Origin: Ignavibacteriales bacterium
GTDB lineage: Bacteria; Bacteroidota; Ignavibacteria; Ignavibacteriales; Melioribacteraceae
Reading direction: 5' to 3'
Assembly: GCA_026390795.1 (NCBI GenBank)
Contig: JAPLFG010000003.1
Coordinates: forward strand, 868,001 to 932,000
DNA: 64,000 nucleotides
The position numbers and the translations under genes were made by a program. Shown here piece after piece: positions 1 through 64,000 of the stretch. The stretch's first letter is position 1. Each line of letters begins with the position of its first letter. The notes under the pieces were generated by a model. That model was not told the DNA's origin. It worked only from the letters and a program-made list of their open reading frames with translations, and made no database searches.

Positions 1-2
1 TA

Positions 3-767
3 AAAGTAGAAAGAAACGGTGCAGAAAAAAATATTTTCATTTCTAATAAATTTATCACGGAAAATTCTCAAAAGAGATTTTTTCTATTCCCTTATCCCAC
101 TACCCAGCCATATATTGTTGAAGTGATAAAAAATTCTCCGGCTGAAGATGCGCAGATGAAGGCCGGCGACACTATTCTATCAATAAATAATATACATATT
201 AATGACGGTGAACAGATAAACGAAATTGTAACTTCGAATAAGGAAACAAACCTTCCGGTGGTTCTCCTTAGAGGAAAAGATACTGTCCGCACTTCAGTGA
301 AACCTGCCGAAGATGGAAAGATCGGTATTAGTCATTCGGTTGCATACACAGGCGAAATTGAATACCGTACTTATAGCTTCTTCGGTTCAGCTACTCATGC
401 CTTTGCTGATGCTGCTCAGTACACAACTCTAACTTTCAGCATGTTGAAAAATGTTATTACAGGAAAGATTGCATTTAAGCAGGCATTTGGCGGACCAATA
501 AAGATTGCCCAGATTGCAGTTAAATCGGCTGATACGGGAATAATTTCGTTTCTACTTTTCTTAGCGATGTTAAGTTTGAGTTTGGCAATAATAAATATTC
601 TTCCGTTCCCGGTTTTGGACGGTGGACATTTTGTTATTCTTCTTCTTGAAGGAATTTTCAAGAAAGAACTTCCAATTAAAATTAAGATGGTAATTCAGAA
701 TATAGGATTTGCACTTCTTCTTATTTTGATGGCGTTTATAATCTACAACGATGTAATCAGTATGTAA
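3..767 (+). CDS. rseP: RseP-like site-2 metalloprotease, C-terminal part (5' end outside window)
   Basis: The reading frame is open from base 3, so the gene enters from the left and the GTG at 123 is an internal Val codon. Visible are the end of a PDZ domain (SPAEDAQMKAGDTILSINN, beginning about 44 codons in) and the C-terminal membrane part of an M50 protease with the LDGGH motif near base 615, which supplies a metal ligand in this family. The N-terminal HExxH helix is not in the window. M50/RseP enzymes cut membrane-spanning anti-sigma factors and signal-peptide remnants within the inner membrane. An ECF sigma/anti-sigma pair lies 3-5 kb away on the other strand; that this protease acts on it is only a guess. 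The family call is firm; RseP orthology is likely. Confidence 0.88.
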   Translation, partial: KVERNGAEKNIFISNKFITENSQKRFFLFPYPTTQPYIVEVIKNSPAEDAQMKAGDTILSINNIHINDGEQINEIVTSNKETNLPVVLLRGKDTVRTSVKPAEDGKIGISHSVAYTGEIEYRTYSFFGSATHAFADAAQYTTLTFSMLKNVITGKIAFKQAFGGPIKIAQIAVKSADTGIISFLLFLAMLSLSLAIINILPFPVLDGGHFVILLLEGIFKKELPIKIKMVIQNIGFALLLILMAFIIYNDVISM

Positions 768-781
768 TTTTTATACGCAGG

Positions 782-816
782 CATTCGAGGTTTCAAACTC
801 ATGTAAGCCTCGAATG
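782..816. terminator. Hairpin between convergent rseP and tonB genes
   Basis: A perfect 9-bp inverted repeat (CATTCGAGG at 782-790, CCTCGAATG at 808-816) with a 17-base loop lies between the two convergent genes. There is no long T-run on either side, so it may be a weak bidirectional terminator or simply a hairpin. Confidence 0.45.
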
Positions 817-827
817 TTCAATTCCTT

Positions 828-1520
828 CTACAACTTAAAAACCAGCGATATCGTTAGCTGAACTTTAACAACTTTACCTTTCATTCTTCCGGGTCGAAAT
901 CTTGAATTCATCACCGCAGCAATCGCGGCTTCGTCGCAGCCGCTTCCAATTCCTTTTATTACTTCTGCCCGTCTTACCGAACCGGATTCATCAATGAATG
1001 CTTTTATAATTACTTTACCTTCAACTTTATCCCGGCGCGCTATTGGTGGATAAACTATTTTTTTTTGAATTGCTTCAATGCCGCCGCTTGGTTCAGGCAT
1101 CATATCAACGGCAACATAATATGTCTCATCAACAACTTCTTTTTTCACTTCAGCTTTAGGCGGCTCAACTTTTACATCTCCTTGTGTACCGGTTTCTTTC
1201 GGCACTTCAAATTCGCTGACCGCCTCTCCTTTTTTAGCGGCTACAGGTTTGCCAAAATTCGGTTTCGGTGCATTTATTTTTTCAGTCTGTGGTTCATTTC
1301 TGATGATTGACGGCGGCGGACCGAGCTCTGCATATTTGAGAATCCTAATTTTTATTCCATTCTCCGGTTCGTATTGCCCTTCCGGCTTAATAATAATATA
1401 AAGAGCAATAACAATGAGATGAAATATTATCGCTGCAATAAAACCAATGAAGTAGTTTTTCTTATAGATTTTCTTAAGCTCAAACGCGCCGTATTCGGTA
1501 TTTGGAATAGATGTTTTCAT
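828..1520 (-). CDS. TonB-family energy transducer
   Basis: A 230-residue protein with TonB architecture: a short cytoplasmic N-terminus, one membrane anchor at about residues 24-45, a Pro/Glu/Lys-rich periplasmic spacer (about 70-135), and a C-terminal TonB domain (about 145-230). The domain has the YPPIARRDKVEGKV segment and a final hydrophobic strand. Such proteins couple the inner-membrane proton gradient (through ExbBD, not seen here) to outer-membrane receptors. The gene stands alone, convergent with the rseP-like gene. It differs from the TonB-domain protein at 2284-3033, which has a signal peptide and no anchor. Family call firm; the receptor it serves is unknown. Confidence 0.85.
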   Translation of the reverse strand: MKTSIPNTEYGAFELKKIYKKNYFIGFIAAIIFHLIVIALYIIIKPEGQYEPENGIKIRILKYAELGPPPSIIRNEPQTEKINAPKPNFGKPVAAKKGEAVSEFEVPKETGTQGDVKVEPPKAEVKKEVVDETYYVAVDMMPEPSGGIEAIQKKIVYPPIARRDKVEGKVIIKAFIDESGSVRRAEVIKGIGSGCDEAAIAAVMNSRFRPGRMKGKVVKVQLTISLVFKL

Positions 1521-1586
1521 ATTTATTAATAGTCAGTTATTTAAAGCGAAGACGAAATGCGCTAGAGAAAGATAAATTGCAGTTTC

Positions 1587-1613
1587 TCATTCCTCGTCTC
1601 TGCTCGGGATGAC
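1587..1613 (-). repeat. Dispersed short repeat, copy 1
   Basis: Read on the minus strand this matches the consensus GTCATnCnGAGCnGAGACGA seen again at 1698, 2040 and 2215. It is intergenic. Confidence 0.7.
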
Positions 1614-1697
1614 TAAATTTATTTGAATACAAAGTTAGAAACGGGGTGAGTGATTAGCAATTTCAAGTTGTGCAAGTTGTGCAAATATAATCCAACT

Positions 1698-1724
1698 GTC
1701 ATGCTGAGCGGAGACGAAGCATGA
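1698..1724 (+). repeat. Dispersed short repeat, copy 2
   Basis: GTCATGCTGAGCGGAGACGA, plus-strand copy of the same family. Copies 1 and 2 are about 85 bases apart in opposite orientation, flanking the 3' end of the GIY-YIG gene. Confidence 0.7.
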
Positions 1725-1742
1725 CCAAGGGGTTGCGTGATC

Positions 1743-2042
1743 CTAGTTTTTATTCTTAGAATGACTTTCATTTTTGCATTCTGCTAACTCGTGAAGCAAA
1801 TTAAAATCGGCTCTGATAAGTGCTTCCTTTTTTGCTCTCGACCATCCCTTAATCTGTTTTTCTGCAGCTATTGCATCTAAAGGATTACTAATTTCTTGCG
1901 AGAAAACTAACTCGACGGGCAATCTGACAGAAGTATATCCATCATGTGCACCATATTGATGTTCAGTTATTCTTCTTTCTAAATTATTAGTTACACCGGT
2001 ATAATAACTTCCATCTGCACATTTTAGAATGTAGACCCACAT
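1743..2042 (-). CDS. GIY-YIG nuclease superfamily protein
   Basis: A 99-residue single-domain protein. The GIY-YIG core is seen as WVYILKCADGSYYTGVTNN (residues 2-20), followed by the conserved Arg/Glu region (LERRITEHQYG) and a C-terminal GWSRAKKEALI segment typical of the UPF0213-type group. The open frame extends 34 codons further upstream, but that extension reads through a dispersed repeat (2040-2065) and looks like non-genic sequence translated by chance. I therefore start at the Met at 2042. The domain cuts DNA in characterised relatives; the substrate of this small group is unclear. Repeat copies lie on both sides. Confidence 0.85.
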   Translation of the reverse strand: MWVYILKCADGSYYTGVTNNLERRITEHQYGAHDGYTSVRLPVELVFSQEISNPLDAIAAEKQIKGWSRAKKEALIRADFNLLHELAECKNESHSKNKN

Positions 2043-2065
2043 TCCTCGTCTCCGCTCGGAATGAC
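2040..2065 (-). repeat. Dispersed short repeat, copy 3, abutting the GIY-YIG start
   Basis: The minus strand reads GTCATTCCGAGCGGAGACGA and then runs directly into the ATG of the GIY-YIG gene, so the repeat occupies the place of the ribosome binding site. Confidence 0.7.
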
Positions 2066-2214
2066 TTTTCCCTTTTGGAACAAAGTTATTGACAGAGCAA
2101 TTAATTATCAATACGAATTTCATAATGTGGAGATGTAATAACACAGAATTAAGTTCGGTTTCTGCTCATTGTCACTCTGATTCCAAGGTTACCATATAAA
2201 CTCCAAGTCGCGCT

Positions 2215-2237
2215 GTCATGTTGAGCGAAGACGAAAC
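2215..2237 (+). repeat. Dispersed short repeat, copy 4
   Basis: GTCATGTTGAGCGAAGACGA, a diverged plus-strand copy just beyond the terminator at 2239-2268. The 2043-2283 stretch otherwise holds no gene. Confidence 0.65.
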
Positions 2238-2238
2238 A

Positions 2239-2268
2239 CAAAAAAAAGAGCGAACCGAAGTCCGCTCT
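2239..2268 (-). terminator. Rho-independent terminator of the sigma/TonB operon
   Basis: On the minus strand a 9-bp stem (AGAGCGGAC / GTTCGCTCT, one G-U pair) closes a UUCG tetraloop and is followed by a run of eight T. It lies just downstream of the double-TonB gene. Confidence 0.85.
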
Positions 2269-2283
2269 AAGAGAAAAGAAATA

Positions 2284-3033
2284 TTATTTTTTCTTTTCAC
2301 CTTCAAGTGTAAACTTATACGGTACTACAACCCACACAGGAATTTTTTCTCCCTTGTTAACTGCTGCAGTAAATTTTGATTTCATTATCGCGTCCATCGC
2401 CGATTGATTGAAAATGTCATTATCGCTTTCAATTACCATCGCCTTTTTAGGAGTTCCTTCTTTATCAATAAGAACTTTTACAAATACTTTTCCCGTAATA
2501 TTATTTTTTTTGGCTTCTTCCGGATAAGCCGGCTTTGCAAATTCGATTGGTTCTGGCCCTTTCTCATACTCTACTTTTGCATCTGGATTAGGTTCTTCAT
2601 CAGAAATATTCGAAGGTGCTTGTATACCAGGAGAAACTATCTTTGGTTCATTCTCATTAAAACTCAGTTTAAAAGCAATCGGAAGAACAACCCATACTTT
2701 TATTGGTTTATCTTTTAAAATAGCTGGCGAGAATTTTGCCTTTTTCACGGCTTTCAAAGCTGCTTCATCAAGCATATCCTTAACTCCTTTTTCAACTTTT
2801 GCTTTCACAACATTTCCCTTTTCGTCAATCAGAAGTTTTAGATAAACAGTTCCTTCAATACCGGCAAGTTTTGCTAATTTGGGATATTCCGGATTCATTT
2901 TAGAAATCAGTTCCGGTGCTTTATCTACTTCTATAAATCCCGTTTCATCTACTTTTTGCAATTTTGCTTTTTGCTGGGCGTACAATCCGGCAAAAGAAAT
3001 TAATAACAGAATTAAAATCATTTTCGTTTTCAT
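2284..3033 (-). CDS. Secreted protein with two TonB C-terminal domains
   Basis: A 249-residue protein with a Sec signal peptide (about residues 1-19, ending LYAQ) and two TonB-type C-terminal domains, at about residues 43-123 and 165-243. Each has the NPEYPKLAK or KPAYPEEAK opening, a G-x-V-x-L/V-K-V-L-I-D core and a terminal hydrophobic strand. There is no membrane anchor or ExbB-contacting N-terminus, so it cannot act as a classical TonB; a periplasmic binding or scaffolding role is inferred. It starts 7 bp after the anti-sigma-like gene and is last in the operon ahead of a strong terminator. The duplicated arrangement inside an ECF sigma operon is the odd feature. Confidence 0.85.
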   Translation of the reverse strand: MKTKMILILLLISFAGLYAQQKAKLQKVDETGFIEVDKAPELISKMNPEYPKLAKLAGIEGTVYLKLLIDEKGNVVKAKVEKGVKDMLDEAALKAVKKAKFSPAILKDKPIKVWVVLPIAFKLSFNENEPKIVSPGIQAPSNISDEEPNPDAKVEYEKGPEPIEFAKPAYPEEAKKNNITGKVFVKVLIDKEGTPKKAMVIESDNDIFNQSAMDAIMKSKFTAAVNKGEKIPVWVVVPYKFTLEGEKKK

Positions 3034-3040
3034 AATTACC

Positions 3041-3514
3041 TCACATGGTTGGTCTAACTACAATTTGTTTTGTTCTTAAATATGCACCCGTAACTTCAAC
3101 AGGAGGAATTGCATTCATTATAAGTTCGAGCTTGTCGTTCTGTTTTTTGACTTCGCGCGTTAAATCAGAAAACTGAACTTTATAATCTTCCGACCTTGAA
3201 TAAAAAATTATTGTAAGAATCAGAAGTATAACTGTGAATGAATATGTAACTGCGTTGAAAACTTTTCTATATATGAATGTTTCTGTCTGTTTTCCCTCTA
3301 TCTTTTCTATCGAGCGGAGAATTTTTTCATCAAGCTTACCCGGGAATTCTTCTACAGAGTTTGTCAAACCGCTTTTAAGCGCATTCAACTTTTTAAAGTA
3401 TTCACGCCCTTCCAAATCTTGTGAAAGCATTGTGAACATAATTGGTTCTTTCCCCTTTTCAAGTTCACCATCGAAGTAAAGATCGATCATAGCAATAATT
3501 TCGTTCGTGGACAT
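3041..3514 (-). CDS. Single-pass membrane protein, probable anti-sigma factor
   Basis: A 157-residue protein: an acidic N-terminal cytoplasmic part with a short helical opening (EIIAMIDLYFDGEL, like the first helix of zinc-finger anti-sigma domains but without the HxxxCxxC ligands), one membrane helix at about residues 83-105, and a coiled-coil-like outer part. The Met at 3514 is chosen because AGGAG lies 7 bases before it; a Met at 3532 would place that site inside the gene. It follows the TPR gene almost without gap and belongs to the ECF sigma operon, which is the main reason for the anti-sigma call. No sequence-level recognition beyond this. Confidence 0.6.
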   Translation of the reverse strand: MSTNEIIAMIDLYFDGELEKGKEPIMFTMLSQDLEGREYFKKLNALKSGLTNSVEEFPGKLDEKILRSIEKIEGKQTETFIYRKVFNAVTYSFTVILLILTIIFYSRSEDYKVQFSDLTREVKKQNDKLELIMNAIPPVEVTGAYLRTKQIVVRPTM

Positions 3515-3532
3515 AGCATAACTCCTTTTCAT

Positions 3533-4822
3533 TTATCTTCTTTTCAATTCTTTAATTCTTTTGTTTGCAAAATTCACTCTTTCAGTTTGCAGTGAATCAT
3601 CCGCCGCAAGTTCTATCACTTTTTTATAAGCGAGATTTGCATTCTTCCAATCCATCAGCTTATCATTTATTAAAGCGATATAAAATTGTGCGTCAATATT
3701 TTCCGGAGAATATAAAAGTGATTTCATATAAGCGGCTTTTGCTTCTTTATAATTTTTCTTCGTGTAATACACCGCACCAATCTGATTATAAATATTCCCG
3801 ATTTTATCTACCGGCATAAGTGATAATGCTTTCTGAAACGACTCGATCGATTTTTTAACTGAATCCATCTTAGCGTATGTGTAGCCGATATTTATAAAGT
3901 AAGTCGGATTATCATCAAGCGAAGCAGCCATTTTATATGCCCTAACCGCTGAAGCATAATTATTCATATTGTATTGAACAAAGCCAAGGTGATCAAAGTA
4001 GTTTGCCTCGTTGGAATCAAGAGCAACTGCTTTTGAATATTGGTTTGCCGCCTCGCTGTATAAATTCAGCCGTTCATAACACATACCGGATCTGAAATAA
4101 AAATCCGCATTTAGCGGACGGAGTTTTATAGCCATGCTGTACAATGCATTGGCATCGTAATATTTCTGCAAATTAAATTTGCTCGAGGCAAGCAAACTTA
4201 TTGCCGGAAGATATTCTTGATTCAAAGCGACTGAATGTTCCAGATGTTTTATTGCCGGTTCAGCAAGATTAGGATTTTGAGAAAGCGTCATTGAATAGCC
4301 CAAGTAATAACTACTCAAAAAATCATTACTGTTAATTGTTACAAGCCGAGTGAACATTTCGATCGCTTTCTCATAATCTCTCGAATCGAAATATAAAAGT
4401 CCAACTTCATTGAGAGCCGTTACATTGTTTGAATCGATCTTTATTATAGTTTGGTAATTATCAATTGCTTCGTTTGTTTTACCGAGTTGCGAAAGCGTAC
4501 GTGCTAGCTGAATTTTATAGCCATTATGATCAGAAGCCAATTCAACTGCTTTTTTGAAATATTGCGATGCTTTAATAGTCTCGCGCAGATTATTAAAGGA
4601 TAAGCCGATATAAAACAATTCTTCGGCAGAAAGTTTTTCAAAATCCGCATCATTATAAAGCATTACAGCTTTTTTATACAAACCTTCATTAAAATTTTTC
4701 TTGCATAGTGTAAGAAGACTATCGCTGTAAGCATTTTTAATTACTTGAGCATGGCTTACATTCAATACCGGAGTGACTAAAGATAGAATCATAATTAACG
4801 TTATAGATATTTTCTTCTTCAT
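3533..4822 (-). CDS. Periplasmic TPR-repeat protein
   Basis: A 429-residue protein with a signal peptide (about 1-25, ending SHAQ) followed almost entirely by TPR repeats, with many A-x-x-x-Y/F-x-x-A-I/V-x-L patterns at 34-residue spacing (for example NEAIDNYQTIIKIDSN and EAANQYSKAVALDSN). TPR arrays bind partner proteins or peptides. It lies 15 bp downstream of the ECF sigma gene and just before the anti-sigma-like gene, so it is probably co-transcribed and could be a sensor or scaffold for that envelope response. Specific function unknown. Confidence 0.85.
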   Translation of the reverse strand: MKKKISITLIMILSLVTPVLNVSHAQVIKNAYSDSLLTLCKKNFNEGLYKKAVMLYNDADFEKLSAEELFYIGLSFNNLRETIKASQYFKKAVELASDHNGYKIQLARTLSQLGKTNEAIDNYQTIIKIDSNNVTALNEVGLLYFDSRDYEKAIEMFTRLVTINSNDFLSSYYLGYSMTLSQNPNLAEPAIKHLEHSVALNQEYLPAISLLASSKFNLQKYYDANALYSMAIKLRPLNADFYFRSGMCYERLNLYSEAANQYSKAVALDSNEANYFDHLGFVQYNMNNYASAVRAYKMAASLDDNPTYFINIGYTYAKMDSVKKSIESFQKALSLMPVDKIGNIYNQIGAVYYTKKNYKEAKAAYMKSLLYSPENIDAQFYIALINDKLMDWKNANLAYKKVIELAADDSLQTERVNFANKRIKELKRR

Positions 4823-4837
4823 TTTAATTTTCCCCCT

Positions 4838-5365
4838 TTAGAAACAAACAACCTTTGAAAGTTTATGAATTAACTTTTGCCGTGTTTTGTACAATCGGCT
4901 TTTAACAAGATCTTCGTCAATTTTCATTACATCGGAAATTTCTTTGTAAGAAAGTCCGCCATATTCTTTTAAGAGAAAAACATCACGCTGTTCAATTGAT
5001 ATTTTATCAAGTTCATTCATGATCATCTCATTCAATTCTTTTACCTCAAATTCATCTTCAATTTTTACTAAAGAATCAATCTCAATTTCATCACTGTCCA
5101 GTACTCCGAATTGATCCACATGTGTACTTTTTGTTCTGTAAAATGTATAGATCGCATTTCGTGTTGCTGTAAAAAGCCATACATCAACACGCTCGGAATT
5201 CCGGATTTTGCTCATATTCTCAAAAAATTTCACAAAAACATTTTGAATTATATCCTCACATGTCATTTTATCGCCGAGCATTTTACGCGCGTAATTATAA
5301 AGCCTGGTTTTATGCTGATTGTAAATCAGCGTAAACTCAACGATATTTTTTGCCGAATCGCTCAA
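4838..5365 (-). CDS. ECF-family RNA polymerase sigma factor
   Basis: A 175-residue protein with sigma region 2 (about residues 12-80: YNYARKMLGDKMTCEDIIQNVF and WLFTATRNAIYTFYR) and region 4 (about 118-170: LDKISIEQRDVFLLKEYGGLSYKEI, then the recognition helix KSRLYKTRQKL). The long region 3 is absent, as expected for ECF sigmas. The start codon is TTG, supported by AAGGAAG eight bases upstream and no in-frame ATG nearby. It heads a four-gene operon (sigma, TPR, anti-sigma-like, double TonB), so it probably controls an envelope or uptake function and its own operon. Confidence 0.9.
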   Translation of the reverse strand: MSDSAKNIVEFTLIYNQHKTRLYNYARKMLGDKMTCEDIIQNVFVKFFENMSKIRNSERVDVWLFTATRNAIYTFYRTKSTHVDQFGVLDSDEIEIDSLVKIEDEFEVKELNEMIMNELDKISIEQRDVFLLKEYGGLSYKEISDVMKIDEDLVKSRLYKTRQKLIHKLSKVVCF

Positions 5366-5432
5366 AAGATGTTCTTCCTTTACTTAAAGATGCTTAACAG
5401 GCAAAAATGTTGCCTGCCGGAATAAAACTTTT

Positions 5433-6023
5433 TTAATCTATTGAGGAAAGAATCGAATTCTGAATTTTGTAAAGTTCTTGAAGGTTTTGTGTTTTGACCG
5501 GAATAGCCGAGAGTTCATAATACTTCGAACCGTAACTGAATACTACAACACGAATTAACCGTTTTGAGCTGTCTTCATATTCATAAGCGGCAAATTGTTT
5601 TTTATTGATTTCGAAAATCTCTTGGTTGGAAAATTTTTGAATAGACTTGCCGAATTTTGCTTTTCTGAATAATTCGCTCAATCTTACTAATCCGTTAATC
5701 TCATCACTACTGATCTCTTTCACCGTTGCAGAATCGAGATTTAGCGTAACAAAATTTAATGTGGCGGAATAATCATCTTTAATTAACCATAGATCAATCA
5801 AATTGTTTTCATTTTCTTCTGCTGTGAACCAGCCTTGCGGAATTCTAATTTTGAGTTGCAAAGTTTTTGCCTCGGCTATCTCCTTTGTTAGAGGAGAATC
5901 AGAATCGTACATTGAAGAACGGCTGACTGCACACGATGTTAGAAGCAGAATAGTAAAAATTATCAGCCCGCGAATTACATCGTTAGCTAATCGAATTGAA
6001 AAAATATTTTTAACGATCTTCAT
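5433..6023 (-). CDS. Putative lipoprotein
   Basis: A 196-residue protein whose N-terminus carries a hydrophobic stretch ending in a lipobox (LLTSC, Cys31), so it is likely lipid-anchored. The rest has alternating strands with no motif I recognise; segments such as LKIRIPQGWFTAEEN and LWLIKDDYSATLNFV loosely recall PsbP-like folds, which I cannot confirm. It ends the unit upstream of the ECF sigma gene with a 67-bp gap, so it may or may not be co-regulated with it. Function unknown. Confidence 0.7.
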   Translation of the reverse strand: MKIVKNIFSIRLANDVIRGLIIFTILLLTSCAVSRSSMYDSDSPLTKEIAEAKTLQLKIRIPQGWFTAEENENNLIDLWLIKDDYSATLNFVTLNLDSATVKEISSDEINGLVRLSELFRKAKFGKSIQKFSNQEIFEINKKQFAAYEYEDSSKRLIRVVVFSYGSKYYELSAIPVKTQNLQELYKIQNSILSSID

Positions 6024-6090
6024 TTTTATAAAATTTTGAATTGAATTGTGCTTAGAAAAATACGAAAAGATTCCGGGGGTTTAAAACAAT

Positions 6091-6112
6091 GAGACGGGAC
6101 ATGTCCCGTCTC
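6091..6112. repeat. Perfect 22-base palindrome, GAGACGGGA family
   Basis: GAGACGGGACATGTCCCGTC with two more bases is a perfect palindrome just after the PorV-like gene. The same AGACGGGA / TCCCGTCT arms form the 28-base palindrome at 27389-27416. Confidence 0.8.
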
Positions 6113-6121
6113 TACATATTA

Positions 6122-7156
6122 TTACATTCCGTCGCGCATGAACTTTGGCTGCTCAAGAGTTAGTATCAAAGAAATACGGTGTGTATCCGGAAGCCTGTCT
6201 GCAGCAGATTGGCTAAAACGTGCGAACGAATAATCAACTTGCAGCTTCGGCAAAAATATCCCCGCACCAACTGTAAATTGTTTTACCTCGTTATAACCGG
6301 CACGAACTGCAAAAATATTTTTAAATTTATATTCGAAGCCGGCATGTGCATCAAAGCTAACCGGACCAATAGCGAATGTTGAAGCAGACTTTCTATTTTC
6401 AAACCGGATATCAAAATCAACAACCGGCATAATTGTTCCGCCTGGAAAAATCATTGAGTAAGCAGCACCAATTTTAGCAGTTGGAGTAATCAACTCATTC
6501 CTTCCTGTACTCCAGGCAACCAGTGTTGTTGTAACATCTTGAACGTTAGCGCCAAGAAATAAATTTTCGATCGGTGTGTAAACCGCTCCGACATCAAACC
6601 CGATTCCGGTGGCACCGAATTCTGCAAGATCTCTTCTTATTATTTTAACGTTTGCGCCCCAGTAAAAATTATCCGATTGGCGTTTGGCAAAAGTTAGGTA
6701 AAGAGCCCAATCTGCATTACTGAATTCGGTTATTTTTGATGCGTCTAAACGGTCTCCGGTATGAATATCAAGTATTCCATCGCCGTTTGCATCATACAAT
6801 GCGTTTCGTGTATCGGGAATTCCATCAATGCTTGAACGCATTAAGCTCAAACCGATACTCATATCTTTTCCGTAGGGAATTGCAACCGCTGCGTAGTTAT
6901 AATTAACAAGACTTCCAAAATGTTCTTCATGCATCAATGCAACTTGAGGATAATTTAAGCGGGCAAGTCCTGCTGGATTCCAATATCCCGAAGTAACGTC
7001 ATTGACAACCGCAACTTGAGCGCTTCCCATTGCAAGCGCACGTCCGCCTACACCGATTGCTAAAAATTCTCCGGCGTATTTACCGATTACCGTTTGTGAA
7101 TAAACTGAGGTAAGAGAAAAAAGGAGAAGGGAAAAAACAAGAGCTGTCCGTTTCAT
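6122..7156 (-). CDS. PorV/PorQ-family outer-membrane protein
   Basis: A 344-residue outer-membrane beta-barrel of the UPF0164/PorV-PorQ family. A signal peptide (MKRTALVFSLLLFSLTSVYSQ) is followed by the family's opening block (AGEFLAIGVGGRALAMGSA and SGYWNPAGLARLNYPQ, near residues 28-75) and repeated amphipathic strands up to a final barrel region. Relatives include the PorV component of type IX secretion and many paralogues of unknown role. The open frame extends 32 codons upstream, but the Met at 7156 is preceded by AGGAAG and begins the signal peptide, so it is taken as the start. Which PorV-like subgroup this is cannot be told. Confidence 0.85.
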   Translation of the reverse strand: MKRTALVFSLLLFSLTSVYSQTVIGKYAGEFLAIGVGGRALAMGSAQVAVVNDVTSGYWNPAGLARLNYPQVALMHEEHFGSLVNYNYAAVAIPYGKDMSIGLSLMRSSIDGIPDTRNALYDANGDGILDIHTGDRLDASKITEFSNADWALYLTFAKRQSDNFYWGANVKIIRRDLAEFGATGIGFDVGAVYTPIENLFLGANVQDVTTTLVAWSTGRNELITPTAKIGAAYSMIFPGGTIMPVVDFDIRFENRKSASTFAIGPVSFDAHAGFEYKFKNIFAVRAGYNEVKQFTVGAGIFLPKLQVDYSFARFSQSAADRLPDTHRISLILTLEQPKFMRDGM

Positions 7157-7258
7157 ACATCTTCCTGCTGAATTAGTTATTGTAGAAATAACTATGCTTT
7201 CTCCTATCGTTGATGCAATAATAAATTTTATCTTCATACTATGCAACATCATTTATTT

Positions 7259-8005
7259 TCACTTCTTTTCAGTCTGTTTTGCTACCGCATTTATAGCCGC
7301 ATTAATAGCGTCCTGATCGCCGAGATAATAATGTTTGATCGGCTTCAAATCCTTATCAAGTTCATAAACCAATGGAATACCTGTTGGAATATTGAGTTCC
7401 GTAATCTCAGCTTCTGAAATGTTATCAAGGTATTTTACAAGCGCGCGGATACTATTTCCATGCGCAACTACGATTACACGTTTGCCGCTTTTAATTACCG
7501 GGGCAATAGTTTCATGCCAGTATGGAAGAAATCTATCAACCGTTAATTTCAAACTTTCAGTTAGAGGAATATCTTTCTTATCAAGATCTGAATAACGAGG
7601 ATCTTTACCAGGGTAACGGTCGTCAGTTTCTTCAAGTGCCGGGGGCGGAACATCGTAACTCCTTCTCCAAATTTTTACTTTTTCGTTGCCATACTTTTCC
7701 GCTGTTTCCGCTTTGTTCAAGCCTTGAAGTGCGCCGTAATGTCTTTCATTCAAGCGCCATGATTTTATAACTGGAATCCAGAATAAATCCAATCCTTCCA
7801 AAGTCATATTTAATGTTCTAATTGCCCGTTTCAATACAGATGTAAATGCGATGTCGAAAGTATAGCCTTCATTCTTAAGAACTATACCAGCTTGCTTAGC
7901 TTCTTCAAATCCTTTTTCGGATAGATCAACATCTGTCCAGCCTGTAAAAAGATTTAATTTGTTCCATTCGCTTTCGCCGTGTCTGAGTAAAACTACTTTG
8001 TACAT
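7259..8005 (-). CDS. gpmA: 2,3-bisphosphoglycerate-dependent phosphoglycerate mutase
   Basis: A 248-residue cytosolic enzyme interconverting 3- and 2-phosphoglycerate in glycolysis and gluconeogenesis. It has the N-terminal [18 protein letters not shown] block with the phospho-accepting His10, then ERHYGALQG and the second catalytic His in [14 protein letters not shown]. Length matches GpmA (about 250). It stands 102 bp upstream of the PorV-like gene and is divergent from the TPM gene. Confidence 0.95.
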
Positions 8006-8117
8006 TATTAGTTTCCATAATTTGTTTATAAATGCAGAACAAATATATAAAAAATTGAAAAGAGGATTGTTTCATTTGATGAACTCATCTATTATCTTTG
8101 CACAAAGAAGGAATACA

Positions 8118-8573
8118 ATGGATAAACTAATTTATCAATTCTTTAACGATGACGATTTTCTCCGCGTCTCTAATAAAATTAAGGAGATGGAGAAAATTAC
8201 CTCCGGTGAAATCCGAGTTGCAATAAAAGAGAAAAAACGTTTTTCGGAAAGAAAGAAAAATATCCGCCAGCTTTCGGAAAATGAATTCCACAAACTCAAC
8301 ATGCACAACACACGGGATAAAACCGGAATTCTTCTTTATCTTCTCCTAGGAGAGAAACAATTCTATATTCTTGCCGACAGCGGCATAGATAAAATAGTCG
8401 GTCAATCGGCATGGGATAATGTAAGGGATGAAATTCAGCTGCAATTTCAAAACGGTAAATTCTGCGATGGAATAATTTGGGGAATTGATAGGGTTGGAAA
8501 AATTCTTTCCGAGCACTTTCCGCGTAAAACCGACGACACAAATGAGCTCTCAAACGAAATTGTCCTAGACTGA
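8118..8573 (+). CDS. TPM-domain protein
   Basis: A 151-residue protein with a TPM (TLP18.3/Psb32/MOLO-1) domain over most of its length: an N-terminal helix, then ITSGEIRVAIKEK, TGILLYLLLGEKQFYILADSGID and a C-terminal amphipathic helix. The start at 8118 has AGAAGG before it; upstream in-frame codons overlap the divergent gpmA start region and look non-coding. Unlike many TPM proteins it has no signal peptide or C-terminal membrane helices, so this is probably the short cytosolic type. Precise role unknown. Confidence 0.8.
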   Translation: MDKLIYQFFNDDDFLRVSNKIKEMEKITSGEIRVAIKEKKRFSERKKNIRQLSENEFHKLNMHNTRDKTGILLYLLLGEKQFYILADSGIDKIVGQSAWDNVRDEIQLQFQNGKFCDGIIWGIDRVGKILSEHFPRKTDDTNELSNEIVLD

Positions 8574-8651
8574 CTTTTATTCATTCTCTTTATTAGATGT
8601 TCTTGATAGAGTAATCCAACCATTGGAAATCCGTAATCTAGAATTTCTCGA

Positions 8652-8775
8652 TTGTCATTGCGAGGAATGTCCCGAAGGGATCCCTTCGGGAAAATGACGA
8701 AGCAATCTTAATTATTAATAAAGGTGCAAAAATTAGTTTGCTTCTCCCAATTTCATTGGGATCGCAAAGACAATT
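8652..8775. repeat. Palindromic dispersed repeat (GTCATTGCGAGG type)
   Basis: The left end reads TGTCATTGCGAGGAATG and the right end ATCGCAAAGACAAT, its degenerate reverse complement. Inside are CGAAGCAATCTT and TTTGCTTCTCCC (partly inverted) and a perfect small hairpin, CCCGAAGGGATCCCTTCGGG. This is a compound, non-coding palindromic element between the TPM and hydrolase genes. Confidence 0.75.
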
Positions 8776-8834
8776 ATTGAAATTTTTCATATGTATAAAG
8801 GAATTATTTTAATAATATCTCTGTTTAGAATTTC

Positions 8835-9773
8835 ATGAACCGTAGAAAATTTATAAAGAATAGTTTTTTAACTGCAATTGCTGCTCTTCTTACGCCGGTA
8901 TTTCTTAGATCCGATATAAAAGCGGCACCCCGAATCAAACTGAATTATAAACCCGAACCTTCAAAATGGAGCGATAACGATTTAACAATTGCATGGATTG
9001 GGCATTCTACTATCCTTATGAATTTTTTCGGTAAATGGATTTTGACCGACCCGGTTTTGTTTAATAGTATCGGAGTTTATTTTTTCGGAGGATCTATTGG
9101 TCCGTCACGAAGAACACCCCCGGCAGTGGAAATTGATGAGTTTCCGAAACCGGATATGATTCTTGTTTCTCACGCGCATATGGATCATATGGATTACCCG
9201 ACATTAAAAGCATTCGCCGAAAAATATCCGGATCAAATTGATTTAGTGGTTGCTTACCTCACCAAAGATGTAATAAATGACCTTCCATGGAAATCGGTTT
9301 CGGTTCTAGATTGGAATGATGAAATAAAAATTCAAGACACGCGTATAAAAGCAAATGAGGTGAAGCATTTTGGCTGGCGCTTTCCATGGGAAAAAGACCG
9401 TTCACGCGGATTTATGAAAGACGGAAGAAGTTACAACGCATATTTGATTGAGCGTAACGGTAAAAAAGTTTTGTTCGGAGGAGATATGTCTTTGCATGAA
9501 AAACTCCGACCGTTAAAAAATGAAAATATAGATGTTGCAATTATGCCGATCGGTGCCTACAATCCTTGGATCCGGAATCATTGCAATCCAGAACAAGCAT
9601 TGCAGATGGCAGATGAAATTAACGCTAAATATTTCATTCCTATCCATACAAAAACTTTCAATCAAAGCATGGAACCGTTTAACGAAGCAATTAATTGGAT
9701 GAAGCGCTCAGCTCCAAATTACAAGATGCAGATAGGACTTGATGAAATTGGACAAACATTTGTTTTGAGTTAA
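8835..9773 (+). CDS. Metallo-beta-lactamase-fold hydrolase (NAPE-PLD/UlaG-like), exported
   Basis: A 312-residue protein with an N-terminal export signal (NRRKFIKNSFLTAIAALLTP, with an RRKF twin-arginine-like start) and the metallo-beta-lactamase core: IAWIGHSTILMNF, then the metal motif SHAHMDHMDY (H-x-H-x-D-H), FGGDMSLH and a late His in PIHTKTF. The WIGHST and LTDPVL blocks place it with the NAPE-phospholipase-D-like and L-ascorbate-6-phosphate-lactonase-like group. Substrate unknown. Its last 4 bases overlap the end of the convergent transporter gene. Confidence 0.85.
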   Translation: MNRRKFIKNSFLTAIAALLTPVFLRSDIKAAPRIKLNYKPEPSKWSDNDLTIAWIGHSTILMNFFGKWILTDPVLFNSIGVYFFGGSIGPSRRTPPAVEIDEFPKPDMILVSHAHMDHMDYPTLKAFAEKYPDQIDLVVAYLTKDVINDLPWKSVSVLDWNDEIKIQDTRIKANEVKHFGWRFPWEKDRSRGFMKDGRSYNAYLIERNGKKVLFGGDMSLHEKLRPLKNENIDVAIMPIGAYNPWIRNHCNPEQALQMADEINAKYFIPIHTKTFNQSMEPFNEAINWMKRSAPNYKMQIGLDEIGQTFVLS

Positions 9774-10660
9774 GTCTCTTTCGTTTTTCCTTTAATCTGC
9801 TGAAATAATATTCCGCCGACAATCAAAACCAATCCAATAATCGAGGAGATGAACAATTTTTCTTTAAGCACTAACGCAATAAAGAATAACGATATTACCG
9901 GAAAGAGATAAATAATTGTAGAAGTTTTTGCTTTGTTGTCGCTAAGTGATAGAGCTTTTAACCAGAGGAAGAAAGTTATTCCCATTTCGAATATGCCGAT
10001 ATAAACCGCGCCAAGAATGTATTTAAATTCAACTGGGCTAAATGAATCAAAAAACAGAATGTACAAACCTGTGTAAAGTGTTCCCAAGAAGAACGCACCG
10101 AATAATTTAATCTCTTCTCCCCTTTTATCAAGAAGATTCAATATCCAAAAGCCCGCCCATATTATTGAACTGCTTGCCGCCAAAAGTACGCCGTACAAAT
10201 TATGAAACTGAAGAGAAAGAATATTTCCTCTCGTTGAGATTATTATAATTCCGAAAAATGAAATCAATAGCCCGATATAAGTCTTAACAGAGATTTTCTG
10301 TTTCAAAAAAATGGCTGAGAAAATTGAGATTAAAAGTGGCCAAATTAAATTGATCGGTTGCGCTTCCTGTGCGGGCAACACGGAATATGCTTTGAACAAA
10401 ATTAAATAATAAATGAAAGGATTTATAAGTCCCAGCATCATATTTCTTTTAAGATGTCCCTTGGAAAATATTTTTTTTAACTCCTTAGGAGAATTTAACC
10501 GAACAATGATGAAGAGAACTACTAGACTTGTTAAGGAAGAATAAAACAAAAGTTGTGTTGTGTTTATACCTTGTAGAGTAAGCTTAAAAGCGGTTGCCAC
10601 CGTTGACCAGGCCAGCACAGCTAGCAGTGAATATATAATGGATTTAGATTTATCTTTCAT
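9770..10660 (-). CDS. EamA/DMT-family transporter
   Basis: A 296-residue polytopic inner-membrane protein with about ten hydrophobic helices arranged as two EamA repeats (about 8-140 and 152-290). The first repeat starts with AVLAWSTVATAFKLTL, typical of drug/metabolite exporters of the RhaT/YdcZ type. These carry small metabolites, often amino acids; the substrate cannot be read from the sequence. It is divergent from the glycyl radical activase gene (129 bp apart), so a link to amino-acid metabolism is possible but unproven. Confidence 0.88.
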   Translation of the reverse strand: MKDKSKSIIYSLLAVLAWSTVATAFKLTLQGINTTQLLFYSSLTSLVVLFIIVRLNSPKELKKIFSKGHLKRNMMLGLINPFIYYLILFKAYSVLPAQEAQPINLIWPLLISIFSAIFLKQKISVKTYIGLLISFFGIIIISTRGNILSLQFHNLYGVLLAASSSIIWAGFWILNLLDKRGEEIKLFGAFFLGTLYTGLYILFFDSFSPVEFKYILGAVYIGIFEMGITFFLWLKALSLSDNKAKTSTIIYLFPVISLFFIALVLKEKLFISSIIGLVLIVGGILFQQIKGKTKET

Positions 10661-10789
10661 TGTATGTTATTTTTGCTTTACGAAAGTAGCACTTTAGATG
10701 AATATTCCGCGAATAAAAAATTGAATCGAGAATTAATAAAATCTATTTTCTGTAGTACTAAAATACCATTTGAGTAAAAAAAGTAGAGA

Positions 10790-11596
10790 ATGCAAAATTC
10801 AGGTTACATTTTCGATATAAAAAAATATTCGGTTAACGATGGTCCGGGTATTCGTACAACTGTTTTCTTAAAAGGCTGCCCTTTAACTTGCTGGTGGTGC
10901 CACAATCCCGAAAGCCGGAAAATTGAACCGGAAAAGATTGATAATTGCTCTTTCCGGTGGAATCTTTCTTATGAGTCTTCACAACGGAACATGATCGGCT
11001 CTCAAGTTTCTGTTAATGATGTAATGCATGAGATTGAAAAAGATTTGCCGTTCTACGAAGAATCCAAAGGCGGGGCTACATTTTCCGGTGGCGAGCCAAT
11101 GCTGCAAATTGATTTTCTTCATCAGCTTCTTACAGAATGCAAAAAGAAAGATATTAATACTGCAATTGATACAACCGGTTATGCCCCGCTCGCAGATTTT
11201 GAAAAAATTTATGACCTGACAGACATTTTTCTTTACGATTTAAAACTGATAGACGACAAATTTCATTGCGAATATTGCGGTGTTTCAAATAAACTAATAC
11301 ACAAAAACTTGGAAGAGCTTTCTTCGCGCGGCAATAAAGTTATATTACGTCTCCCCATCATCCCAAGTCTGACTGATACAGAAGAAAATATTACTCAAAC
11401 AATTTCATTCATCTCAACTCTCGAGAACATCCGCGAGATTGATCTGCTTCCGTTTCACTCGACAGCAAAATCAAAGTACGACCGGATGAAAATTTTAAAT
11501 AAAGTGATTGATATAATCCCTCCCTCAAAAGAATATATGAACGAATTAAAAAATAGATTCTCTCAACTTAGCATTCCGATAAAGATCGGAGGATAA
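10790..11596 (+). CDS. Glycyl radical enzyme activase (HypD-activating radical SAM protein)
   Basis: A 268-residue radical SAM protein with the activase cluster motif C-x3-C-x2-C at Cys30, Cys34 and Cys37 (LKGCPLTCWWCHNPE) and a GGEPMLQ segment. It uses SAM and a 4Fe-4S cluster to install the glycyl radical on its partner. The stop codon lies inside the ribosome binding site of the next gene (GGAGGATAAAATG), so the two are translationally coupled. Many activases of dehydratase-type glycyl radical enzymes carry an extra ferredoxin-like insertion with two more clusters after the first motif. Here that region is short, has a single Cys (Cys53) and no CxxCxxC, so it has one cluster, as in PflA. 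Confidence 0.9.
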   Translation: MQNSGYIFDIKKYSVNDGPGIRTTVFLKGCPLTCWWCHNPESRKIEPEKIDNCSFRWNLSYESSQRNMIGSQVSVNDVMHEIEKDLPFYEESKGGATFSGGEPMLQIDFLHQLLTECKKKDINTAIDTTGYAPLADFEKIYDLTDIFLYDLKLIDDKFHCEYCGVSNKLIHKNLEELSSRGNKVILRLPIIPSLTDTEENITQTISFISTLENIREIDLLPFHSTAKSKYDRMKILNKVIDIIPPSKEYMNELKNRFSQLSIPIKIGG

Positions 11597-11597
11597 A

Positions 11598-13961
11598 ATG
11601 AAAGAAAGGATAAAAAAACTCAGACAGCAATCGCTCGATGCAATACCAACACTTTCGCACGAACGCGCTCAACTATTAACAGAATTTTATAAAAGCGGCG
11701 AAGCGCAGAAACATTCGATTCCGGTAGCACGCGCTTTGTCATTAAAATATATTTTAGAAAACAAGGAACTCTGCATTAATGACGGCGAACTTTTCGTTGG
11801 AGAAAAAGGACCCGAACCTAAGGCAACGCCGACTTATCCTGAACTCTGTGTTCACTCAGAACAAGACTTAGAGATTCTTCATAACCGTGCGAAAGTCTGG
11901 TTCAAAAGCAGCGATGAAACCAGAAATGTAGTTTTGAATGAAGTCGCTCCCTTCTGGAAAGGTAAAAGCATTAGAGAAAAAATTCTTGAAGAAGTTGATG
12001 AACAATGGCGCGATTCTTACAATGCCGGAATTTTTACCGAGTTCATGGAACAACGTGCTCCGGGGCATACTGTTGGAGATGATAAAATTTTTAGAAAAGG
12101 AATGCTCGACTTCAAAAAAGAAATTGAAGACTCGATAAACAAATTAGATTTTTATAATGATCCGGAAGCATTTGCTAAAAGAGAAGAACTGCATGCAATG
12201 GAAATTGCGGCGGATGCGCTGATTGCATTTGCCAAGCGTTATTCAAAACGGCTCTATGAACTAGCTAAATCAGAAAAAGATACACAGCGCAAAAATGAAT
12301 TGGAAACAATGGCCGGAATTTGTGAACGTGTCCCGGCAAACGCACCGCAAACTTTCTGGGAAGCGTTACAATATTATTGGTTTGTTCATCTCGGAGTCAC
12401 AACGGAACTCAATACATGGGATTCATACAATCCGGGCAGACTCGATCAGCATCTATATCCATTTTTTAAACGTGATGTTGAAAGCGGATTGTTGACCGAT
12501 GAATTTGCTCGCGAGCTACTTCAATCATTCTGGGTAAAGTTTAACAATCAACCAGCACCGCCAAAAGTTGGTGTAACCGCACAGGAGAGTAATACATATA
12601 CCGATTTTTGTTTGATTAACGTCGGCGGTGTTACAGCAAAAGGTGAGGACGCAACAAACGAAATGACTTACATGATACTCGATGTGATTGAAGAGATGCG
12701 TCTGCTTCAGCCGAGTTCAATGGTGCAGGTTAGCAAAAAAAATCCGGACCGGTTATTAAAGCGCGCTCTCAAAATTATTATGACAGGTTACGGACAACCT
12801 TCAATTTTTAATACGGACGCGATCATTCAGGAATTGACACGGCAGGGGAAATCAATTATTGATGCAAGATGCGGAGGTGCAAGCGGCTGTGTTGAAGCAG
12901 GCGCATTCGGAAAAGAAGCTTACATACTTACCGGATATTTCAACATTCCAAAAATTTTAGAGATTACTCTTAACAACGGATTCGATCCGTTCACTAAAAA
13001 AGTTATCGGAATTAAAACCGGCGATTCGAACAGTTTCAAATCTTTTGATGAACTTTACGACGCATTCGAAAAACAGATGAATCATTTCATTGATATCAAG
13101 ATTAAAGGAAACGTGATCATTGAAAGAATTTACGCTGAGTATATGCCATCGCCATTTTTATCGATTTTGGTTGATGACTGCATCAAGAAAGGGAAGGATT
13201 ATAATGCCGGAGGCGCGCGTTATAATTCATCATACATTCAAGGCGTTGGTCTCGGTACCATTACCGACTCGCTTTCATCAATAAAATATAATGTCTTTGA
13301 TAAAAAGAATTTTTCAATGAAAGAGATGATTGAACTTCTCAATAATAATTTTAAAAACAAAAAAGACGCTCGTGATAAATTTTTATTTGAAACTCCGAAA
13401 TACGGAAACGACGATGATTATGCAGATGATTTAACCCGCAGAGTTTTCGAAAGTTATTTCAAAGCGGTTGACGGAAGACCGAATACAAAAGGCGGTCATT
13501 TCAGAATTGATCTTCTTCCAACAACTTGTCATGTTTATTTCGGAAGTGTGCTTGGCGCTACTCCGGACGGACGATTTGCCAAAGAACCCGTGAGCGAGGG
13601 AATTTCTCCCGTTCAAGGAGCGGATGTGCACGGTCCGACTTCCGTAATTAAATCGGCATCCAAAATTGATCATCTTAGGACGGGCGGTACTTTACTAAAT
13701 CAAAAATTTACACCTACATTTTTAGAAACCGATGAAGGAAGAGAAAAAGTTTTGCAGCTAATTCGAACATACTTTAGATTAGACGGGCACCATCTGCAGT
13801 TCAATGTTGTTAATGCGGAAGTTTTGAAAGAGGCGCAGAAGCATCCGGAAAAATACCGCGATCTGATTGTACGCGTCGCCGGTTACAGCGATTACTTTGT
13901 TGATCTAGGCGAAGATTTACAAAATGAAATTATTCGTAGAACAGAACATACTGGTTATTGA
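11598..13961 (+). CDS. hypD: trans-4-hydroxy-L-proline dehydratase (glycyl radical enzyme)
   Basis: A 787-residue glycyl radical enzyme with the radical motif RVAGYSDYF (Gly762), the thiyl Cys and general base in ASGCVEAG (Cys431, Glu433), and Asp275 in NTWDSYNPGRLDQH. As I recall the Clostridioides difficile enzyme, its residues are Cys434, Glu436, Asp278 and Gly765, a constant offset of three. The stretches GKEAYILTGYFNIPKI, KTPKYGNDDDYAD-like and TGGTLLNQKF also fit HypD rather than pyruvate formate-lyase or choline TMA-lyase. The reaction removes water from hydroxyproline to give delta-1-pyrroline-5-carboxylate, which the dehydrogenase at 22258-23895 can oxidise to glutamate. It is coupled to its activase and followed by proline-peptide genes. 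Confidence 0.9.
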   Translation: MKERIKKLRQQSLDAIPTLSHERAQLLTEFYKSGEAQKHSIPVARALSLKYILENKELCINDGELFVGEKGPEPKATPTYPELCVHSEQDLEILHNRAKVWFKSSDETRNVVLNEVAPFWKGKSIREKILEEVDEQWRDSYNAGIFTEFMEQRAPGHTVGDDKIFRKGMLDFKKEIEDSINKLDFYNDPEAFAKREELHAMEIAADALIAFAKRYSKRLYELAKSEKDTQRKNELETMAGICERVPANAPQTFWEALQYYWFVHLGVTTELNTWDSYNPGRLDQHLYPFFKRDVESGLLTDEFARELLQSFWVKFNNQPAPPKVGVTAQESNTYTDFCLINVGGVTAKGEDATNEMTYMILDVIEEMRLLQPSSMVQVSKKNPDRLLKRALKIIMTGYGQPSIFNTDAIIQELTRQGKSIIDARCGGASGCVEAGAFGKEAYILTGYFNIPKILEITLNNGFDPFTKKVIGIKTGDSNSFKSFDELYDAFEKQMNHFIDIKIKGNVIIERIYAEYMPSPFLSILVDDCIKKGKDYNAGGARYNSSYIQGVGLGTITDSLSSIKYNVFDKKNFSMKEMIELLNNNFKNKKDARDKFLFETPKYGNDDDYADDLTRRVFESYFKAVDGRPNTKGGHFRIDLLPTTCHVYFGSVLGATPDGRFAKEPVSEGISPVQGADVHGPTSVIKSASKIDHLRTGGTLLNQKFTPTFLETDEGREKVLQLIRTYFRLDGHHLQFNVVNAEVLKEAQKHPEKYRDLIVRVAGYSDYFVDLGEDLQNEIIRRTEHTGY

Positions 13962-13963
13962 TC

Positions 13964-14052
13964 CGTGAAAATCTGCTTCATCTGTGTTACCAGCGTTCTA
14001 TTAACGATTATAGCACACGGATGACACCGATAACACGGATTAACACGGAAAA
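13964..14052. repeat. Dispersed ACACGGAT-type repeat
   Basis: Contains ATCCGTGAAAATC, CATCTGTGTTACC and then GCACACGGATGACACC, GATAACACGGATTAACACGG. The ATCCGTG and CACGGAT arms make an imperfect inverted repeat. It is non-coding and separates hypD from the first M24 peptidase. Confidence 0.65.
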
Positions 14053-14079
14053 TTTTTAACAAATAGAAAAGGACAAATT

Positions 14080-15474
14080 ATGTTCAACTCAAAAACTTAC
14101 ATTCAGCGCAGAGCGGAATTAAAAAAGAAAATCGGCGGTGGTTTAATTTTATTTCTCGGCAATAACGAAGCGCCGATGAATTACACCGACAACACTTACC
14201 ATTTTCGTCAGGACAGCACATTTCTTTATTACTTCGGATTAGATCAGGCGGAACTTGCCGCCGTAATTGATGTTGATGAGAACAAAGAAATTGTTTTCGG
14301 CAACGATTTTTCGATAGACGATATTGTCTGGATGGGTCCTCAGCCAACAGTAAAAAAGCTGGCTTTGAAATGCGGTATTAAGCAAACTGCACCGTTAAGT
14401 GAACTTGAGAATGTATGTTTGGATGCAATTAAGCATGGGAGAAAAATTCATTTTGTTCCCCAATATCGCTACGATAATATTTTGAAACTCCATAAACTTC
14501 TAGGCACCGCGCCTAAACATGCTAACGATTACGCATCAACCGAGTTGATCAAAGCAATTGCAAATCAGCGCTTGGTAAAATCGAATGAAGAGATTGCCGA
14601 GATAGAAAAAGCGATTGAAATTTCTTACGAAATGCAGACGTCGGCAATGCGTTTTGCCAAACCGGGAATGCTTGAACGTGATGTGATGGGTTTTATCTCC
14701 GGACTCTCAATGTCGATGGGGAGTGGACTCGCCTTCCCAGTAATTTTTTCTCGACACGGCGAGACGCTTCATAATCACTCGTACAACAATAAACTAAAAG
14801 ACGGCGATCTTGTAGTTAATGATTCTGGCGCAGAAACAGAATTACATTACGCAAGCGATATTACAAGAACATTTCCGGTCAGCGGAAAATTTTCTCCGCG
14901 TCAAAGAGATATTTACGAGATCGTATTGATTTCACAATTAACTGGAATTTCTGAGATTAAACCTAAAATTCCTTTCAAAACTGTTCATCTTAAATCTGTT
15001 GAAGTAATTGCAGAAGGATTAAAAGCGGTTGGTTTAATGAAAGGCAATATGAAAAATGCCGTTGAAGCCGGAGCGCATGCTTTGTTCATGCCTCATGGAC
15101 TTGGACATTTACTGGGTCTTGATGTGCACGACATGGAAAATTACGGAGAGAATAATTTTGGTTACGATGATAAATTAAAACGCAGCACCCAATTCGGTTT
15201 GAAATATTTGCGATACGCAAAACCTCTCGTTCAGGGTATTATAATGACGGTTGAACCTGGTATCTACTTCATTCCTCAATTGATTGACAAATGGGAAAAA
15301 GAGAAAAAGTTTACCGAGTTTATTAATTACAACAAGGTAAATGCTTACCGCGACTTCGGCGGAATCAGAATTGAAGATGATATTGTTGTTACTAAAAACG
15401 GAAGCCGCGTTCTCGGCAGACCAATTCCAAAAGCTGTAGAGGATGTTGAAGAATTCGCATCGGATAAAGTTTGA
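14080..15474 (+). CDS. pepP: M24 Xaa-Pro aminopeptidase
   Basis: A 464-residue cytosolic metallopeptidase of the pita-bread fold. An N-terminal aminopeptidase-P domain (about 1-160, TDNTYHFRQDSTFLYYFGLD) is followed by the catalytic domain with the five ligands: Asp in VVNDSGAE and in YASDITRTF, His in HGLGHLLGLDVHD, Glu in MTVEPGIYF and in GGIRIEDDI. It removes the N-terminal residue from peptides with Pro (or Hyp) in position two. AAAGGA precedes the ATG. Its place next to hypD suggests it releases imino acids for catabolism. Confidence 0.92.
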   Translation: MFNSKTYIQRRAELKKKIGGGLILFLGNNEAPMNYTDNTYHFRQDSTFLYYFGLDQAELAAVIDVDENKEIVFGNDFSIDDIVWMGPQPTVKKLALKCGIKQTAPLSELENVCLDAIKHGRKIHFVPQYRYDNILKLHKLLGTAPKHANDYASTELIKAIANQRLVKSNEEIAEIEKAIEISYEMQTSAMRFAKPGMLERDVMGFISGLSMSMGSGLAFPVIFSRHGETLHNHSYNNKLKDGDLVVNDSGAETELHYASDITRTFPVSGKFSPRQRDIYEIVLISQLTGISEIKPKIPFKTVHLKSVEVIAEGLKAVGLMKGNMKNAVEAGAHALFMPHGLGHLLGLDVHDMENYGENNFGYDDKLKRSTQFGLKYLRYAKPLVQGIIMTVEPGIYFIPQLIDKWEKEKKFTEFINYNKVNAYRDFGGIRIEDDIVVTKNGSRVLGRPIPKAVEDVEEFASDKV

Positions 15475-15481
15475 CCAATCA

Positions 15482-15556
15482 GTCATTCTGAGCGGAGCTA
15501 AGAATCTCAACAAAAACAAGTTGAGATTCTCTTTATCCACACTCCCTCAGAATGAC
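15482..15556. repeat. 75-base nested inverted repeat
   Basis: The outer arms GTCATTCTGAGCGGAG and CTCCCTCAGAATGAC are near-perfect reverse complements. The inner arms AGAATCTCAAC (15501-15511) and GTTGAGATTCT (15520-15530) are perfect. The whole forms a long cruciform with no coding potential, a MITE-like or REP-like unit of the same GTCATTCTGAGCG family seen near 1.6-2.2 kb. Confidence 0.85.
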
Positions 15557-15581
15557 AATACATTAAAAACTCGAGGAAATA

Positions 15582-16859
15582 ATGTTTAAAAAACACCCTG
15601 ACGGTTTACCTGTTCTCTTCTTTACAGAAATGTGGGAACGATTTGGTTTTTACATTCTTATGGCAATTCTTGTCCTTTATATGGAACACGAGTTTGGATG
15701 GGACGATTCGACTAAGGGGAATTTTTACGGATGGTTTCTCGGTACTGTCTATTTTATTCCACTGTTAGGCGGTTGGCTCGGAGATAGAGTGCTTGGGCAA
15801 ATCAATACTGCAAAAATCGGTTCTCTGCTGATGTGCATTGGGTATATTTTTCTAGCACTCTCATCTAAAAACAATGTTCTGTTTTTTCTGATCGGACTTT
15901 TTCTTGTAGCATTCGGTACAGGAATTTTTAAGGTAAATATGGCTGTACTGGTTGGAAATCTTTACAGGACAACTCCAGTATTGAAGGACGCCGGATTTAA
16001 TATTTATTATATGGGCGTTAACGTCGGCGCAGCAATAGCACCTTTAGCCGCAACTCTCTTCAGCAGTTATTTCGGCAGTTACCGTCTTTCATTTTGGGCT
16101 GCTTCAATTGGAATGATAATTTCGTTTTCCACTTTTACTTTCGGACAAAAGAGATTGGTAGTTACAGATCACAATAAAAAAGATGACGGTTCAATATCAC
16201 ATGCGGATCGTCTGCCTGATATGAATAAAAAAGAATTCAATCAGAGAATTGTTACGCTAGTTATTCTATTTTTAATTGTAATTTTTTTCTGGATCGGATT
16301 TTATCAGAACGGATTTGCGCTCACACTTTTCGCAGAGCGTTCTACTAAAATATTAAATTGGCTTCGCCCCGAGACATATCAATTTTTTAATCCGTTTTTC
16401 ATTTTAGTTCTAACTCCAATTTTACTTACACTCTTTTCAAAGTTGAATGCTAAAGGAAAAGAACCTCAAACACCGGTTAAAATTTTTATCGGAATGGTTG
16501 TAATGGGAATCGCGATGGCAATTATGATACCTGCATCATTGATGGGTGGAAACGCAGACGCGCACAACATGTCGCCTATGTGGCTCATCTCAACGTACTT
16601 TGTTGTTACAATCGCTGAGATAATGATTTCGCCTATGGGACAATCATTCGTATCAAAAGTAGCGCCGCCAAAGATTCAAGGGTTAATGATGGGCGGCTGG
16701 TTTGCCGCTACTGCTGCGGGAAGTTACGGATCCGGATTTATGGGTAAGTTTTACAGCAACTTTCTTCATCACGAATATTTTTTAGTTCTAGCCGGACTTC
16801 TTGGATTCTCGGCAATTCTTGTTTTGATATCGCTTAAAATATTAAGAAGATTTTCTTAA
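15582..16859 (+). CDS. POT-family proton-dependent di/tripeptide transporter
   Basis: A 425-residue polytopic membrane protein with the POT signature ExxERFxxY in the first helix (FFTEMWERFGFYILMAIL) and the second conserved block FGTGIFKVNMAVLVGNLY. POT proteins import di- and tripeptides with protons. It is at the short end of the family (450-500 usual). GAGGAAA precedes the ATG. Two Xaa-Pro peptidase genes flank it, the downstream one only 9 bp away, so a role in uptake of proline-containing peptides is a strong contextual inference; the sequence itself does not show specificity. Confidence 0.9.
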   Translation: MFKKHPDGLPVLFFTEMWERFGFYILMAILVLYMEHEFGWDDSTKGNFYGWFLGTVYFIPLLGGWLGDRVLGQINTAKIGSLLMCIGYIFLALSSKNNVLFFLIGLFLVAFGTGIFKVNMAVLVGNLYRTTPVLKDAGFNIYYMGVNVGAAIAPLAATLFSSYFGSYRLSFWAASIGMIISFSTFTFGQKRLVVTDHNKKDDGSISHADRLPDMNKKEFNQRIVTLVILFLIVIFFWIGFYQNGFALTLFAERSTKILNWLRPETYQFFNPFFILVLTPILLTLFSKLNAKGKEPQTPVKIFIGMVVMGIAMAIMIPASLMGGNADAHNMSPMWLISTYFVVTIAEIMISPMGQSFVSKVAPPKIQGLMMGGWFAATAAGSYGSGFMGKFYSNFLHHEYFLVLAGLLGFSAILVLISLKILRRFS

Positions 16860-16868
16860 AGGTTCATA

Positions 16869-18044
16869 ATGCTTATTAGAGAAAAAGTCGAACAGGCAAA
16901 AAAACTTTTAAATGAATTTGATATCGACTGCTGGCTTACATTCGCGCGCGAAACCTCAATTAACGGCGATCCGACACTCGCGTTTTTAGTTGAAGCCGAT
17001 CTTACCTGGCATTCATCATTAATCATTACAAAGAATGAAGCCCATGCGATTGTTGGAGAATATGACCGCCTAACAGTTGAAGAACTTGGTGTATATGATT
17101 CGGTTACCGGATTTGTAAAAGGGTTTAGAAAACCTTTGCTGAATCTTATAACAAAATTGAATCCGGAAAAGATCGCAATCAATTATTCAGTTGGAAGTGA
17201 AATTTGCGACGGGCTTACTTACGGAATGTATCTCACTCTTCAAAATGTTCTTTCCGAAATTGGTTTTGAAAATAGACTGATCTCTGCAGAAAAAATTGTC
17301 TCCGCTTTGAGAGAAAGAAAATCAGAATCAGAAGCTGAAAATATCAAACAAGCAATAAGGCATACCGAAGAGATATTCGATCTGGCTGCAAAATTTATAA
17401 AACCGGGCAAGACCGAAAAAGAAATTGCATCATTTATGAAACAAGAAGTTGAAAAGAGAAAATTGGAATTCGCATGGGATGAAAAAGTCTGCCCTTCTGT
17501 TTTTACCGGACCTGAAACAGCGGGGGCTCATTACGCACCAACAGATCGTGCTGTAGAAAAAGGGCATCTTCTCAATATGGATTTTGGCGTTAGGGTAAAC
17601 GGCTATTGTTCAGATATGCAGCGAACTTTTTATATTTTGCTAGACGGAGAAAAAAATCCACCGGCATCTGTCCAAAAAGGATTTGATGTTAATGTAGAAG
17701 CAATTGAAAAAGCGAAGCAAGGAATTAAACCCGGCGCTCAAGGTCACATGATTGATAAAATCGCACGCGATACAATCACTTCAAACGGATATGATGAATA
17801 TCCGTTCGGACTCGGTCATCAAGTAGGACGATTTCCTCATGACGGAACCGCATTGCTTGGACCGGCATGGGAGAAATATGATCAGAAACCATTTAAAAAT
17901 TTAGAACCGGGAATGGTATTTACTATTGAACCGCGATTGACTGTTCCCGGGCACGGAGTTGTTTCGATTGAAGAAATGATAATAATTACAGAAACCGGTT
18001 GTGAATGGTTGACCAATCCGCAAAAAAATATAATATTGGTTTAA
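16869..18044 (+). CDS. M24 Xaa-Pro dipeptidase/aminopeptidase
   Basis: A 391-residue M24 metallopeptidase, distinct from the one at 14080. The N-terminal creatinase-like domain (about 1-145) is followed by a catalytic domain with ligands Asp in NMDFGVRVNG, Asp in CSDMQRTFY, His in GLGHQVGRFPHDG, Glu in FTIEPRLTV and Glu in VSIEEMI. The short length and isolated catalytic block fit prolidase-like enzymes that split X-Pro dipeptides, the products expected after aminopeptidase P action. It starts 9 bp after the transporter with AAAGG in between, so the two are almost certainly co-transcribed. Dipeptidase versus aminopeptidase cannot be decided. Confidence 0.9.
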   Translation: MLIREKVEQAKKLLNEFDIDCWLTFARETSINGDPTLAFLVEADLTWHSSLIITKNEAHAIVGEYDRLTVEELGVYDSVTGFVKGFRKPLLNLITKLNPEKIAINYSVGSEICDGLTYGMYLTLQNVLSEIGFENRLISAEKIVSALRERKSESEAENIKQAIRHTEEIFDLAAKFIKPGKTEKEIASFMKQEVEKRKLEFAWDEKVCPSVFTGPETAGAHYAPTDRAVEKGHLLNMDFGVRVNGYCSDMQRTFYILLDGEKNPPASVQKGFDVNVEAIEKAKQGIKPGAQGHMIDKIARDTITSNGYDEYPFGLGHQVGRFPHDGTALLGPAWEKYDQKPFKNLEPGMVFTIEPRLTVPGHGVVSIEEMIIITETGCEWLTNPQKNIILV

Positions 18045-18067
18045 GAAATAATATAAGAAGGTGATCA

Positions 18068-18994
18068 ATGGGAATTTCCCGAAACCTACTTCTATGGGCT
18101 TCAGAAAATCCATGGATGCGTGCTCATGTTCCTAAATGGAAATTTGTTAGAAGCGCAATTAAAAAATTTATGCCCGGCGAAAATGTAAGCGATGCTCTTC
18201 AAGCCGCTAAATTATTTAATGAAGACTCCATCCCGACCATCTTCACTCGTCTTGGCGAAAACATCAAACATCTTTCAGAAGGATTAGAAGTCCGCGATCA
18301 CTATCTTGAATTGGTTGAAAAAATTTCAGAGCAGAAACTTGATGTGGAAATTTCTCTAAAACTAACACAGCTCGGTTTCGATTCCGATTTTGAAGAAACC
18401 TACGAACGCTTTAAGCCAATTGCTGAAAAAGTTAAGGCGAAACTCGGGAATATGATCTGGATTGATATGGAAGGAAGCGCTTATACGGAAAAAACTATTT
18501 TCTTCTATAAAAAGATTAGAGAAGAATTTGATAATGTGGGGCTCTGTATTCAGGCATATCTATACAGAACAGAAAAGGATATTGAAGATCTTATGAGCAT
18601 TGATGCAAATATCCGTTTGGTCAAAGGCGCATATAAAGAACCGGCAGATATCGCTTTCAATCTGAAAAAAGATGTTGATGCAAACTATCTTCATCTTGCA
18701 AAAGTAATGTTGAAAAAGAAAAGCAATAATAAAATTCGTGTTGCTTTCGGCACGCATGATGAAAATTTATGTTCGCAGATTATAAAAGAGGCAAAACATT
18801 ACAGCGTTTCAAAAGATCAAGTTGAGTTTCAAATGTTGTACGGCATTAAGCCGAATTATCAGCAGAATCTAGTTAATCGAGGTCATAAAGTTAGAGTGTT
18901 AATAAGTTACGGGGATTTCTGGTATCCCTGGTACATGAGACGCTTGGCTGAACGTCCGGCAAATGTCTGGTTTGTTCTAAAAAACATATTCTAA
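18068..18994 (+). CDS. putB: Proline dehydrogenase (possibly hydroxyproline-active), monofunctional
   Basis: A 308-residue flavoprotein with the PRODH barrel: DVEISLKLTQLG, MIWIDMEGS, RLVKGAYKEP (Lys186), EFQMLYGI and the C-terminal substrate-binding helix Y289-x-R291-R292 followed by LAERPANV. It oxidises L-proline to P5C, passing electrons to FAD and the quinone pool. The residue matching the pocket Tyr that excludes hydroxyproline in proline-specific enzymes (E. coli PutA Tyr540) appears to be Leu278 here, by my hand alignment. The human hydroxyproline enzyme PRODH2 has Ser there. It is separate from the P5C dehydrogenase, unlike PutA. A good Shine-Dalgarno (AGAAGG) precedes the ATG. Confidence 0.9.
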   Translation: MGISRNLLLWASENPWMRAHVPKWKFVRSAIKKFMPGENVSDALQAAKLFNEDSIPTIFTRLGENIKHLSEGLEVRDHYLELVEKISEQKLDVEISLKLTQLGFDSDFEETYERFKPIAEKVKAKLGNMIWIDMEGSAYTEKTIFFYKKIREEFDNVGLCIQAYLYRTEKDIEDLMSIDANIRLVKGAYKEPADIAFNLKKDVDANYLHLAKVMLKKKSNNKIRVAFGTHDENLCSQIIKEAKHYSVSKDQVEFQMLYGIKPNYQQNLVNRGHKVRVLISYGDFWYPWYMRRLAERPANVWFVLKNIF

Positions 18995-19007
18995 AATTTA
19001 CTCAGGT

Positions 19008-19022
19008 ACTTAGTAACTAAGT
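19008..19022. repeat. ACTTAGT palindrome in a short ACTTAG-rich spacer
   Basis: ACTTAGTAACTAAGT is a perfect palindrome with one central base, flanked by further ACTTAGG/CACTTA units (19003-19035). It is non-coding, between the proline dehydrogenase and aldolase genes. Confidence 0.6.
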
Positions 19023-19051
19023 TACTTAGGCACTTAATCAAAGGAATTCTC

Positions 19052-19939
19052 ATGAAAATATTAAAAGGCATCATGCCTCCTATAGCAACTCCATTCGTTA
19101 ATGATGAAGTCGCTTATGATAAACTGGCGCGAAATTTTTCAAAATGGAACAAAACCGGATTGAGCGGATATGTTGTAATGGGTTCCAACGGTGAAAGTGT
19201 TTTTCTTCAACGTGATGAAAAGCTGAAACTTGTTGAAGCAGTTAAGAAAAATATTTCTGAAGAGAAACTGCTCATTGCCGGAACAGGCTCTGATTCAATA
19301 AGAGAGACTGTTTCTTTAACCAATGATGCGGCTGAACGCGGCGCGGACTATGCTTTAATACTTACGCCGTCATTTTACAAATCAGAAATGAAACCCGCAG
19401 CGTACATAAAATATTTTAACGCGGTTGCCGATAAAACAAAAATACCGGTAATCATTTACAACGTTCCAAAATTTACCGGAGTTGACATTGAAGCCGAGAC
19501 AGTTGCAAAACTTGCCGAGCATAAAAATATTGCTGGAATAAAAAACAGCGCTGAAAATTTACGTCAGACGGCAGAGCTTGTAGCACAAACTCCCGATAAT
19601 TTTGCGACTATAACCGGAACAGGATCCGTACTTTATACAAGTTTAACAGTCGGAGCTGTCGGCGGTATTCTCGCCCTTGCAAACATTGCGCCGGATGAAT
19701 GTGTGCAAATTCAAAAATTAGTTGAAGAAGGAAAGCATACGGAAGCTCTTGAACTGCAGAAAAGAATGCTGCCGGTTAATAAAGCAATTACTGCAAAGTA
19801 CGGTGTTGCCGGATTGAAAGCGGCAATGGATATGCTCGGCTATTTTGGCGGCGAACCGCGCTCACCGCTTTCTAAATTGAATGATGCTGATAAAGAACTA
19901 CTCAAACAAATTTTGGTTAATGCTGAATTATTGAAATAA
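19052..19939 (+). CDS. DapA-superfamily aldolase, HOGA1-like 4-hydroxy-2-oxoglutarate aldolase
   Basis: A 295-residue class I aldolase of the dihydrodipicolinate synthase superfamily: substrate-carboxylate loop GSNGES (44-49), catalytic Tyr136 in IIYNVP, Schiff-base Lys164 in AGIKNSAEN. Its C-terminal part (ITAKYGVAGLKAAMDMLGYF, then GGEPRSPL) resembles human HOGA1 (recalled as [28 protein letters not shown]) more than DapA. HOGA1 splits 4-hydroxy-2-oxoglutarate to pyruvate and glyoxylate in hydroxyproline breakdown. Neighbouring proline dehydrogenase, glyoxylate aminotransferase and P5C dehydrogenase genes support this. DapA or another keto-acid aldolase is the alternative. Confidence 0.82.
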   Translation: MKILKGIMPPIATPFVNDEVAYDKLARNFSKWNKTGLSGYVVMGSNGESVFLQRDEKLKLVEAVKKNISEEKLLIAGTGSDSIRETVSLTNDAAERGADYALILTPSFYKSEMKPAAYIKYFNAVADKTKIPVIIYNVPKFTGVDIEAETVAKLAEHKNIAGIKNSAENLRQTAELVAQTPDNFATITGTGSVLYTSLTVGAVGGILALANIAPDECVQIQKLVEEGKHTEALELQKRMLPVNKAITAKYGVAGLKAAMDMLGYFGGEPRSPLSKLNDADKELLKQILVNAELLK

Positions 19940-19978
19940 GATAACCCTGTTAAATTTATTCTTACAAGAAAGGTATTT

Positions 19979-20368
19979 ATGCAAATTAAATTTATTAGTC
20001 TAATGGTAAACGACCAGAACGAAGCACTTAAGTTCTATACAAACGTACTGGGCTTTACAAAGATGGCGGATATACCGATGGGAGAATACCGCTGGCTTAC
20101 GGTTGTTTCGCCGGATGGTATCGAAGGAGGGGAGTTAGTTCTAGAACCAGCGGCGTTTCCGCCGGCGCAAGTATATCAGAAAGCTCTGTTCGATGCCGGA
20201 ATACCTGCCACCGCGTTTATCTCTAATGATATCAATGCCGAATATGATCGGTTAAAAAAGCTTGGTGTTGTTTTCCGAGGAGAGCCGGTGCTAATGGGAC
20301 AAGTTACGGTGGTATTGTTTGAAGATACATGCGGCAATCTTATTAACCTGGTTCAGCCGACTGTATGA
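19979..20368 (+). CDS. VOC/glyoxalase-family protein
   Basis: A 129-residue vicinal-oxygen-chelate protein with two beta-alpha-beta-beta-beta modules: N-terminal KFISLMVNDQNEALKFYTNV with LGF, and C-terminal DTCGNLINLVQPTV. This is close to bleomycin-resistance/glyoxalase-like single-domain proteins that act as dimers. The first module lacks an obvious metal His at the usual place, so metal binding is uncertain. AAAGG precedes the ATG. It lies between the HOGA1-like aldolase and the AGXT-like aminotransferase, which suggests a role with a reactive oxo-acid or its hemiacetal, but no function can be assigned. Confidence 0.8.
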   Translation: MQIKFISLMVNDQNEALKFYTNVLGFTKMADIPMGEYRWLTVVSPDGIEGGELVLEPAAFPPAQVYQKALFDAGIPATAFISNDINAEYDRLKKLGVVFRGEPVLMGQVTVVLFEDTCGNLINLVQPTV

Positions 20369-20421
20369 TAACAACTGAAAACATTTTTTGATTTGCATTA
20401 ACAAGTTGTCAAAAGATGATA

Positions 20422-20545
20422 TGTCATCACGAGTCCCGCAATTCGGGATAAACTCCGCGGCGAAGTGATTTCAGTTTTGTAATTAAAATAAAAGATAGCT
20501 TCGTCGTAAATCTGCCTACGGTAGGTCTACTCCTCGCAATGACTG
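20422..20545. repeat. Palindromic dispersed repeat (GTCATnnCGAG type)
   Basis: It begins TGTCATCACGAGTCCCGCAA and ends CTCGCAATGACTGTCA, a degenerate inverted pair, with smaller internal hairpins (TCCCGCAATTCGGGA; CCTACGGTAGG) and AGCTTCGTCG. It is the same type of element as 8652-8775 and fills most of the gap between the VOC and aminotransferase genes. Confidence 0.7.
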
Positions 20546-20566
20546 TCATAAACAAAAGGAAAAGCA

Positions 20567-21688
20567 ATGTCTCACAAATCATTTAGTCCTTATCATAGAA
20601 TTTTAATGGGACCCGGTCCATCGAATGTCAATCCGAAAGTTTTGGATGCGTTGTCCCGCGCAACGCTCGGTCATCTCGATCCGCAATTCATTGAATTGAT
20701 GGATGAAATAAAATCACTTCTTCAATACACATTTAAAACCGGGAATGACGCTACATTTGTAATTTCCGGTCCCGGCTCGCTTGGAATGGAAGCCTGTCTT
20801 GTAAATTTGATTGAACCCGGCGATAAAGTAGTTGTCTGCACCGGAGGATATTTTGCGAACAGAATGATCCAGATTGTTGAGAAGATCGGTGGACAACCTG
20901 TAATTGTAAAAGAAACATGGGGACGCGCTACCGAACCTCAGAAACTTGAAGACGCTCTGAATGCCAATGCCGATGCTAAAATTGTAGCCTTTGTTCATGC
21001 GGAAACATCAACGGGAGCGCTGTCTAATATCAAGCAACTTTCTGAAATCGCACACAAACATAATTGTCTTGTTGTAGCGGACGTTGTTACATCTCTCGGT
21101 GCAACGGATGTTTTTGTTGATGACTGGAAACTCGACGCGGTTTATTCATGTTCTCAAAAAGGTTTGGCGTGCGTTGCGGGAATGTCGCCTGTAAGTTTCA
21201 GCGAAGAAGCTCTTCATCATATTAAGAACAGAAAAACTCCGATTCAAAGCTGGTTTAATGATTTGAATTTGTTGATGGGTTATTGGAGCGGCGGACCAAA
21301 ACGAATGTATCACCACACAGCGCCGAGCAATCATTTTTACGGATTACATGAAGCACTTTTAATTCTTAAAGATGAAGGAATGGAAAACGCGTGGCGAAGG
21401 CATAAAGAGAACAGTGCTAAATTAATTTCGAGATTGAAAGTAGAACTTGATTTAGAGCCGATCGTTCCGAGCGGCGAGAGAATCCCTCATCTGCTTGCGA
21501 TAAAAGTTCCGGGTGGAATTGATGAAGCTAGGGTTAGAGTTGATCTTCTAACAAAACATAATTTAGAAATTGGCGCCGGACTCGGCGAGCTTGCCGGAAA
21601 AATTTGGCGAATCGGATTGATGGGCTATAATTCCAACGAGAAAATGATTGAATACTTTATTAGCGCAATGAAAAAGGTGCTCGCATAA
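20567..21688 (+). CDS. Class V aminotransferase, alanine-glyoxylate aminotransferase-like
   Basis: A 373-residue PLP enzyme. MGPGPSNVNPKVLDAL opens the protein and the PLP Lys is Lys198 in YSCSQKGL. The segments FVISGPGSLGMEACLVNLIE, RMYHHTAPSNHFYGLHEAL and KIWRIGLMGYN run parallel to human AGXT as I remember it. AGXT turns glyoxylate plus alanine into glycine plus pyruvate. Next to a HOGA1-like aldolase it would remove the toxic glyoxylate formed from hydroxyproline and recover a nitrogen-containing product. Serine-pyruvate or serine-glyoxylate transaminase is the alternative. AAAAGGAAAAGC precedes the ATG. Confidence 0.88.
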   Translation: MSHKSFSPYHRILMGPGPSNVNPKVLDALSRATLGHLDPQFIELMDEIKSLLQYTFKTGNDATFVISGPGSLGMEACLVNLIEPGDKVVVCTGGYFANRMIQIVEKIGGQPVIVKETWGRATEPQKLEDALNANADAKIVAFVHAETSTGALSNIKQLSEIAHKHNCLVVADVVTSLGATDVFVDDWKLDAVYSCSQKGLACVAGMSPVSFSEEALHHIKNRKTPIQSWFNDLNLLMGYWSGGPKRMYHHTAPSNHFYGLHEALLILKDEGMENAWRRHKENSAKLISRLKVELDLEPIVPSGERIPHLLAIKVPGGIDEARVRVDLLTKHNLEIGAGLGELAGKIWRIGLMGYNSNEKMIEYFISAMKKVLA

Positions 21689-21718
21689 AATTTATTAATT
21701 TCTAAAAAGGATTCTTGA

Positions 21719-21991
21719 ATGGCTGATCTTAATACGGAAGAATATAAAAGTAAAATTGTAACAAACGTGTATCATATTACAAGTGAAAGTAATGTTGCTT
21801 TGCATAAACATCCGAAACATGATGAAATATTTTATTGTGTTAAAGGGACAGGATTCGGAGTTCTGGAGGATAAAGAAGTCGAGTTAATTGTCGGGAGAGA
21901 TTTCCTTGTTCACGCCGGAATGATGCATTCTCTCAAAACATCATCTGATTTGTTTGTTGCTTCATTTCTCATCCCAAAAATTGAACAATGA
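21719..21991 (+). CDS. Small cupin-domain protein
   Basis: A 90-residue single-domain cupin. The first cupin motif is visible as LHKHPKHDEIFYCVKGTG (H-x-H and Glu ligands, about residues 28-45) and the second around VGRDFLVHAGMMHSL, with His in the expected places, so a metal is probably bound. AAAAAGGA precedes the start. It is 30 bp after the aminotransferase gene and likely co-transcribed. Such small cupins include isomerases, dioxygenases and binding proteins; none can be chosen. Confidence 0.75.
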   Translation: MADLNTEEYKSKIVTNVYHITSESNVALHKHPKHDEIFYCVKGTGFGVLEDKEVELIVGRDFLVHAGMMHSLKTSSDLFVASFLIPKIEQ

Positions 21992-22257
21992 TTTAAGGAT
22001 TGCCCAACACAATCGTTAATTTAAGAGACTTTAGAGAAATTCTTATAATTGAAGCCTATTTGGAATCTTTTTACCCCGCCGGGTGTTTTAAGAGTAACAA
22101 ACAAAATTTTACATTTCTAAGAAGATTTTTACAGTCTTAGTGGCAAAATCGTTGGTTTAAATAGTATCCACCAAGGCATAAAAATTACGAATTAATAATT
22201 GAATGATTTGGCCTTCTAAATGTTATTATCATAAAAATAAATGGGAAAATTTTATTT

Positions 22258-23895
22258 ATGGCAAACGCAATATTCAATTTAACCTTACCCGATAATGAAG
22301 AAGTAAAATCTTACGCGCCGGGTTCACCCGAAAGAGAATTGCTTAAAGCAAAACTCGCCGAAATGGAAAATCAGCAGATTGATATTCCTCTTATAATCGG
22401 CGGCAAAGAGATTAGAACAGGCAATACAGGAAATATTGTAGCGCCTCATAATCATAAAAAAATTCTCGGCAAATATCATAAAGCGGGTGAAAAAGAAATC
22501 CGCATGGCAATTGATTCCGCAATGGAAGCATATAAAATTTGGTCCGTTATGGAATGGCAGGATAGAGTCGCAATTTTTTCCAGAGCCGCCGATATGATAA
22601 CTCTAACCGATTGGCGTTACACACTTAACGCGGCAAGTATGCTTGGTCAAAGTAAAAATGTTCATCAGGCGGAGATTGACGCTGCATGCGAGACAGCTGA
22701 CTTTTTCCGTTTCAATATTTATTACGCAAATAAAATTTATCAGGAACAACCACCACATTCCCCTCATGGAATGTGGAATAGAATGGAATACAGACCGCTT
22801 GAAGGATTTGTATTAGCAATTGCCCCGTTCAACTTTACAACTTTCAACGCGAATCTTCCGGGCGCTCCGGCAATTATGGGAAATGTCTCGATCTTGAAAC
22901 CGGCAGCTACAAGTGTCTATTCCGCATATTATATTGTTAAATTACTTGAAGCAGCAGGATTACCTCCAGGCGTAATTAATTTTCTTCCAGGTCCCGGTTC
23001 TACAATCGGCGATATTATATTCAACGATAAAAATTTTGCCGGACTCCATTTTACAGGAAGCACTCCGGTATTTCAGCAGATGTGGAAAACAATTTCAAAT
23101 AATCTTCCCAAGTATAAAAGTTATCCAAGAATTGTAGGAGAAACCGGGGGAAAAGATTTTGTCTTCGCTCATAAGAGTACCGATGTAAGATTACTTGGTG
23201 TATCTTTAATACAAGGCGCGTTTGAATATCAAGGTCAGAAATGTTCCGCGGCTTCGCGAGCTTATATTCCAAAATCGATTTGGCCGGAAGTAAAAGAATA
23301 TCTTGTAAGTGAATTGAAAAAATTGAAAACTGGCGATGTAACTGATTTTTCAAATTATAATAACGCGGTGATTGATCAAGCGGCATTTGATACAATCACA
23401 GGTTACATCAAATACGCAAAGGAATCGAAAGAAGCGGAAATAATCGTCGGTGGAAAGTTTAACGATAAGATTGGTTACTATATTAATCCAACGGTTATTG
23501 TTACAACCAATCCAAAATTTAAAACGATGGAAGAAGAAATTTTTGGTCCGGTGCTAACTGTTTTTGTTTATGAAGACAACAAATACGAGGAGACTCTTCA
23601 TCTGTGCGATGAGACTTCTCCCTACGCGTTAACGGGCGCAATATTCGCTCAGGACAGACTCGCAATTATTACCGCAGATAGAATATTAAAACATGCGGCG
23701 GGTAATTTCTATATAAATGATAAACCAACAGGTGCGGTAGTTGGACAGCAGCCGTTTGGCGGCGCACGCGGCAGCGGAACGAATGATAAAGCTGGAAGTT
23801 TTTTGAATTTAGTCCGTTGGGTATCGCCGAGAACTATTAAAGAAAATTTTGTGGCGAGAAAAGATTTCCGTTATCCGTTCATGCTTGAAAAATAA
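22258..23895 (+). CDS. L-glutamate gamma-semialdehyde (P5C) dehydrogenase, ALDH4A1-type
   Basis: A 545-residue NAD-dependent aldehyde dehydrogenase. N-terminal YAPGSPERELLKAKL, QAEIDAACETADFFRFN, GFVLAIAPFNFT, catalytic Cys329 in EYQGQKCSAASR, Glu295 in GETGGKD, and C-terminal GQQPFGGARGSGTNDKAG are all close to the mitochondrial ALDH4A1 family. It oxidises glutamate semialdehyde (from proline or HypD-made P5C) to glutamate; the same family takes 4-hydroxyglutamate semialdehyde to 4-hydroxyglutamate in hydroxyproline catabolism. It is the common endpoint of both routes in this island. Separated by 266 bp from the cupin gene, so it may have its own promoter. Confidence 0.93.
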   Translation: MANAIFNLTLPDNEEVKSYAPGSPERELLKAKLAEMENQQIDIPLIIGGKEIRTGNTGNIVAPHNHKKILGKYHKAGEKEIRMAIDSAMEAYKIWSVMEWQDRVAIFSRAADMITLTDWRYTLNAASMLGQSKNVHQAEIDAACETADFFRFNIYYANKIYQEQPPHSPHGMWNRMEYRPLEGFVLAIAPFNFTTFNANLPGAPAIMGNVSILKPAATSVYSAYYIVKLLEAAGLPPGVINFLPGPGSTIGDIIFNDKNFAGLHFTGSTPVFQQMWKTISNNLPKYKSYPRIVGETGGKDFVFAHKSTDVRLLGVSLIQGAFEYQGQKCSAASRAYIPKSIWPEVKEYLVSELKKLKTGDVTDFSNYNNAVIDQAAFDTITGYIKYAKESKEAEIIVGGKFNDKIGYYINPTVIVTTNPKFKTMEEEIFGPVLTVFVYEDNKYEETLHLCDETSPYALTGAIFAQDRLAIITADRILKHAAGNFYINDKPTGAVVGQQPFGGARGSGTNDKAGSFLNLVRWVSPRTIKENFVARKDFRYPFMLEK

Positions 23896-23899
23896 TTAC

Positions 23900-23943
23900 T
23901 AAACCCGCCGCGTCTCGACTTCGCTCGACATGACGGAGGGTTT
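23900..23943. terminator. Hairpin between convergent P5C dehydrogenase and MOSC-MogA genes
   Basis: AAACCC...CCG and CGG...GGGTTT form the outer stem, with an inner TCGACTTCGCTCGA hairpin related to the dispersed GTCAT-type repeat. Both flanking genes converge here, so a bidirectional terminator is plausible, though the T-tract is short. Confidence 0.5.
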
Positions 23944-23951
23944 AAATTTCT

Positions 23952-24896
23952 TCAATGACCTAACCCGTGCAGCATTAAAATCGAGTGTTCCAGAATTTTT
24001 GTAATCTCGCTTAAATAATCCTCAACAGCTTTAACGCTCCCGGGAAGAGAAAAAATGAGAGTCTGATTTTTCACGCCGAATAATGATCTGCTCAAAATTG
24101 CCGAAGGCAGTTTATCAAAATACTTCAACCGAATCTGATCCATAATTCCCGGCACAAGTTTATCGACAAATTTTTCTACAACATCGGGCGTAATGTCGCG
24201 CGGTCCGATGCCGGTACCGCCGGTTGTAAAAATTATATCAATATTATCATCTATGGACTTTTGTAATTCGTCTCTCAATTTTTTTTCGTCATCGGGAATT
24301 AATGAATAGTAAAATTCCGTATGCCAGCGTTTATCTTGAAAATATTCTTCTAACAACTCTTTTATTTTAGGTCCGCTCTTATCTTCGTAATCGCCGGCAC
24401 TCGCTCTATCGCTGAGAGTAATAATTTTTATTTTCAACGGTCGCAGTCGATATTCAATCGGATCACCTTTATAAATTATTCCGCCCTTTACAACACGGGT
24501 GAATATTCCCGATTTCGGCATTACACATTTTCCGACTTCGACAAAAATCGCACAGCCGTCACCGTGACACATTTTCCCGATCTGAGTTAATTCCAATTCA
24601 ACTTCACCGATTTTGAACCGGTCCAGAATGCCGGTTTTTTTGAAATCAATTCCGCGGGTTGTAATATTCTCAGCAAATTCACCCGGCTGGAATTCTCTTT
24701 TATCAGCATCTAATAAGGAAAATTTTTCAATGTCTTCTTGTGCAAGCATGCTTACTTGTCGGTGCCATTTGCCTGAATGAGCATCTCCGACAATTCCTCT
24801 TTCATTAACTTCAACTTTTTCTCTTGGAGTTTTAATTGTACCTTTTTCTTCGGAGATGTTTAGAGAGACTACGTGTATATTTGTTGTGTCGTTCAT
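23952..24896 (-). CDS. MOSC domain fused to MogA/MoaB (molybdopterin adenylyltransferase)
   Basis: A 314-residue fusion. Residues about 1-150 are a MOSC domain (NERGIVGDAHSGKWHRQVSM, QPGEFAENITTRGI, and the Cys-bearing TQIGKMCHGDGCAIF), a fold used in Mo-cofactor sulfur or metal handling. Residues about 152-314 are a MogA/MoaB domain (IITLSDRASAGDYEDKSG, FTTGGTGIGPRDITPD, SLPGSVKAVEDYL), which adenylates molybdopterin before metal insertion by MoeA. It is last in the moe/moa operon. Fusion of the two is consistent with one-protein handling of the pterin; MOSC-MogA joins occur elsewhere, so this is not unique. Confidence 0.9.
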   Translation of the reverse strand: MNDTTNIHVVSLNISEEKGTIKTPREKVEVNERGIVGDAHSGKWHRQVSMLAQEDIEKFSLLDADKREFQPGEFAENITTRGIDFKKTGILDRFKIGEVELELTQIGKMCHGDGCAIFVEVGKCVMPKSGIFTRVVKGGIIYKGDPIEYRLRPLKIKIITLSDRASAGDYEDKSGPKIKELLEEYFQDKRWHTEFYYSLIPDDEKKLRDELQKSIDDNIDIIFTTGGTGIGPRDITPDVVEKFVDKLVPGIMDQIRLKYFDKLPSAILSRSLFGVKNQTLIFSLPGSVKAVEDYLSEITKILEHSILMLHGLGH

Positions 24897-24954
24897 ATTA
24901 ATCCTTTGTTATAATCGCCTTTCCCGCTTACGAGGGGATGACATTAAGAATTAC

Positions 24955-25413
24955 TTAAATCTCTTCGTCATTTTTTATTTTTTCAATCAATCTGATTTTT
25001 TCAATCTTCATCTTCTTATCAACCGCTTTGCACATATCATAAACTGTTAACAGTGCCGTAGAAACCGCAGTGAGTGCTTCCATCTCAATTCCGGTTTGAC
25101 CTACGCATTTTGCAAAACTTTTTACTCGTACACCCTTCTCAACTATTTCGCATTTCACATCGAGCTTTGTAATTTGCAATGGATGACATAGAGGAATCAG
25201 TTCTGATGTTTTTTTCCCTGCCTGTATTCCCGCAATTTCCGCAACGGTCAGCACATCTCCCTTCATCATTTTATTTTTTTTGATGAGCGTGATTGTTTCA
25301 GGCTGAAGACGAATAAAACCTTCCGCGCTTGCACTTCTGAATTGAATTTTCTTTGCTGTTATATCAACCATATCGGCGCGTCCTTTAGAATCAACATGGG
25401 ATAGTTTTTTCAT
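24955..25413 (-). CDS. moaC: Cyclic pyranopterin monophosphate synthase
   Basis: A 152-residue MoaC with the typical opening LSHVDSKGRADMVDI, LIPLCHPLQITKLDV with catalytic His, and GIEMEALTAVSTALLTVYDMCKAVDK. It turns the MoaA product into cyclic pyranopterin monophosphate, the first pterin intermediate of the Mo/W cofactor. Length is normal for the family. It begins directly after moaA (next base) and is therefore co-translated with it. Confidence 0.95.
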   Translation of the reverse strand: MKKLSHVDSKGRADMVDITAKKIQFRSASAEGFIRLQPETITLIKKNKMMKGDVLTVAEIAGIQAGKKTSELIPLCHPLQITKLDVKCEIVEKGVRVKSFAKCVGQTGIEMEALTAVSTALLTVYDMCKAVDKKMKIEKIRLIEKIKNDEEI

Positions 25414-26223
25414 TCATCCTCCGATATTATAAAACTTGTTGGAAGTGCTGCTGAGTCCGCATTCCGGTTTTTGTTCCAAAGCAAATTGAACGGCTTTAGA
25501 ATAGTCTGTTTTTCGAATGTTTACAGAGATGTCGCTGAACAAACATGGTTTTAAAAAGCCGTCGCTCGTTAAACGCAGACGGTTGCAGTTTACACAATCT
25601 CCACCGCTGCCGCCATGAACAATTCCAAATTCACCCTTCTCAATATCCATTTCATAAATGAATCTCGCAATTAAACCGTTTTCATCACAATATTTTTTTA
25701 CCGCCACCGCATCCGGCTCATCAATTGATTTTTTGATAACACAATTTATTTTGATTGGAGAAAGTCCCGCATTAATTGCGGCGGCAATTCCATCAAACAC
25801 ATTTTGAATATCGCCGCCTCTCGTAATCAATTTATATTTTTCCGGATTAATACTATCGAGACTGATATTCACCCTCATCAATCCAGCTTCTTTTAATTCA
25901 TGCGCACACTTTGGAAAAAGAATTGCGTTAGTGGTCATTGAAAGATCTTCAATTCCATTTATATCGGCGAGCATATTGATAAGATTTACTGTTCCTCTTC
26001 TTGCAAGCGGTTCCCCGCCAGTAATTCGGACTTTCGTAATTCCCATTTGCACTGCGACCTTGGTGAATTCAGTTATCTCTTCAAAAGAAAGAATTGAACC
26101 GTGATCAATCAATTTGATTCCTTCTTCAGGCATGCAGTAAACACATCGAAGATTGCAACGGTCGGTAACACTTATTCGCAAGTAATTTATTTTTCTGTTA
26201 AATCTGTCTAACATCAACAACAC
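25414..26223 (-). CDS. moaA: Compact GTP 3',8-cyclase
   Basis: A 269-residue radical SAM enzyme; usual length is 320-340. The first cluster motif is C-x3-C-x2-C in TDRCNLRCVYC, the second is C-x2-C-x13-C in CVNCNRLRLTSDGFLKPC, and the protein ends in the needed IGG. About 45 residues normally between the barrel and the second cluster (after RFIYEM) are missing, so it is a shortened but apparently complete enzyme. It starts the pterin pathway from GTP. The start overlaps the moeA end by 26 bp: GTG at 26223 follows AAGGAAGG closely, and the ATG at 26214 is an alternative. Confidence 0.9.
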   Translation of the reverse strand: MLLMLDRFNRKINYLRISVTDRCNLRCVYCMPEEGIKLIDHGSILSFEEITEFTKVAVQMGITKVRITGGEPLARRGTVNLINMLADINGIEDLSMTTNAILFPKCAHELKEAGLMRVNISLDSINPEKYKLITRGGDIQNVFDGIAAAINAGLSPIKINCVIKKSIDEPDAVAVKKYCDENGLIARFIYEMDIEKGEFGIVHGGSGGDCVNCNRLRLTSDGFLKPCLFSDISVNIRKTDYSKAVQFALEQKPECGLSSTSNKFYNIGG

Positions 26224-27373
26224 TGCCTTCCTTTAACTCATTGACTCCAACTGGTATAGAAGTAATTCCATCTGCAAACGCCAGAGCATTAATATGAGCC
26301 GAGCCATGATATTCAACTGGTTCTATTTTCCCTTCCGGATTTATTTTTACCGGAATCCATGCGAGGCGTTTATTTTTTTTCCGCTTTATCTCTTTTGCCA
26401 ATTGCATCTTGAATATTCTTGTATGATCATTCAAACCCATCATTCCGGCAAGAAATTCCTTAACAAAAATTTCGAAACAGACGAATGAAGAAACCGGATT
26501 GCCCGGCATTCCGAAAACAAATCTATTTCCATCTCTGCCGAATACCGTTGGCTTTCCCGGTTGAATTGAAACCTGATCGAAAAGAATTTTAAAACCATTT
26601 TTAACTAGAACAGCGGGAACCAAATCGAAATCTCCCATTGAAACTCCGCCGGTTATAATTATAAGATCGTTTTCATCTTTAGCTTTAATGATGGCTTTAC
26701 TTATCTCGTCTTCCGTATCGATTGCTATTCCATAATATTTTGGTTCGCAGCCGAACTGAAGGCATTGAGCCATAAGCTGATACGAGTTTGTATTTCTAAT
26801 CTGCGATTTTTTAGGAAATAAATACGGTTCAACAATTTCGTCTCCGGTTGCAATTATACCGATCTTCGGTTTTTTGCTGACCAATGGATTAACGTGCCCG
26901 CATAGTGCAAGCGATGCTATTTCTTTTGCTGTAATTCGCGTTCCTACTGAAACTAATTTCTGTCCGAGCAAAACATCTTCACCAATCACACAAATATTAT
27001 TAGAAGTTTTTTCGCTTTTAAATTTTATTTTATTTTCGGAAAGTTCTTCAACTTCTTCGATGATTATTACACAATCGGAGCCATCCGGCATCATTGCGCC
27101 CGTCATAATTTTTGCGCATTCATTTTTCCCGATCTTCTTTTGCGGTTGATATCCGGCCTGAATTATCTCAACCACATTAAGTTCATTATGAAGATCTGCT
27201 CTCCGGCACGCGTAACCATCCATTGCCGATTTATCGAAAGGCGGCATGTCAAGATCGGAAATGACGTCTTCACGCAAAATCCGGTTTATACTTTCTTTGA
27301 AATCAACTTTTTCTGTACCGAGCAGATATTTATTTTGTCTTATGATCTCTATTGCTTCTTCGAGCGGAATCAT
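26198..27373 (-). CDS. moeA: Molybdopterin molybdenumtransferase (metal insertion)
   Basis: A 391-residue MoeA with the family segments MPPFDKSAMDGYACR near residue 42, KIMTGAMMPDGSD, the MPT-binding ITGGVSMGDFD and FGMPGNPVSSFVCFEIFV, plus a C-terminal domain. It inserts Mo or W into adenylated molybdopterin. It shares a transcription unit with the transport and moa genes, and the aldehyde oxidoreductase nearby argues that tungsten is the metal of interest. The stop overlaps the moaA start. Confidence 0.95.
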   Translation of the reverse strand: MIPLEEAIEIIRQNKYLLGTEKVDFKESINRILREDVISDLDMPPFDKSAMDGYACRRADLHNELNVVEIIQAGYQPQKKIGKNECAKIMTGAMMPDGSDCVIIIEEVEELSENKIKFKSEKTSNNICVIGEDVLLGQKLVSVGTRITAKEIASLALCGHVNPLVSKKPKIGIIATGDEIVEPYLFPKKSQIRNTNSYQLMAQCLQFGCEPKYYGIAIDTEDEISKAIIKAKDENDLIIITGGVSMGDFDLVPAVLVKNGFKILFDQVSIQPGKPTVFGRDGNRFVFGMPGNPVSSFVCFEIFVKEFLAGMMGLNDHTRIFKMQLAKEIKRKKNKRLAWIPVKINPEGKIEPVEYHGSAHINALAFADGITSIPVGVNELKEGSVVDVRQI

Positions 27374-27388
27374 TATTCTTTCCTTGCC

Positions 27389-27416
27389 GTAGAGACGGGA
27401 TATATCCCGTCTCTAC
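27389..27416. repeat. Perfect 28-base palindrome, GAGACGGGA family
   Basis: GTAGAGACGGGATA followed by its exact reverse complement, between moeA and the secreted protein gene. It shares its arms with the palindrome at 6091-6112. It may attenuate read-through, but there is no T-run. Confidence 0.85.
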
Positions 27417-27421
27417 AAAAT

Positions 27422-28429
27422 TTATTTGATTATCAGAAACTCAATTTTCTCTACCGATTTCACATTCCGGTCAACAAAAAAATCTGGTGTTGCGAATAAA
27501 TTAAACTTTCCATCTTCAGAGGAACCGTTTTTTTCAATGAGAAGAAAATCATTCATATCGTTTCTGTTTATTATCTCACTAAGACTGTAAGTTACTCGGT
27601 AACCATCTTTAGCAGAAACACAGAGTATCGTGCTGATGCATTCATTCATATCAAATTTTACATTTTTTTGCAGAACCGATCCAAAAACGAATCCTTCAAC
27701 ATCATCTACTCCTTTCCATCCTCTTCCGTGTCCGTAACCAATGCCTCTGAATTTTCTTGTCTCAACTCCAATCACATCTGTAATTACAAAATTATTTTCT
27801 CCGTTTACAATTTTTATTTCAGGAGAAAAAGTTTCTTTCACTCTTTCTTTAGAATACTTTCCGACAAAAGATTTTACTGTAATCCTTACGGGATTAGCTA
27901 TGATTCTAAAATTAAAAGCATCGTAACCGCAGATTATTTGAGGAACTTCAGGTAAAGGCCATTTCATTTTCATTTTACCCGGATTAATGGCACTTACGCT
28001 TTTAGTTATTATCGCATTAAAATTATTCTTTGAATAAAATAATTCTCCCCAGCTGAATACTGTTTTTTCCCCTTTATCATTTTCAACAATAACATATAGA
28101 TCAACAGCGGGCTTGAATTCTTCTTCATTGGTTTTTTTAACTTTCTTTGTGTTTATTATATCAAAAAGAGAATATCCGCTTACAAAGTAGGAACCAATAA
28201 ATTTATTCTTATCAGTTCCGTAAGTAAGATCTTTCATCGGAAAGCAATGCAACGGAAGAGATGTTAAATCGACTGCACCCGGATTTTCAACTTCTCCATC
28301 GACAATAATTGATTTGATTGAAAATTCTTTTAGTTCAGAATCATCAAAAAAACTTGGTGTACTCTCACTCTTATCCTGGGCAATCATGGGAAAAGCAAAC
28401 AAAATCATTATTACAAAAATCTTTTTCAT
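27422..28429 (-). CDS. Secreted protein with two sulfite-oxidase-fold-like domains
   Basis: A 335-residue protein with a signal peptide (about 1-18, ending MIAQ). Two related halves follow: about 37-175 (VDGEVENPGAVDLTSLP, GYSLFDIINTKKVK, IVENDKGEKTVFSWGELF) and about 185-335 (GFVFGSVLQKNVKF, VSAKDGYRVTYSLSEIIN). The DGY...SL motif and the xDLL-like helix resemble the molybdopterin-binding fold of sulfite oxidase/YedY, but I see no Mo-ligating Cys in the usual position. It lies between the transporter and moeA in one operon, so a periplasmic role in pterin or oxyanion handling is inferred. No characterised equivalent is known to me. Confidence 0.65.
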   Translation of the reverse strand: MKKIFVIMILFAFPMIAQDKSESTPSFFDDSELKEFSIKSIIVDGEVENPGAVDLTSLPLHCFPMKDLTYGTDKNKFIGSYFVSGYSLFDIINTKKVKKTNEEEFKPAVDLYVIVENDKGEKTVFSWGELFYSKNNFNAIITKSVSAINPGKMKMKWPLPEVPQIICGYDAFNFRIIANPVRITVKSFVGKYSKERVKETFSPEIKIVNGENNFVITDVIGVETRKFRGIGYGHGRGWKGVDDVEGFVFGSVLQKNVKFDMNECISTILCVSAKDGYRVTYSLSEIINRNDMNDFLLIEKNGSSEDGKFNLFATPDFFVDRNVKSVEKIEFLIIK

Positions 28430-28452
28430 AATTCTCTCTGTTTATTTATTCA

Positions 28453-29499
28453 TTAGTTATAAATTTTACATGCGGATGCTTTAAAATTTATCCAGACTTC
28501 TTTACCTATTTTCAGTTCAAGCGAGTTCATTGCTTCCGATGAGATTAGCGAGATTAATTCGCAACCGATATCAATTGTGACTTCAATTCCAATTTTTGCA
28601 CGTGCAATATCGGTAATTTTACCTTTGAAATGATTACGCGCGCTTCCCCTCTCTACAGAATTGGAAATGTTAATTTCTTCCGGCTTGATAAGCAAGAACG
28701 CATCTCCATCGGCGGTATCGGTTAAAGAAAATATTTTAATTCCGTTTGTTAAAAATTCTTTTAAATCACTTTGCTCAATTGTTTTTAGATCTCCACGAAG
28801 AAAATTCTTTATTCCGATAAACTGAGCTACAAATTCCGATTTCGGATGTTTAAATATTTCTTCCGGTGATGCCACATGAACTATTTCCCCTTTTTCCATT
28901 ATACCGATTTTACTGGCAAGAGAAACGGCTTCTTCATAGTCGTGCGTTACATGAATAATAGTAATTCCATCCCGGTTTAATTTCCTCAACAATACACGCA
29001 ATTCATTTTTAGACTTTGGGTCGAGCGCAGATAAAGGTTCATCCAGAAGGAAAAGATCATTTCCTGAAGCTAGACTTCTTGCAAGCGCAACACGTTGATA
29101 TTCGCCGCCGGAAAGGGTTTCCGGAAAACGTTCAAGCTTATCATCTACACCGGTTTGTTCGGCAGAAGTTAGAACTTTTTCTTTAATATTTTTTTCTTTT
29201 CTGCTGCGGAGCGGATAAGCTATATTTTCAAAAACCGTTAGATGAGGGAATAGATCGGCGTCCTGATAAACAATACTTATGTTTCTCTTCTGAATTTTTT
29301 CAGCAGATATTTTTTGACCGCGTAAAAATATTTCACCGGAACTTATTTTTGTTAATCCAGCAATCGATTCAAGAAGCAGACTTTTCCCGACACCTGAAAT
29401 TCCAAGAATGACAAAGTAATCTCCTTTGTTAACTCTGAAATTGACATTCTTCAATTCAAAATTGCCGGCTTTTAATGATATGTTTTCAACAACGAGCAT
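28453..29499 (-). CDS. wtpC: Tungstate/molybdate ABC transporter, ATPase
   Basis: A 348-residue ATPase with Walker A GISGVGKS (33-40), signature LSGGEYQRVALARSLA, Walker B LFLLDEPLSALD and the switch His in IIHVTHDYEEA. A C-terminal TOBE/Mop-like domain (about 255-345) probably binds the oxyanion for feedback, as in ModC. Its start codon directly follows the permease stop. It powers uptake of tungstate or molybdate by the system encoded upstream. Confidence 0.9.
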   Translation of the reverse strand: MLVVENISLKAGNFELKNVNFRVNKGDYFVILGISGVGKSLLLESIAGLTKISSGEIFLRGQKISAEKIQKRNISIVYQDADLFPHLTVFENIAYPLRSRKEKNIKEKVLTSAEQTGVDDKLERFPETLSGGEYQRVALARSLASGNDLFLLDEPLSALDPKSKNELRVLLRKLNRDGITIIHVTHDYEEAVSLASKIGIMEKGEIVHVASPEEIFKHPKSEFVAQFIGIKNFLRGDLKTIEQSDLKEFLTNGIKIFSLTDTADGDAFLLIKPEEINISNSVERGSARNHFKGKITDIARAKIGIEVTIDIGCELISLISSEAMNSLELKIGKEVWINFKASACKIYN

Positions 29500-30285
29500 T
29501 TAATTTTTCTTCTTTATCAATCTGAGTGTAATAAAAATTAGTAAACAAACCGTAACGAATACAACCGCGACCGGGACGGAATATTTTAATCCATATGAAG
29601 TGAATCTTTCAAATATTAGAACCGGTGCGGTTTGAGGATTGTACGCAACTATTATTACCGCTCCAAACTCACTCATACCCCGTGCCCACATTAGAATAAA
29701 TCCGGATAAAACTGAACGCCATGCAAGTGGAAGAGAGATCGTAAAAAAAACTCTTATTGGTGAAGCGCCCAAGGTTAATGCGATTTTTTCGAGACGTTCC
29801 GGAACAGCTGCAAAACCGTCGCGTGCTGCATTAATCAAAAATGGAATGCTTACAAATGCCATTGCTAAAATTATTCCCGCTGGGTTACCGATAAATTTAA
29901 TTCCAAATAATTCCCCGGCTTTTCCAAGAAAACTATCTCTTGTTATAATTCCCAACACAGCAATACCAGCTGCCGAATGAGGAATGATTATCGGGAGATC
30001 AATTATTCCATTTACAATACCTTTAAGAGGAAAATTTTTTCTTGCAAGAAGATATGCCAGAGGAACGGCAAGAAATGAAAACAAAATTGTCCCGGCCATC
30101 GAAGTCCATAAACTCAACCAGATACTGTTTCGCACTTCTTCACTTCCAACAGCTTCATTCAGTGATCCAAGAGAAGTGTTTAGATACATACCCGCCAACG
30201 GGGCAATAATAAAAAGTAATAACACACCGCCGAGAAATGCAAAAACCAAATTAAGAAGCGATTTATTTTGAAAATATTTTTCCAT
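29500..30285 (-). CDS. wtpB: Tungstate/molybdate ABC transporter, permease
   Basis: A 261-residue inner-membrane protein with about six helices and the BPD permease loop near the C-terminal half (EKIALTLGASPIRVFFTISLPLAW), where the EAA motif docks on the ATPase. AVPLAYLLARKNFPLKGI and DLPIIIPHSAAGIA match ModB/WtpB permeases. It lies between the binding-protein and ATPase genes with a 5-bp gap and no gap respectively. Metal specificity follows from the binding protein. Confidence 0.92.
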   Translation of the reverse strand: MEKYFQNKSLLNLVFAFLGGVLLLFIIAPLAGMYLNTSLGSLNEAVGSEEVRNSIWLSLWTSMAGTILFSFLAVPLAYLLARKNFPLKGIVNGIIDLPIIIPHSAAGIAVLGIITRDSFLGKAGELFGIKFIGNPAGIILAMAFVSIPFLINAARDGFAAVPERLEKIALTLGASPIRVFFTISLPLAWRSVLSGFILMWARGMSEFGAVIIVAYNPQTAPVLIFERFTSYGLKYSVPVAVVFVTVCLLIFITLRLIKKKN

Positions 30286-30290
30286 TTAAA

Positions 30291-31247
30291 TTATTTTTTC
30301 TTCAAGGCATATTTTTTCAAATCGTCCGGCAATTTATTGTATGCGTCGCACACCGAGGGGATCACGGTCGGCTGTCCAAACTCTTGTATAACTTTCAGAC
30401 CTTTTTTCTTATCCATAAGGTAATGAATGAATTTTTTTGCCAGAGAATAGTTAGGCGAGTTTTTAGGAATTGTAACACCGTAAACCATTGATGAACCTTC
30501 TTGATAAATTTTTTCTCCAGGTTTCTTCCCGTTCAATTCTACAGAAACCTGTTTGTAATAATTTTCAAGTTCTGCTCTTTTCAAATTTATTTTATCGGGC
30601 AATATCAAAAATTTTAATCCATGCTGTTCCGCAACCGATCTGTAAAGAAAAATGTAATCAAGCTCTCCCTCTTCAAGAAGCGCGAGAAGGTCTACCTCCT
30701 TCGGACGTATGTATTCATGATCTTTTTTGATCAGCTTTTCTGCCAATCCCTTTTTGTTATAAAATATTTCTGCGAGTTTCATAGTTAATATAGTTCTATA
30801 GCCGCATGGATCGGCATTGGGATCAGCCCGTCCAACAGAAATATTTTTATCAAGTAGAATTTCGAACCAGTTTTTTTGATTAATCTCGTTAGCTCTGCGG
30901 GATTTATCAGTGAAAACAATTGCCATTTCATTTGTAGCAAATTTCAAGTTCCAATCTGCGTATTGTGGAATTAACAACTGATCGATCACCATATAATCTG
31001 CCGAAGCAAAAATATCGCACGGTTTCTTCAATTCGGAAATTTTTCTGGCGCATTCACGGCTTCCGGCAATTTCTTTTAGTACTTCAATGCCGGGATTCTC
31101 CTTCTTGAATCCGTTAATAATTTTTTCGAAAGGAACAGTTAAACTTCCCGCATGGAAAATTATTAACTGGTTTTGATTTTGAGCATTTACAGATCCGTAA
31201 ATCAATAAAAATAGAAAAAATGCTTTTTTTAGAGAAAAAACATTCAT
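30291..31247 (-). CDS. wtpA: Tungstate/molybdate-binding protein (WtpA type)
   Basis: A 318-residue periplasmic binding protein. The Met at 31247 is used because it begins a clear signal peptide (VFSLKKAFFLFLLIYGSVNAQ) and follows AAAGGT; a longer frame from 31325 lacks such a signal. IIFHAGSLTVPFEKIINGF, SADYMVIDQLLIPQYADW and VGRADPNADPCGYRTILTM are characteristic of the archaeal-type WtpA family, which in Pyrococcus binds tungstate very tightly. That makes tungstate the likely substrate, especially with a tungsten-type aldehyde oxidoreductase divergently encoded 170 bp away. Confidence 0.9.
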   Translation of the reverse strand: MNVFSLKKAFFLFLLIYGSVNAQNQNQLIIFHAGSLTVPFEKIINGFKKENPGIEVLKEIAGSRECARKISELKKPCDIFASADYMVIDQLLIPQYADWNLKFATNEMAIVFTDKSRRANEINQKNWFEILLDKNISVGRADPNADPCGYRTILTMKLAEIFYNKKGLAEKLIKKDHEYIRPKEVDLLALLEEGELDYIFLYRSVAEQHGLKFLILPDKINLKRAELENYYKQVSVELNGKKPGEKIYQEGSSMVYGVTIPKNSPNYSLAKKFIHYLMDKKKGLKVIQEFGQPTVIPSVCDAYNKLPDDLKKYALKKK

Positions 31248-31417
31248 TTGATCAAATACCTTTATTTTTGGCGAGCAAAGTCTAACAATTAATATTCTTT
31301 CATACAACTTTCCAAAATCGTTCATCTAAAGTGCGTTGGGTTTCAAGTGCCCCTTTCTTATATTTCAAAAGACTTTTTTAGCTTTTTATAAAAAATAAAA
31401 GATTTGGAGAATTCCTA

Positions 31418-33601
31418 ATGGAAGTTTTGGAAATTTTAGAACAGCGTAAACTCATAAAAGAATTTAAATATGAAATAACCCCGATGGATAAAGGTTATTC
31501 AGATAAAACACTTTATATAAATCTCTCTGAGAATGAAATAAAAATTAAAAACGTTCCTTTAGAGATGAAGGAAAAATTTATTGGCGGAAAAGGATACGGT
31601 TTAAGATATCTCTGGGATGCAACAACACCGGAAACAAAATGGGATGACCCGGAAAACGAAATTGTAATCTCGGGCGGACCGGTTTGCGGAATTACACAAT
31701 ATTCCGGAACCGGGAAATCAATTGTAGTTACTATTTCACCGCAAACTGATTCGGTAATGGACAGTAATGTTGGCGGCTGGTTTGGACCGTTTTTAAAACT
31801 GAACGGTTTTGATGCAATTGAGCTTCAAGGCAAGGCAGAGCGCGATGTAATTATAATTCTTGACGGACGCGATGGGACAGGTAAAATTAGAGTTGAAGAA
31901 GCTCCGGCAGATCCTGTAAACAGCCACCACTTAGCAGATATGTTAACTGAAATGTATTGTCCTACTGAACAAGATAAAATGAAAATTGCAGTTGTATCAG
32001 CCGGTGCGGCGGCAGACCATTCTTTGATCGGTATGCTCAACTTTAGTTTTTACGACAAGAGAAAAAAACGTTCAAGACTGAAACAAGCCGGGCGCGGCGG
32101 AATTGGAACCGTATTCCGTAATAAAAAAATTAAAGCAATTGTAGCTCTTGTTGCAAAAGTTGAAAATGATATGAACCATGTGGTTGATATGAAATCAATC
32201 ATTGAACGCGGACAGCGTTTCAATAAAGAAATGAAAGAGCTTGATGATACACAATGTGAAATGAGAACAAAAGGAACGGCACATTTAGTTGAAGTGATGA
32301 ATGATTACGATCTCCTTCCGGTAAATAATTTTAAATTCGGCAGTAACGAAGCGGTCGTTGGGAACATCGACGGCAATACATGGAAAAAACAATTTGAGCA
32401 AGGCTCATTTGACGGATGCTGGTTAGGATGCAACATGAGCTGTGCTAAAGGAGTAAACAATTATATTCTTCGCACCGGTCCTTTTAAAGATGAAAGCGTA
32501 ATTGTTGACGGGCCTGAATATGAGACTGCTGCAGGCATTGCCGCAAATTCCGGAATCTTCAGTACTGATTATACGATTGAAGTAAATTTTTATTGCGATA
32601 CCTACGGCATCTGCACTATCACATGGGGAACCACAGTAGCATTCTTAATGGAATGTTTCGAAAACGGAATTCTAAATTTAGAAAGAACCGGTGGATTGAA
32701 ATTAAATTTTGGTAATGCAGATAACGCGATGGAAATGCTTCACCAGCTTGGACGCGGAGAAGGTTTTGGAAAAACTGCAGGACTTGGCGTTCGCAGACTA
32801 AAAAAATTATTTGCAGAGAATGGTTGGGGCGATCCTCAATTCTTACAAGATATTGGAATGGAGAACAAAGGGCTTGAGTATTCTCAATACATGTCTAAAG
32901 AATCGCTTGCACAGCAAGGCGGATATGCAATGACAAACAAAGGTCCTCAGCACGATGAAGCATGGTTAATCTTTATGGATATGGTTAACAATCATATTCC
33001 TACATTTGAAGATAAAGCTGAAGCACTTCATTACTTTCCACTTTTTAGAACATGGTTTGGTCTTGCGGGTTTTTGTAAACTTCCATGGAACGATGTTGAA
33101 CCGAAGAACAATGCAGAAACTTCCGAACCGGCTAAAGTGCCGGAACATGTTGATAACTATATTACAATTTACAAAGCAGTAACAGGCCGCCCGTTTGATA
33201 ATAAACGGTTAATTGAAGATTCTGAAAGAGTATATAACTTTCAAAGAATGTTCAATCTTAGAAGAGGCTACGGTGTGCGTAAATGGGATGCTCAGCCATA
33301 TAGAGCTGCCGGTCCGGTTACAGAAGAAGAATATTTATCGCGCCAGGAAAGATATGATTCTCAGCTCAAAGAGTTGATGGGGATGAATCCGGAAGGAATG
33401 AGTTTAAAAGAGAAGATGGCGGCGCACAGAAAATACAGAGAAAATAGATACGAACAATTGCTTGATGCTGTTTACAAAAGAAGAGGTTGGGATGAAAACG
33501 GTGTTCCAACATTGGAGCATTTGAAAAAACTTGGAATGAATTTGCCTGAAATGGTTGAGTTAAGAACTAAATATCAAAAAGGTGAATGGAAGTTGAAATA
33601 A
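31418..33601 (+). CDS. Tungsten-type aldehyde:ferredoxin oxidoreductase
   Basis: A 727-residue member of the AOR family, binding a tungsten bis-pterin and one 4Fe-4S cluster. N-terminal FIGGKGYGLRYLW, ISGGPVCGITQYSGTGKS, QAGRGGIGTVFRNKKIKAI, and the pterin/metal block D-x-x-G-I-C (DTYGIC, 394-399) are visible. The cluster Cys are Cys334, Cys338, Cys342 (C-x3-C-x3-C rather than the usual C-x2-C-x3-C) and a distal Cys553 in GFCKLPW. It oxidises aldehydes to acids with ferredoxin as acceptor, or the reverse. TTTGGAG precedes the ATG. Exact substrate unknown. Confidence 0.92.
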   Translation: MEVLEILEQRKLIKEFKYEITPMDKGYSDKTLYINLSENEIKIKNVPLEMKEKFIGGKGYGLRYLWDATTPETKWDDPENEIVISGGPVCGITQYSGTGKSIVVTISPQTDSVMDSNVGGWFGPFLKLNGFDAIELQGKAERDVIIILDGRDGTGKIRVEEAPADPVNSHHLADMLTEMYCPTEQDKMKIAVVSAGAAADHSLIGMLNFSFYDKRKKRSRLKQAGRGGIGTVFRNKKIKAIVALVAKVENDMNHVVDMKSIIERGQRFNKEMKELDDTQCEMRTKGTAHLVEVMNDYDLLPVNNFKFGSNEAVVGNIDGNTWKKQFEQGSFDGCWLGCNMSCAKGVNNYILRTGPFKDESVIVDGPEYETAAGIAANSGIFSTDYTIEVNFYCDTYGICTITWGTTVAFLMECFENGILNLERTGGLKLNFGNADNAMEMLHQLGRGEGFGKTAGLGVRRLKKLFAENGWGDPQFLQDIGMENKGLEYSQYMSKESLAQQGGYAMTNKGPQHDEAWLIFMDMVNNHIPTFEDKAEALHYFPLFRTWFGLAGFCKLPWNDVEPKNNAETSEPAKVPEHVDNYITIYKAVTGRPFDNKRLIEDSERVYNFQRMFNLRRGYGVRKWDAQPYRAAGPVTEEEYLSRQERYDSQLKELMGMNPEGMSLKEKMAAHRKYRENRYEQLLDAVYKRRGWDENGVPTLEHLKKLGMNLPEMVELRTKYQKGEWKLK

Positions 33602-33630
33602 AATTAAAAAATTCTTCTAATATTAATTTA

Positions 33631-33681
33631 GAACCCCGTTGGACTAATTTTATTGAAGTCGCAACGGGGTTCTTTTTATTT
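33631..33681 (+). terminator. Rho-independent terminator of the aldehyde oxidoreductase gene
   Basis: A perfect 10-bp stem (GAACCCCGTT at 33631-33640, AACGGGGTTC at 33663-33672) is followed by TTTTTATTTT. The loop is long (22 bases). Confidence 0.85.
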
Positions 33682-33723
33682 TAATTGATTGATACGTGCG
33701 GTTAATTGATTGTGTCTAATTAG

Positions 33724-33933
33724 TTATCCCCCGCTAATCATATGAATAATTTCAACATTATCGTTTTCTTGAAATGATGCCGAGTCAAAATTTTCACGCT
33801 TGATTAATTTACCGTTCAGTTTTACAACGAGCCGTGTGAATGAAAATTTTTTCAGTTTCAGCAATTCATTGATGGTCAAGTTCTCTTTAGTTGTTTTTAA
33901 ATCTTCTTCTCTGTGATTTAAAATAATTTTCAT
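33724..33933 (-). CDS. ThiS/MoaD-like sulfur-carrier protein
   Basis: A 69-residue ubiquitin-fold sulfur carrier. LTINELLKLKKFSFTRLVVK and LNGKLIKRENF followed by NDNVEIIHMISGG show the ThiS-type pattern, ending in the Gly-Gly that receives sulfur as thiocarboxylate. It is two bases after the ThiF-like gene. No thiG, thiC, thiE or thiH is in the window, while a tungsten enzyme and a pterin operon are next to it and no moaD/moaE is seen. A role supplying sulfur to the pterin is therefore as likely as one in thiamine synthesis. Confidence 0.85.
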   Translation of the reverse strand: MKIILNHREEDLKTTKENLTINELLKLKKFSFTRLVVKLNGKLIKRENFDSASFQENDNVEIIHMISGG

Positions 33934-33934
33934 T

Positions 33935-34525
33935 CTACTTATCCTTACCTAATAATATTTCCAAAACTACATTCGCCATCATATTAGCAACGACTCCAAC
34001 TCTCGGTGCGAGTGGCGGATCTTGATCGCTAGTTTCGGAAATATGATCTCCAACCATATAAAGATTATCATGACGTTCGATTTTGATCAATTCGCTTCCG
34101 CCCCAGCCCGCAAGACCAACGCCGCATACGATCGGTTTGTTCGGAAATTCCGATAAAACAGTTTCAACTATCATCTCTTTCATTTCGGCAAGATCGAAAG
34201 CTTCAACAATTACATCTCCTTCTGCGAAAAGTTTGGTAATCTCAATTGGAGTAAGTTTAATAATATGAGCTTCCACTTCAATTGACCGGTCAATTCTATT
34301 GATATTCTCTTTGAGAGCAGCCGCTTTAAATTTTCCGATCTGGTCGGAGAAAAAATATTGACGGTTAAGATTATTTTCTTCGATTTTATCATAATCTACT
34401 ATTATCAACTTGCCAACTCCAACACGGGCAAGCGCAACCGCCGCATTTGAACCTAAACCGCCGCATCCGGCAATACAGACACATTTGTTTTTTAACCGAA
34501 GCCTTATTTGATTGATATTCATCAT
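33935..34525 (-). CDS. ThiF/MoeB-family adenylyltransferase
   Basis: A 196-residue E1-like enzyme that activates the C-terminal Gly of the sulfur carrier by adenylation. It has the nucleotide site CIAGCGGLGSNAAVALARVGVG, then IVDYDKIEENNLNRQYF and DVIVEAFDLAEMKE. It is short for MoeB (about 250) and near the size of the short ThiF group; the paired Cys-x-x-Cys zinc motifs of MoeB are absent. The ATG at 34525 is preferred over a TTG three codons upstream; no strong ribosome site decides it. Confidence 0.88.
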   Translation of the reverse strand: MMNINQIRLRLKNKCVCIAGCGGLGSNAAVALARVGVGKLIIVDYDKIEENNLNRQYFFSDQIGKFKAAALKENINRIDRSIEVEAHIIKLTPIEITKLFAEGDVIVEAFDLAEMKEMIVETVLSEFPNKPIVCGVGLAGWGGSELIKIERHDNLYMVGDHISETSDQDPPLAPRVGVVANMMANVVLEILLGKDK

Positions 34526-34685
34526 TAATGGCAATTATTAAGTAAAATATAATTAAAACCCAATCGTGCAACAAAATTGAATATGCTTAGTTCGCTTTTA
34601 CTTTTTTGCTTTTTATCTTGAATTAGTTCACCTGAAAGTATTAGATTCAATTTAGAACAACAAAGTACTTTAGACCCGAGGCTAT

Positions 34686-35114
34686 ATGAAAACTTTAAAA
34701 GATACATTAGTAACAAAAACACTTCTCTCTGTAAAATCCGGCACCAGTATTTATGATGTTGTATGCATGATGGCCGAACACAATATTGGTCTTGTCCCGA
34801 TTCTTTCGGAAGATGGGAAATTATTGGGAGTTTTTTCCGAACGCGATTTAGTAAGAAGAGTAATCGCAAAAGGGCTGGACTTAAAAACGACTCTTGTTGA
34901 AGATATTATGACAAAAGATTTGGTCCTTGCAGATGTTAGTGAAACTTACGAACAGTGTCTGCAAAAAATGAAAGACCGCGGAATAAGGCATATTGTAATT
35001 ATTGAAAACGAAAAATTAGCCGGTATATTGTCTATCAAGGATTTACTTGAGATGGATATCAAAGTGCATCGAGAGACAATAGAAGTACTTCATAATTATA
35101 TTTACTCAAAGTAG
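34686..35114 (+). CDS. CBS-domain pair protein
   Basis: A 142-residue protein made of two CBS domains (about 5-65 and 72-130) with V-P-I-L-x-E-D-G-K-L-L-G-V-F-S-x-R-D-L and RHIVIIENEKLAGILSIKDLL. Such pairs bind adenine nucleotides and act as energy sensors, alone or attached to other proteins. It is a stand-alone cytosolic protein divergent from the ThiF-like gene. Partner unknown. Confidence 0.9.
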   Translation: MKTLKDTLVTKTLLSVKSGTSIYDVVCMMAEHNIGLVPILSEDGKLLGVFSERDLVRRVIAKGLDLKTTLVEDIMTKDLVLADVSETYEQCLQKMKDRGIRHIVIIENEKLAGILSIKDLLEMDIKVHRETIEVLHNYIYSK

Positions 35115-35289
35115 ATGAGAATACTTTTGCTAATTATGATTTAACACCTACGCAAGACTGAATTCAATTAATCTTGTTTAATTACTCGCAAAACCAATAT
35201 CTCTTCGATTTAACAATTTGGTTTATTCTATCATTCGAAAAGATGGAATCTTTATTCTATTTTTGTATTAACAAAATATCGAGGGAATA

Positions 35290-36582
35290 ATGATTGCAAA
35301 GATTAAACTGCTCTTCATAGTTTTATTAATCGTAACATCAACCGCAATTTCTCAAACTGAATCTCAACTCCTTAAAAAATTAAAATCATTCAAAGAAGTA
35401 ACCGACATTACACCGATTAAGCACGACACAACATTTAACGAAGCATATGAGCTGATGATTACACAACCGGTTGATCACAACAAACCCGGCGGCGTAAAAT
35501 TCAAACAAAAAATTTATCTGTCTCATAAGAACAATTCTTTGCCGGTTGTATTTGTTACAGAAGGTTATGCTGCAGGCAGCAGCCGCGCAACAGAATTGAC
35601 AAAAATTTTAGATGCTAATCAAATTGTAGTTGAGCATCGCTACTTTGGAAAGTCTGTTCCGAAGAAAATTGATTGGAAATATTTGAATATCAAACAGGCA
35701 GCAGCAGACCATCATCTAATCGTTCAATTATTCAAAAAAATTTATGAAGGGAAATGGATAAGTACCGGAATCAGCAAAGGCGGTCAAACAACACTTTATT
35801 TTAAAAGATTTTATCCGGATGATGTTGATGTCTCGGTGCCGTATGTGGCTCCGATAAATCTATCTGCCGAAGATCCGCGAATCTATATATTTTTAAATTC
35901 AGTTGGAACGCAGGAATGCCGGGATAAAATAATCCAATTTCAACGTGCATTTTTATCTAAACGGGATGAGATAAAAAATTTACTTATGCGCGACGTGGAG
36001 AAAAAAAATATCCGTCTTGCATGGGACTACGATTTTGTGCTCGAGTATATGACTTTGGAATACTCATTTGCATTCTGGCAATGGGGAAATACCAAATGCG
36101 AGGATATTCCGGCGGCTGATTCCCCGGCTGAGAAATTATATGATCATATGGTGAAAGCGAATCCCCTCTATTTCTTCACCGAACAGGCAATGAAAGATTT
36201 CGGTCCATTTTATGTACAAGCATACAATGAGATTGGTTATTATGGTTATGATTTAGAACCATTCAAAGACTTACTTAAAGAAATCAAAGACGGAACAAAT
36301 AAAATTCTTGTTCCAAAAGACGCAAAAGTTAATTTCGATTGCAATGTTATGAATGATGTAAACACCTGGCTTCAAAAGCATGGTAATAATATCATCTACA
36401 TTTACGGAGGGAACGATACCTGGAATGCTACATCGATTCAACTGCTAGGACAAACAAACGCCATAAAGATGGTAAAGAAAGGCGGTTCGCACGGAACCAA
36501 AATTGGAAGCTTTGAAGGTGAGCAGAAAGAAAAAATTTACTCAACATTGGAAAATTGGCTTGGAATCAAAATTAATAAATAA
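35290..36582 (+). CDS. S37-family serine peptidase (PS-10-type aminopeptidase), exported
   Basis: A 430-residue secreted hydrolase: signal peptide (about 1-21, ending TAISQ), alpha/beta-hydrolase core with nucleophile Ser162 in STGISKGGQTTLYF, VEHRYFGKS, and late Asp (YGGNDTWNA) and His (GGSHGTKIG) residues of the triad. The family includes a Streptomyces tripeptidyl aminopeptidase that cuts after proline. If that holds here it would deliver Pro-containing peptides of the size a POT transporter imports, which would link it to the 10.8-23.9 kb island; that link is inference only. The gene stands alone. Confidence 0.85.
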   Translation: MIAKIKLLFIVLLIVTSTAISQTESQLLKKLKSFKEVTDITPIKHDTTFNEAYELMITQPVDHNKPGGVKFKQKIYLSHKNNSLPVVFVTEGYAAGSSRATELTKILDANQIVVEHRYFGKSVPKKIDWKYLNIKQAAADHHLIVQLFKKIYEGKWISTGISKGGQTTLYFKRFYPDDVDVSVPYVAPINLSAEDPRIYIFLNSVGTQECRDKIIQFQRAFLSKRDEIKNLLMRDVEKKNIRLAWDYDFVLEYMTLEYSFAFWQWGNTKCEDIPAADSPAEKLYDHMVKANPLYFFTEQAMKDFGPFYVQAYNEIGYYGYDLEPFKDLLKEIKDGTNKILVPKDAKVNFDCNVMNDVNTWLQKHGNNIIYIYGGNDTWNATSIQLLGQTNAIKMVKKGGSHGTKIGSFEGEQKEKIYSTLENWLGIKINK

Positions 36583-36641
36583 TTTTTATACAGTTATTTT
36601 TAATCCGGTTTCATAGGAACTAGACTGACAATGGAGAAACA

Positions 36642-37133
36642 ATGGATCTATTCAAAGATTTAACACTCAATGCAGTTCAAATTATTCAGCTCATGCTTGC
36701 GCCAGCCATAATGATTAGCGCGTGCGGATTACTATTACTCGGAATGAATAATAAATATTCACTTGTTGTTAATCGCATCCGTTTACTTAATGAAGAGAAA
36801 AGAGGTTTGCTTATAACCATCGGCGAGAACAGGCATACCACAGATGATAACGTACGGCTCGAAAGCGCGACTATTCAAATAAGTTCTCTTGTTTATAGAG
36901 CAAAATTAGTACGCAATGCCGTTTTGGGTTACACTACGGCAGTGGCTCTTTTCGTAATTACTTCTTTATTGCTCGGCATTTCTTCCGTACTCTCACTAGA
37001 AAAATTGAATTACTTTATCATAATTTCATTTTTATCGGGAATGTTATTTGTTCTCATCGGTGTATATTTTGCCGGAATGGAGACTAAGAAAGGGTACGAT
37101 ATAATTTCCTACGAAGTTAAGGCGCATGAGTAA
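36642..37133 (+). CDS. DUF2721-family membrane protein
   Basis: A 163-residue protein: an N-terminal hydrophobic helix (VQIIQLMLAPAIMISACGLLLL), a charged middle with NRIRLLNEEKRGL, and two further helices near residues 90-140. This arrangement matches DUF2721. Function is unknown for the family. Its last 8 bases overlap the aat gene, so the two are co-translated. Confidence 0.85.
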   Translation: MDLFKDLTLNAVQIIQLMLAPAIMISACGLLLLGMNNKYSLVVNRIRLLNEEKRGLLITIGENRHTTDDNVRLESATIQISSLVYRAKLVRNAVLGYTTAVALFVITSLLLGISSVLSLEKLNYFIIISFLSGMLFVLIGVYFAGMETKKGYDIISYEVKAHE

Positions 37134-37728
37134 CAAAAATTTTTTTTCGAAGAAGGAATCGCTTCTGCCGGAAAATATGATTTTGATGTATGCTCGCGGT
37201 GCATTCCCAATGGCAGATGATACGGGAGAAATCGATTGGTACATGCCAAATGTCCGCGCAATTATTCCTCTTGATTCTTTCAACATTCCCCGCTCGCTCA
37301 AAAAATTTTATTTATCAGCCGATTATGAATATTCTTTCGATGCAAATTCTCTTGAAGTAATTACACAATGCGCCAATAGAGAATCAACATGGATTTCAGC
37401 GGAGCTGATCGAAGCGTATAAAGGTTTGCATCGACTCGGTTATTTGCACTCTGTAGAAGTTACGCAAGACGGGAAATTGGTAGGAGGATTGTACGGTATT
37501 GCATACCGGGGAGCATTCTTTGGCGAGTCAATGTTCTCAAAAATTTCACAAGCATCAAAATGTGCTCTTGTGAAATTGATCGAGCGGCTTCTTGAAAAGG
37601 GATTCACACTTCTTGATGTTCAATATCAAACCGATCATCTAAAAATGTTCGGATCAAAAGAAATTCCATTTGAAGAATTCTCGAACATGTTATTTGAAGC
37701 CTACAAACAAAATGTGGTATTCCGCTAA
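37126..37728 (+). CDS. aat: Leucyl/phenylalanyl-tRNA-protein transferase
   Basis: A 200-residue enzyme that adds Leu or Phe to proteins with N-terminal Lys or Arg, marking them for ClpAP degradation. Visible are ARGAFPMADDTGEIDWYMP, WISAELIEAY, LGYLHSVEV, YRGAFFGESMFS and the C-terminal block LLDVQYQTDHLKMFGS. A little shorter than E. coli Aat (234) but with all central blocks. The start overlaps the preceding DUF2721 gene by 8 bp. Confidence 0.92.
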   Translation: MSNKNFFSKKESLLPENMILMYARGAFPMADDTGEIDWYMPNVRAIIPLDSFNIPRSLKKFYLSADYEYSFDANSLEVITQCANRESTWISAELIEAYKGLHRLGYLHSVEVTQDGKLVGGLYGIAYRGAFFGESMFSKISQASKCALVKLIERLLEKGFTLLDVQYQTDHLKMFGSKEIPFEEFSNMLFEAYKQNVVFR

Positions 37729-37855
37729 CATTCCAATTTTCTAGCTTCTTCAATAAATTTGTATATTTCCACACGAAAAACAGTTTATTATTTCATTTTT
37801 CATTTTATAAATTTATGAAGGAGTGTTAGTAATCATAAATAAATGGAAATCTGTT

Positions 37856-38539
37856 ATGAAAAAATCAATTGGCTTAATTGTATTTTTCGTTTTTGCGTCA
37901 ATTAGTTCGGCTCAAACTGCAGGAGTAAGTTTCATGATTGCTTCGCCGCAAGGTGAATTTAAAAACAATGTAGATAATCCCGGTTTCGGTGTTCAGGTTG
38001 AAGGGACACTTTGGGCACCATCGGTGGAAAGACCAGTTTCCATTGGAGTAAATATAGGTTATCTGGTATATGGTCATGTAAATGAGAGAAGAGCCTGGCC
38101 CGGTTTTCCTGGAATCTTTCTAAATCTCTCCAGGACAAACAGTATAGCAAATTTACACGCACTATTTAAAATTAATCCGTTTATGGGTTCGGTTAGACCT
38201 TACGTTGAGGGAATTTTCGGAGGCAATTATTTATTCACAACGTCAGAAGTTAAAAGCGAAAACGACGATCAGCAAATTGCATCCTCAACGAACTATGATG
38301 ATTTCACATGGAGTTACGGCGGCGGTGCCGGAATACTTTTTAAACTAGCTGATAATTTGGATAGAGTCACTGGACTTTTCCTAGATCTAAAAGTCAGATA
38401 TATGTATGGTACCGAAGCGGAATACTTAACTGAAAATAGTGTATTCGTTAATAGTCAAGGCGATACTATTATCAATCCGCAGAAATCAAAAACAGATTTA
38501 ATTACATTCCATATCGGGGTGGTTGCATATTTTAATTAA
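37856..38539 (+). CDS. Putative outer-membrane beta-barrel protein
   Basis: A 227-residue protein with a signal peptide (MKKSIGLIVFFVFASISSAQ) followed by amphipathic strands typical of 8-stranded barrels: GFGVQVEGTLW, SIGVNIGYLVYG, GSVRPYVEGIFGG, YGGGAGILFKL and a final TFHIGVVAYFN ending in an aromatic-hydrophobic pattern. No family is recognised. The frame stays open to a GTG at 37823, but the Met at 37856 begins the signal peptide. Confidence 0.7.
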   Translation: MKKSIGLIVFFVFASISSAQTAGVSFMIASPQGEFKNNVDNPGFGVQVEGTLWAPSVERPVSIGVNIGYLVYGHVNERRAWPGFPGIFLNLSRTNSIANLHALFKINPFMGSVRPYVEGIFGGNYLFTTSEVKSENDDQQIASSTNYDDFTWSYGGGAGILFKLADNLDRVTGLFLDLKVRYMYGTEAEYLTENSVFVNSQGDTIINPQKSKTDLITFHIGVVAYFN

Positions 38540-38593
38540 CGAATTGAAGCAAAATTATATTTCAAAATTTTATTTCCCAGAAAGGTTAGAGAC

Positions 38594-39586
38594 ATGACTA
38601 CTTACAAAGAATTAGGATTGGTAAATTCGAAAGAACTTTTTGCAAAAGCAGTTAAAGGCGGATACGCTATTCCCGCATTTAATTTTAACAACCTCGAACA
38701 ATTGCAAGCGATTATCGGTGCGTGCGTTGAAACGAAATCACCGGTTATTCTACAAGTATCCAGCGGCGCTCGTAAATATGCAAACCAAACTTTGCTAAAA
38801 CATTTGGCAAAAGGCGCTGTTGATTACGCACATGAATTGGGTTATGATATTCCAATCGTTCTGCATCTTGATCATGGTGATAAATTGGAACTTTGCAAAG
38901 CATGTGTTGAATCCGGATTTTCTTCCGTGATGATTGACGGTTCTCATCACCCTTACGATAAGAATGTTGAACTTACTGCTCAAGTGGTTGAGTATGCTCA
39001 TAAATATGATGTAAGCGTTGAGGGCGAACTTGGAGTTTTAGCAGGAATTGAAGATGAAGTATCAAGCGCTGTTACACACTACACTAAACCGGAAGAAGTA
39101 GAAGACTTTGTAAAAAAAACGGGCGTTGATTCATTAGCAATATCTATCGGAACATCTCACGGCGCCAACAAATTCACACCGGCGCAATGTACACGTAACG
39201 CAGACGGAATTTTGATTCCTCCTCCACTACGATTCGATATACTGGAAGAATGTGAAAGAAGAATTCCAGGATTTCCGATTGTACTACACGGCGCTTCATC
39301 AGTGCCCCCGGAACTTGTAAAGATTATAAACAGCAATGGCGGAAAATTAAACGACGCAGTTGGAATTCCGGAAGAACAATTACGCCGTGCAGCCGCATCT
39401 GCTGTTTGTAAAGTTAATATTGATTCAGACGGCAGACTTGCTATGACCGCTGCAATCCGCAAAGCATTTATGGATAATCCGGCTGAGTTCGATCCGCGTA
39501 AATATCTTGGACCTGCTCGTGATGCATTGAAAGTATTGTACAAACACAAAATTGTTGATGTACTTGGAAGCGCAAACAAAGCATAA
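38594..39586 (+). CDS. fba: Class II fructose-1,6-bisphosphate aldolase
   Basis: A 330-residue zinc aldolase of the glycolysis/gluconeogenesis pathway. Zinc and substrate residues appear in PIVLHLDHGDKLELCKACV, MIDGSHHPYDKN and SLAISIGTSHGANKF, plus a late HGASSVPPELV. The size fits the class IIB subgroup. AGAAAGG precedes the ATG and a terminator follows. It cleaves fructose-1,6-bisphosphate into the two triose phosphates. Confidence 0.95.
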   Translation: MTTYKELGLVNSKELFAKAVKGGYAIPAFNFNNLEQLQAIIGACVETKSPVILQVSSGARKYANQTLLKHLAKGAVDYAHELGYDIPIVLHLDHGDKLELCKACVESGFSSVMIDGSHHPYDKNVELTAQVVEYAHKYDVSVEGELGVLAGIEDEVSSAVTHYTKPEEVEDFVKKTGVDSLAISIGTSHGANKFTPAQCTRNADGILIPPPLRFDILEECERRIPGFPIVLHGASSVPPELVKIINSNGGKLNDAVGIPEEQLRRAAASAVCKVNIDSDGRLAMTAAIRKAFMDNPAEFDPRKYLGPARDALKVLYKHKIVDVLGSANKA

Positions 39587-39618
39587 TTTTTTTGTCATTA
39601 ATAAGATTGTTTAACTCA

Positions 39619-39645
39619 GGGCTTGATAATCGAGCCCTTTATTTT
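39619..39645 (+). terminator. Terminator after fba
   Basis: GGGCTTGA with TAA loop and TCGAGCCC (eight pairs, one G-U) followed by TTTATTTTTT. Confidence 0.85.
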
Positions 39646-39761
39646 TTAAAGGAACAATTTTCTTGTAAAACTAATCATGATTACAAACGACTAAAGAACT
39701 GACACTTGATTCATGAAATAATTTCGAGTATAATCAACTCAGAATTTTATTGATCAAACAA

Positions 39762-40085
39762 ATGAAGAAGATCAAATCAATTCTAAAAATAGTTGAGTGG
39801 GAAGGAATTCTATGGATGGCGGGATTAATTTATCTGGTCTTCATTAATCCATACCAGGTTCAGTATTTCACTCTCTGCCCATTTCATAATCTGGGAATAT
39901 CATTTTGCCCCGGATGCGGTCTGGGAAGATCTATTTCATTCTTCTATCACGCCGATTTATTTCATTCGATTAAAACTCATCCGCTCGGTATAATAGCTTT
40001 TCTAATAATTAATGCACGCATAATAAAACTTTTCATTCGAATGTATAACAACTATCACAAATCAAATGAGGTTATTTATGGCTAA
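39762..40085 (+). CDS. DUF2752-family membrane protein
   Basis: A 107-residue protein with two hydrophobic segments and the family core LCPFHNLGISFCPGCGLGRSI (C-P-x-C-G-x-G-R-S), typical of DUF2752. The ATG at 39762 is preferred to the TTG four codons earlier. It overlaps the next gene, a TM2-domain protein; these two families are commonly adjacent in Bacteroidota-type genomes. Function unknown. Confidence 0.8.
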   Translation: MKKIKSILKIVEWEGILWMAGLIYLVFINPYQVQYFTLCPFHNLGISFCPGCGLGRSISFFYHADLFHSIKTHPLGIIAFLIINARIIKLFIRMYNNYHKSNEVIYG

Positions 40086-40428
40086 CATTTACGAAATCCT
40101 ACCAGAAGTCATGGGTGAAGAACAATTTTATCTTTCCGGTTTAGTTAAAAATATGGATGACAAACAGGCCCAACAGTTTGCGAATATTTACCGCTCAAGG
40201 AGAAAAGATCCGCAGACAATTCTACTTGTTACCTTAGTCGGTTTTCTTGGCATCGCCGGAATTCAAAGATTCTTAACAGACCAGATCGGATTGGGAATTC
40301 TTTATTTCTTTACATGCGGACTTTGTTTAATAGGCACCATTATCGATTTGGTTAATTACAAAAAAATAGCTTTTGAGTATAATCAGAAAGAAGCAAACCA
40401 AATAATGATGATGATTAAGAACATGTAG
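40078..40428 (+). CDS. TM2-domain protein
   Basis: A 116-residue protein with two membrane helices forming a TM2 domain (about residues 55-105: TLVGFLGIAGIQRFLTDQIG and LGILYFFTCGLCLIGTIIDL). An ATG at 40066 is also in frame, but GAGG six bases before 40078 favours the later start. It overlaps the DUF2752 gene by 8 bp and is followed by a terminator. Role unknown. Confidence 0.8.
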   Translation: MANIYEILPEVMGEEQFYLSGLVKNMDDKQAQQFANIYRSRRKDPQTILLVTLVGFLGIAGIQRFLTDQIGLGILYFFTCGLCLIGTIIDLVNYKKIAFEYNQKEANQIMMMIKNM

Positions 40429-40788
40429 TTGAAGCAATAAAAGTAATCTTTTTTCAGTAAGTAATTTTTAAGAGAGCAATTATATTTGCAATACTAAAAG
40501 CGGCATTATTGCCGCTTTTTAAAATTTAGTCCTCTAAATAAATTGTCTTGCCGCACCCATAAGTTGAACTTTCTCTTTAATAATTTGTTTTGGTAATAGA
40601 CGATCAAATTATTGATTCTATTAAATATGATAAATTTTCAAAGATATAATTCTCCACTGCAAGAGACCGGGAACAACGTCTCTATCTCTTCTATAACTTT
40701 CTGCGGACTTTCCAATACCTGTTGTTGTTGCTAATCCCTTTCTAGTATTTCATCCGAAATTAATTTTTAACAAATTGATATAATTATT
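40429..40788. other. 360-base intergenic region before cysE
   Basis: Apart from the terminator at 40496-40520, I find no gene, repeat or recognisable riboswitch. The rest is AT-rich and presumably holds the cysE-cysK promoter. Confidence 0.5.
40496..40520 (+). terminator. Terminator after the TM2 gene
   Basis: AAAAGCGGCA / TGCCGCTTTT with a 4-base TTAT loop, ending in T5. A perfect 10-bp stem. Confidence 0.85.
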
Positions 40789-41652
40789 ATGAAACAAGAA
40801 CGAAGTAAATCCACTTTATTTTATGATTTTGCAACTACATTACTTGATAAACGGCAATCACATTCATGTACTTCATCTCTGAAGACAGAAGCAATCGATT
40901 TTCTTGAAGAACTTATTGATTTTCTTTTTTCACATTTTTCAAACAAAATATATTATACTCAAGAAGATGTTCTGGCAAAACTGCAGCTTCTTGAAAGAAA
41001 TTTGGTAAGCCTGCTTAAGAATCTAAATTCTCATTTTACTGAAGATGCCGCTTCTATTGCAAAAGAATTTACTCTCCAAATACCCATTATTCATGATAGA
41101 TTATGGGCAGATGCCGAGGCAATTTATCAAGGTGATCCCGCAGCAGAGAGCGTTGATGAGGTAATATTAGCTTATCCCGGATTTATGGCTATCTGCATCT
41201 ATAGAATTGCTCACGAGCTTTATAAGCTAAACTTACCAATCATTCCAAGAATACTGACCGAACATGCACATGAAAAAACCGGAATTGATATTCATCCCGG
41301 TGCTAAAATCGGTTCACCGTTTTTTATAGATCATGGAACCGGAATAGTAATCGGCGAAACTTCGGAGATCGGAAAGAACGTAAAAATATATCAAGGTGTT
41401 ACACTTGGCGCATTGAGCGTTGATAAATCACTTTCCCAAACAAAACGTCATCCGACTATTCATGATGATGTGATTATTTATTCTCAAGCTGTTATTCTTG
41501 GCGGAAAAACTGTAATCGGTGAAAAGAGCGTAATCGGCGGAAATGCATGGATAACTCAAAGCATTCCGGCAAATTCTATTGTTTATAATAAAAGTGAAGT
41601 GCGTGTTCGAAGTAACCAGGATTTTGAAGACACAATTGATTTCATAATCTAA
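40789..41652 (+). CDS. cysE: Serine O-acetyltransferase
   Basis: A 287-residue enzyme making O-acetylserine from serine and acetyl-CoA. An N-terminal helical region (about 1-140) is followed by hexapeptide-repeat left-handed helix: IDIHPGAKIGSPFFIDHGTG, VVIGETSEIGKNVKIYQG-type turns, with the catalytic His in the DHGTG block, and a C-terminal tail. It is 12 bp upstream of cysK, so the two steps of cysteine synthesis are one operon. Confidence 0.93.
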   Translation: MKQERSKSTLFYDFATTLLDKRQSHSCTSSLKTEAIDFLEELIDFLFSHFSNKIYYTQEDVLAKLQLLERNLVSLLKNLNSHFTEDAASIAKEFTLQIPIIHDRLWADAEAIYQGDPAAESVDEVILAYPGFMAICIYRIAHELYKLNLPIIPRILTEHAHEKTGIDIHPGAKIGSPFFIDHGTGIVIGETSEIGKNVKIYQGVTLGALSVDKSLSQTKRHPTIHDDVIIYSQAVILGGKTVIGEKSVIGGNAWITQSIPANSIVYNKSEVRVRSNQDFEDTIDFII

Positions 41653-41664
41653 AGGATAAACAAA

Positions 41665-42576
41665 ATGAAAGCATTTAATATATTACAGACCATCGGCAAT
41701 ACACCGCATGTCAAAATCAATAACCTTTTTGGAAATAAAAATGAAATCTGGATGAAACTCGAAAAAGCGAATCCCGGTGGAAGCATCAAAGATAGAATTG
41801 CACTGTCAATGATTGAAGACGCTGAGAAGAAAGGAATTCTTAAACCGGATAGTATAATTGTAGAACCAACGTCCGGCAATACGGGCATTGGTTTGGCGAT
41901 GGTTGCCGCAGTTAAGAAATATGAGTTAATTCTTATTATGCCGGAATCAATGTCGATAGAAAGAAGAAAAATAATGACCGCTTACGGCGCTAAACTGGAA
42001 TTAACTCCGCGCGAACTTGGCATGAAAGGAGCAATTGCAAAAGCAAATGAGTATGCCGCAAATAATCCAAAAGTTTGGATTCCCCAGCAATTTGAAAATC
42101 AAGCAAATGTTGAAGTACATATACGAACTACTGCTCAAGAAATTTTAAATGATTTTCCAGAGGGATTTGATTATTTAATAACCGGAGTTGGAACCGGCGG
42201 ACACATTACAGGAGTATCAAAAATTCTAAAAGCAAAATTTCCAAAACTAAAAGTCATTGCAGTTGAACCTTCGGCCTCACCGGTGCTCTCGGGCGGACAA
42301 CCGGGACCGCATCCATTACAAGGTCTTGGTGCCGGGTTTATTCCTAAAATTCTTGATACATCATTGATAGATGAAGTAATAACGATTACGAAAGAAGAAG
42401 CGTATGAGTTTATACAAAGAGCCGCGAAAGAAGAAGCTTTGTTTGTTGGAATTTCCACCGGCGCTGCATTAGCTGCAGTTTCAAAAAAATTGCGTTCGCT
42501 CAGTGAAGGGGAAAAAATCCTTACATTCAATTATGATACAGGCGAAAGATATCTTTCAGTAGAGGGTTTATTCTAA
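41665..42576 (+). CDS. cysK: Cysteine synthase A (O-acetylserine sulfhydrylase)
   Basis: A 303-residue PLP enzyme: PLP Lys in [15 protein letters not shown], substrate loop [10 protein letters not shown], phosphate loop [11 protein letters not shown] and C-terminal [10 protein letters not shown]. It exchanges the acetyl of O-acetylserine for sulfide to make cysteine. It lies directly after cysE, and CysK-CysE complex formation is known in the family. Confidence 0.95.
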
Positions 42577-42582
42577 GGCTTT

Positions 42583-42616
42583 CATATTCTTGATCTTGCT
42601 CATGCTCTTAATCCTA
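42583..42616 (-). repeat. AGAGCAAGA-type short repeat near marC end
   Basis: The minus strand reads GGATTAAGAGCATGAGCAAG followed by ATCAAGAATATGAA; a related stretch lies at 44745-44775. Confidence 0.5.
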
Positions 42617-42662
42617 CTTCGCGGGTATGAACGAGATCGGGAGTACTGACTTTTCCGGTTCA

Positions 42663-43301
42663 TCATTTAACAAGAAACATTTCTCTTACCAAAGGAGTTA
42701 ATCCGCCAAACATCAATTCGACGGCAATCATCATAACTATTAATCCCATAATTCGCATAAACACTTTGTTGCCGCTATGGCCAAGCACCGAGAGAATTTT
42801 TCTACTGCTTACAAGCATAAGGAAAGTTATAAGAAGAACAACAATCACAACAGAAAACAGAATAGCTTTCTCGGTCAAATTTCTTGCATCGCTAAAAAGA
42901 ACTATTGTTACGGTTATTGTTCCGGGACCGCAAATCATTGGAATGCCAAGCGGTGTAATCGCAAAATCGTTCATGAATTCAGAATGGTTTCCTTCTTCCT
43001 CTTTTGTACTTTTTATTTTGGCGTTCAACATATCATAGCCGGACATAAAGAAAAGTACTCCGCCTACGATCTTTAATCCGTTAATAGAGATGTGGAAAAA
43101 ATCGAAGATAAAATTTCCGGCAAATGCAAATATTACAATAATGGTAAATGCGGTGGCAACGCCCTTGAGAGCAATCTTTCTTACTTCACCGGATGACATC
43201 TCTGCAGTAAGTGTGCTGAATAACGGAATCACTCCAAACGGGGTTACCATTGTAAATAGTGAAGTGAAAGCAAGTAAACTAAATTGAAAAATTCTATCCA
43301 T
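42663..43301 (-). CDS. MarC-family integral membrane protein
   Basis: A 212-residue protein with six hydrophobic helices and MarC features: LFTMVTPFGVIPLFSTLT near the N-terminus, FMSGYDMLNAKI and PLGIPMICGPGTI in the middle, and a final VMMIAVELMF helix. MarC proteins were once linked to multiple antibiotic resistance but their role is unsettled. The start overlaps the end of the decarboxylase gene by 8 bp, so the pair is translated together. Confidence 0.9.
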   Translation of the reverse strand: MDRIFQFSLLAFTSLFTMVTPFGVIPLFSTLTAEMSSGEVRKIALKGVATAFTIIVIFAFAGNFIFDFFHISINGLKIVGGVLFFMSGYDMLNAKIKSTKEEEGNHSEFMNDFAITPLGIPMICGPGTITVTIVLFSDARNLTEKAILFSVVIVVLLITFLMLVSSRKILSVLGHSGNKVFMRIMGLIVMMIAVELMFGGLTPLVREMFLVK

Positions 43302-44757
43302 CGGATTTTTCCTTCAACAATATTTTATTTAGTTCTTCATGAATCACTTTCCACGCAAGCTCAACATGTTTTTCTTCTGTCCTTAATCCCGATATTACCA
43401 AACGAATTGTGAATTTGCGGTTTAATTTTGTGTGAGTAAGAAAAACTTTGCCCGTTGAATTGATTGCGTTCATTAGTGTTTCGTTTAACTCATTTAATTT
43501 AGTTTCGTCATTTTCGTTTACTGGTTTTGCTCTAAAACAGATTGTACTGAATGGTGTTGGCGCCAACCGTTCGAATGATTGATCTACATCAATCCATTTT
43601 GCAAAAAGCTGTCCAAGACGAATGTGTTCCCGCAATCTTGATTGCAAACCTTCTACACCGAAATACCGCAGAACAAACCAAAGTTTTAATGAGCGGAATC
43701 TTCTTCCAAGCTGAATTCCGTAATCCATATAATTTTCAACAACAGAATCTTCCGCGGTTTTTAAATATTCGGCAACAAGCGAGAATGCTTCTTTAAGAAC
43801 TTCCGGTTTGCGTGTAAATAAAATGCTTAAATCAACAGGAACAAATAACCACTTGTGCGGATTCACAACAAAAGAATCCGCACGCTCAAGATCTTTGAAA
43901 TGATTATTCATTTCCGGAAGCATCGCCGTTACACCGGCATGTGCACCGTCAACATGAAGCCAGATTTTTTCACGCTCGCAAATAGTTGCGATCTCATCAA
44001 CCGGATCGACACTTGTTGTTGATGTAGTTCCGATTGTTGCTACTACACAAAAAGGTAAGAATCCATTTGCACGGTCTTCCTTAATTGCTGTTTCAAGTTC
44101 AGACGGAATCATTTTGAATTCAGAATCGACCGGAATTTTTCTAATTCCGTCTAATCCGATTCCGAGTGTGAGCGCCCCTTTATCTATTGATGAATGCGCA
44201 TGTTCCGAACAATACAATTTTAATTTAGGAGCGCCGCTCATTCCTTTCTTCCGAATATCATACTCAATTGATTCTCGCGCCGAGGCAATAGCGTGCATCG
44301 AACTTACTGAGGCGGTATCATAAATTATTCCTTTAAACTCTTTAGGCAGATTCATTAATTCACGAAACCAACTCAAAACAGTTTCTTCAAGTTCGGTAGA
44401 TGCGGGTGCGGATTTCCAGACCATGCCATTAACATTAAATGCCGCGCTCAGAAGTTCGGCGAGTATTCCCGGTCCGCTGGCGGAGGAATTAAAATATGCC
44501 ATAAAGTTCGGGTGCTGCCAATGAGTCGTGCCGGGTAAAATTATTTTATCAACATCGGCTATAATTTTATTTATATCTTCACCACTTTTAGGTGCGCTGA
44601 CGGGCAAATGAGATTTAATCTCTCCCGGTTTAATGTTTGGCAGCACAGGAAATGATCCGACATTTTCAAGATAATTGGCAACCCAATCAATTAATTCGTA
44701 GCCATACTTTTTAAATTCTTCCGCTGGCATATCGCCAAAACTCTTGCTCTTGCTCAT
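43294..44757 (-). CDS. PLP-dependent group II amino-acid decarboxylase (aromatic type)
   Basis: A 487-residue group II decarboxylase with the PLP Lys in SFVVNPHKWLFVPVD, VDGAHAGVTAMLPE and the N-terminal HWQHPNFMAYFNSSASGPGI. These match the tyrosine/tryptophan/DOPA decarboxylase branch, which makes aromatic amines and CO2. The substrate cannot be told from the sequence. The first nine residues (MSKSKSFGD) are unlike the family, which usually begins near the next Met (MPAEEFKKYGYEL), so translation could also start at 44730; the upstream part is AGAGCAAG-repeat sequence. Confidence 0.88.
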   Translation of the reverse strand: MSKSKSFGDMPAEEFKKYGYELIDWVANYLENVGSFPVLPNIKPGEIKSHLPVSAPKSGEDINKIIADVDKIILPGTTHWQHPNFMAYFNSSASGPGILAELLSAAFNVNGMVWKSAPASTELEETVLSWFRELMNLPKEFKGIIYDTASVSSMHAIASARESIEYDIRKKGMSGAPKLKLYCSEHAHSSIDKGALTLGIGLDGIRKIPVDSEFKMIPSELETAIKEDRANGFLPFCVVATIGTTSTTSVDPVDEIATICEREKIWLHVDGAHAGVTAMLPEMNNHFKDLERADSFVVNPHKWLFVPVDLSILFTRKPEVLKEAFSLVAEYLKTAEDSVVENYMDYGIQLGRRFRSLKLWFVLRYFGVEGLQSRLREHIRLGQLFAKWIDVDQSFERLAPTPFSTICFRAKPVNENDETKLNELNETLMNAINSTGKVFLTHTKLNRKFTIRLVISGLRTEEKHVELAWKVIHEELNKILLKEKSDG

Positions 44758-44775
44758 GATCTTGCTCTTATCCTT
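44745..44775 (-). repeat. AGAGCAAGA-type repeat overlapping decarboxylase start
   Basis: The minus strand has AAGAGCAAGATCATGAGCAA then GAGCAAGAG, partly tandem, and contributes the MSKSKS codons. Related to 42583-42616. Confidence 0.5.
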
Positions 44776-45617
44776 TAGTAATTATTAAGTTCATTTAACC
44801 AATTAGAGACTATTCTTGCAAGCTCAATTCGTTTGTCTGCTAATGAATATCCCGTTTCCAGAATATAGTCCTTAACATTTTTTGCATTATTTGTTTTCAA
44901 AGAATTAATTAACGGTTGATGATGGATTTCCAGCGGTGTAGTCGAATCATTTTTTGCGCCGATGATTAATAAATTTTTCTCTTTCAATTTTTCAATGTGA
45001 TTTAAAAGATTCCATTCGTTTTTGTAAGTGATCAATTCATTAAGAAGGATTTCGGATGAATCGCATTTTACAAAATCCATTGAGGGTCTCAGATGCTGTG
45101 CGCTGAATTCATAAACCGGTTTGTTAGATTCGATAAGTCCGCCAAACAATCCCGCATTAAACCCCGCAAGCGAAGCGGCATATTTTATTTCGTCAAACTG
45201 AATTGAATTGTACAACGCAGCGAATCCGCCCATGCTGTGTCCCATCAAAATTATTTTATCCGGGTCATTACCGAATTTTTCTTGCGCATAATCACTCTCC
45301 ATAAAATTTATTGAATTCGGGACATCCTCAACTAAATTTTTCCAGAGGTAATCTCCGCCGCTTCCCAAACATCCTCTATAATGAAACACCAGCACATTAA
45401 AACCTTGCCTCTGAAAAACATGCGCGAGATCGTAACTTACTTCATATCCGGGAAACCCATGCAAAAGTATAATTACAGGATGCTGCCCGGCACCGGCTGA
45501 ACGAAACATTGTTCCCAAAAGTTTGGATCCGTAACTTTCAAATACAACCGGTAATGTAGAAGCCGGATAATCCGGATCATAAAATTGGTCTTCAATTACC
45601 GGATCGAAATTAGACAT
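44775..45617 (-). CDS. Alpha/beta hydrolase
   Basis: A 280-residue serine hydrolase with oxyanion loop ILLHGFPGYEVSYDL, nucleophile in ILMGHSMGGFAAL (G-H-S-M-G-G) and a late Asp near residue 226 (GAKNDSTTPLEI). The HFPG/HYRG features recall acyl-peptidase-like or esterase-like cytosolic hydrolases. There is no signal peptide. It is 18 bp upstream of the decarboxylase gene. Substrate unknown. Confidence 0.85.
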   Translation of the reverse strand: MSNFDPVIEDQFYDPDYPASTLPVVFESYGSKLLGTMFRSAGAGQHPVIILLHGFPGYEVSYDLAHVFQRQGFNVLVFHYRGCLGSGGDYLWKNLVEDVPNSINFMESDYAQEKFGNDPDKIILMGHSMGGFAALYNSIQFDEIKYAASLAGFNAGLFGGLIESNKPVYEFSAQHLRPSMDFVKCDSSEILLNELITYKNEWNLLNHIEKLKEKNLLIIGAKNDSTTPLEIHHQPLINSLKTNNAKNVKDYILETGYSLADKRIELARIVSNWLNELNNY

Positions 45618-45765
45618 TACTCATTCCTATTGAGTTCTCATTTTGCAATTAAAGATAAGAAGAAAAAGATTTGTCTGAAATTGTTATCGCTTCTCTTCAT
45701 TATTTTTAATTGCCAGCCTCATTTCTTATCTTTGCCGAACATTTTACTAACAAAAAAATATTCTA

Positions 45766-47451
45766 ATGAGATTAAGTAAATCGTTTATACCGACATTAAA
45801 AGAAGTGCCGAATGACGCTGTAATTCCAAGCCACATTTTAATGATACGTGCGGGATTAGTGCGGCAAGTTTCAGCGGGAATTTATACCTGGCTTCCGCTT
45901 GGATACAAAGTGCTAAGAAAAATTATGGATATCATCCGCGAGGAGATGAACGCGATCGGCGGACAGGAATTTCATTTTCCGGGTTTGAACCCGAAAGAGA
46001 TTTGGGAACAGACCGGGCGCGTTGAAGCGTTCGGCGATATTCTTTTTCAAATAAAAAACCGGGAATACGTTTTAGCACCGACACATGAAGAAATTGTAGC
46101 TTTTCATGCAAAAGGTTCTATCGTTTCATATAAAGATATGCCGCAAATTTGGTATCAGATTCAAACCAAGTTTAGAAATGAACCGCGCCCTCGCAGCGGC
46201 GTAATACGCGGAAGACAATTTATAATGAAAGACGCGTACACCCTTGATAAAGACACAGCCGGATTGGATGTTGGTTATGCACTTCATGATAAAGCATACC
46301 GATCAATTTTTGACAGATGCGGAATAAAATATTTTATTGTCGGAGCTTCGAGCGGCGCAATGGGCGGAAGCAAATCGGAAGAATTTATGGTTAAGAGTTC
46401 TGCCGGAGAAGATACTGTTGCGTACTGCGAAAAATGCGGTTATGCCGCTAATGCAGAAGTTGCTGAATCGGTTGCTATAAGTGCAATACATCACGCCGAT
46501 AGTAAATCAGTTTATGAAATTTCTACACCGGATGTAAAATCAATTGACGAGCTTTGTACATTTTTAAAACTTGGAGAGCACGAAACTGCAAAATCAAGGA
46601 TCTATATTAATGACGGTCAGCCTGTGCTTGTATTGATGCTCGGCAACGATGAAGTGAATGAAACAAAACTTACTTCTGTTCTTGGAGGCGTAGTTCGTCC
46701 GGCTCATCCAGATGAATTGAAAGAAATTACCGGCGCCGATGCAGGCTCGATTGGACCGATTAATTTTCCTCACCGGACGATTGCTGATAATCTTTTAAAA
46801 GACGGAAACAATCTTTACAGCGGTGCGAACAAAAATGATTATCACGTTGGCGGTTTAGATTTAAAACGCGACGCACCTAAAATTGAATATTTTGATTTAC
46901 GTACTGCCGAAAACGGTGAAAAATGTATTCGCTGCGGTTCAACACTCGAAGTTTTCAAAGCAATCGAGCTGGGACATATTTTTAAACTCGGCACAAAATA
47001 TTCTGAGGCGCTTGGTGTTAATTTCTTAGATGAGAATGGAAAAGAAAAACCAATTGTTATGGGAAGCTACGGAATTGGCGTTGACCGTGTGTTTGCTTGT
47101 TTTATCGAACAAAATTTTGATGAGAAAGGAATTGTGTGGAAAGAACCCCTTAATCCTTTCGATATCCATTTGATCGGGTTGAACATGAAGAACGCTTTAG
47201 TATCCGAAGCATGCGAACGTCTTTATATTGATTTGATTGCCGACGGTTACGAAGTTCTATTCGATGACCGTTTGGATGCAAGTGCGGGTTTTAAATTTAA
47301 TGATGCGGATTTACTAGGTATGCCAGTTCAGGTTATTGTTGGCGAGAAAAATCTGAAAGACGGAAAAGTTGAGTTTAAAAATAGAAAGTCCGGACAGAAA
47401 AAAGTTGTTGAACTGGACAAACTGTTAGATCAGCTTCAAGAACCGTTTTAG
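45766..47451 (+). CDS. proS: Prolyl-tRNA synthetase, bacterial type
   Basis: A 561-residue class II synthetase: motif 1 region PLGYKVLRKIMDIIREEMN, motif 2 TKFRNEPRPRSGVIRGR, the bacterial-type editing insertion (about 225-380), motif 3 GSYGIGVDRVFACFIEQ and a C-terminal anticodon-binding domain (about 460-560). It charges tRNA-Pro. The insertion domain clears Ala-tRNA-Pro. The YbaK-like protein encoded at 51612 would clear Cys-tRNA-Pro. The gene begins directly at the ATG at 45766 with no strong ribosome site. Confidence 0.95.
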   Translation: MRLSKSFIPTLKEVPNDAVIPSHILMIRAGLVRQVSAGIYTWLPLGYKVLRKIMDIIREEMNAIGGQEFHFPGLNPKEIWEQTGRVEAFGDILFQIKNREYVLAPTHEEIVAFHAKGSIVSYKDMPQIWYQIQTKFRNEPRPRSGVIRGRQFIMKDAYTLDKDTAGLDVGYALHDKAYRSIFDRCGIKYFIVGASSGAMGGSKSEEFMVKSSAGEDTVAYCEKCGYAANAEVAESVAISAIHHADSKSVYEISTPDVKSIDELCTFLKLGEHETAKSRIYINDGQPVLVLMLGNDEVNETKLTSVLGGVVRPAHPDELKEITGADAGSIGPINFPHRTIADNLLKDGNNLYSGANKNDYHVGGLDLKRDAPKIEYFDLRTAENGEKCIRCGSTLEVFKAIELGHIFKLGTKYSEALGVNFLDENGKEKPIVMGSYGIGVDRVFACFIEQNFDEKGIVWKEPLNPFDIHLIGLNMKNALVSEACERLYIDLIADGYEVLFDDRLDASAGFKFNDADLLGMPVQVIVGEKNLKDGKVEFKNRKSGQKKVVELDKLLDQLQEPF

Positions 47452-47500
47452 TAATGACTACCTGGTGAAGGAAGTAAAGTAATTTTTAATTGGTTATCGT

Positions 47501-47528
47501 TGTCACCCCGAACTTGTTTCGAGGTCTT
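47501..47528 (+). repeat. Dispersed repeat copy (GTCACCCCGA type)
   Basis: TGTCACCCCGAACTTGTTTC followed by GAGGTCTT, a variant of the GTCAT...GAG family, in the proS-rsmI gap. Confidence 0.5.
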
Positions 47529-47555
47529 TAGTTTCAAAGATTATTATATCTAAAA

Positions 47556-48242
47556 ATGACTAATAATTTAAAAACACTTTATATTGTTTCCACACCAATC
47601 GGCAATTACGAAGATATTACACTCCGTGCACTGAGTACACTTAACTCAGTTGATTTTATTATCTGTGAAGAATTCAAAGAAGCGCGACGGCTTTTATCTC
47701 ATTTCAAAATTGAAAAAGAACTTCTCTCACTTAACGAACATAACCAGGAAGAATCTTCACGAGAGCTATTTGAGAAAATTTCTTCCGGTAAATCCGCTGC
47801 ATTAATTTCAGATTGCGGCACTCCCCTTTTTTCTGATCCGGGACATCTTCTTGTACAGATGTGCATTGCTGCCAAAATTGATATAATTCCGGTACCGGGA
47901 GCGAGTTCACTTTTACCTGCTCTCGTAGGTTCCGGCTTTAATCTTGATAAATTTTATTATGCCGGCTGGCTTTCGCCCAAAAGCGATATTCGTAAAACGG
48001 AATTGCTGAAGTTGAAAAACGTCAGAGAGATGATTGTACTAATGGAAACCCCTTATAGATTAAAAGCAATTCTAACAGACATCTCGGAAATATTCGGCAC
48101 ATCTGTTCAAACAGTTGTTGCTTTTGATCTTACACTTCCCTCAGAAAAATTTTTCCGGGGAACGGTTTCTAGCATTCTAAAAATTGTTTCTGAAAAAAAC
48201 CTCAAAGGCGAATTTGTTTTGTTAATAAATAATAAAAAGTAA
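47556..48242 (+). CDS. RsmI-family SAM methyltransferase (short form)
   Basis: A 228-residue tetrapyrrole-methylase-fold protein with TLYIVSTPIGNYEDITLRAL, ALISDCGTPLFSDPGHLLV and PVPGASSLLPALVGSGF, as in RsmI (16S rRNA 2'-O-methyltransferase of C1402). It is about 50 residues shorter than E. coli RsmI, lacking its C-terminal extension, and the usual AEDTR site reads CEEFKEARRLL. It may be an RsmI or a related paralogue. Confidence 0.82.
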   Translation: MTNNLKTLYIVSTPIGNYEDITLRALSTLNSVDFIICEEFKEARRLLSHFKIEKELLSLNEHNQEESSRELFEKISSGKSAALISDCGTPLFSDPGHLLVQMCIAAKIDIIPVPGASSLLPALVGSGFNLDKFYYAGWLSPKSDIRKTELLKLKNVREMIVLMETPYRLKAILTDISEIFGTSVQTVVAFDLTLPSEKFFRGTVSSILKIVSEKNLKGEFVLLINNKK

Positions 48243-48254
48243 ATATGTTACGCC

Positions 48255-48704
48255 ATGAAGACCTTATTCCAAAAAGAAACATTTGATGAATTAGTCAATA
48301 GAATAAATCAACTAACTTCAAATACACAAAGACTTTGGGGAAAGATGAATGTTGATCAGATGCTCGCACATTGCTCGGCAACTGTTGAGGCGGCAACCGG
48401 TGAAAAAGATTATCCTCAGGCTTTCATCGGTAAATTGATAGGACGATTTTTCAAAACATCTTTTCTAAATGAAGTGCCTCTTAAAAGAAATGGACCGACA
48501 AATCCAGATTTTAAAATTTCAAATCCACAAAGTTTCGGAAATGAAAAAGAAAAATTACTAGGTCTAATACAATCATTTTACGAAGGCGGAGAAGCAAAAT
48601 GCACAACTAATCCGCACTCATTTTTCGGTAAGCTAAGTAAAGAGGAGTGGGCGCGCTTGATGTACAAGCATGTAGATCATCACCTGCAGCAATTTGGCGC
48701 ATAG
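48255..48704 (+). CDS. DUF1569/DinB-like protein
   Basis: A 149-residue helical protein with LWGKMNVDQMLAHCSATVEA near residue 30, NPHSFFGKLSKEEWARLMYKH near residue 115 and a final HLQQFG. This matches DUF1569, a four-helix DinB-like fold that may bind a metal through its His residues. No enzymatic role is known. It starts 12 bp after the RsmI-like gene. Confidence 0.85.
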   Translation: MKTLFQKETFDELVNRINQLTSNTQRLWGKMNVDQMLAHCSATVEAATGEKDYPQAFIGKLIGRFFKTSFLNEVPLKRNGPTNPDFKISNPQSFGNEKEKLLGLIQSFYEGGEAKCTTNPHSFFGKLSKEEWARLMYKHVDHHLQQFGA

Positions 48705-48808
48705 TATCCATTAATTATTGCTGTTGTATACGAGACTATATTTTAGTTAATTTTCCAGTATGGAACTAACGATAAAGATTTTGAGTTCCGAAGAAAGGGA
48801 GAAATATA

Positions 48809-49357
48809 ATGTTACAAGTTCAAGATGTAGATCTTACACCAAATCCTCAGGCTCTAAAGTTTGTCATAAACGAAAAATTATTGAACCGGGAAACACGCAA
48901 TTTTAAAACAAAAGTTGAAGCTCAGAACGATCCGCTTGCTAAAGGTATATTCGAAATTCCAGGTGTGGTTTCAGTTTTCTATATGGACAAGTTCATCACT
49001 ATAGAAAAAGAAGCAAAGGTTGCATGGGGCCAAATTCAGCGTCCGTTTGTTGAGTTTATCAAAAATTTTGATAAGTCATTGATACCTGCAGAAAATGTTG
49101 CCTCACAAATAAGCAGCGAAGAAGAAACCGCACTTCTAAAAAAGGTAAATGAGATTTTAGATCAGCGTGTTCGCCCGGCACTCGCTGGCGACGGCGGTGG
49201 ACTTGAGGTTACCGGCATGGAGGGATTAACTCTCAAGATTCGTTACCAAGGGGCTTGCGGCAGCTGTCCTAGCTCAATTAGAGGCACCCTGGTAGCTATT
49301 GAGAATCTATTGAGGCGTGAAATAAACCCAGCTATTGAGGTGGTTTCAGCCGATTAA
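48809..49357 (+). CDS. nfuA: NfuA-type iron-sulfur cluster carrier
   Basis: A 182-residue protein with an N-terminal Nfu_N domain (about 8-95: TPNPQALKFVINEKLL and GIFEIPGVVSVF) and a C-terminal NifU domain (about 110-180: VRPALAGDGGGLEVTGMEGL and the cluster Cys pair in GACGSCPSS). It carries 4Fe-4S clusters to target enzymes, many of which are needed in this organism (radical SAM, aldehyde oxidoreductase). GAAAGGGAG precedes the ATG, and a terminator follows. Confidence 0.92.
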   Translation: MLQVQDVDLTPNPQALKFVINEKLLNRETRNFKTKVEAQNDPLAKGIFEIPGVVSVFYMDKFITIEKEAKVAWGQIQRPFVEFIKNFDKSLIPAENVASQISSEEETALLKKVNEILDQRVRPALAGDGGGLEVTGMEGLTLKIRYQGACGSCPSSIRGTLVAIENLLRREINPAIEVVSAD

Positions 49358-49380
49358 CAGAGTTATCAGTTTAAAACTAA

Positions 49381-49406
49381 AAATCCCGCCTTAAGCGGGA
49401 TTTTTT
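49381..49406. terminator. Bidirectional terminator between nfuA and the small protein gene
   Basis: AAATCCCGC / GCGGGATTT, nine pairs with a short CTTAA loop, T-run on the plus side (49401-49406) and A-run on the other. Confidence 0.85.
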
Positions 49407-49423
49407 GTCTGTAGCAACAAATT

Positions 49424-49585
49424 TTATTTAAGTGTTGTTACTTTGCTAATGTCGTCTAGCTTTACAAACTTCTCTTGAAATTTATAGCTGTTGCCGGATT
49501 TAACTGTTTTAATAAACTTGACATTAACAACTGTTGATTTTACTTTGCCTTTTGCCTTGTCACCAAACGATTGGGTTTTTGCCAT
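49424..49585 (-). CDS. Small basic protein, DUF4295-like
   Basis: A 53-residue, Lys-rich protein beginning MAKTQSFGDKAKGKV and ending SKVTTLK, with the core VKFIKTVKSGNSYKF then QEKFVKL. The N-terminal MAK and the KxVKSxxxYxFxEKxV pattern resemble DUF4295, a roughly 50-residue family found with ribosomal genes in Bacteroidota. GGGAG lies eight bases before the ATG and a bidirectional terminator follows its stop. The family call is from pattern only. Confidence 0.75.
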   Translation of the reverse strand: MAKTQSFGDKAKGKVKSTVVNVKFIKTVKSGNSYKFQEKFVKLDDISKVTTLK

Positions 49586-49665
49586 GGCGTTTCTCCCTTA
49601 ATTTTGATAGCAAACTTAAGAAAAATCTTCCAATATTAAAAACCACGCAATCCTAATCAGAATTA

Positions 49666-51513
49666 TTACTGCATTCCGAATTCAACTGCATTTTTAATCA
49701 TTGGTAGTGAAACCGGCAATTGCCTATTAACCCAAAGTTGAACTAAACCGGAATTTTTCGGTCCGCCATAATTTTTTAACCAGGAGGCAGCAAATCCATT
49801 TTCATCTTTTGCATAGACGGTGGTAACCTGATCCGGGGTTACGGCTGCCATTGGAATCCAGAAACCCTTCAAGCCGGCTTTAATTCCATCTTCCGTAACA
49901 TAACAAGGAATTAACCCTTTCATGGCATCTGTTAATTCGCCGCCGTATTCAATTCCAAAATATTTAGTGGCTTTTCTATAATCGACTTCAGTGACAACAC
50001 CATCTTTATTCTTAATATATGCCAATGGGTTTTCTCCAAGAAGAACAACTTTATTATCTCCTTTGAGATATTCGCGGAGTAAATCACTTTTTGTAGAATC
50101 ATTATGAATAGAAGTTGGAAAATCGTTCCTAGCAAAAATAATTGCACTCGGTAATTTATCTTTTAACCGTTCTTCCATGAACAATTTTATTTTATTCCCG
50201 TCAACTAATTCATATCCTTCTTTTACGAAAAAATCTTTTATTATTTCATCGGATCTATTCTGAAACCAGTTGAATCCTTTTGACTCTTCCCAATAAACAG
50301 CTTTCTTTGATTTTTGCAATCGATCTGAATTTTTTGGAGAACCTTTGATTGCATAAAGATAACCGTCGTCGGAACCAAAATAAATCACGCCGTTATGAAT
50401 AATTGGTGATGAGTGAATTCTATCATCGGTTTTGAATTCCCAAAGTTTAATTCCGGTCTCTACATTCAATGCAAAAAAGTTGCCGGAATAATCTCCTCCG
50501 TAGGCAACATTACCTGCCACTGCTATAGAAGTCCAGACTGGTGTTGCGGTTTTGAATCTCCAAATCTCGGTTCCGGTTTTAATATTCAATGATTTTACAA
50601 AATGTCCGTCTGAAGTTCCCACAATTGCATTTTCATTAAATATTGTCGGAGTTGAAATAACCCACGACATTTTTTGATCGTCTTTCCAGTTTAGTTTTCC
50701 GGTTTCCATATCAACACAATAAAGGCATCCTTCTCTACTTCCAATCAAAATATAATTTTCATGAATTGTGGGTGAAGAAATAAACGCCGCTCTATCAAAG
50801 CCAAAATCTTCTATTTTAATTGTTGCACCGGATGTTTCAAAGATCCACTTGGGCTTTTGTGACTTTAAGTCCAATGCATAGAGCTTACCAGCCATGTCTC
50901 CGAAATATAAAATTCCGTTGGCTACAGCAGGTGTACTTCTGACTCTTGATCCAACGAAAAATTTCCACAATAATTTTCCGGATTCAGAATTTACCGCATA
51001 TAAATTGCCGTCACCGCTTCCGATATAGACAACTCCATTATAAATTGTTGGGCTTGAAAGATAGTAGTCAAATTCCCATTTGTAGGGTAACTCATTTCCA
51101 AGATTAATTTTCCAGAGTTCATTGCCGTCAAGGTATTTCAGGCAGTAAAGAAATCCATCTTTACTTGCAAAATAAATTTTATTATTTGAAATGGCGGGAG
51201 ATGAAGTTATAGCGCCACCGGTTTTAAATTTCCACAATAAATTTCCCGAATTTTCATCGAGGCAATAAAAATTTTTGTCACCGCTTCCAAAAAACAATTT
51301 GTTTTGAAAGACGGCAGGTGTTGATCGGATTGAACCGCCGGTTTTATAAAAATATTTTGCTTCTGGGGCTGATACAACGGGTGTTTCATTGTAAACAGAT
51401 GAATGATTATTATCAGATAAAAAACTGATCGGTGTAGAACTGCTTTTTTGAATTTGAGCATAGACCGCCGATGAAATTAAGAGAGATAAAACAAGTAAAT
51501 ATTTATTCTTCAA
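49666..51513 (-). CDS. Secreted PQQ-like beta-propeller protein
   Basis: A 615-residue protein: signal peptide (MKNKYLLVLSLLISSAVYAQ) then seven or eight PQQ-like repeats (about 45-410) with the pattern G-x-x-Y-A/C-L-x-x-x-x-G-x-x-x-W (for example GFLYCLKYLDGNELWKI and GNLYAVNSESGKLLWKF). The C-terminal 200 residues are a different domain I do not recognise. The start is TTG at 51513, since GGAGGAG lies just before it and the signal peptide begins there; the frame stays open ten codons further. No Trp-docking or quinone-enzyme residues are apparent, so it is probably a binding propeller. Confidence 0.82.
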   Translation of the reverse strand: MKNKYLLVLSLLISSAVYAQIQKSSSTPISFLSDNNHSSVYNETPVVSAPEAKYFYKTGGSIRSTPAVFQNKLFFGSGDKNFYCLDENSGNLLWKFKTGGAITSSPAISNNKIYFASKDGFLYCLKYLDGNELWKINLGNELPYKWEFDYYLSSPTIYNGVVYIGSGDGNLYAVNSESGKLLWKFFVGSRVRSTPAVANGILYFGDMAGKLYALDLKSQKPKWIFETSGATIKIEDFGFDRAAFISSPTIHENYILIGSREGCLYCVDMETGKLNWKDDQKMSWVISTPTIFNENAIVGTSDGHFVKSLNIKTGTEIWRFKTATPVWTSIAVAGNVAYGGDYSGNFFALNVETGIKLWEFKTDDRIHSSPIIHNGVIYFGSDDGYLYAIKGSPKNSDRLQKSKKAVYWEESKGFNWFQNRSDEIIKDFFVKEGYELVDGNKIKLFMEERLKDKLPSAIIFARNDFPTSIHNDSTKSDLLREYLKGDNKVVLLGENPLAYIKNKDGVVTEVDYRKATKYFGIEYGGELTDAMKGLIPCYVTEDGIKAGLKGFWIPMAAVTPDQVTTVYAKDENGFAASWLKNYGGPKNSGLVQLWVNRQLPVSLPMIKNAVEFGMQ

Positions 51514-51611
51514 AGCTCCTCCAAAAATTATTTTATTGTGCAAGTTAGACGATTTGAATTTGGGACTGGTGTCTGAAGGGTGTTGGGCTGATGAGTAATT
51601 ATTTTGACACT

Positions 51612-52076
51612 TTAAATCAGATCAATAAATATTGCTTTAGTTATCCGGGCCAAATCAGTCGGATCAAGATTTATCTGTATACCACGAACACCGGCGCTGC
51701 AGTAAATTTTTTCAAAAAGCTGGGCAGTTTCATCTATAAACGTTGGAAATAATTTTTTCATGCCGATAGGAGAACATCCGCCGCGTATATAACCTGTTAA
51801 CGGCTGCAATTCCTTTACTTTTATCATTTCAATTTTTTTGCTGGCGCTTGCAACTGCTGCTTTTTTCAAATTCAATTCAAAATTACCGGGAATAACAAAA
51901 ACTAAGGGTTCATTCTTTTCATTTCTCGCAACCAAAGTTTTGAAAACTGTTTCCGGTTCGGCTCCAATTTTATGAGCTACCGAGATTGCATCAATTTCTT
52001 CTTCATTGGATTCGTATTCAGTTGCAGTATGAGAAATGTTTTGAGATTCTAATATCCGGATGGCGTTTGTTTTCAT
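51612..52076 (-). CDS. ybaK: YbaK/EbsC-family aminoacyl-tRNA deacylase
   Basis: A 154-residue protein with MKTNAIRILESQNISHTATE, VFKTLVARNEKNEPLVFVIPGN and GYIRGGCSPIGMKKLFPTFID, typical of YbaK/ProX-like enzymes that hydrolyse Cys-tRNA-Pro, the mischarged product of ProRS. The Met at 52076 is chosen because upstream in-frame codons run through the terminator hairpin of the preceding gene. Confidence 0.92.
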   Translation of the reverse strand: MKTNAIRILESQNISHTATEYESNEEEIDAISVAHKIGAEPETVFKTLVARNEKNEPLVFVIPGNFELNLKKAAVASASKKIEMIKVKELQPLTGYIRGGCSPIGMKKLFPTFIDETAQLFEKIYCSAGVRGIQINLDPTDLARITKAIFIDLI

Positions 52077-52090
52077 CGGCTTATCTGTTA

Positions 52091-52124
52091 AATAAAACTC
52101 CCCTTCCAAAAATGAAAGGGGAGT
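52091..52124 (-). terminator. Terminator of the tail-specific protease gene
   Basis: The minus strand forms ACTCCCCTT ... AAGGGGAGT (nine pairs, 10-base loop) followed by TTTATT. It sits between the protease stop and the ybaK start. Confidence 0.8.
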
Positions 52125-52132
52125 AAAAAAAG

Positions 52133-54205
52133 TTATCCAACTTTAGATAAAATTAAATCCGCCAAAATCCTTCCGCTCTCTTTCAATTCATAATCGCTAG
52201 CATTTGTACCCGGCGTTGGAACTTCCTTCTTTTCCTCTATCTTAATTCCAAGGGTTTTTGCACGCTCTTCCTCTCTCTGCTTCCGTCTCAATTCGGCTTC
52301 ATCCCTTTCTTGTCTGCGAATAGTTTCATTCAAAGAAATTTCTTTCTTCTCATGGTTCATTGTAAACTCCTCAACATCTTGCTGCAAATACTGATACTCG
52401 GGATCTTTCTTTATCCGCTCATCATGTTTTTTTTGAAGAATTGGAAAAGATTTTGAAAGATCGGAAAATCTTTTGAACTGTGCAGAAGGGATTTGATCCC
52501 ACGGTAAAGCGCTCGTTTGACCACTTTCACCGAACTCTTTAGCATTAAATTGTGACGGAAAATCAATATCAGGCTTAACTCCTAAAAGTTGTGTAGTGCC
52601 TCCATTGATCCTGTAAAATTTTGCAAATGTGAGTTTTAGCTGTCCCAATTTTTTATTTGGAACTTGAATCGCGCGGTTCAGATCAATCATGTTTTGAACA
52701 GTTCCCTTTCCATATGTATTTGAACCAAGAATTAATCCTCTTCCGTAATCTTGAATTGCCGCGGCAAAAATTTCAGAAGCAGAAGCGCTAAAACGATTTA
52801 CAATAACTGCTAAGGGACCATCATAAATTATATTTGGGTCGGGATCCTGATCAATTTCAATATTATTTGTCGAATTCTTTACCTGTACAACCGGGCCATC
52901 TTTTATGAATAATCCTGTAAGTTGAATTGCTTCTTGAAGCGATCCGCCGCCGTTATTCCTTAAATCCAAAATTACTCCATCAACTTTTTGTTCTTTTAAT
53001 TTATTTAAAAGATTCTTTACGTCGCGTGTTGTACTTTTATAATCGGGTTTCCCTTTCTGCTGACCTTCAAAATCCGTGTAGAAAGACGGGAGTTTAATAA
53101 CGCCGAGTTTAAAGTTTGTACCGTTTTCTTCGACGTTTATTATTTCATCTTTCGCAGCTTGTTCTTCAAGTTTTACTTCTTCGCGTACAATTTTAATTTC
53201 TGTCGGAGGATCGCTAGGACTATTTTTCGCTTTTAATATTTGCAATCGAACCAGTGTTCCCTTTTTACCTCGAATCAATTGAATTGCATCATCTAATCGC
53301 CATCCAATTACATCAACCATTTCACCGCCATCACCTTGAGCAACCCCAATAATTTTATCTTCTTCATGAAGCAGTCCGCTTTTATATGCTGGGCCGCCGG
53401 GGACAATACTTGCAACGGCAGTGTAGTCACCATCCTGTCTTAATGTTGCACCAATTCCTTCAAGAGAAAGTTTCATAGCTATATTAAAATTATCTGATGC
53501 CGAAGGGGAAAAATAATCGGTATGCGGGTCATAGACTCGAGTAAAAGCATTCATAAATAAAGCAAAGACATCCTCTGTTTCATATTGTAAAATTATTTTA
53601 TGATAGTTATGATACCGTTTGGTTAAAAGATCCTGTGAATTTGTCCAATCCTTTCCAGCAAGAATCATATTCAACGCATCATTTTTAATACGCAGCCGCC
53701 ATAGCTCATCAAGTTCTTCGCTTGATTCTGCCCAGTCGGCTTTTTCACGATCTGGTGCAAAAGATTCATTTACCGTGAAATCAAATTTTTGTTTGAGAAG
53801 CTCATCAACATATTTGATTCTTTCAGCTAAACGTTTTTTAAAGACGTTAAATATTTCGAAAGCAGGGTCTAAATTTCCGGATTTCAAAAAATCGTCCATT
53901 TGTGTTTTATACTTTTCGAATTTCTGAATATCGCTTTTAATAAAGTAAAGTTTGCTGTTATCCAGAGCTTCAAGGTATTCTTTGAAAATTACGGCCGAAA
54001 CAGAATCGTTAAGCGGCTGCTTTTTGTAATGATAAAACGAAAGAAATTGTGTAATAACCTGACATTCACGTCTATATGTTTCATCGGGTAATACAACTTT
54101 ATTCGAGTCTATTGAATGATCCTTAGCTAAGACTTCACTCGGATTTTGTGCATTGTTAATCGATGATAGCACAAAGAGAACAATAATTACAAGTAGTTTC
54201 TTCAT
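52133..54205 (-). CDS. Tail-specific C-terminal processing protease (S41)
   Basis: A 690-residue periplasmic protease: signal peptide (about 1-20), N-terminal helical region typical of Prc/Tsp (to about 230), PDZ domain (about 240-330: GIGATLRQDGDYTAVASIVP), then the S41 core with catalytic Ser in NRFSASASEIFAAAI and Lys in SNTYGKGTVQN, and a C-terminal extension. It trims C-termini of periplasmic and tagged proteins. Length matches Prc (about 680). Confidence 0.93.
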   Translation of the reverse strand: MKKLLVIIVLFVLSSINNAQNPSEVLAKDHSIDSNKVVLPDETYRRECQVITQFLSFYHYKKQPLNDSVSAVIFKEYLEALDNSKLYFIKSDIQKFEKYKTQMDDFLKSGNLDPAFEIFNVFKKRLAERIKYVDELLKQKFDFTVNESFAPDREKADWAESSEELDELWRLRIKNDALNMILAGKDWTNSQDLLTKRYHNYHKIILQYETEDVFALFMNAFTRVYDPHTDYFSPSASDNFNIAMKLSLEGIGATLRQDGDYTAVASIVPGGPAYKSGLLHEEDKIIGVAQGDGGEMVDVIGWRLDDAIQLIRGKKGTLVRLQILKAKNSPSDPPTEIKIVREEVKLEEQAAKDEIINVEENGTNFKLGVIKLPSFYTDFEGQQKGKPDYKSTTRDVKNLLNKLKEQKVDGVILDLRNNGGGSLQEAIQLTGLFIKDGPVVQVKNSTNNIEIDQDPDPNIIYDGPLAVIVNRFSASASEIFAAAIQDYGRGLILGSNTYGKGTVQNMIDLNRAIQVPNKKLGQLKLTFAKFYRINGGTTQLLGVKPDIDFPSQFNAKEFGESGQTSALPWDQIPSAQFKRFSDLSKSFPILQKKHDERIKKDPEYQYLQQDVEEFTMNHEKKEISLNETIRRQERDEAELRRKQREEERAKTLGIKIEEKKEVPTPGTNASDYELKESGRILADLILSKVG

Positions 54206-54313
54206 CTGTTTTCCAGGATTTATAAGTTTGGATTATCTTACACCAAAATACAAGTTTAGTTTCAAAAAAATAATGCTAAATTCAAGCCGTTATTTATTAC
54301 TTATAGAACAATA

Positions 54314-54667
54314 ATGGACATAGAAAAGGTTCGCAATTACTGCATAAAGAAGAAAATGACTTCTGAAGGATTTCCTTTTGGAGAAGAGGTTCTTGTCTTT
54401 AAGGTAATGAATAAAATGTTTTGTCTTGCAAATTTAACTCCGCCGTACACAATCAACTTAAAATGCGATCCGGAATATGCTGTAGAGCTACGTGAAAAAT
54501 ATAGTGCTGTTACAGCGGGTTATCATATGAATAAAATTCACTGGAATACAATTTTCTTAGATGGTTCCATTCCCGATAAAGAAATTCTAAGTTGGATTGA
54601 TCACTCATATGAACTGATAGTCGCTAGTCTTCCCAAGAAAGATCAATTATTGTTTAAGAAAAAGTAA
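54314..54667 (+). CDS. MmcQ/YjbR-family protein
   Basis: A 117-residue protein of the YjbR/CyaY-like fold: GFPFGEEVLVFKVMNKMFCL, NLKCDPEYAVELREKY and the C-terminal HWNTIFLDGSIPDKEI. These small proteins are thought to bind nucleic acid by structure, but the role is not established. It stands alone between two reverse-strand genes. Confidence 0.88.
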   Translation: MDIEKVRNYCIKKKMTSEGFPFGEEVLVFKVMNKMFCLANLTPPYTINLKCDPEYAVELREKYSAVTAGYHMNKIHWNTIFLDGSIPDKEILSWIDHSYELIVASLPKKDQLLFKKK

Positions 54668-54723
54668 TAACAGATTCTGGACGCAAGTTTCAAGAATCAA
54701 GCATCTAGAATCGGTCATCAAAT

Positions 54724-56418
54724 TCATTCCACATAAAGATATCTTTTAATTTTTTGAGTCGGAGTTTTTTCAAAAGGTTCTCGCTGTTCAATAATTTTAT
54801 TGATACGCGAGAATGTGTTAACTCTTTGGTTGATCTGTACAAGTAGATCGGAAAAAATTTTATTAATGATCTCTCGTGCCTTTGGTTCAGTCAACCGTTG
54901 TAATTTATATTCCAGGTCAATTTCATCAAAGTTCGGATATATTTTTGCAATAAGTTGATCGCCTCTAGTTATCACTAATGATTCTGCAACGTAAGGAAAT
55001 TCGTTTATGATTGATTCGATCTCTTCCGGATAAATATTTTTGCCGTTAGGGCCAATAATAACGTTTTTGGATCTTCCTTTAATAAAGAGATATCCATCTT
55101 TATCAATCACACCAAGATCGCCGCTTTTAAACCAACCGTCTGAAGTAAAAACTTCTTTTGTCTTTTCGGGATCCCTGTAATAGCCCTTCATGACATTCGG
55201 ACCTTTAATAAGAACTTCACCTTCTCCATTCTTTGGGTCCGGGTTATCAATTTTTACTTCCATCCATTGCATAACTTTTCCGGCAGAGCGGAGCCGTACA
55301 CCTTGGGGGTTTGTGCCCGTTACAAGCGGAGAAGTTTCGGTTAAACCGTAACCTATTGCATAAGGAAATCCAGCTTCATTCAAAAACCTTTCGACATCTG
55401 CAGCAAGCGACGCACCACCTATACAAAACATTTCCAATTCTCCACCAAAGGTTTGCATTAATTTTTTGCCGGCAATTTTATGTAACCGTTTTCTTATGGT
55501 TGGGATTTTATAAAGACCTCGTACGATTGCTTTCTTATTAAATTCCGGCAAGATTCTATTGCGGAATATTTTTTCAATGATAAGCGGAACAGCCAGCATA
55601 ACGGTTGGTTTTACTTTTGTTAGCGCGGGAAGGAGTGCCGCGGCAGTCGGCGGTTTATCCAAGTATGTTACAGAAGCACCTTGAATGATCGGGATTACTA
55701 ATCCAAGAGTAGATTCAATTGTATGGAAGAGAGGAAGAATTGACAACATTCTTGTGTTGGCATCAACATGAACCATATTAAGAGTTGAGAGTGCGTCCGA
55801 GACAATATTTTTATGAGTTAGAATCACTCCTTTCGAATGTCCCGTAGTGCCGCTTGTATAAAGTATCAAGGCAATGCTTTCTTCTTCAACTTCGCCTGGC
55901 AGCAAACCAACGAATTTAAGAGCCGCTTCTTTAATTTTTGCAAACTCTTTTTTACCGCCTGAAATCACTTCTTTTAAAAGATCATTTTTTGTATTAGCAG
56001 GTATAACAGAAAAGTCATCTAATAAAACCGTTGTCGATAAAGAATCAACATCCGCATCTTCAATTTTATTGAAATATTTTGCCGAGACAAAGATTGCTTT
56101 ACTTTCCGAATGGCGAAGTATATGATGTACTTCCGTAGAATTAAATTCCGTCATAATAGGAACAGCAATTGCGCCCATCGTTGTAATGGCAAAGTAAACT
56201 ATTCCCCAATTCGGCTGGTTCTCGCTAAGAATTGCAACTTTGTCTCCGGCAATTATTCCCTCGTCTTTGAGAAAGGATGAGATAGAATCTACTTTTGATT
56301 TAAATTCCCGGTAAGTAATTTTAGTTCTATCTACAAACGAAACAGCAGGACGGTCAGCAAATTTTTCAGCACTGTTATTCAGAACATGTAGAAGCGTCAT
56401 CTTTTTTAATTCGGTCAT
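54724..56418 (-). CDS. AMP-forming long-chain acyl-CoA synthetase
   Basis: A 564-residue adenylate-forming enzyme. P-loop-like motif ILYTSGTTGHSKGVILTH, AVPIMTEFN, IGYGLTETSPLVTGTNP, and the C-terminal SGDLGVIDKDGYLFIKGRSKNVI followed by the catalytic Lys region near the end (KTPTQKIKRYLY). It activates fatty acids to acyl-CoA. The start at 56418 is preceded by AAAGAG; a longer frame to 56454 adds 12 residues. Confidence 0.92.
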   Translation of the reverse strand: MTELKKMTLLHVLNNSAEKFADRPAVSFVDRTKITYREFKSKVDSISSFLKDEGIIAGDKVAILSENQPNWGIVYFAITTMGAIAVPIMTEFNSTEVHHILRHSESKAIFVSAKYFNKIEDADVDSLSTTVLLDDFSVIPANTKNDLLKEVISGGKKEFAKIKEAALKFVGLLPGEVEEESIALILYTSGTTGHSKGVILTHKNIVSDALSTLNMVHVDANTRMLSILPLFHTIESTLGLVIPIIQGASVTYLDKPPTAAALLPALTKVKPTVMLAVPLIIEKIFRNRILPEFNKKAIVRGLYKIPTIRKRLHKIAGKKLMQTFGGELEMFCIGGASLAADVERFLNEAGFPYAIGYGLTETSPLVTGTNPQGVRLRSAGKVMQWMEVKIDNPDPKNGEGEVLIKGPNVMKGYYRDPEKTKEVFTSDGWFKSGDLGVIDKDGYLFIKGRSKNVIIGPNGKNIYPEEIESIINEFPYVAESLVITRGDQLIAKIYPNFDEIDLEYKLQRLTEPKAREIINKIFSDLLVQINQRVNTFSRINKIIEQREPFEKTPTQKIKRYLYVE

Positions 56419-56542
56419 TGAACTACTCTTTATTTTTATAGAAGAAAAATACAAATAATTATAGATTCTTCATTCAGAGATTGGGGATTTCGTTAGTTAG
56501 TCTAAAATAAAATATGCAATTGTTACATTCAGAAGACATTAA

Positions 56543-57394
56543 TTAAACCGGGTCCACGTGTACAAAAACTTTCTGAACCTCTTCAATTTTTTCAAGCGTA
56601 TATCTTACTTCATTTCCAATATCGTGAGAAATTTTAGTTGAACTGTTTTTATCTACTTCAACATGAATTTCGATGTGGAATTTGTCTCCCACATAATGAG
56701 AGCGAAGATCATTAATCCCTTTCACTCCGTTTATTTGAAGAGTTAGATTTTTTATTTTCTCTGTAAATTCTCTATTGGCGGAACGGCCCATAAGGTAATC
56801 AAGATTTTCTTTAGCTACCTCGTACCCGGATTTGAAGATAAACATCGCTACCATTATGCCTGCAATGCTGTCTACCATTTTAAAATTTAAAGCCACGCCA
56901 ATTACACCAATCAATGCAATAGAAGATGCAAGAACATCATTGATGCTATCAACGGATGCTGCGCGTACCGCTGGACTGTTAAATATCCTTCCAATACGAA
57001 CTTGATAACGGTTCAATAAAATTTTTATGATGACCGTAATTATCAGAACAACATATACAGCGGGAATTGTATGAATCACCTGCGGTTCAATTAAGCGTTT
57101 TATCGATTCTTCAATAATATTGATTCCGACAACAAACGCGAAGACAGAAAGCATAAAAGCCGCAATCGGCTGGGCTGCGTTATGACCGAACTGATGTTTT
57201 GAATCCGGCTTTTCATGCGACATATTTACCGCAATCTTAATTCCAATTGAAACCAGAATATCCGTAAATGAATTTAATGCCTCGGAAATAACTGCGATGG
57301 AATTAGATAGAATACCAACGATTGCTTTGATTATGAAGAGAAAGATATTTATAGCAAGGGCAACATCAGTTGCCCTCTTAAGTCTTTTTGGCAT
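56543..57394 (-). CDS. Cation diffusion facilitator (metal efflux)
   Basis: A 283-residue CDF protein with six membrane helices. The metal-binding Asp/His residues are visible in SEALNSFTDILVSIG and DSINDVLASSIALIG, and the soluble C-terminal domain begins near LMGRSANREFTEKI and ends in EVQKVFVHVDPV. These proteins export Zn, Fe or Mn in exchange for protons; HxxxD/DxxxD variants suggest zinc or iron, which cannot be settled here. Confidence 0.9.
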   Translation of the reverse strand: MPKRLKRATDVALAINIFLFIIKAIVGILSNSIAVISEALNSFTDILVSIGIKIAVNMSHEKPDSKHQFGHNAAQPIAAFMLSVFAFVVGINIIEESIKRLIEPQVIHTIPAVYVVLIITVIIKILLNRYQVRIGRIFNSPAVRAASVDSINDVLASSIALIGVIGVALNFKMVDSIAGIMVAMFIFKSGYEVAKENLDYLMGRSANREFTEKIKNLTLQINGVKGINDLRSHYVGDKFHIEIHVEVDKNSSTKISHDIGNEVRYTLEKIEEVQKVFVHVDPV

Positions 57395-57483
57395 TATTTA
57401 TTCACATAATTAGATGAATGAATAAAAATATAAATTTAGAATTAACATGCAATATCATCAATTCCAGTTACATCAAATTACTC

Positions 57484-57535
57484 TTTCTATCTTTTCTTTT
57501 TTCCTACTTTTCATTTTTCGTTTTTTCCTTTTCCC
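57484..57535 (-). repeat. Purine-rich low-complexity tract after pepT
   Basis: On the minus strand, G/A-rich runs (GGGAAAAGGAAAAAACGAAA and similar) follow the pepT stop. Non-coding, origin unclear. Confidence 0.4.
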
Positions 57536-58786
57536 TTACGCTTTTTCTTCCCACACATTTGCAAGTGTTACAATCATTTTGACAGCAGCTTCCATATCTT
57601 GAACGGCAACATATTCTAAGAATCCGTGAAAGTTATGACCGCCTGCAAACAAATTTGGAGTTGGTAAGCCCATAATGCTCAAACGTGAACCATCCGTTCC
57701 GCCGCGAATTGCTGATTGAATTGGTTTTATACCAAGACGCTTCAATGCTTCAAGTGCGTTTTCTTCAACCATTGGATTCTGATCCAACACATATTTCATA
57801 TTCCGGTATTGTTCAATCACTTCAAAGTCCAGAGTTGAACCTGGGAATTGTGCAACTGTTTTTTGGCAAAGATCTTTTAAAAAACTTTCATACTCCTTTA
57901 ATTTACCAGCTTCAAAGTCTCGAATGATGAATTTTATTACTGCCTGAGTTTCGTTACCATTGATTTGAGTTGGATGAACATAACCTTGCCGTTTCTCTGT
58001 TGTTTCAGGTGAAAGAGAATCTTTAGGAAGCATTTCTAAAAACCGTGCGGCAATTTTGACAGCATTAATCATTTTATCTTTTGCATAACCCGGATGAACA
58101 TTCTTACCGTTAAACTTAATTACAACAGCATCGGCGCTGAATGTTTCTGTTTCTACTTCACCGCGAGTTGAACCATCAATTGTGTAAGCGTATTTTGCGC
58201 CATATTTTTTAAGATCAAATTCTTCCGTGCCGCGTCCCACTTCTTCGTCGGGAGTAAAACAGACGCGAATTGTTCCATGTTTTATTTCTGGATGAGTGAT
58301 GAGATAATTCATCGCATCCATAATTTCAGCTATACCGGCTTTATCATCTGCACCAAGCAGCGTTGTACCATCAGTTGTTATTATATCGTATCCAATCATA
58401 TCTTTTAATTCAGGATTGCCTGCCGCATCAATAATTTTAGTTGGATCTCCGGTTAGAACAATATCTCCGCCTTGATAATTTTTGTGAATGACCGGGTTAA
58501 CATCTTTCCCGCTTACTGCAGGTGATGTATCAACATGGGCTATAAAACCGATGGTAGGAACGTTTTTAGAAGTGTTAGAAGGTAATGTAGCCATAACATA
58601 TTTGAATTCATCCATTTCAACATTTTTCATTCCGATCTGTTTCAATTCTTTAACCAGAACTTTGCTAAGTTCAATCTGTTTTGGATCACTAGGAAAAGTT
58701 GTTGAGTCTTCGTTCGATTGAGTATCAAATTTTACGTATTTCAGAAAACGGTCAACACAAGTAAATTTGTAGTTAGAGTCAAACAT
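57536..58786 (-). CDS. pepT: Peptidase T (tripeptide aminopeptidase)
   Basis: A 416-residue M20 metallopeptidase releasing N-terminal residues from tripeptides: metal ligands in IGFIAHVDTSPAV, LLGADDKAGIAEIM and DEEVGRGTEEFDL, and the late GGTDGSRLSIMGLPTPN with GGHNFHG. The Met at 58786 follows GAGGCAAAA and begins the typical N-terminal YKFTCVDRFLKYVKFDTQS, so the 14 upstream in-frame codons are excluded. Divergent from the phosphorylase gene. Confidence 0.94.
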   Translation of the reverse strand: MFDSNYKFTCVDRFLKYVKFDTQSNEDSTTFPSDPKQIELSKVLVKELKQIGMKNVEMDEFKYVMATLPSNTSKNVPTIGFIAHVDTSPAVSGKDVNPVIHKNYQGGDIVLTGDPTKIIDAAGNPELKDMIGYDIITTDGTTLLGADDKAGIAEIMDAMNYLITHPEIKHGTIRVCFTPDEEVGRGTEEFDLKKYGAKYAYTIDGSTRGEVETETFSADAVVIKFNGKNVHPGYAKDKMINAVKIAARFLEMLPKDSLSPETTEKRQGYVHPTQINGNETQAVIKFIIRDFEAGKLKEYESFLKDLCQKTVAQFPGSTLDFEVIEQYRNMKYVLDQNPMVEENALEALKRLGIKPIQSAIRGGTDGSRLSIMGLPTPNLFAGGHNFHGFLEYVAVQDMEAAVKMIVTLANVWEEKA

Positions 58787-58924
58787 TTTTGCCTCGATTC
58801 TGTTTAAGATTATTATTTTTGATAGCAAGTTAATGGAAATTGAGTAAGAGTTTCAATGAAAAGTCACTAGTTTAAAATTTTTGCCTATTAGTACTTTTCT
58901 CAATCTTAACCTTAGGAATTAAAA

Positions 58925-60229
58925 ATGAATCCAGTTGAATTAATTAGAAAAAAACGAGATGGAAAAATATTAAGCGATTTAGAAATTGAATTTCTTGTTT
59001 CAAACCTGACAAATGGAAAGATACCGGATTATCAGTTCTCCGCATTTTTAATGGCCGGATTTCTAAATGGTCTTAATGAAAAAGAGACCGCGGCTTTAAC
59101 TAAATCAATGCTTTACAGCGGAAAGGTAATTGATCTTTCTTCCATACCCGGTGTAAAAGTTGATAAACATTCAACCGGCGGTATTGGTGATAAGACTTCA
59201 TTGATACTTGCACCGATTGCTGCAGCGGCCGGAATAAAAGTGCCGATGATAAGCGGTCGCGGACTTGGACACACGGGCGGAACACTTGATAAACTCGAAT
59301 CAATCCCTGGATTCAGAACCAATCTTAATTTAAGTGAATACAAAAACGTAATTAGAAAATGCGGGGTTGTATTAATTGGGCAGACTAAAGAAATCGCTCC
59401 AGCAGACAAATTGATTTACGCATTACGGGATGTTACTGCTACGGTTGAATCAATTCCGTTTATCACCGCAAGCATTATGAGCAAAAAATTAGCGGAAGGA
59501 ATTGACGGACTTGTTCTAGATGTTAAAACCGGAAGCGGTGCATTTATGAAAAGACTGGAAGATTCAAAAGAACTTGCACTTTCGCTCATCAACACCGCAA
59601 AGGCTTTTGATAAAAAAGTCATCGGTTTTATTACGGACATGAATCAGCCGCTTGGAAATTATATTGGCAACTGGCTTGAAATTTATGAATCTGTAAAAGT
59701 TTTGCAAGGTGAAAAAGTTAACGATTTACTTGAAATAACTTTGAATCTCTCCGGCGCTATGATTTTTCTTGGAGGAAAAGCTAAATCCATCAAAGAAGGT
59801 ATTGAGATTTCAAAAACAATGATTGATAATGGTAAGGCATTCGAAATATTTTTAAAAATGGTTCAGCTTCAAGGCGGAAATATCTCATTATTGAAACAAC
59901 CTGAGAAATATCCGAAATCTAAAATTCACGAAAAACTTTTTGCAGATAAAAATGGATTTCTTGAATCGACAGATAATTATGAAATCGGAATGGCCTCGCT
60001 GAAACTTGGCGCCGGAAGAATGGCTATGACAGATAAAATTGATATGAAAGCGGGAATTATTTTCTATCCAAAAATTGGAGATCGAATTAAAAAAGGAGAA
60101 CTAATTGCAGAACTTTTTACAGATAAAAAAGAGAAAGTTGACGAGGTTAAGAAAAAATTACTCACATCAATAAAATTATCAAACACTAAACCGGCACCGG
60201 TAAAGTTTATAAAATCTTTAATGACTTGA
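58925..60229 (+). CDS. Pyrimidine-nucleoside/thymidine phosphorylase
   Basis: A 434-residue phosphorylase with the signature VKVDKHSTGGIGDKTSLILA and VPMISGRGLGHTGGTLDKLE (near residues 78-120), a dimerisation helical domain first and a C-terminal alpha/beta domain. It cleaves thymidine or uridine with phosphate, salvaging base and sugar phosphate. Thymidine-specific DeoA and the broader Pdp look alike at this level; the 434 length fits both. Confidence 0.93.
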   Translation: MNPVELIRKKRDGKILSDLEIEFLVSNLTNGKIPDYQFSAFLMAGFLNGLNEKETAALTKSMLYSGKVIDLSSIPGVKVDKHSTGGIGDKTSLILAPIAAAAGIKVPMISGRGLGHTGGTLDKLESIPGFRTNLNLSEYKNVIRKCGVVLIGQTKEIAPADKLIYALRDVTATVESIPFITASIMSKKLAEGIDGLVLDVKTGSGAFMKRLEDSKELALSLINTAKAFDKKVIGFITDMNQPLGNYIGNWLEIYESVKVLQGEKVNDLLEITLNLSGAMIFLGGKAKSIKEGIEISKTMIDNGKAFEIFLKMVQLQGGNISLLKQPEKYPKSKIHEKLFADKNGFLESTDNYEIGMASLKLGAGRMAMTDKIDMKAGIIFYPKIGDRIKKGELIAELFTDKKEKVDEVKKKLLTSIKLSNTKPAPVKFIKSLMT

Positions 60230-60389
60230 TAGAATTATTCTCCTGATTGATTTATTCCCAAACTCATAGAAGTTCAAAAAGAGCCATTCGTGAAGCGGTA
60301 ATTAATATTTGGCAAAGATCATTTCTCCCCTCAACTTTTCGAAGATTAGTCCGATAATGAATTGGTGTATTATAAATCTTGAGCTCTAA

Positions 60390-61703
60390 GTGAACTTTTT
60401 ACTCGAAAAATTATTCAAAAATGAAAGATTTTTAAGACAATTTAACGCTCTCTTTTCTTTAAAAAAATGGCAATTGTTAATCGGAACGTTGATCGCTGCC
60501 GAGCTTTTTACATTTCTGCTTAATAGCATCCAAAGTATTATCTGGTGGCATTTCTGGTCTTTTGAATTAATCCTTATTGGAACCATTGACGCACTATTTA
60601 TAGTTGCCCTTCTTGCTCCTCTGGTAATTACACTTGCCGGTCAAACGGCTAAATATGCTGAGTATAAAAGAAAAGCCGAAGAGGAAGCAAAAGCACAGGC
60701 AGTATTAAGCGAAGGTGAGAAAAAATTCAGATCATACCTTGAAAATTCCGTTGATGTAATAACTGTAGTGGACGAGAAAGGCTATATAATTTACGAAAGC
60801 CCCTCGAGCAAAAAAAACTTTGGGTATGAACCAGCAGAAGTGATTGGAAGAAGTGCAATTGATTTCATTCATCCCGATGATGTAAATATAGTTATTGACA
60901 CCTTTACTCAGGCAATTCAGAAACCATACTCAACAAAATCAATCGAATTACGGTTCTTAAAAAAGAACGGTGAATGGGCAAACGTACGCGTCTCAGGTAA
61001 GAATATGATATCAGACCCGATCATAAAGGGTATTGTTCTAAACATTTTTGATATTACAGAAAGAGTTAAAATCGAAACTCAGCTGAAAAAAACCATTGTC
61101 GAAAAAGATATGCTTATGAAGGAGATCCATCATAGAGTTAAAAATAATTTTATGACTGTTTCCGGTTTGCTCTTTCTTCAATCTGAACTTGTTAATGAAC
61201 CTAAAGTCACCGAAATCTTTTTAGAATGCCAGAACAGAATTCGTTCGATGGCTTTAATCCATGAAAAATTATATCAGTCGGAAACTATTTCTGAAATTGA
61301 TATTTACAGCTACGTACAAAGATTGGTAAGTTATATTCAATCCAGCTATATAACCGGATCAGCTTATGTTTCGATAAACTTAGAAATAGATCACACCATT
61401 AGACTTGAACCGGAAAAAGCAATTTCGATGGGGTTAATTATTAACGAACTTCTTTCAAATATTTTTAAATATGCTTTCAAGAACAAAGAAAGCGGAATGG
61501 TATGGATAGCTTTATCTAAAAAAGCCAATCAATATTGTCTAATCGTAAAGGATAACGGTGTTGGTTTACCCAAAGAATTTAATATCTCCGGCTCAAATAC
61601 GTTAGGGTTCAAATTAGTTGAAATGATGTCTATGCAGATGAATGGCAAATTGAACATATTGGTTAATAATGGTTCGGAATTTAGAATTGAATTTCCAGCT
61701 TAA
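60390..61703 (+). CDS. PAS-domain sensor histidine kinase (HisKA_2 type)
   Basis: A 437-residue kinase: two membrane helices in the first 85 residues, a short coiled coil, a PAS domain (about 108-220: SVDVITVVDEKGYIIYESPS, IDFIHPDDVNIVIDTF), then a HisKA_2 dimerisation helix with the phospho-His in MKEIHHRVKNNFMTVSGLL and a HATPase domain (about 325-435: NELLSNIFKYAFKNK, VKDNGVGLPKEF). The start is GTG at 60390. The PAS part could sense a ligand or redox change; no response regulator gene is adjacent. Confidence 0.9.
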   Translation: MNFLLEKLFKNERFLRQFNALFSLKKWQLLIGTLIAAELFTFLLNSIQSIIWWHFWSFELILIGTIDALFIVALLAPLVITLAGQTAKYAEYKRKAEEEAKAQAVLSEGEKKFRSYLENSVDVITVVDEKGYIIYESPSSKKNFGYEPAEVIGRSAIDFIHPDDVNIVIDTFTQAIQKPYSTKSIELRFLKKNGEWANVRVSGKNMISDPIIKGIVLNIFDITERVKIETQLKKTIVEKDMLMKEIHHRVKNNFMTVSGLLFLQSELVNEPKVTEIFLECQNRIRSMALIHEKLYQSETISEIDIYSYVQRLVSYIQSSYITGSAYVSINLEIDHTIRLEPEKAISMGLIINELLSNIFKYAFKNKESGMVWIALSKKANQYCLIVKDNGVGLPKEFNISGSNTLGFKLVEMMSMQMNGKLNILVNNGSEFRIEFPA

Positions 61704-61936
61704 TCTGAAATCTCTCACCGTTAAAATTTGTTCTTTCAACGATTCACAAGCAAAACGGTTATATCATTCGAAAAAAAAATTTTTGTATTGTAGAATAATA
61801 ATTACATCTAGGATATTGCAAATCATTCATGAATTGGATCAATATTCTATCCACATTTTTCCTTTTCTTTTTCTTAACTTCACCGTCAAAGACAGATAGT
61901 GTTAGCGAATTAATTAAAATGGGAAAAGGAGGAGAT

Positions 61937-62803
61937 ATGTTATTCATACTTGCGTTTATATTACTTGCCGTATCGGTATTGATCTACATCAATTCAAAAA
62001 AAAGTGGGAGAATTCAGGAATCAAAGTTTTCGCTGATCGGAGTTACAATTGGAAGTCTTCTTGTGCTGGTTCAAATTTTCACTGTTGTTCCTGCTGGAAC
62101 TGTTGGCGTTGTTGATTTCCTTGGAAGTGTTAGCAATACGACTCTAAAATCTGGTATTAACCTCGTTAATCCATTAGCTAACGTGATCAAGTTCAGTATT
62201 AAAACTCAAGAATTAAAAGAGACTATGAATGTTCCGTCAAAAGAGGGACTAAGCGTTCAGCTTGAGATAAGTTTGCTCTACAGTCTTGATCCGGAAAATG
62301 CATCAAAGATTTACAAAACTGTTGGAGAGAATTACGAGGAAATTATTATAGTTCCGCAATTCCGCTCGGTTGTCCGCGGCGTAACCTCCGAATACGAAGC
62401 GAAAGCTCTTTACACAGAATCTCGTGAACAGTTATCAATGAAGATGAAAGATCAATTAGAAAAGTTAATTGGTCCAAGAGGAATAACCATAGAATCCGCT
62501 CCTATGCGACAAATAATTTTACCAGCTGGGCTCACTGCATCTATCGAGCAAAAACTTCAAGCAGAACAAGCAAGTCAACAAATGCAATTTGTTTTGAAAA
62601 AAGAAGAACAGGAGGCAGATCGTAAGCGAATCGAAGCTAAGGGTATTGCTGATTTTCAAGAAATTGTTGCAAGAGGTATCAGCCAAAATTATCTGCAGTG
62701 GAAAGGTATTGAAGCAACCGAAAAGCTATCGAACTCTACTAACGCTAAAATTGTTATTATTGGAAGCGGGAAAAACGGGTTACCTATTATTTTAAATCAA
62801 TAA
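61937..62803 (+). CDS. Prohibitin/SPFH-domain protein
   Basis: A 288-residue protein: N-terminal hydrophobic anchor segments (about 1-20 and 40-65), SPFH domain (about 65-225: VPAGTVGVVDFLGSV and FRSVVRGVTSEYEAKALYTE), then a coiled coil (QKLQAEQASQQMQFVLKKEE). The start at 61937 has AAAAGGAGG five bases before it; the frame is also open from 61829, adding 36 residues with another hydrophobic run, so the longer form is possible. SPFH proteins scaffold membrane microdomains and proteases. Confidence 0.85.
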   Translation: MLFILAFILLAVSVLIYINSKKSGRIQESKFSLIGVTIGSLLVLVQIFTVVPAGTVGVVDFLGSVSNTTLKSGINLVNPLANVIKFSIKTQELKETMNVPSKEGLSVQLEISLLYSLDPENASKIYKTVGENYEEIIIVPQFRSVVRGVTSEYEAKALYTESREQLSMKMKDQLEKLIGPRGITIESAPMRQIILPAGLTASIEQKLQAEQASQQMQFVLKKEEQEADRKRIEAKGIADFQEIVARGISQNYLQWKGIEATEKLSNSTNAKIVIIGSGKNGLPIILNQ

Positions 62804-62870
62804 TATGAAAGGTAAGAAGTGATAAGTTAATTTTATATTTAATTTTTCATTCTTATAATCAAGAAAAAAT

Positions 62871-63221
62871 ATGAGCACACCGACAAAAATAAAATTATAC
62901 AAGCAGGAATTCCTTGAGGTAACATGGGATAACGGCAAAGTAATAAAATACCCTTTAAAATTTTTACGGGATGAAACTCCCGATGCGGGCAATAAAGGAG
63001 AAACCATTTTATGGAAACATTATGCGCCGCAAAAACAAGAGCCGTTAAAACCGGATTCTTACGAAATAGAAAAGATTGAAACGGTTGGAAACTATGCGAT
63101 TCAAATCAAATGGAAAGATGGATACAATTTTGGAATTTATTCTTGGGAATTACTAAATCAGTTTGCCGATTATCTAGAAGTTAGAGAAAATCTTCATCAA
63201 GATTTCGATCATCATCACTAG
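62871..63221 (+). CDS. DUF971-family protein
   Basis: A 116-residue protein with LEVTWDNGKVIKYPLKFLRD near residue 16 and VGNYAIQIKWKDGYNFGIYS near residue 73, typical of DUF971, the domain also found at the N-terminus of gamma-butyrobetaine hydroxylases. It is linked to iron-sulfur biology in some genomes. It ends in an acidic/His tail (DFDHHH). Confidence 0.88.
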   Translation: MSTPTKIKLYKQEFLEVTWDNGKVIKYPLKFLRDETPDAGNKGETILWKHYAPQKQEPLKPDSYEIEKIETVGNYAIQIKWKDGYNFGIYSWELLNQFADYLEVRENLHQDFDHHH

Positions 63222-63235
63222 AAATATAAAATGAA

Positions 63236-63268
63236 CAAGGGCAAGAATATTCTTGCCCTTGCCCAATT
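63236..63268. terminator. Bidirectional terminator between DUF971 and TlpA genes
   Basis: A perfect 26-base palindrome (CAAGGGCAAGAAT with its reverse complement) followed by CCAATTTTTT. It serves the two convergent genes. Confidence 0.8.
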
Positions 63269-63289
63269 TTTTCAATTCAATTAATCGAT

Positions 63290-63895
63290 TTATAACAATT
63301 TTTTAATATGACCTTCATACGTTGATATTGGGATTAATCCTTCATAAGAAGCAACAATCTTTCCCTGCTTATCAATTACAAAAGAAGTTGGTATTGCGCG
63401 AATTCCTCCGTACTGCTGATAAACATTCATATTACCATAGACCACAGGATAATTCATTCCCTTTTCTTTTATGAATGGAACTACTTCGTCTTTGGTTTCA
63501 GTATCAACCGAAACCCCGATGATTTCAAATCCTTTTGTGCCGTATTTTTTCTTCAAAGAAATCAAATCGGGAATTCCTTTGCGGCACGGCGGACACCAAG
63601 TTGCCCAAAAATCTACAATTACTACCTTACCTTTTAGATCGGAAAGTTTAATTGATTTACCATCGGTTGTAGGAAGCGTAAAATCTGGTGCGAGTGCAGA
63701 TGATTTTTGCGCACTCGGAACATAATTAGGCGGATAGGGACCGTTTTCTTCACTTCTTCCAAATAAATAATCTGTGTTATTAAAGATGAACAATAAAATA
63801 ATTACGCCTATAAAAAAACCAGTGTAAATCCAGCTTCTATGTTTTTTGGTCAATCCGACAAATTTATTTTTCTCAGTGGATTCTTTTTGTGACAT
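63290..63895 (-). CDS. TlpA-type membrane-anchored thioredoxin-like protein
   Basis: A 201-residue protein with one N-terminal membrane anchor (about 20-42) and a periplasmic thioredoxin fold (about 65-201): ALAPDFTLPTTDGKSIKLSD and the active site DFWATWCPPCRKGIPDL (C-P-P-C), with VVYGNMNVYQQYGGIRAIP late in the domain. Such proteins reduce periplasmic disulfides, for example in cytochrome c assembly. The ATG at 63895 follows GAGGAAG; nine upstream codons are excluded. Confidence 0.9.
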   Translation of the reverse strand: MSQKESTEKNKFVGLTKKHRSWIYTGFFIGVIILLFIFNNTDYLFGRSEENGPYPPNYVPSAQKSSALAPDFTLPTTDGKSIKLSDLKGKVVIVDFWATWCPPCRKGIPDLISLKKKYGTKGFEIIGVSVDTETKDEVVPFIKEKGMNYPVVYGNMNVYQQYGGIRAIPTSFVIDKQGKIVASYEGLIPISTYEGHIKKLL

Positions 63896-63950
63896 TTCTT
63901 CCTCGCGATTAATTTGATGCAAAAATAATAATTAATTAAAATTCTTGAAG

Positions 63951-64000
63951 CTATTTTTTTTCCTCTTCGACTTTCTTCTTGGATGGAATAAGCCAAATTG
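63951..64000 (-). CDS. C-terminal tail of a gene continuing beyond the right end
   Basis: A minus-strand frame with stop TAG at 63951-63953 is open to the window edge and encodes a hydrophobic stretch followed by PSKKKVEEEKK, like the basic/acidic cytoplasmic tail of a membrane protein. Too short to name. Confidence 0.4.
   Translation of the reverse strand, partial: IWLIPSKKKVEEEKK

Follow-up and report, generated by a model that had tools for sequence, protein, structure and literature searches.

The tungsten gene cluster and X

The window, the whole stretch of 64,000 nucleotides that was analysed, contains a minus-strand series of genes in the order wtpA, wtpB, wtpC, X, moeA, short moaA, moaC, and a MOSC-MoaB fusion (Table 1). 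For convenience, X denotes the 335-residue protein that is the subject of this study, half 1 and half 2 its two domains (win_h1 and win_h2 in the searches), and X1 the family of its small single-domain relatives. Gaps of 23 bp and 48 bp separate X from wtpC on its upstream side and from moeA on its downstream side, matching its placement between a transporter and moeA in the first-pass annotation.

Table 1 Features of X and of the surrounding gene cluster, in positions of the window
Feature	Coordinates	Strand	Basis or remark
X, secreted-looking protein with two SUOX-like domains, 335 aa	27422..28429	-	ATG ORF, homologues, purifying selection
Signal-peptide-like N-terminus MKKIFVIMILFAFPMIAQ, residues 1-17, probable cleavage before Q18	28379..28429	-	By eye
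Half 1, residues 37-195, SUOX-like, R175 kept but D and Y of DGY lost	27845..28321	-	hhalign, HMM, alignment
Half 2, residues 196-335, SUOX-like with D275-G276-Y277 and R321	27425..27844	-	hhalign, HMM
D275-G276-Y277 of half 2	27599..27607	-	Alignments
Invariant Y232-G-H-G235, near the Mo-ligating Cys site of many relatives	27725..27736	-	Exact register gap-dependent
wtpC, tungstate ABC transporter ATPase	28453..29499	-	NCBIfam WtpC best match, 350 bits, below 440 cut-off
wtpB, permease	29500..30285	-	NCBIfam WtpB best match, 287 bits, below 340 cut-off
wtpA, tungstate-binding protein	30291..31325	-	Above both NCBIfam WtpA cut-offs
moeA	26198..27373	-	Pfam MoeA_N, MoCF_biosynth, MoeA_C
Short moaA, 269 aa, internal gap of ~46 aa	25414..26223	-	
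moaC	24955..25413	-	
MOSC-MoaB/Mog fusion	23952..24896	-	
Tungsten aldehyde ferredoxin oxidoreductase (AOR/WOR), divergent from wtpA	31418..33601	+	PF01314, PF02730
ThiF/MoeB-like adenylyltransferase	33935..34534	-	

Among the importer models run on the genome, WtpA alone scores above its cut-off; ModA and TupB match the wtp genes below theirs. The genome also holds further molybdopterin-family matches (PF00384, PF02738). The proteins behind these matches may share this importer, which weakens the idea that X is dedicated solely to AOR: it could serve others as well. The ThiF-like neighbour agrees with an arrangement described in a WOR survey, in which a single-subunit WOR adjoins worX and thiF genes (PMC13328260); a text search of that survey finds no mention of WtpA. 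A search of the window with three receptor references finds no TonB-receptor gene.

Other features of the cluster can be noted here. The MOSC-MoaB/Mog fusion is also present in the other listed wtp clusters, except one that is cut off (L011). The gap of ~46 residues in MoaA lies between the radical-SAM barrel and the retained C-terminal cysteines, and is seen in all seven aligned cluster sequences. In this genome, the MoaA model gives 240 bits, versus 78 for the second-best match. The short MoaA may be compact yet working. A 28-bp perfect palindrome, GTAGAGACG...CGTCTCTAC, is located at 27389-27416, between X and moeA. It occurs at six places in the genome, versus none for a reversed-pattern control, and resembles a small repeat family.

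X is a real ORF under purifying selection. Four full-length homologues are 83, 69, 69, and 55% identical to it, and pN is 0.08–0.20 versus a pS of 0.53–0.79, a range similar to those of wtpA, wtpC, and moeA. Judged by eye, the N-terminus consists of a lysine pair followed by a hydrophobic run that ends in A|Q, and Q18 is invariant in all five full-length sequences. This signal-peptide-like start is consistent with the export signal proposed earlier, and X is probably exported to the periplasm.

Occurrence of X among related genomes

Among 79 genomes of the same family, wtpA is present in 11 and AOR in 12, with both in 11; these 11 genomes combine wtpABC with MoCo genes and a tungsten aldehyde oxidoreductase. 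X is found in six of the 79, all among the 11 with wtpA and AOR, and solely inside the wtp cluster. Conservation next to wtpABC, which the first-pass annotation had set as a check, therefore holds in every genome bearing X (6/6). X is not a fixed component of the operon, as 5 of the 11 wtp clusters are without it. Thus, X is an optional add-on that is present only in the wtp cluster.

In the window and three other loci (L001, L002, and L003), X is located between wtpC and moeA; in L001 and L003, a P5CDH-like gene separates it from wtpC. In L010, X follows the MOSC-MoaB gene. In L011, the contig ends within X, leaving the downstream side beyond the contig end, and a TonB-dependent receptor gene (PF00593, PF07715) stands immediately before X and after the P5CDH-like gene. 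At the five wtp loci without X, moeA directly follows wtpC. AOR adjoins the wtp genes in all six X-bearing genomes. In the five wtp genomes without X, it is adjacent in two (G019 and G026), on a separate contig in two (G025 and G064), and ~80 kb off in one (G067).

The P5CDH-like gene that separates wtpC from X within the cluster is at L001 6259-7884, L003 5847-7472, and L011 2606-4231, and L001 and L003 carry another copy just outside the cluster. The aldehyde dehydrogenase at 22258-23895 of the window resembles these genes, and we take it to be a P5CDH. In the most distant cluster, a gene for a DUF116 protein is located directly downstream of X (L010 10269-11030).

Homology of the two halves to the sulfite oxidase family

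X matches no Pfam family, its best NCBIfam match (E 0.048) is not relevant, and no relevant PDB sequence match is found. The sulfite oxidase family model PF00174 has no match across the whole genome of the window, X and its halves included. A search of the phylum with the X profile matches 16 of 395 genomes. Three rows are X itself, and 11 of the 13 distant rows are single-domain proteins of ~164–218 residues with export-like N-termini (by eye). The remaining two, transketolase-like L020 and peptidase-like L024, are chance matches by eye. PF00174 scores three of the relatives above its cut-off of 24 bits (L014, 30.0; L015, 33.5; L021, 26.3) and L012 and L013 below it. In all, nine of the 11 X1 proteins scanned pass this cut-off, with 26–53 bits.

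The alignment of the 11 single-domain relatives found with the X profile (A3) aligns with each half of X separately, with hhalign probabilities of 97% for half 1 and 96.8% for half 2. The A3 profile matches 42 of 296 genomes, including X-bearing G000 and G065, and gives two separate matches in the X of the window, one in each half (E 1.4e-6 and 2.2e-5). Because A3 came from the profile of X, we built an HMM from five proteins as a less circular check. These are Pseudomonas, Caballeronia, Burkholderia, and Deinococcus proteins encoded on named plasmid records, and a tblastn search with X1 queries, themselves reached from X, retrieved them. Three of the five were scanned with PF00174 and give 42–53 bits. 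The five-protein HMM recovers win_h1 (E 2.6e-6) and win_h2 (E 6e-5), and its next match is E. coli MsrP at 0.004. It matches none of 904 control-region ORFs and none of 400 shuffled halves at E <= 10. Three partial- or odd-looking sequences (L077, L094, and L095) were left out of the family HMM. Viral contig scans for relatives to deepen the alignment found none.

Homology of each half of X to the SUOX family through X1 intermediates is well supported by these profile comparisons, in line with the sulfite-oxidase link proposed in the first-pass annotation. With a four-sequence input, AlphaFold2 gives a mean pLDDT of 34.5 for full-length X and 48.8 for half 2. Foldseek with the half-2 model (pLDDT 48.8) retrieves no match with E <= 0.001, and the best 50 of 213 matches include no SUOX protein. 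The top matches, staphylococcal superantigen-like proteins, have E >= 0.17 with a poor model and were disregarded, weighing neither way. Because the models are too poor (pLDDT 35 and 49), the SUOX fold proposed for X is taken from sequence homology.

Residues of the presumed pocket

Residue counts were made on 43 of 46 aligned relatives, with three excluded. The D of the D-x-Y motif is present in 43/43, the Y in 42/43, and a late Arg in 42/43. A Cys occupies the Mo-ligand column in 27 of the 43 and is absent in 16. In a subgroup of the single-domain relatives (L025-L029 and L063), Asn-His or Asp-His is found near this column.

Half 2 of X retains D275, Y277, and R321. Half 1 reads D-K-G-E at the DGY position and retains R175. 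The DGY motif, which had been assigned to both halves, is thus confined to half 2. In the alignment, the site of the Mo-ligating Cys lacks Cys in both halves, confirming the earlier impression that X has no clear Mo ligand. C167 is invariant and near the end of half 1, away from the Mo-ligand site, and half 2 has no Cys that is invariant across the five full-length sequences.

The two halves had also been described as related to each other. Direct comparison of half 1 with half 2 gives an hhalign probability of only 3.8, so the direct relationship is not borne out and the doubling is seen only through the single-domain relatives. A tree built from 37 domain sequences joins the two halves with only 69% support on long branches, which makes duplication and fusion of two lineages indistinguishable.

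Gene context of the single-domain relatives

We obtained 42 X1 contexts (L025-L032 and L063-L096) and used 41, from 40 genomes; L096 has no X1 ORF and was left out. Of the 40 test genomes, 24 supplied the controls, which are 40 stretches at round coordinates. The Mo-linked categories are molybdate transport, ModE, MoCo synthesis, and nitrogenase. Mo/W/nitrogenase genes are located within 6 kb of X1 at 26 of the 41 loci versus none of the 40 control regions. Some of the reference proteins behind this count were drawn from the test loci themselves, and its gene categories were set after a first look. A TonB-receptor gene is located within 3.5 kb of X1 at 24/41 loci versus 1/40 controls. Fifteen of the 41 X1 loci are without a Mo/W/nif neighbour. 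Six of ten family groups have at least one linked locus. One family (f26) contributes 22 of the 41 loci, 14 of them linked, and the remaining 19 loci include 12 linked.

Nine plasmid records have an X1 match, and the contexts of five were examined. Pseudomonas aeruginosa CP109682 carries a TonB receptor, X1, moaA, one more gene, and narIJHG. Caballeronia sp. Lep1P3 carries X1, NifQ (PF04891), and a ModE-like gene. Deinococcus psychrotolerans carries modA, a TOBE protein, X1, and an ABC permease. In Burkholderia arboris, a ModE-like gene follows X1, and in Caballeronia NK8, a NifQ-like reading frame is seen by eye at the X1 locus. The first-pass annotation had looked to homologues beside wtp or mod genes elsewhere; X1 is indeed often near mod, moa, ModE, and nif genes, and a Mo/W gene neighbourhood is common to X, with its wtp cluster, and X1.

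Two X1 relatives, L153 7965-8453 (Caballeronia) and L155 7947-8438 (Burkholderia), have no obvious signal peptide by eye, indicating that the X1 family is not strictly periplasmic. Both adjoin ModE-like genes, and L153 also adjoins NifQ. Judging from sequence, this branch is possibly cytosolic.

At two loci with modABC near, a MauG-type di-haem gene is located beside X1 (L088 7950-9053, by resemblance; L089 7970-9073, PF03150); the di-haem protein is a possible redox partner of its X1 neighbour. TauE/SafE-type permease genes (L025 7177-7911 and L026 9113-9862) adjoin a single-domain relative in MoCo clusters, and the substrate of the permease is possibly an oxyanion.

Discussion

X resembles PF00174 (Oxidored_molyb, the sulfite oxidase/MsrP fold) in the D-G-Y and Arg of half 2, and through the X1 proteins that pass its cut-off. 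It differs from PF00174 in having no score, two domains, no Mo-ligating Cys, and domains shorter than MsrP. X1 proteins are annotated as 'molybdopterin-dependent oxidoreductase' (e.g., WIK43853.1, WP_244817835.1, and WP_124874670.1). X shares their homologous domain and Mo/W context, but they are single-domain, most with a Mo-ligand Cys (27/43), whereas X is two-domain and Cys-less. Like the oxyanion-binding proteins WtpA and ModA, X is secreted-looking and encoded in the operon of WtpA, perhaps with the same substrate, but it belongs to another family. Since the cluster already encodes WtpA, X would act as an additional handler.

We propose, with moderate confidence, that X is an optional periplasmic accessory of the cluster for tungsten acquisition and W-pterin synthesis, which would capture tungstate/molybdate or a Mo/W complex for WtpA. 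Its ancestor would be a small domain of the SUOX family (PF00174, X1), often found beside molybdenum genes, that was duplicated or fused. An oxyanion or Mo/W complex would enter through the outer membrane. X would then capture tungstate/molybdate or the imported Mo/W complex in the periplasm, most likely the step at which it acts, and hand it to WtpA, before the ABC importer. Binding would take place in the old pterin/oxyanion pocket, mainly that of half 2, where D-x-Y and the Arg are kept, and half 1 may be structural. The bound species would be the oxyanion or a Mo/W-pterin. X is not expected to be a molybdoenzyme because the Mo-ligating Cys is absent. Metal handling is the most likely role because ModABC, ModE, TOBE, NifQ/NifB/NifN, the MoCo genes, and WtpABC share the metal, not the pterin.

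X could instead be a PruR-like periplasmic sensor that binds a pterin, e.g., an intermediate or a breakdown product of molybdopterin, and reports on the state of the cofactor or pterin. PruR (PDB 7KOS and 7KP2) represents one Cys-less branch of the SUOX fold with a pterin-binding role and is reported to be a secreted protein with Asn102 and Tyr104 among the residues of the pterin site (PMC13259868). X likewise is secreted-looking, of SUOX ancestry, and Cys-less, and half 2 may share the D/N-x-Y of the presumed pocket. When a single-domain relative is aligned with PDB 7kom, weakly (E 0.14), D275-x-Y277 of half 2 is positioned opposite N-D-Y. A profile of a single-domain subgroup also matches 7kom weakly (E 0.061), and half 1 has no such motif. 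The D-G-Y of half 2 may thus correspond to Asn102/Tyr104. The retained D-x-Y, as the likely equivalent of the pterin-contacting pair, favours a pterin ligand, and X is housed in a pterin-cofactor gene cluster. However, PruR has one domain of ~170 residues, versus two domains and 335 residues in X, and a DcpA/DTB partner gene. The genes adjoining X are transport, MoCo, P5CDH-like, TonB-receptor, and DUF116 genes, with no DcpA/DTB regulator directly beside it, on all sides seen (the downstream side in L011 lies outside the contig). Moreover, the neighbours of X1 include nitrogenase and molybdate-transport genes, which need no pterin, and X has no Trp at the guessed counterpart of PruR Trp160. 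We regard a sensor of this kind as unlikely, though the likeliest of the alternatives.

It is improbable that the family is a minimal redox enzyme. On this reading, Cys-bearing relatives would use MoCo to convert oxyanions or sulfur-containing Mo/W species, and X would be an inactive or altered copy. The Cys in the Mo-ligand column of 27 of the 43 relatives, the MauG-type di-haem protein adjoining some of them (L089 by Pfam, L088 by resemblance), and a TauE/SafE permease beside the L012 and L013 relatives are consistent with catalysis. In contrast, both halves of X and the other 16 relatives are without the Cys, and the X/X1 domains are much shorter than MsrP (334 residues).

Cofactor-binding folds get reused as chaperones, and X might chaperone the W-pterin of AOR or act as its insertion factor, in keeping with the position of X between wtpC and moeA in the window and with the AOR gene adjoining the wtp cluster in each X-bearing genome. 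MoCo synthesis is cytoplasmic, and AOR has no export signal by eye, whereas X looks exported; in addition, five of the 11 genomes with AOR and wtpABC do without X. Such a role is very improbable. It is scarcely credible that X has an unrelated fold and resembles SUOX by chance, as the missing direct Pfam or relevant PDB match, the low-confidence models, and the absence of SUOX proteins among the best 50 of 213 Foldseek matches might suggest, because the X1 profiles find each half separately where background and shuffled sequences give none, and the A3 profile picks out both halves within the genome.

Returning to X as an accessory that captures the metal for WtpA, the TonB-receptor genes near X1 suggest, tentatively, a wider reading. 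X and X1 might be the periplasmic arm of an unrecognised TonB-dependent Mo/W acquisition system, comprising import by the receptor, capture by the SUOX fold, and passage to WtpA/ModA, with X as its doubled, tungsten-dedicated form. A Cys-less SUOX-family form that has two domains and belongs to a tungsten cluster, and the association of X1 with TonB receptors and Mo/W genes, are apparently undescribed: neither is described in those parts of the open-access literature that our search covered. No mention of X1 occurs in passages of papers on moeA in Flavobacterium IR1 (PMC12758843), Tub (PMC11980592), and P. aeruginosa molybdenum (PMC9171197).

If the TonB-dependent reading is true, a cofactor domain of a molybdoenzyme family has been turned into a handler of the metal itself, and Mo/W uptake in some Gram-negative cells extends beyond the inner-membrane ABC importers. 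Small proteins now named as enzymes ('molybdopterin-dependent oxidoreductase') gain, from their gene context, a testable role in Mo/W acquisition.
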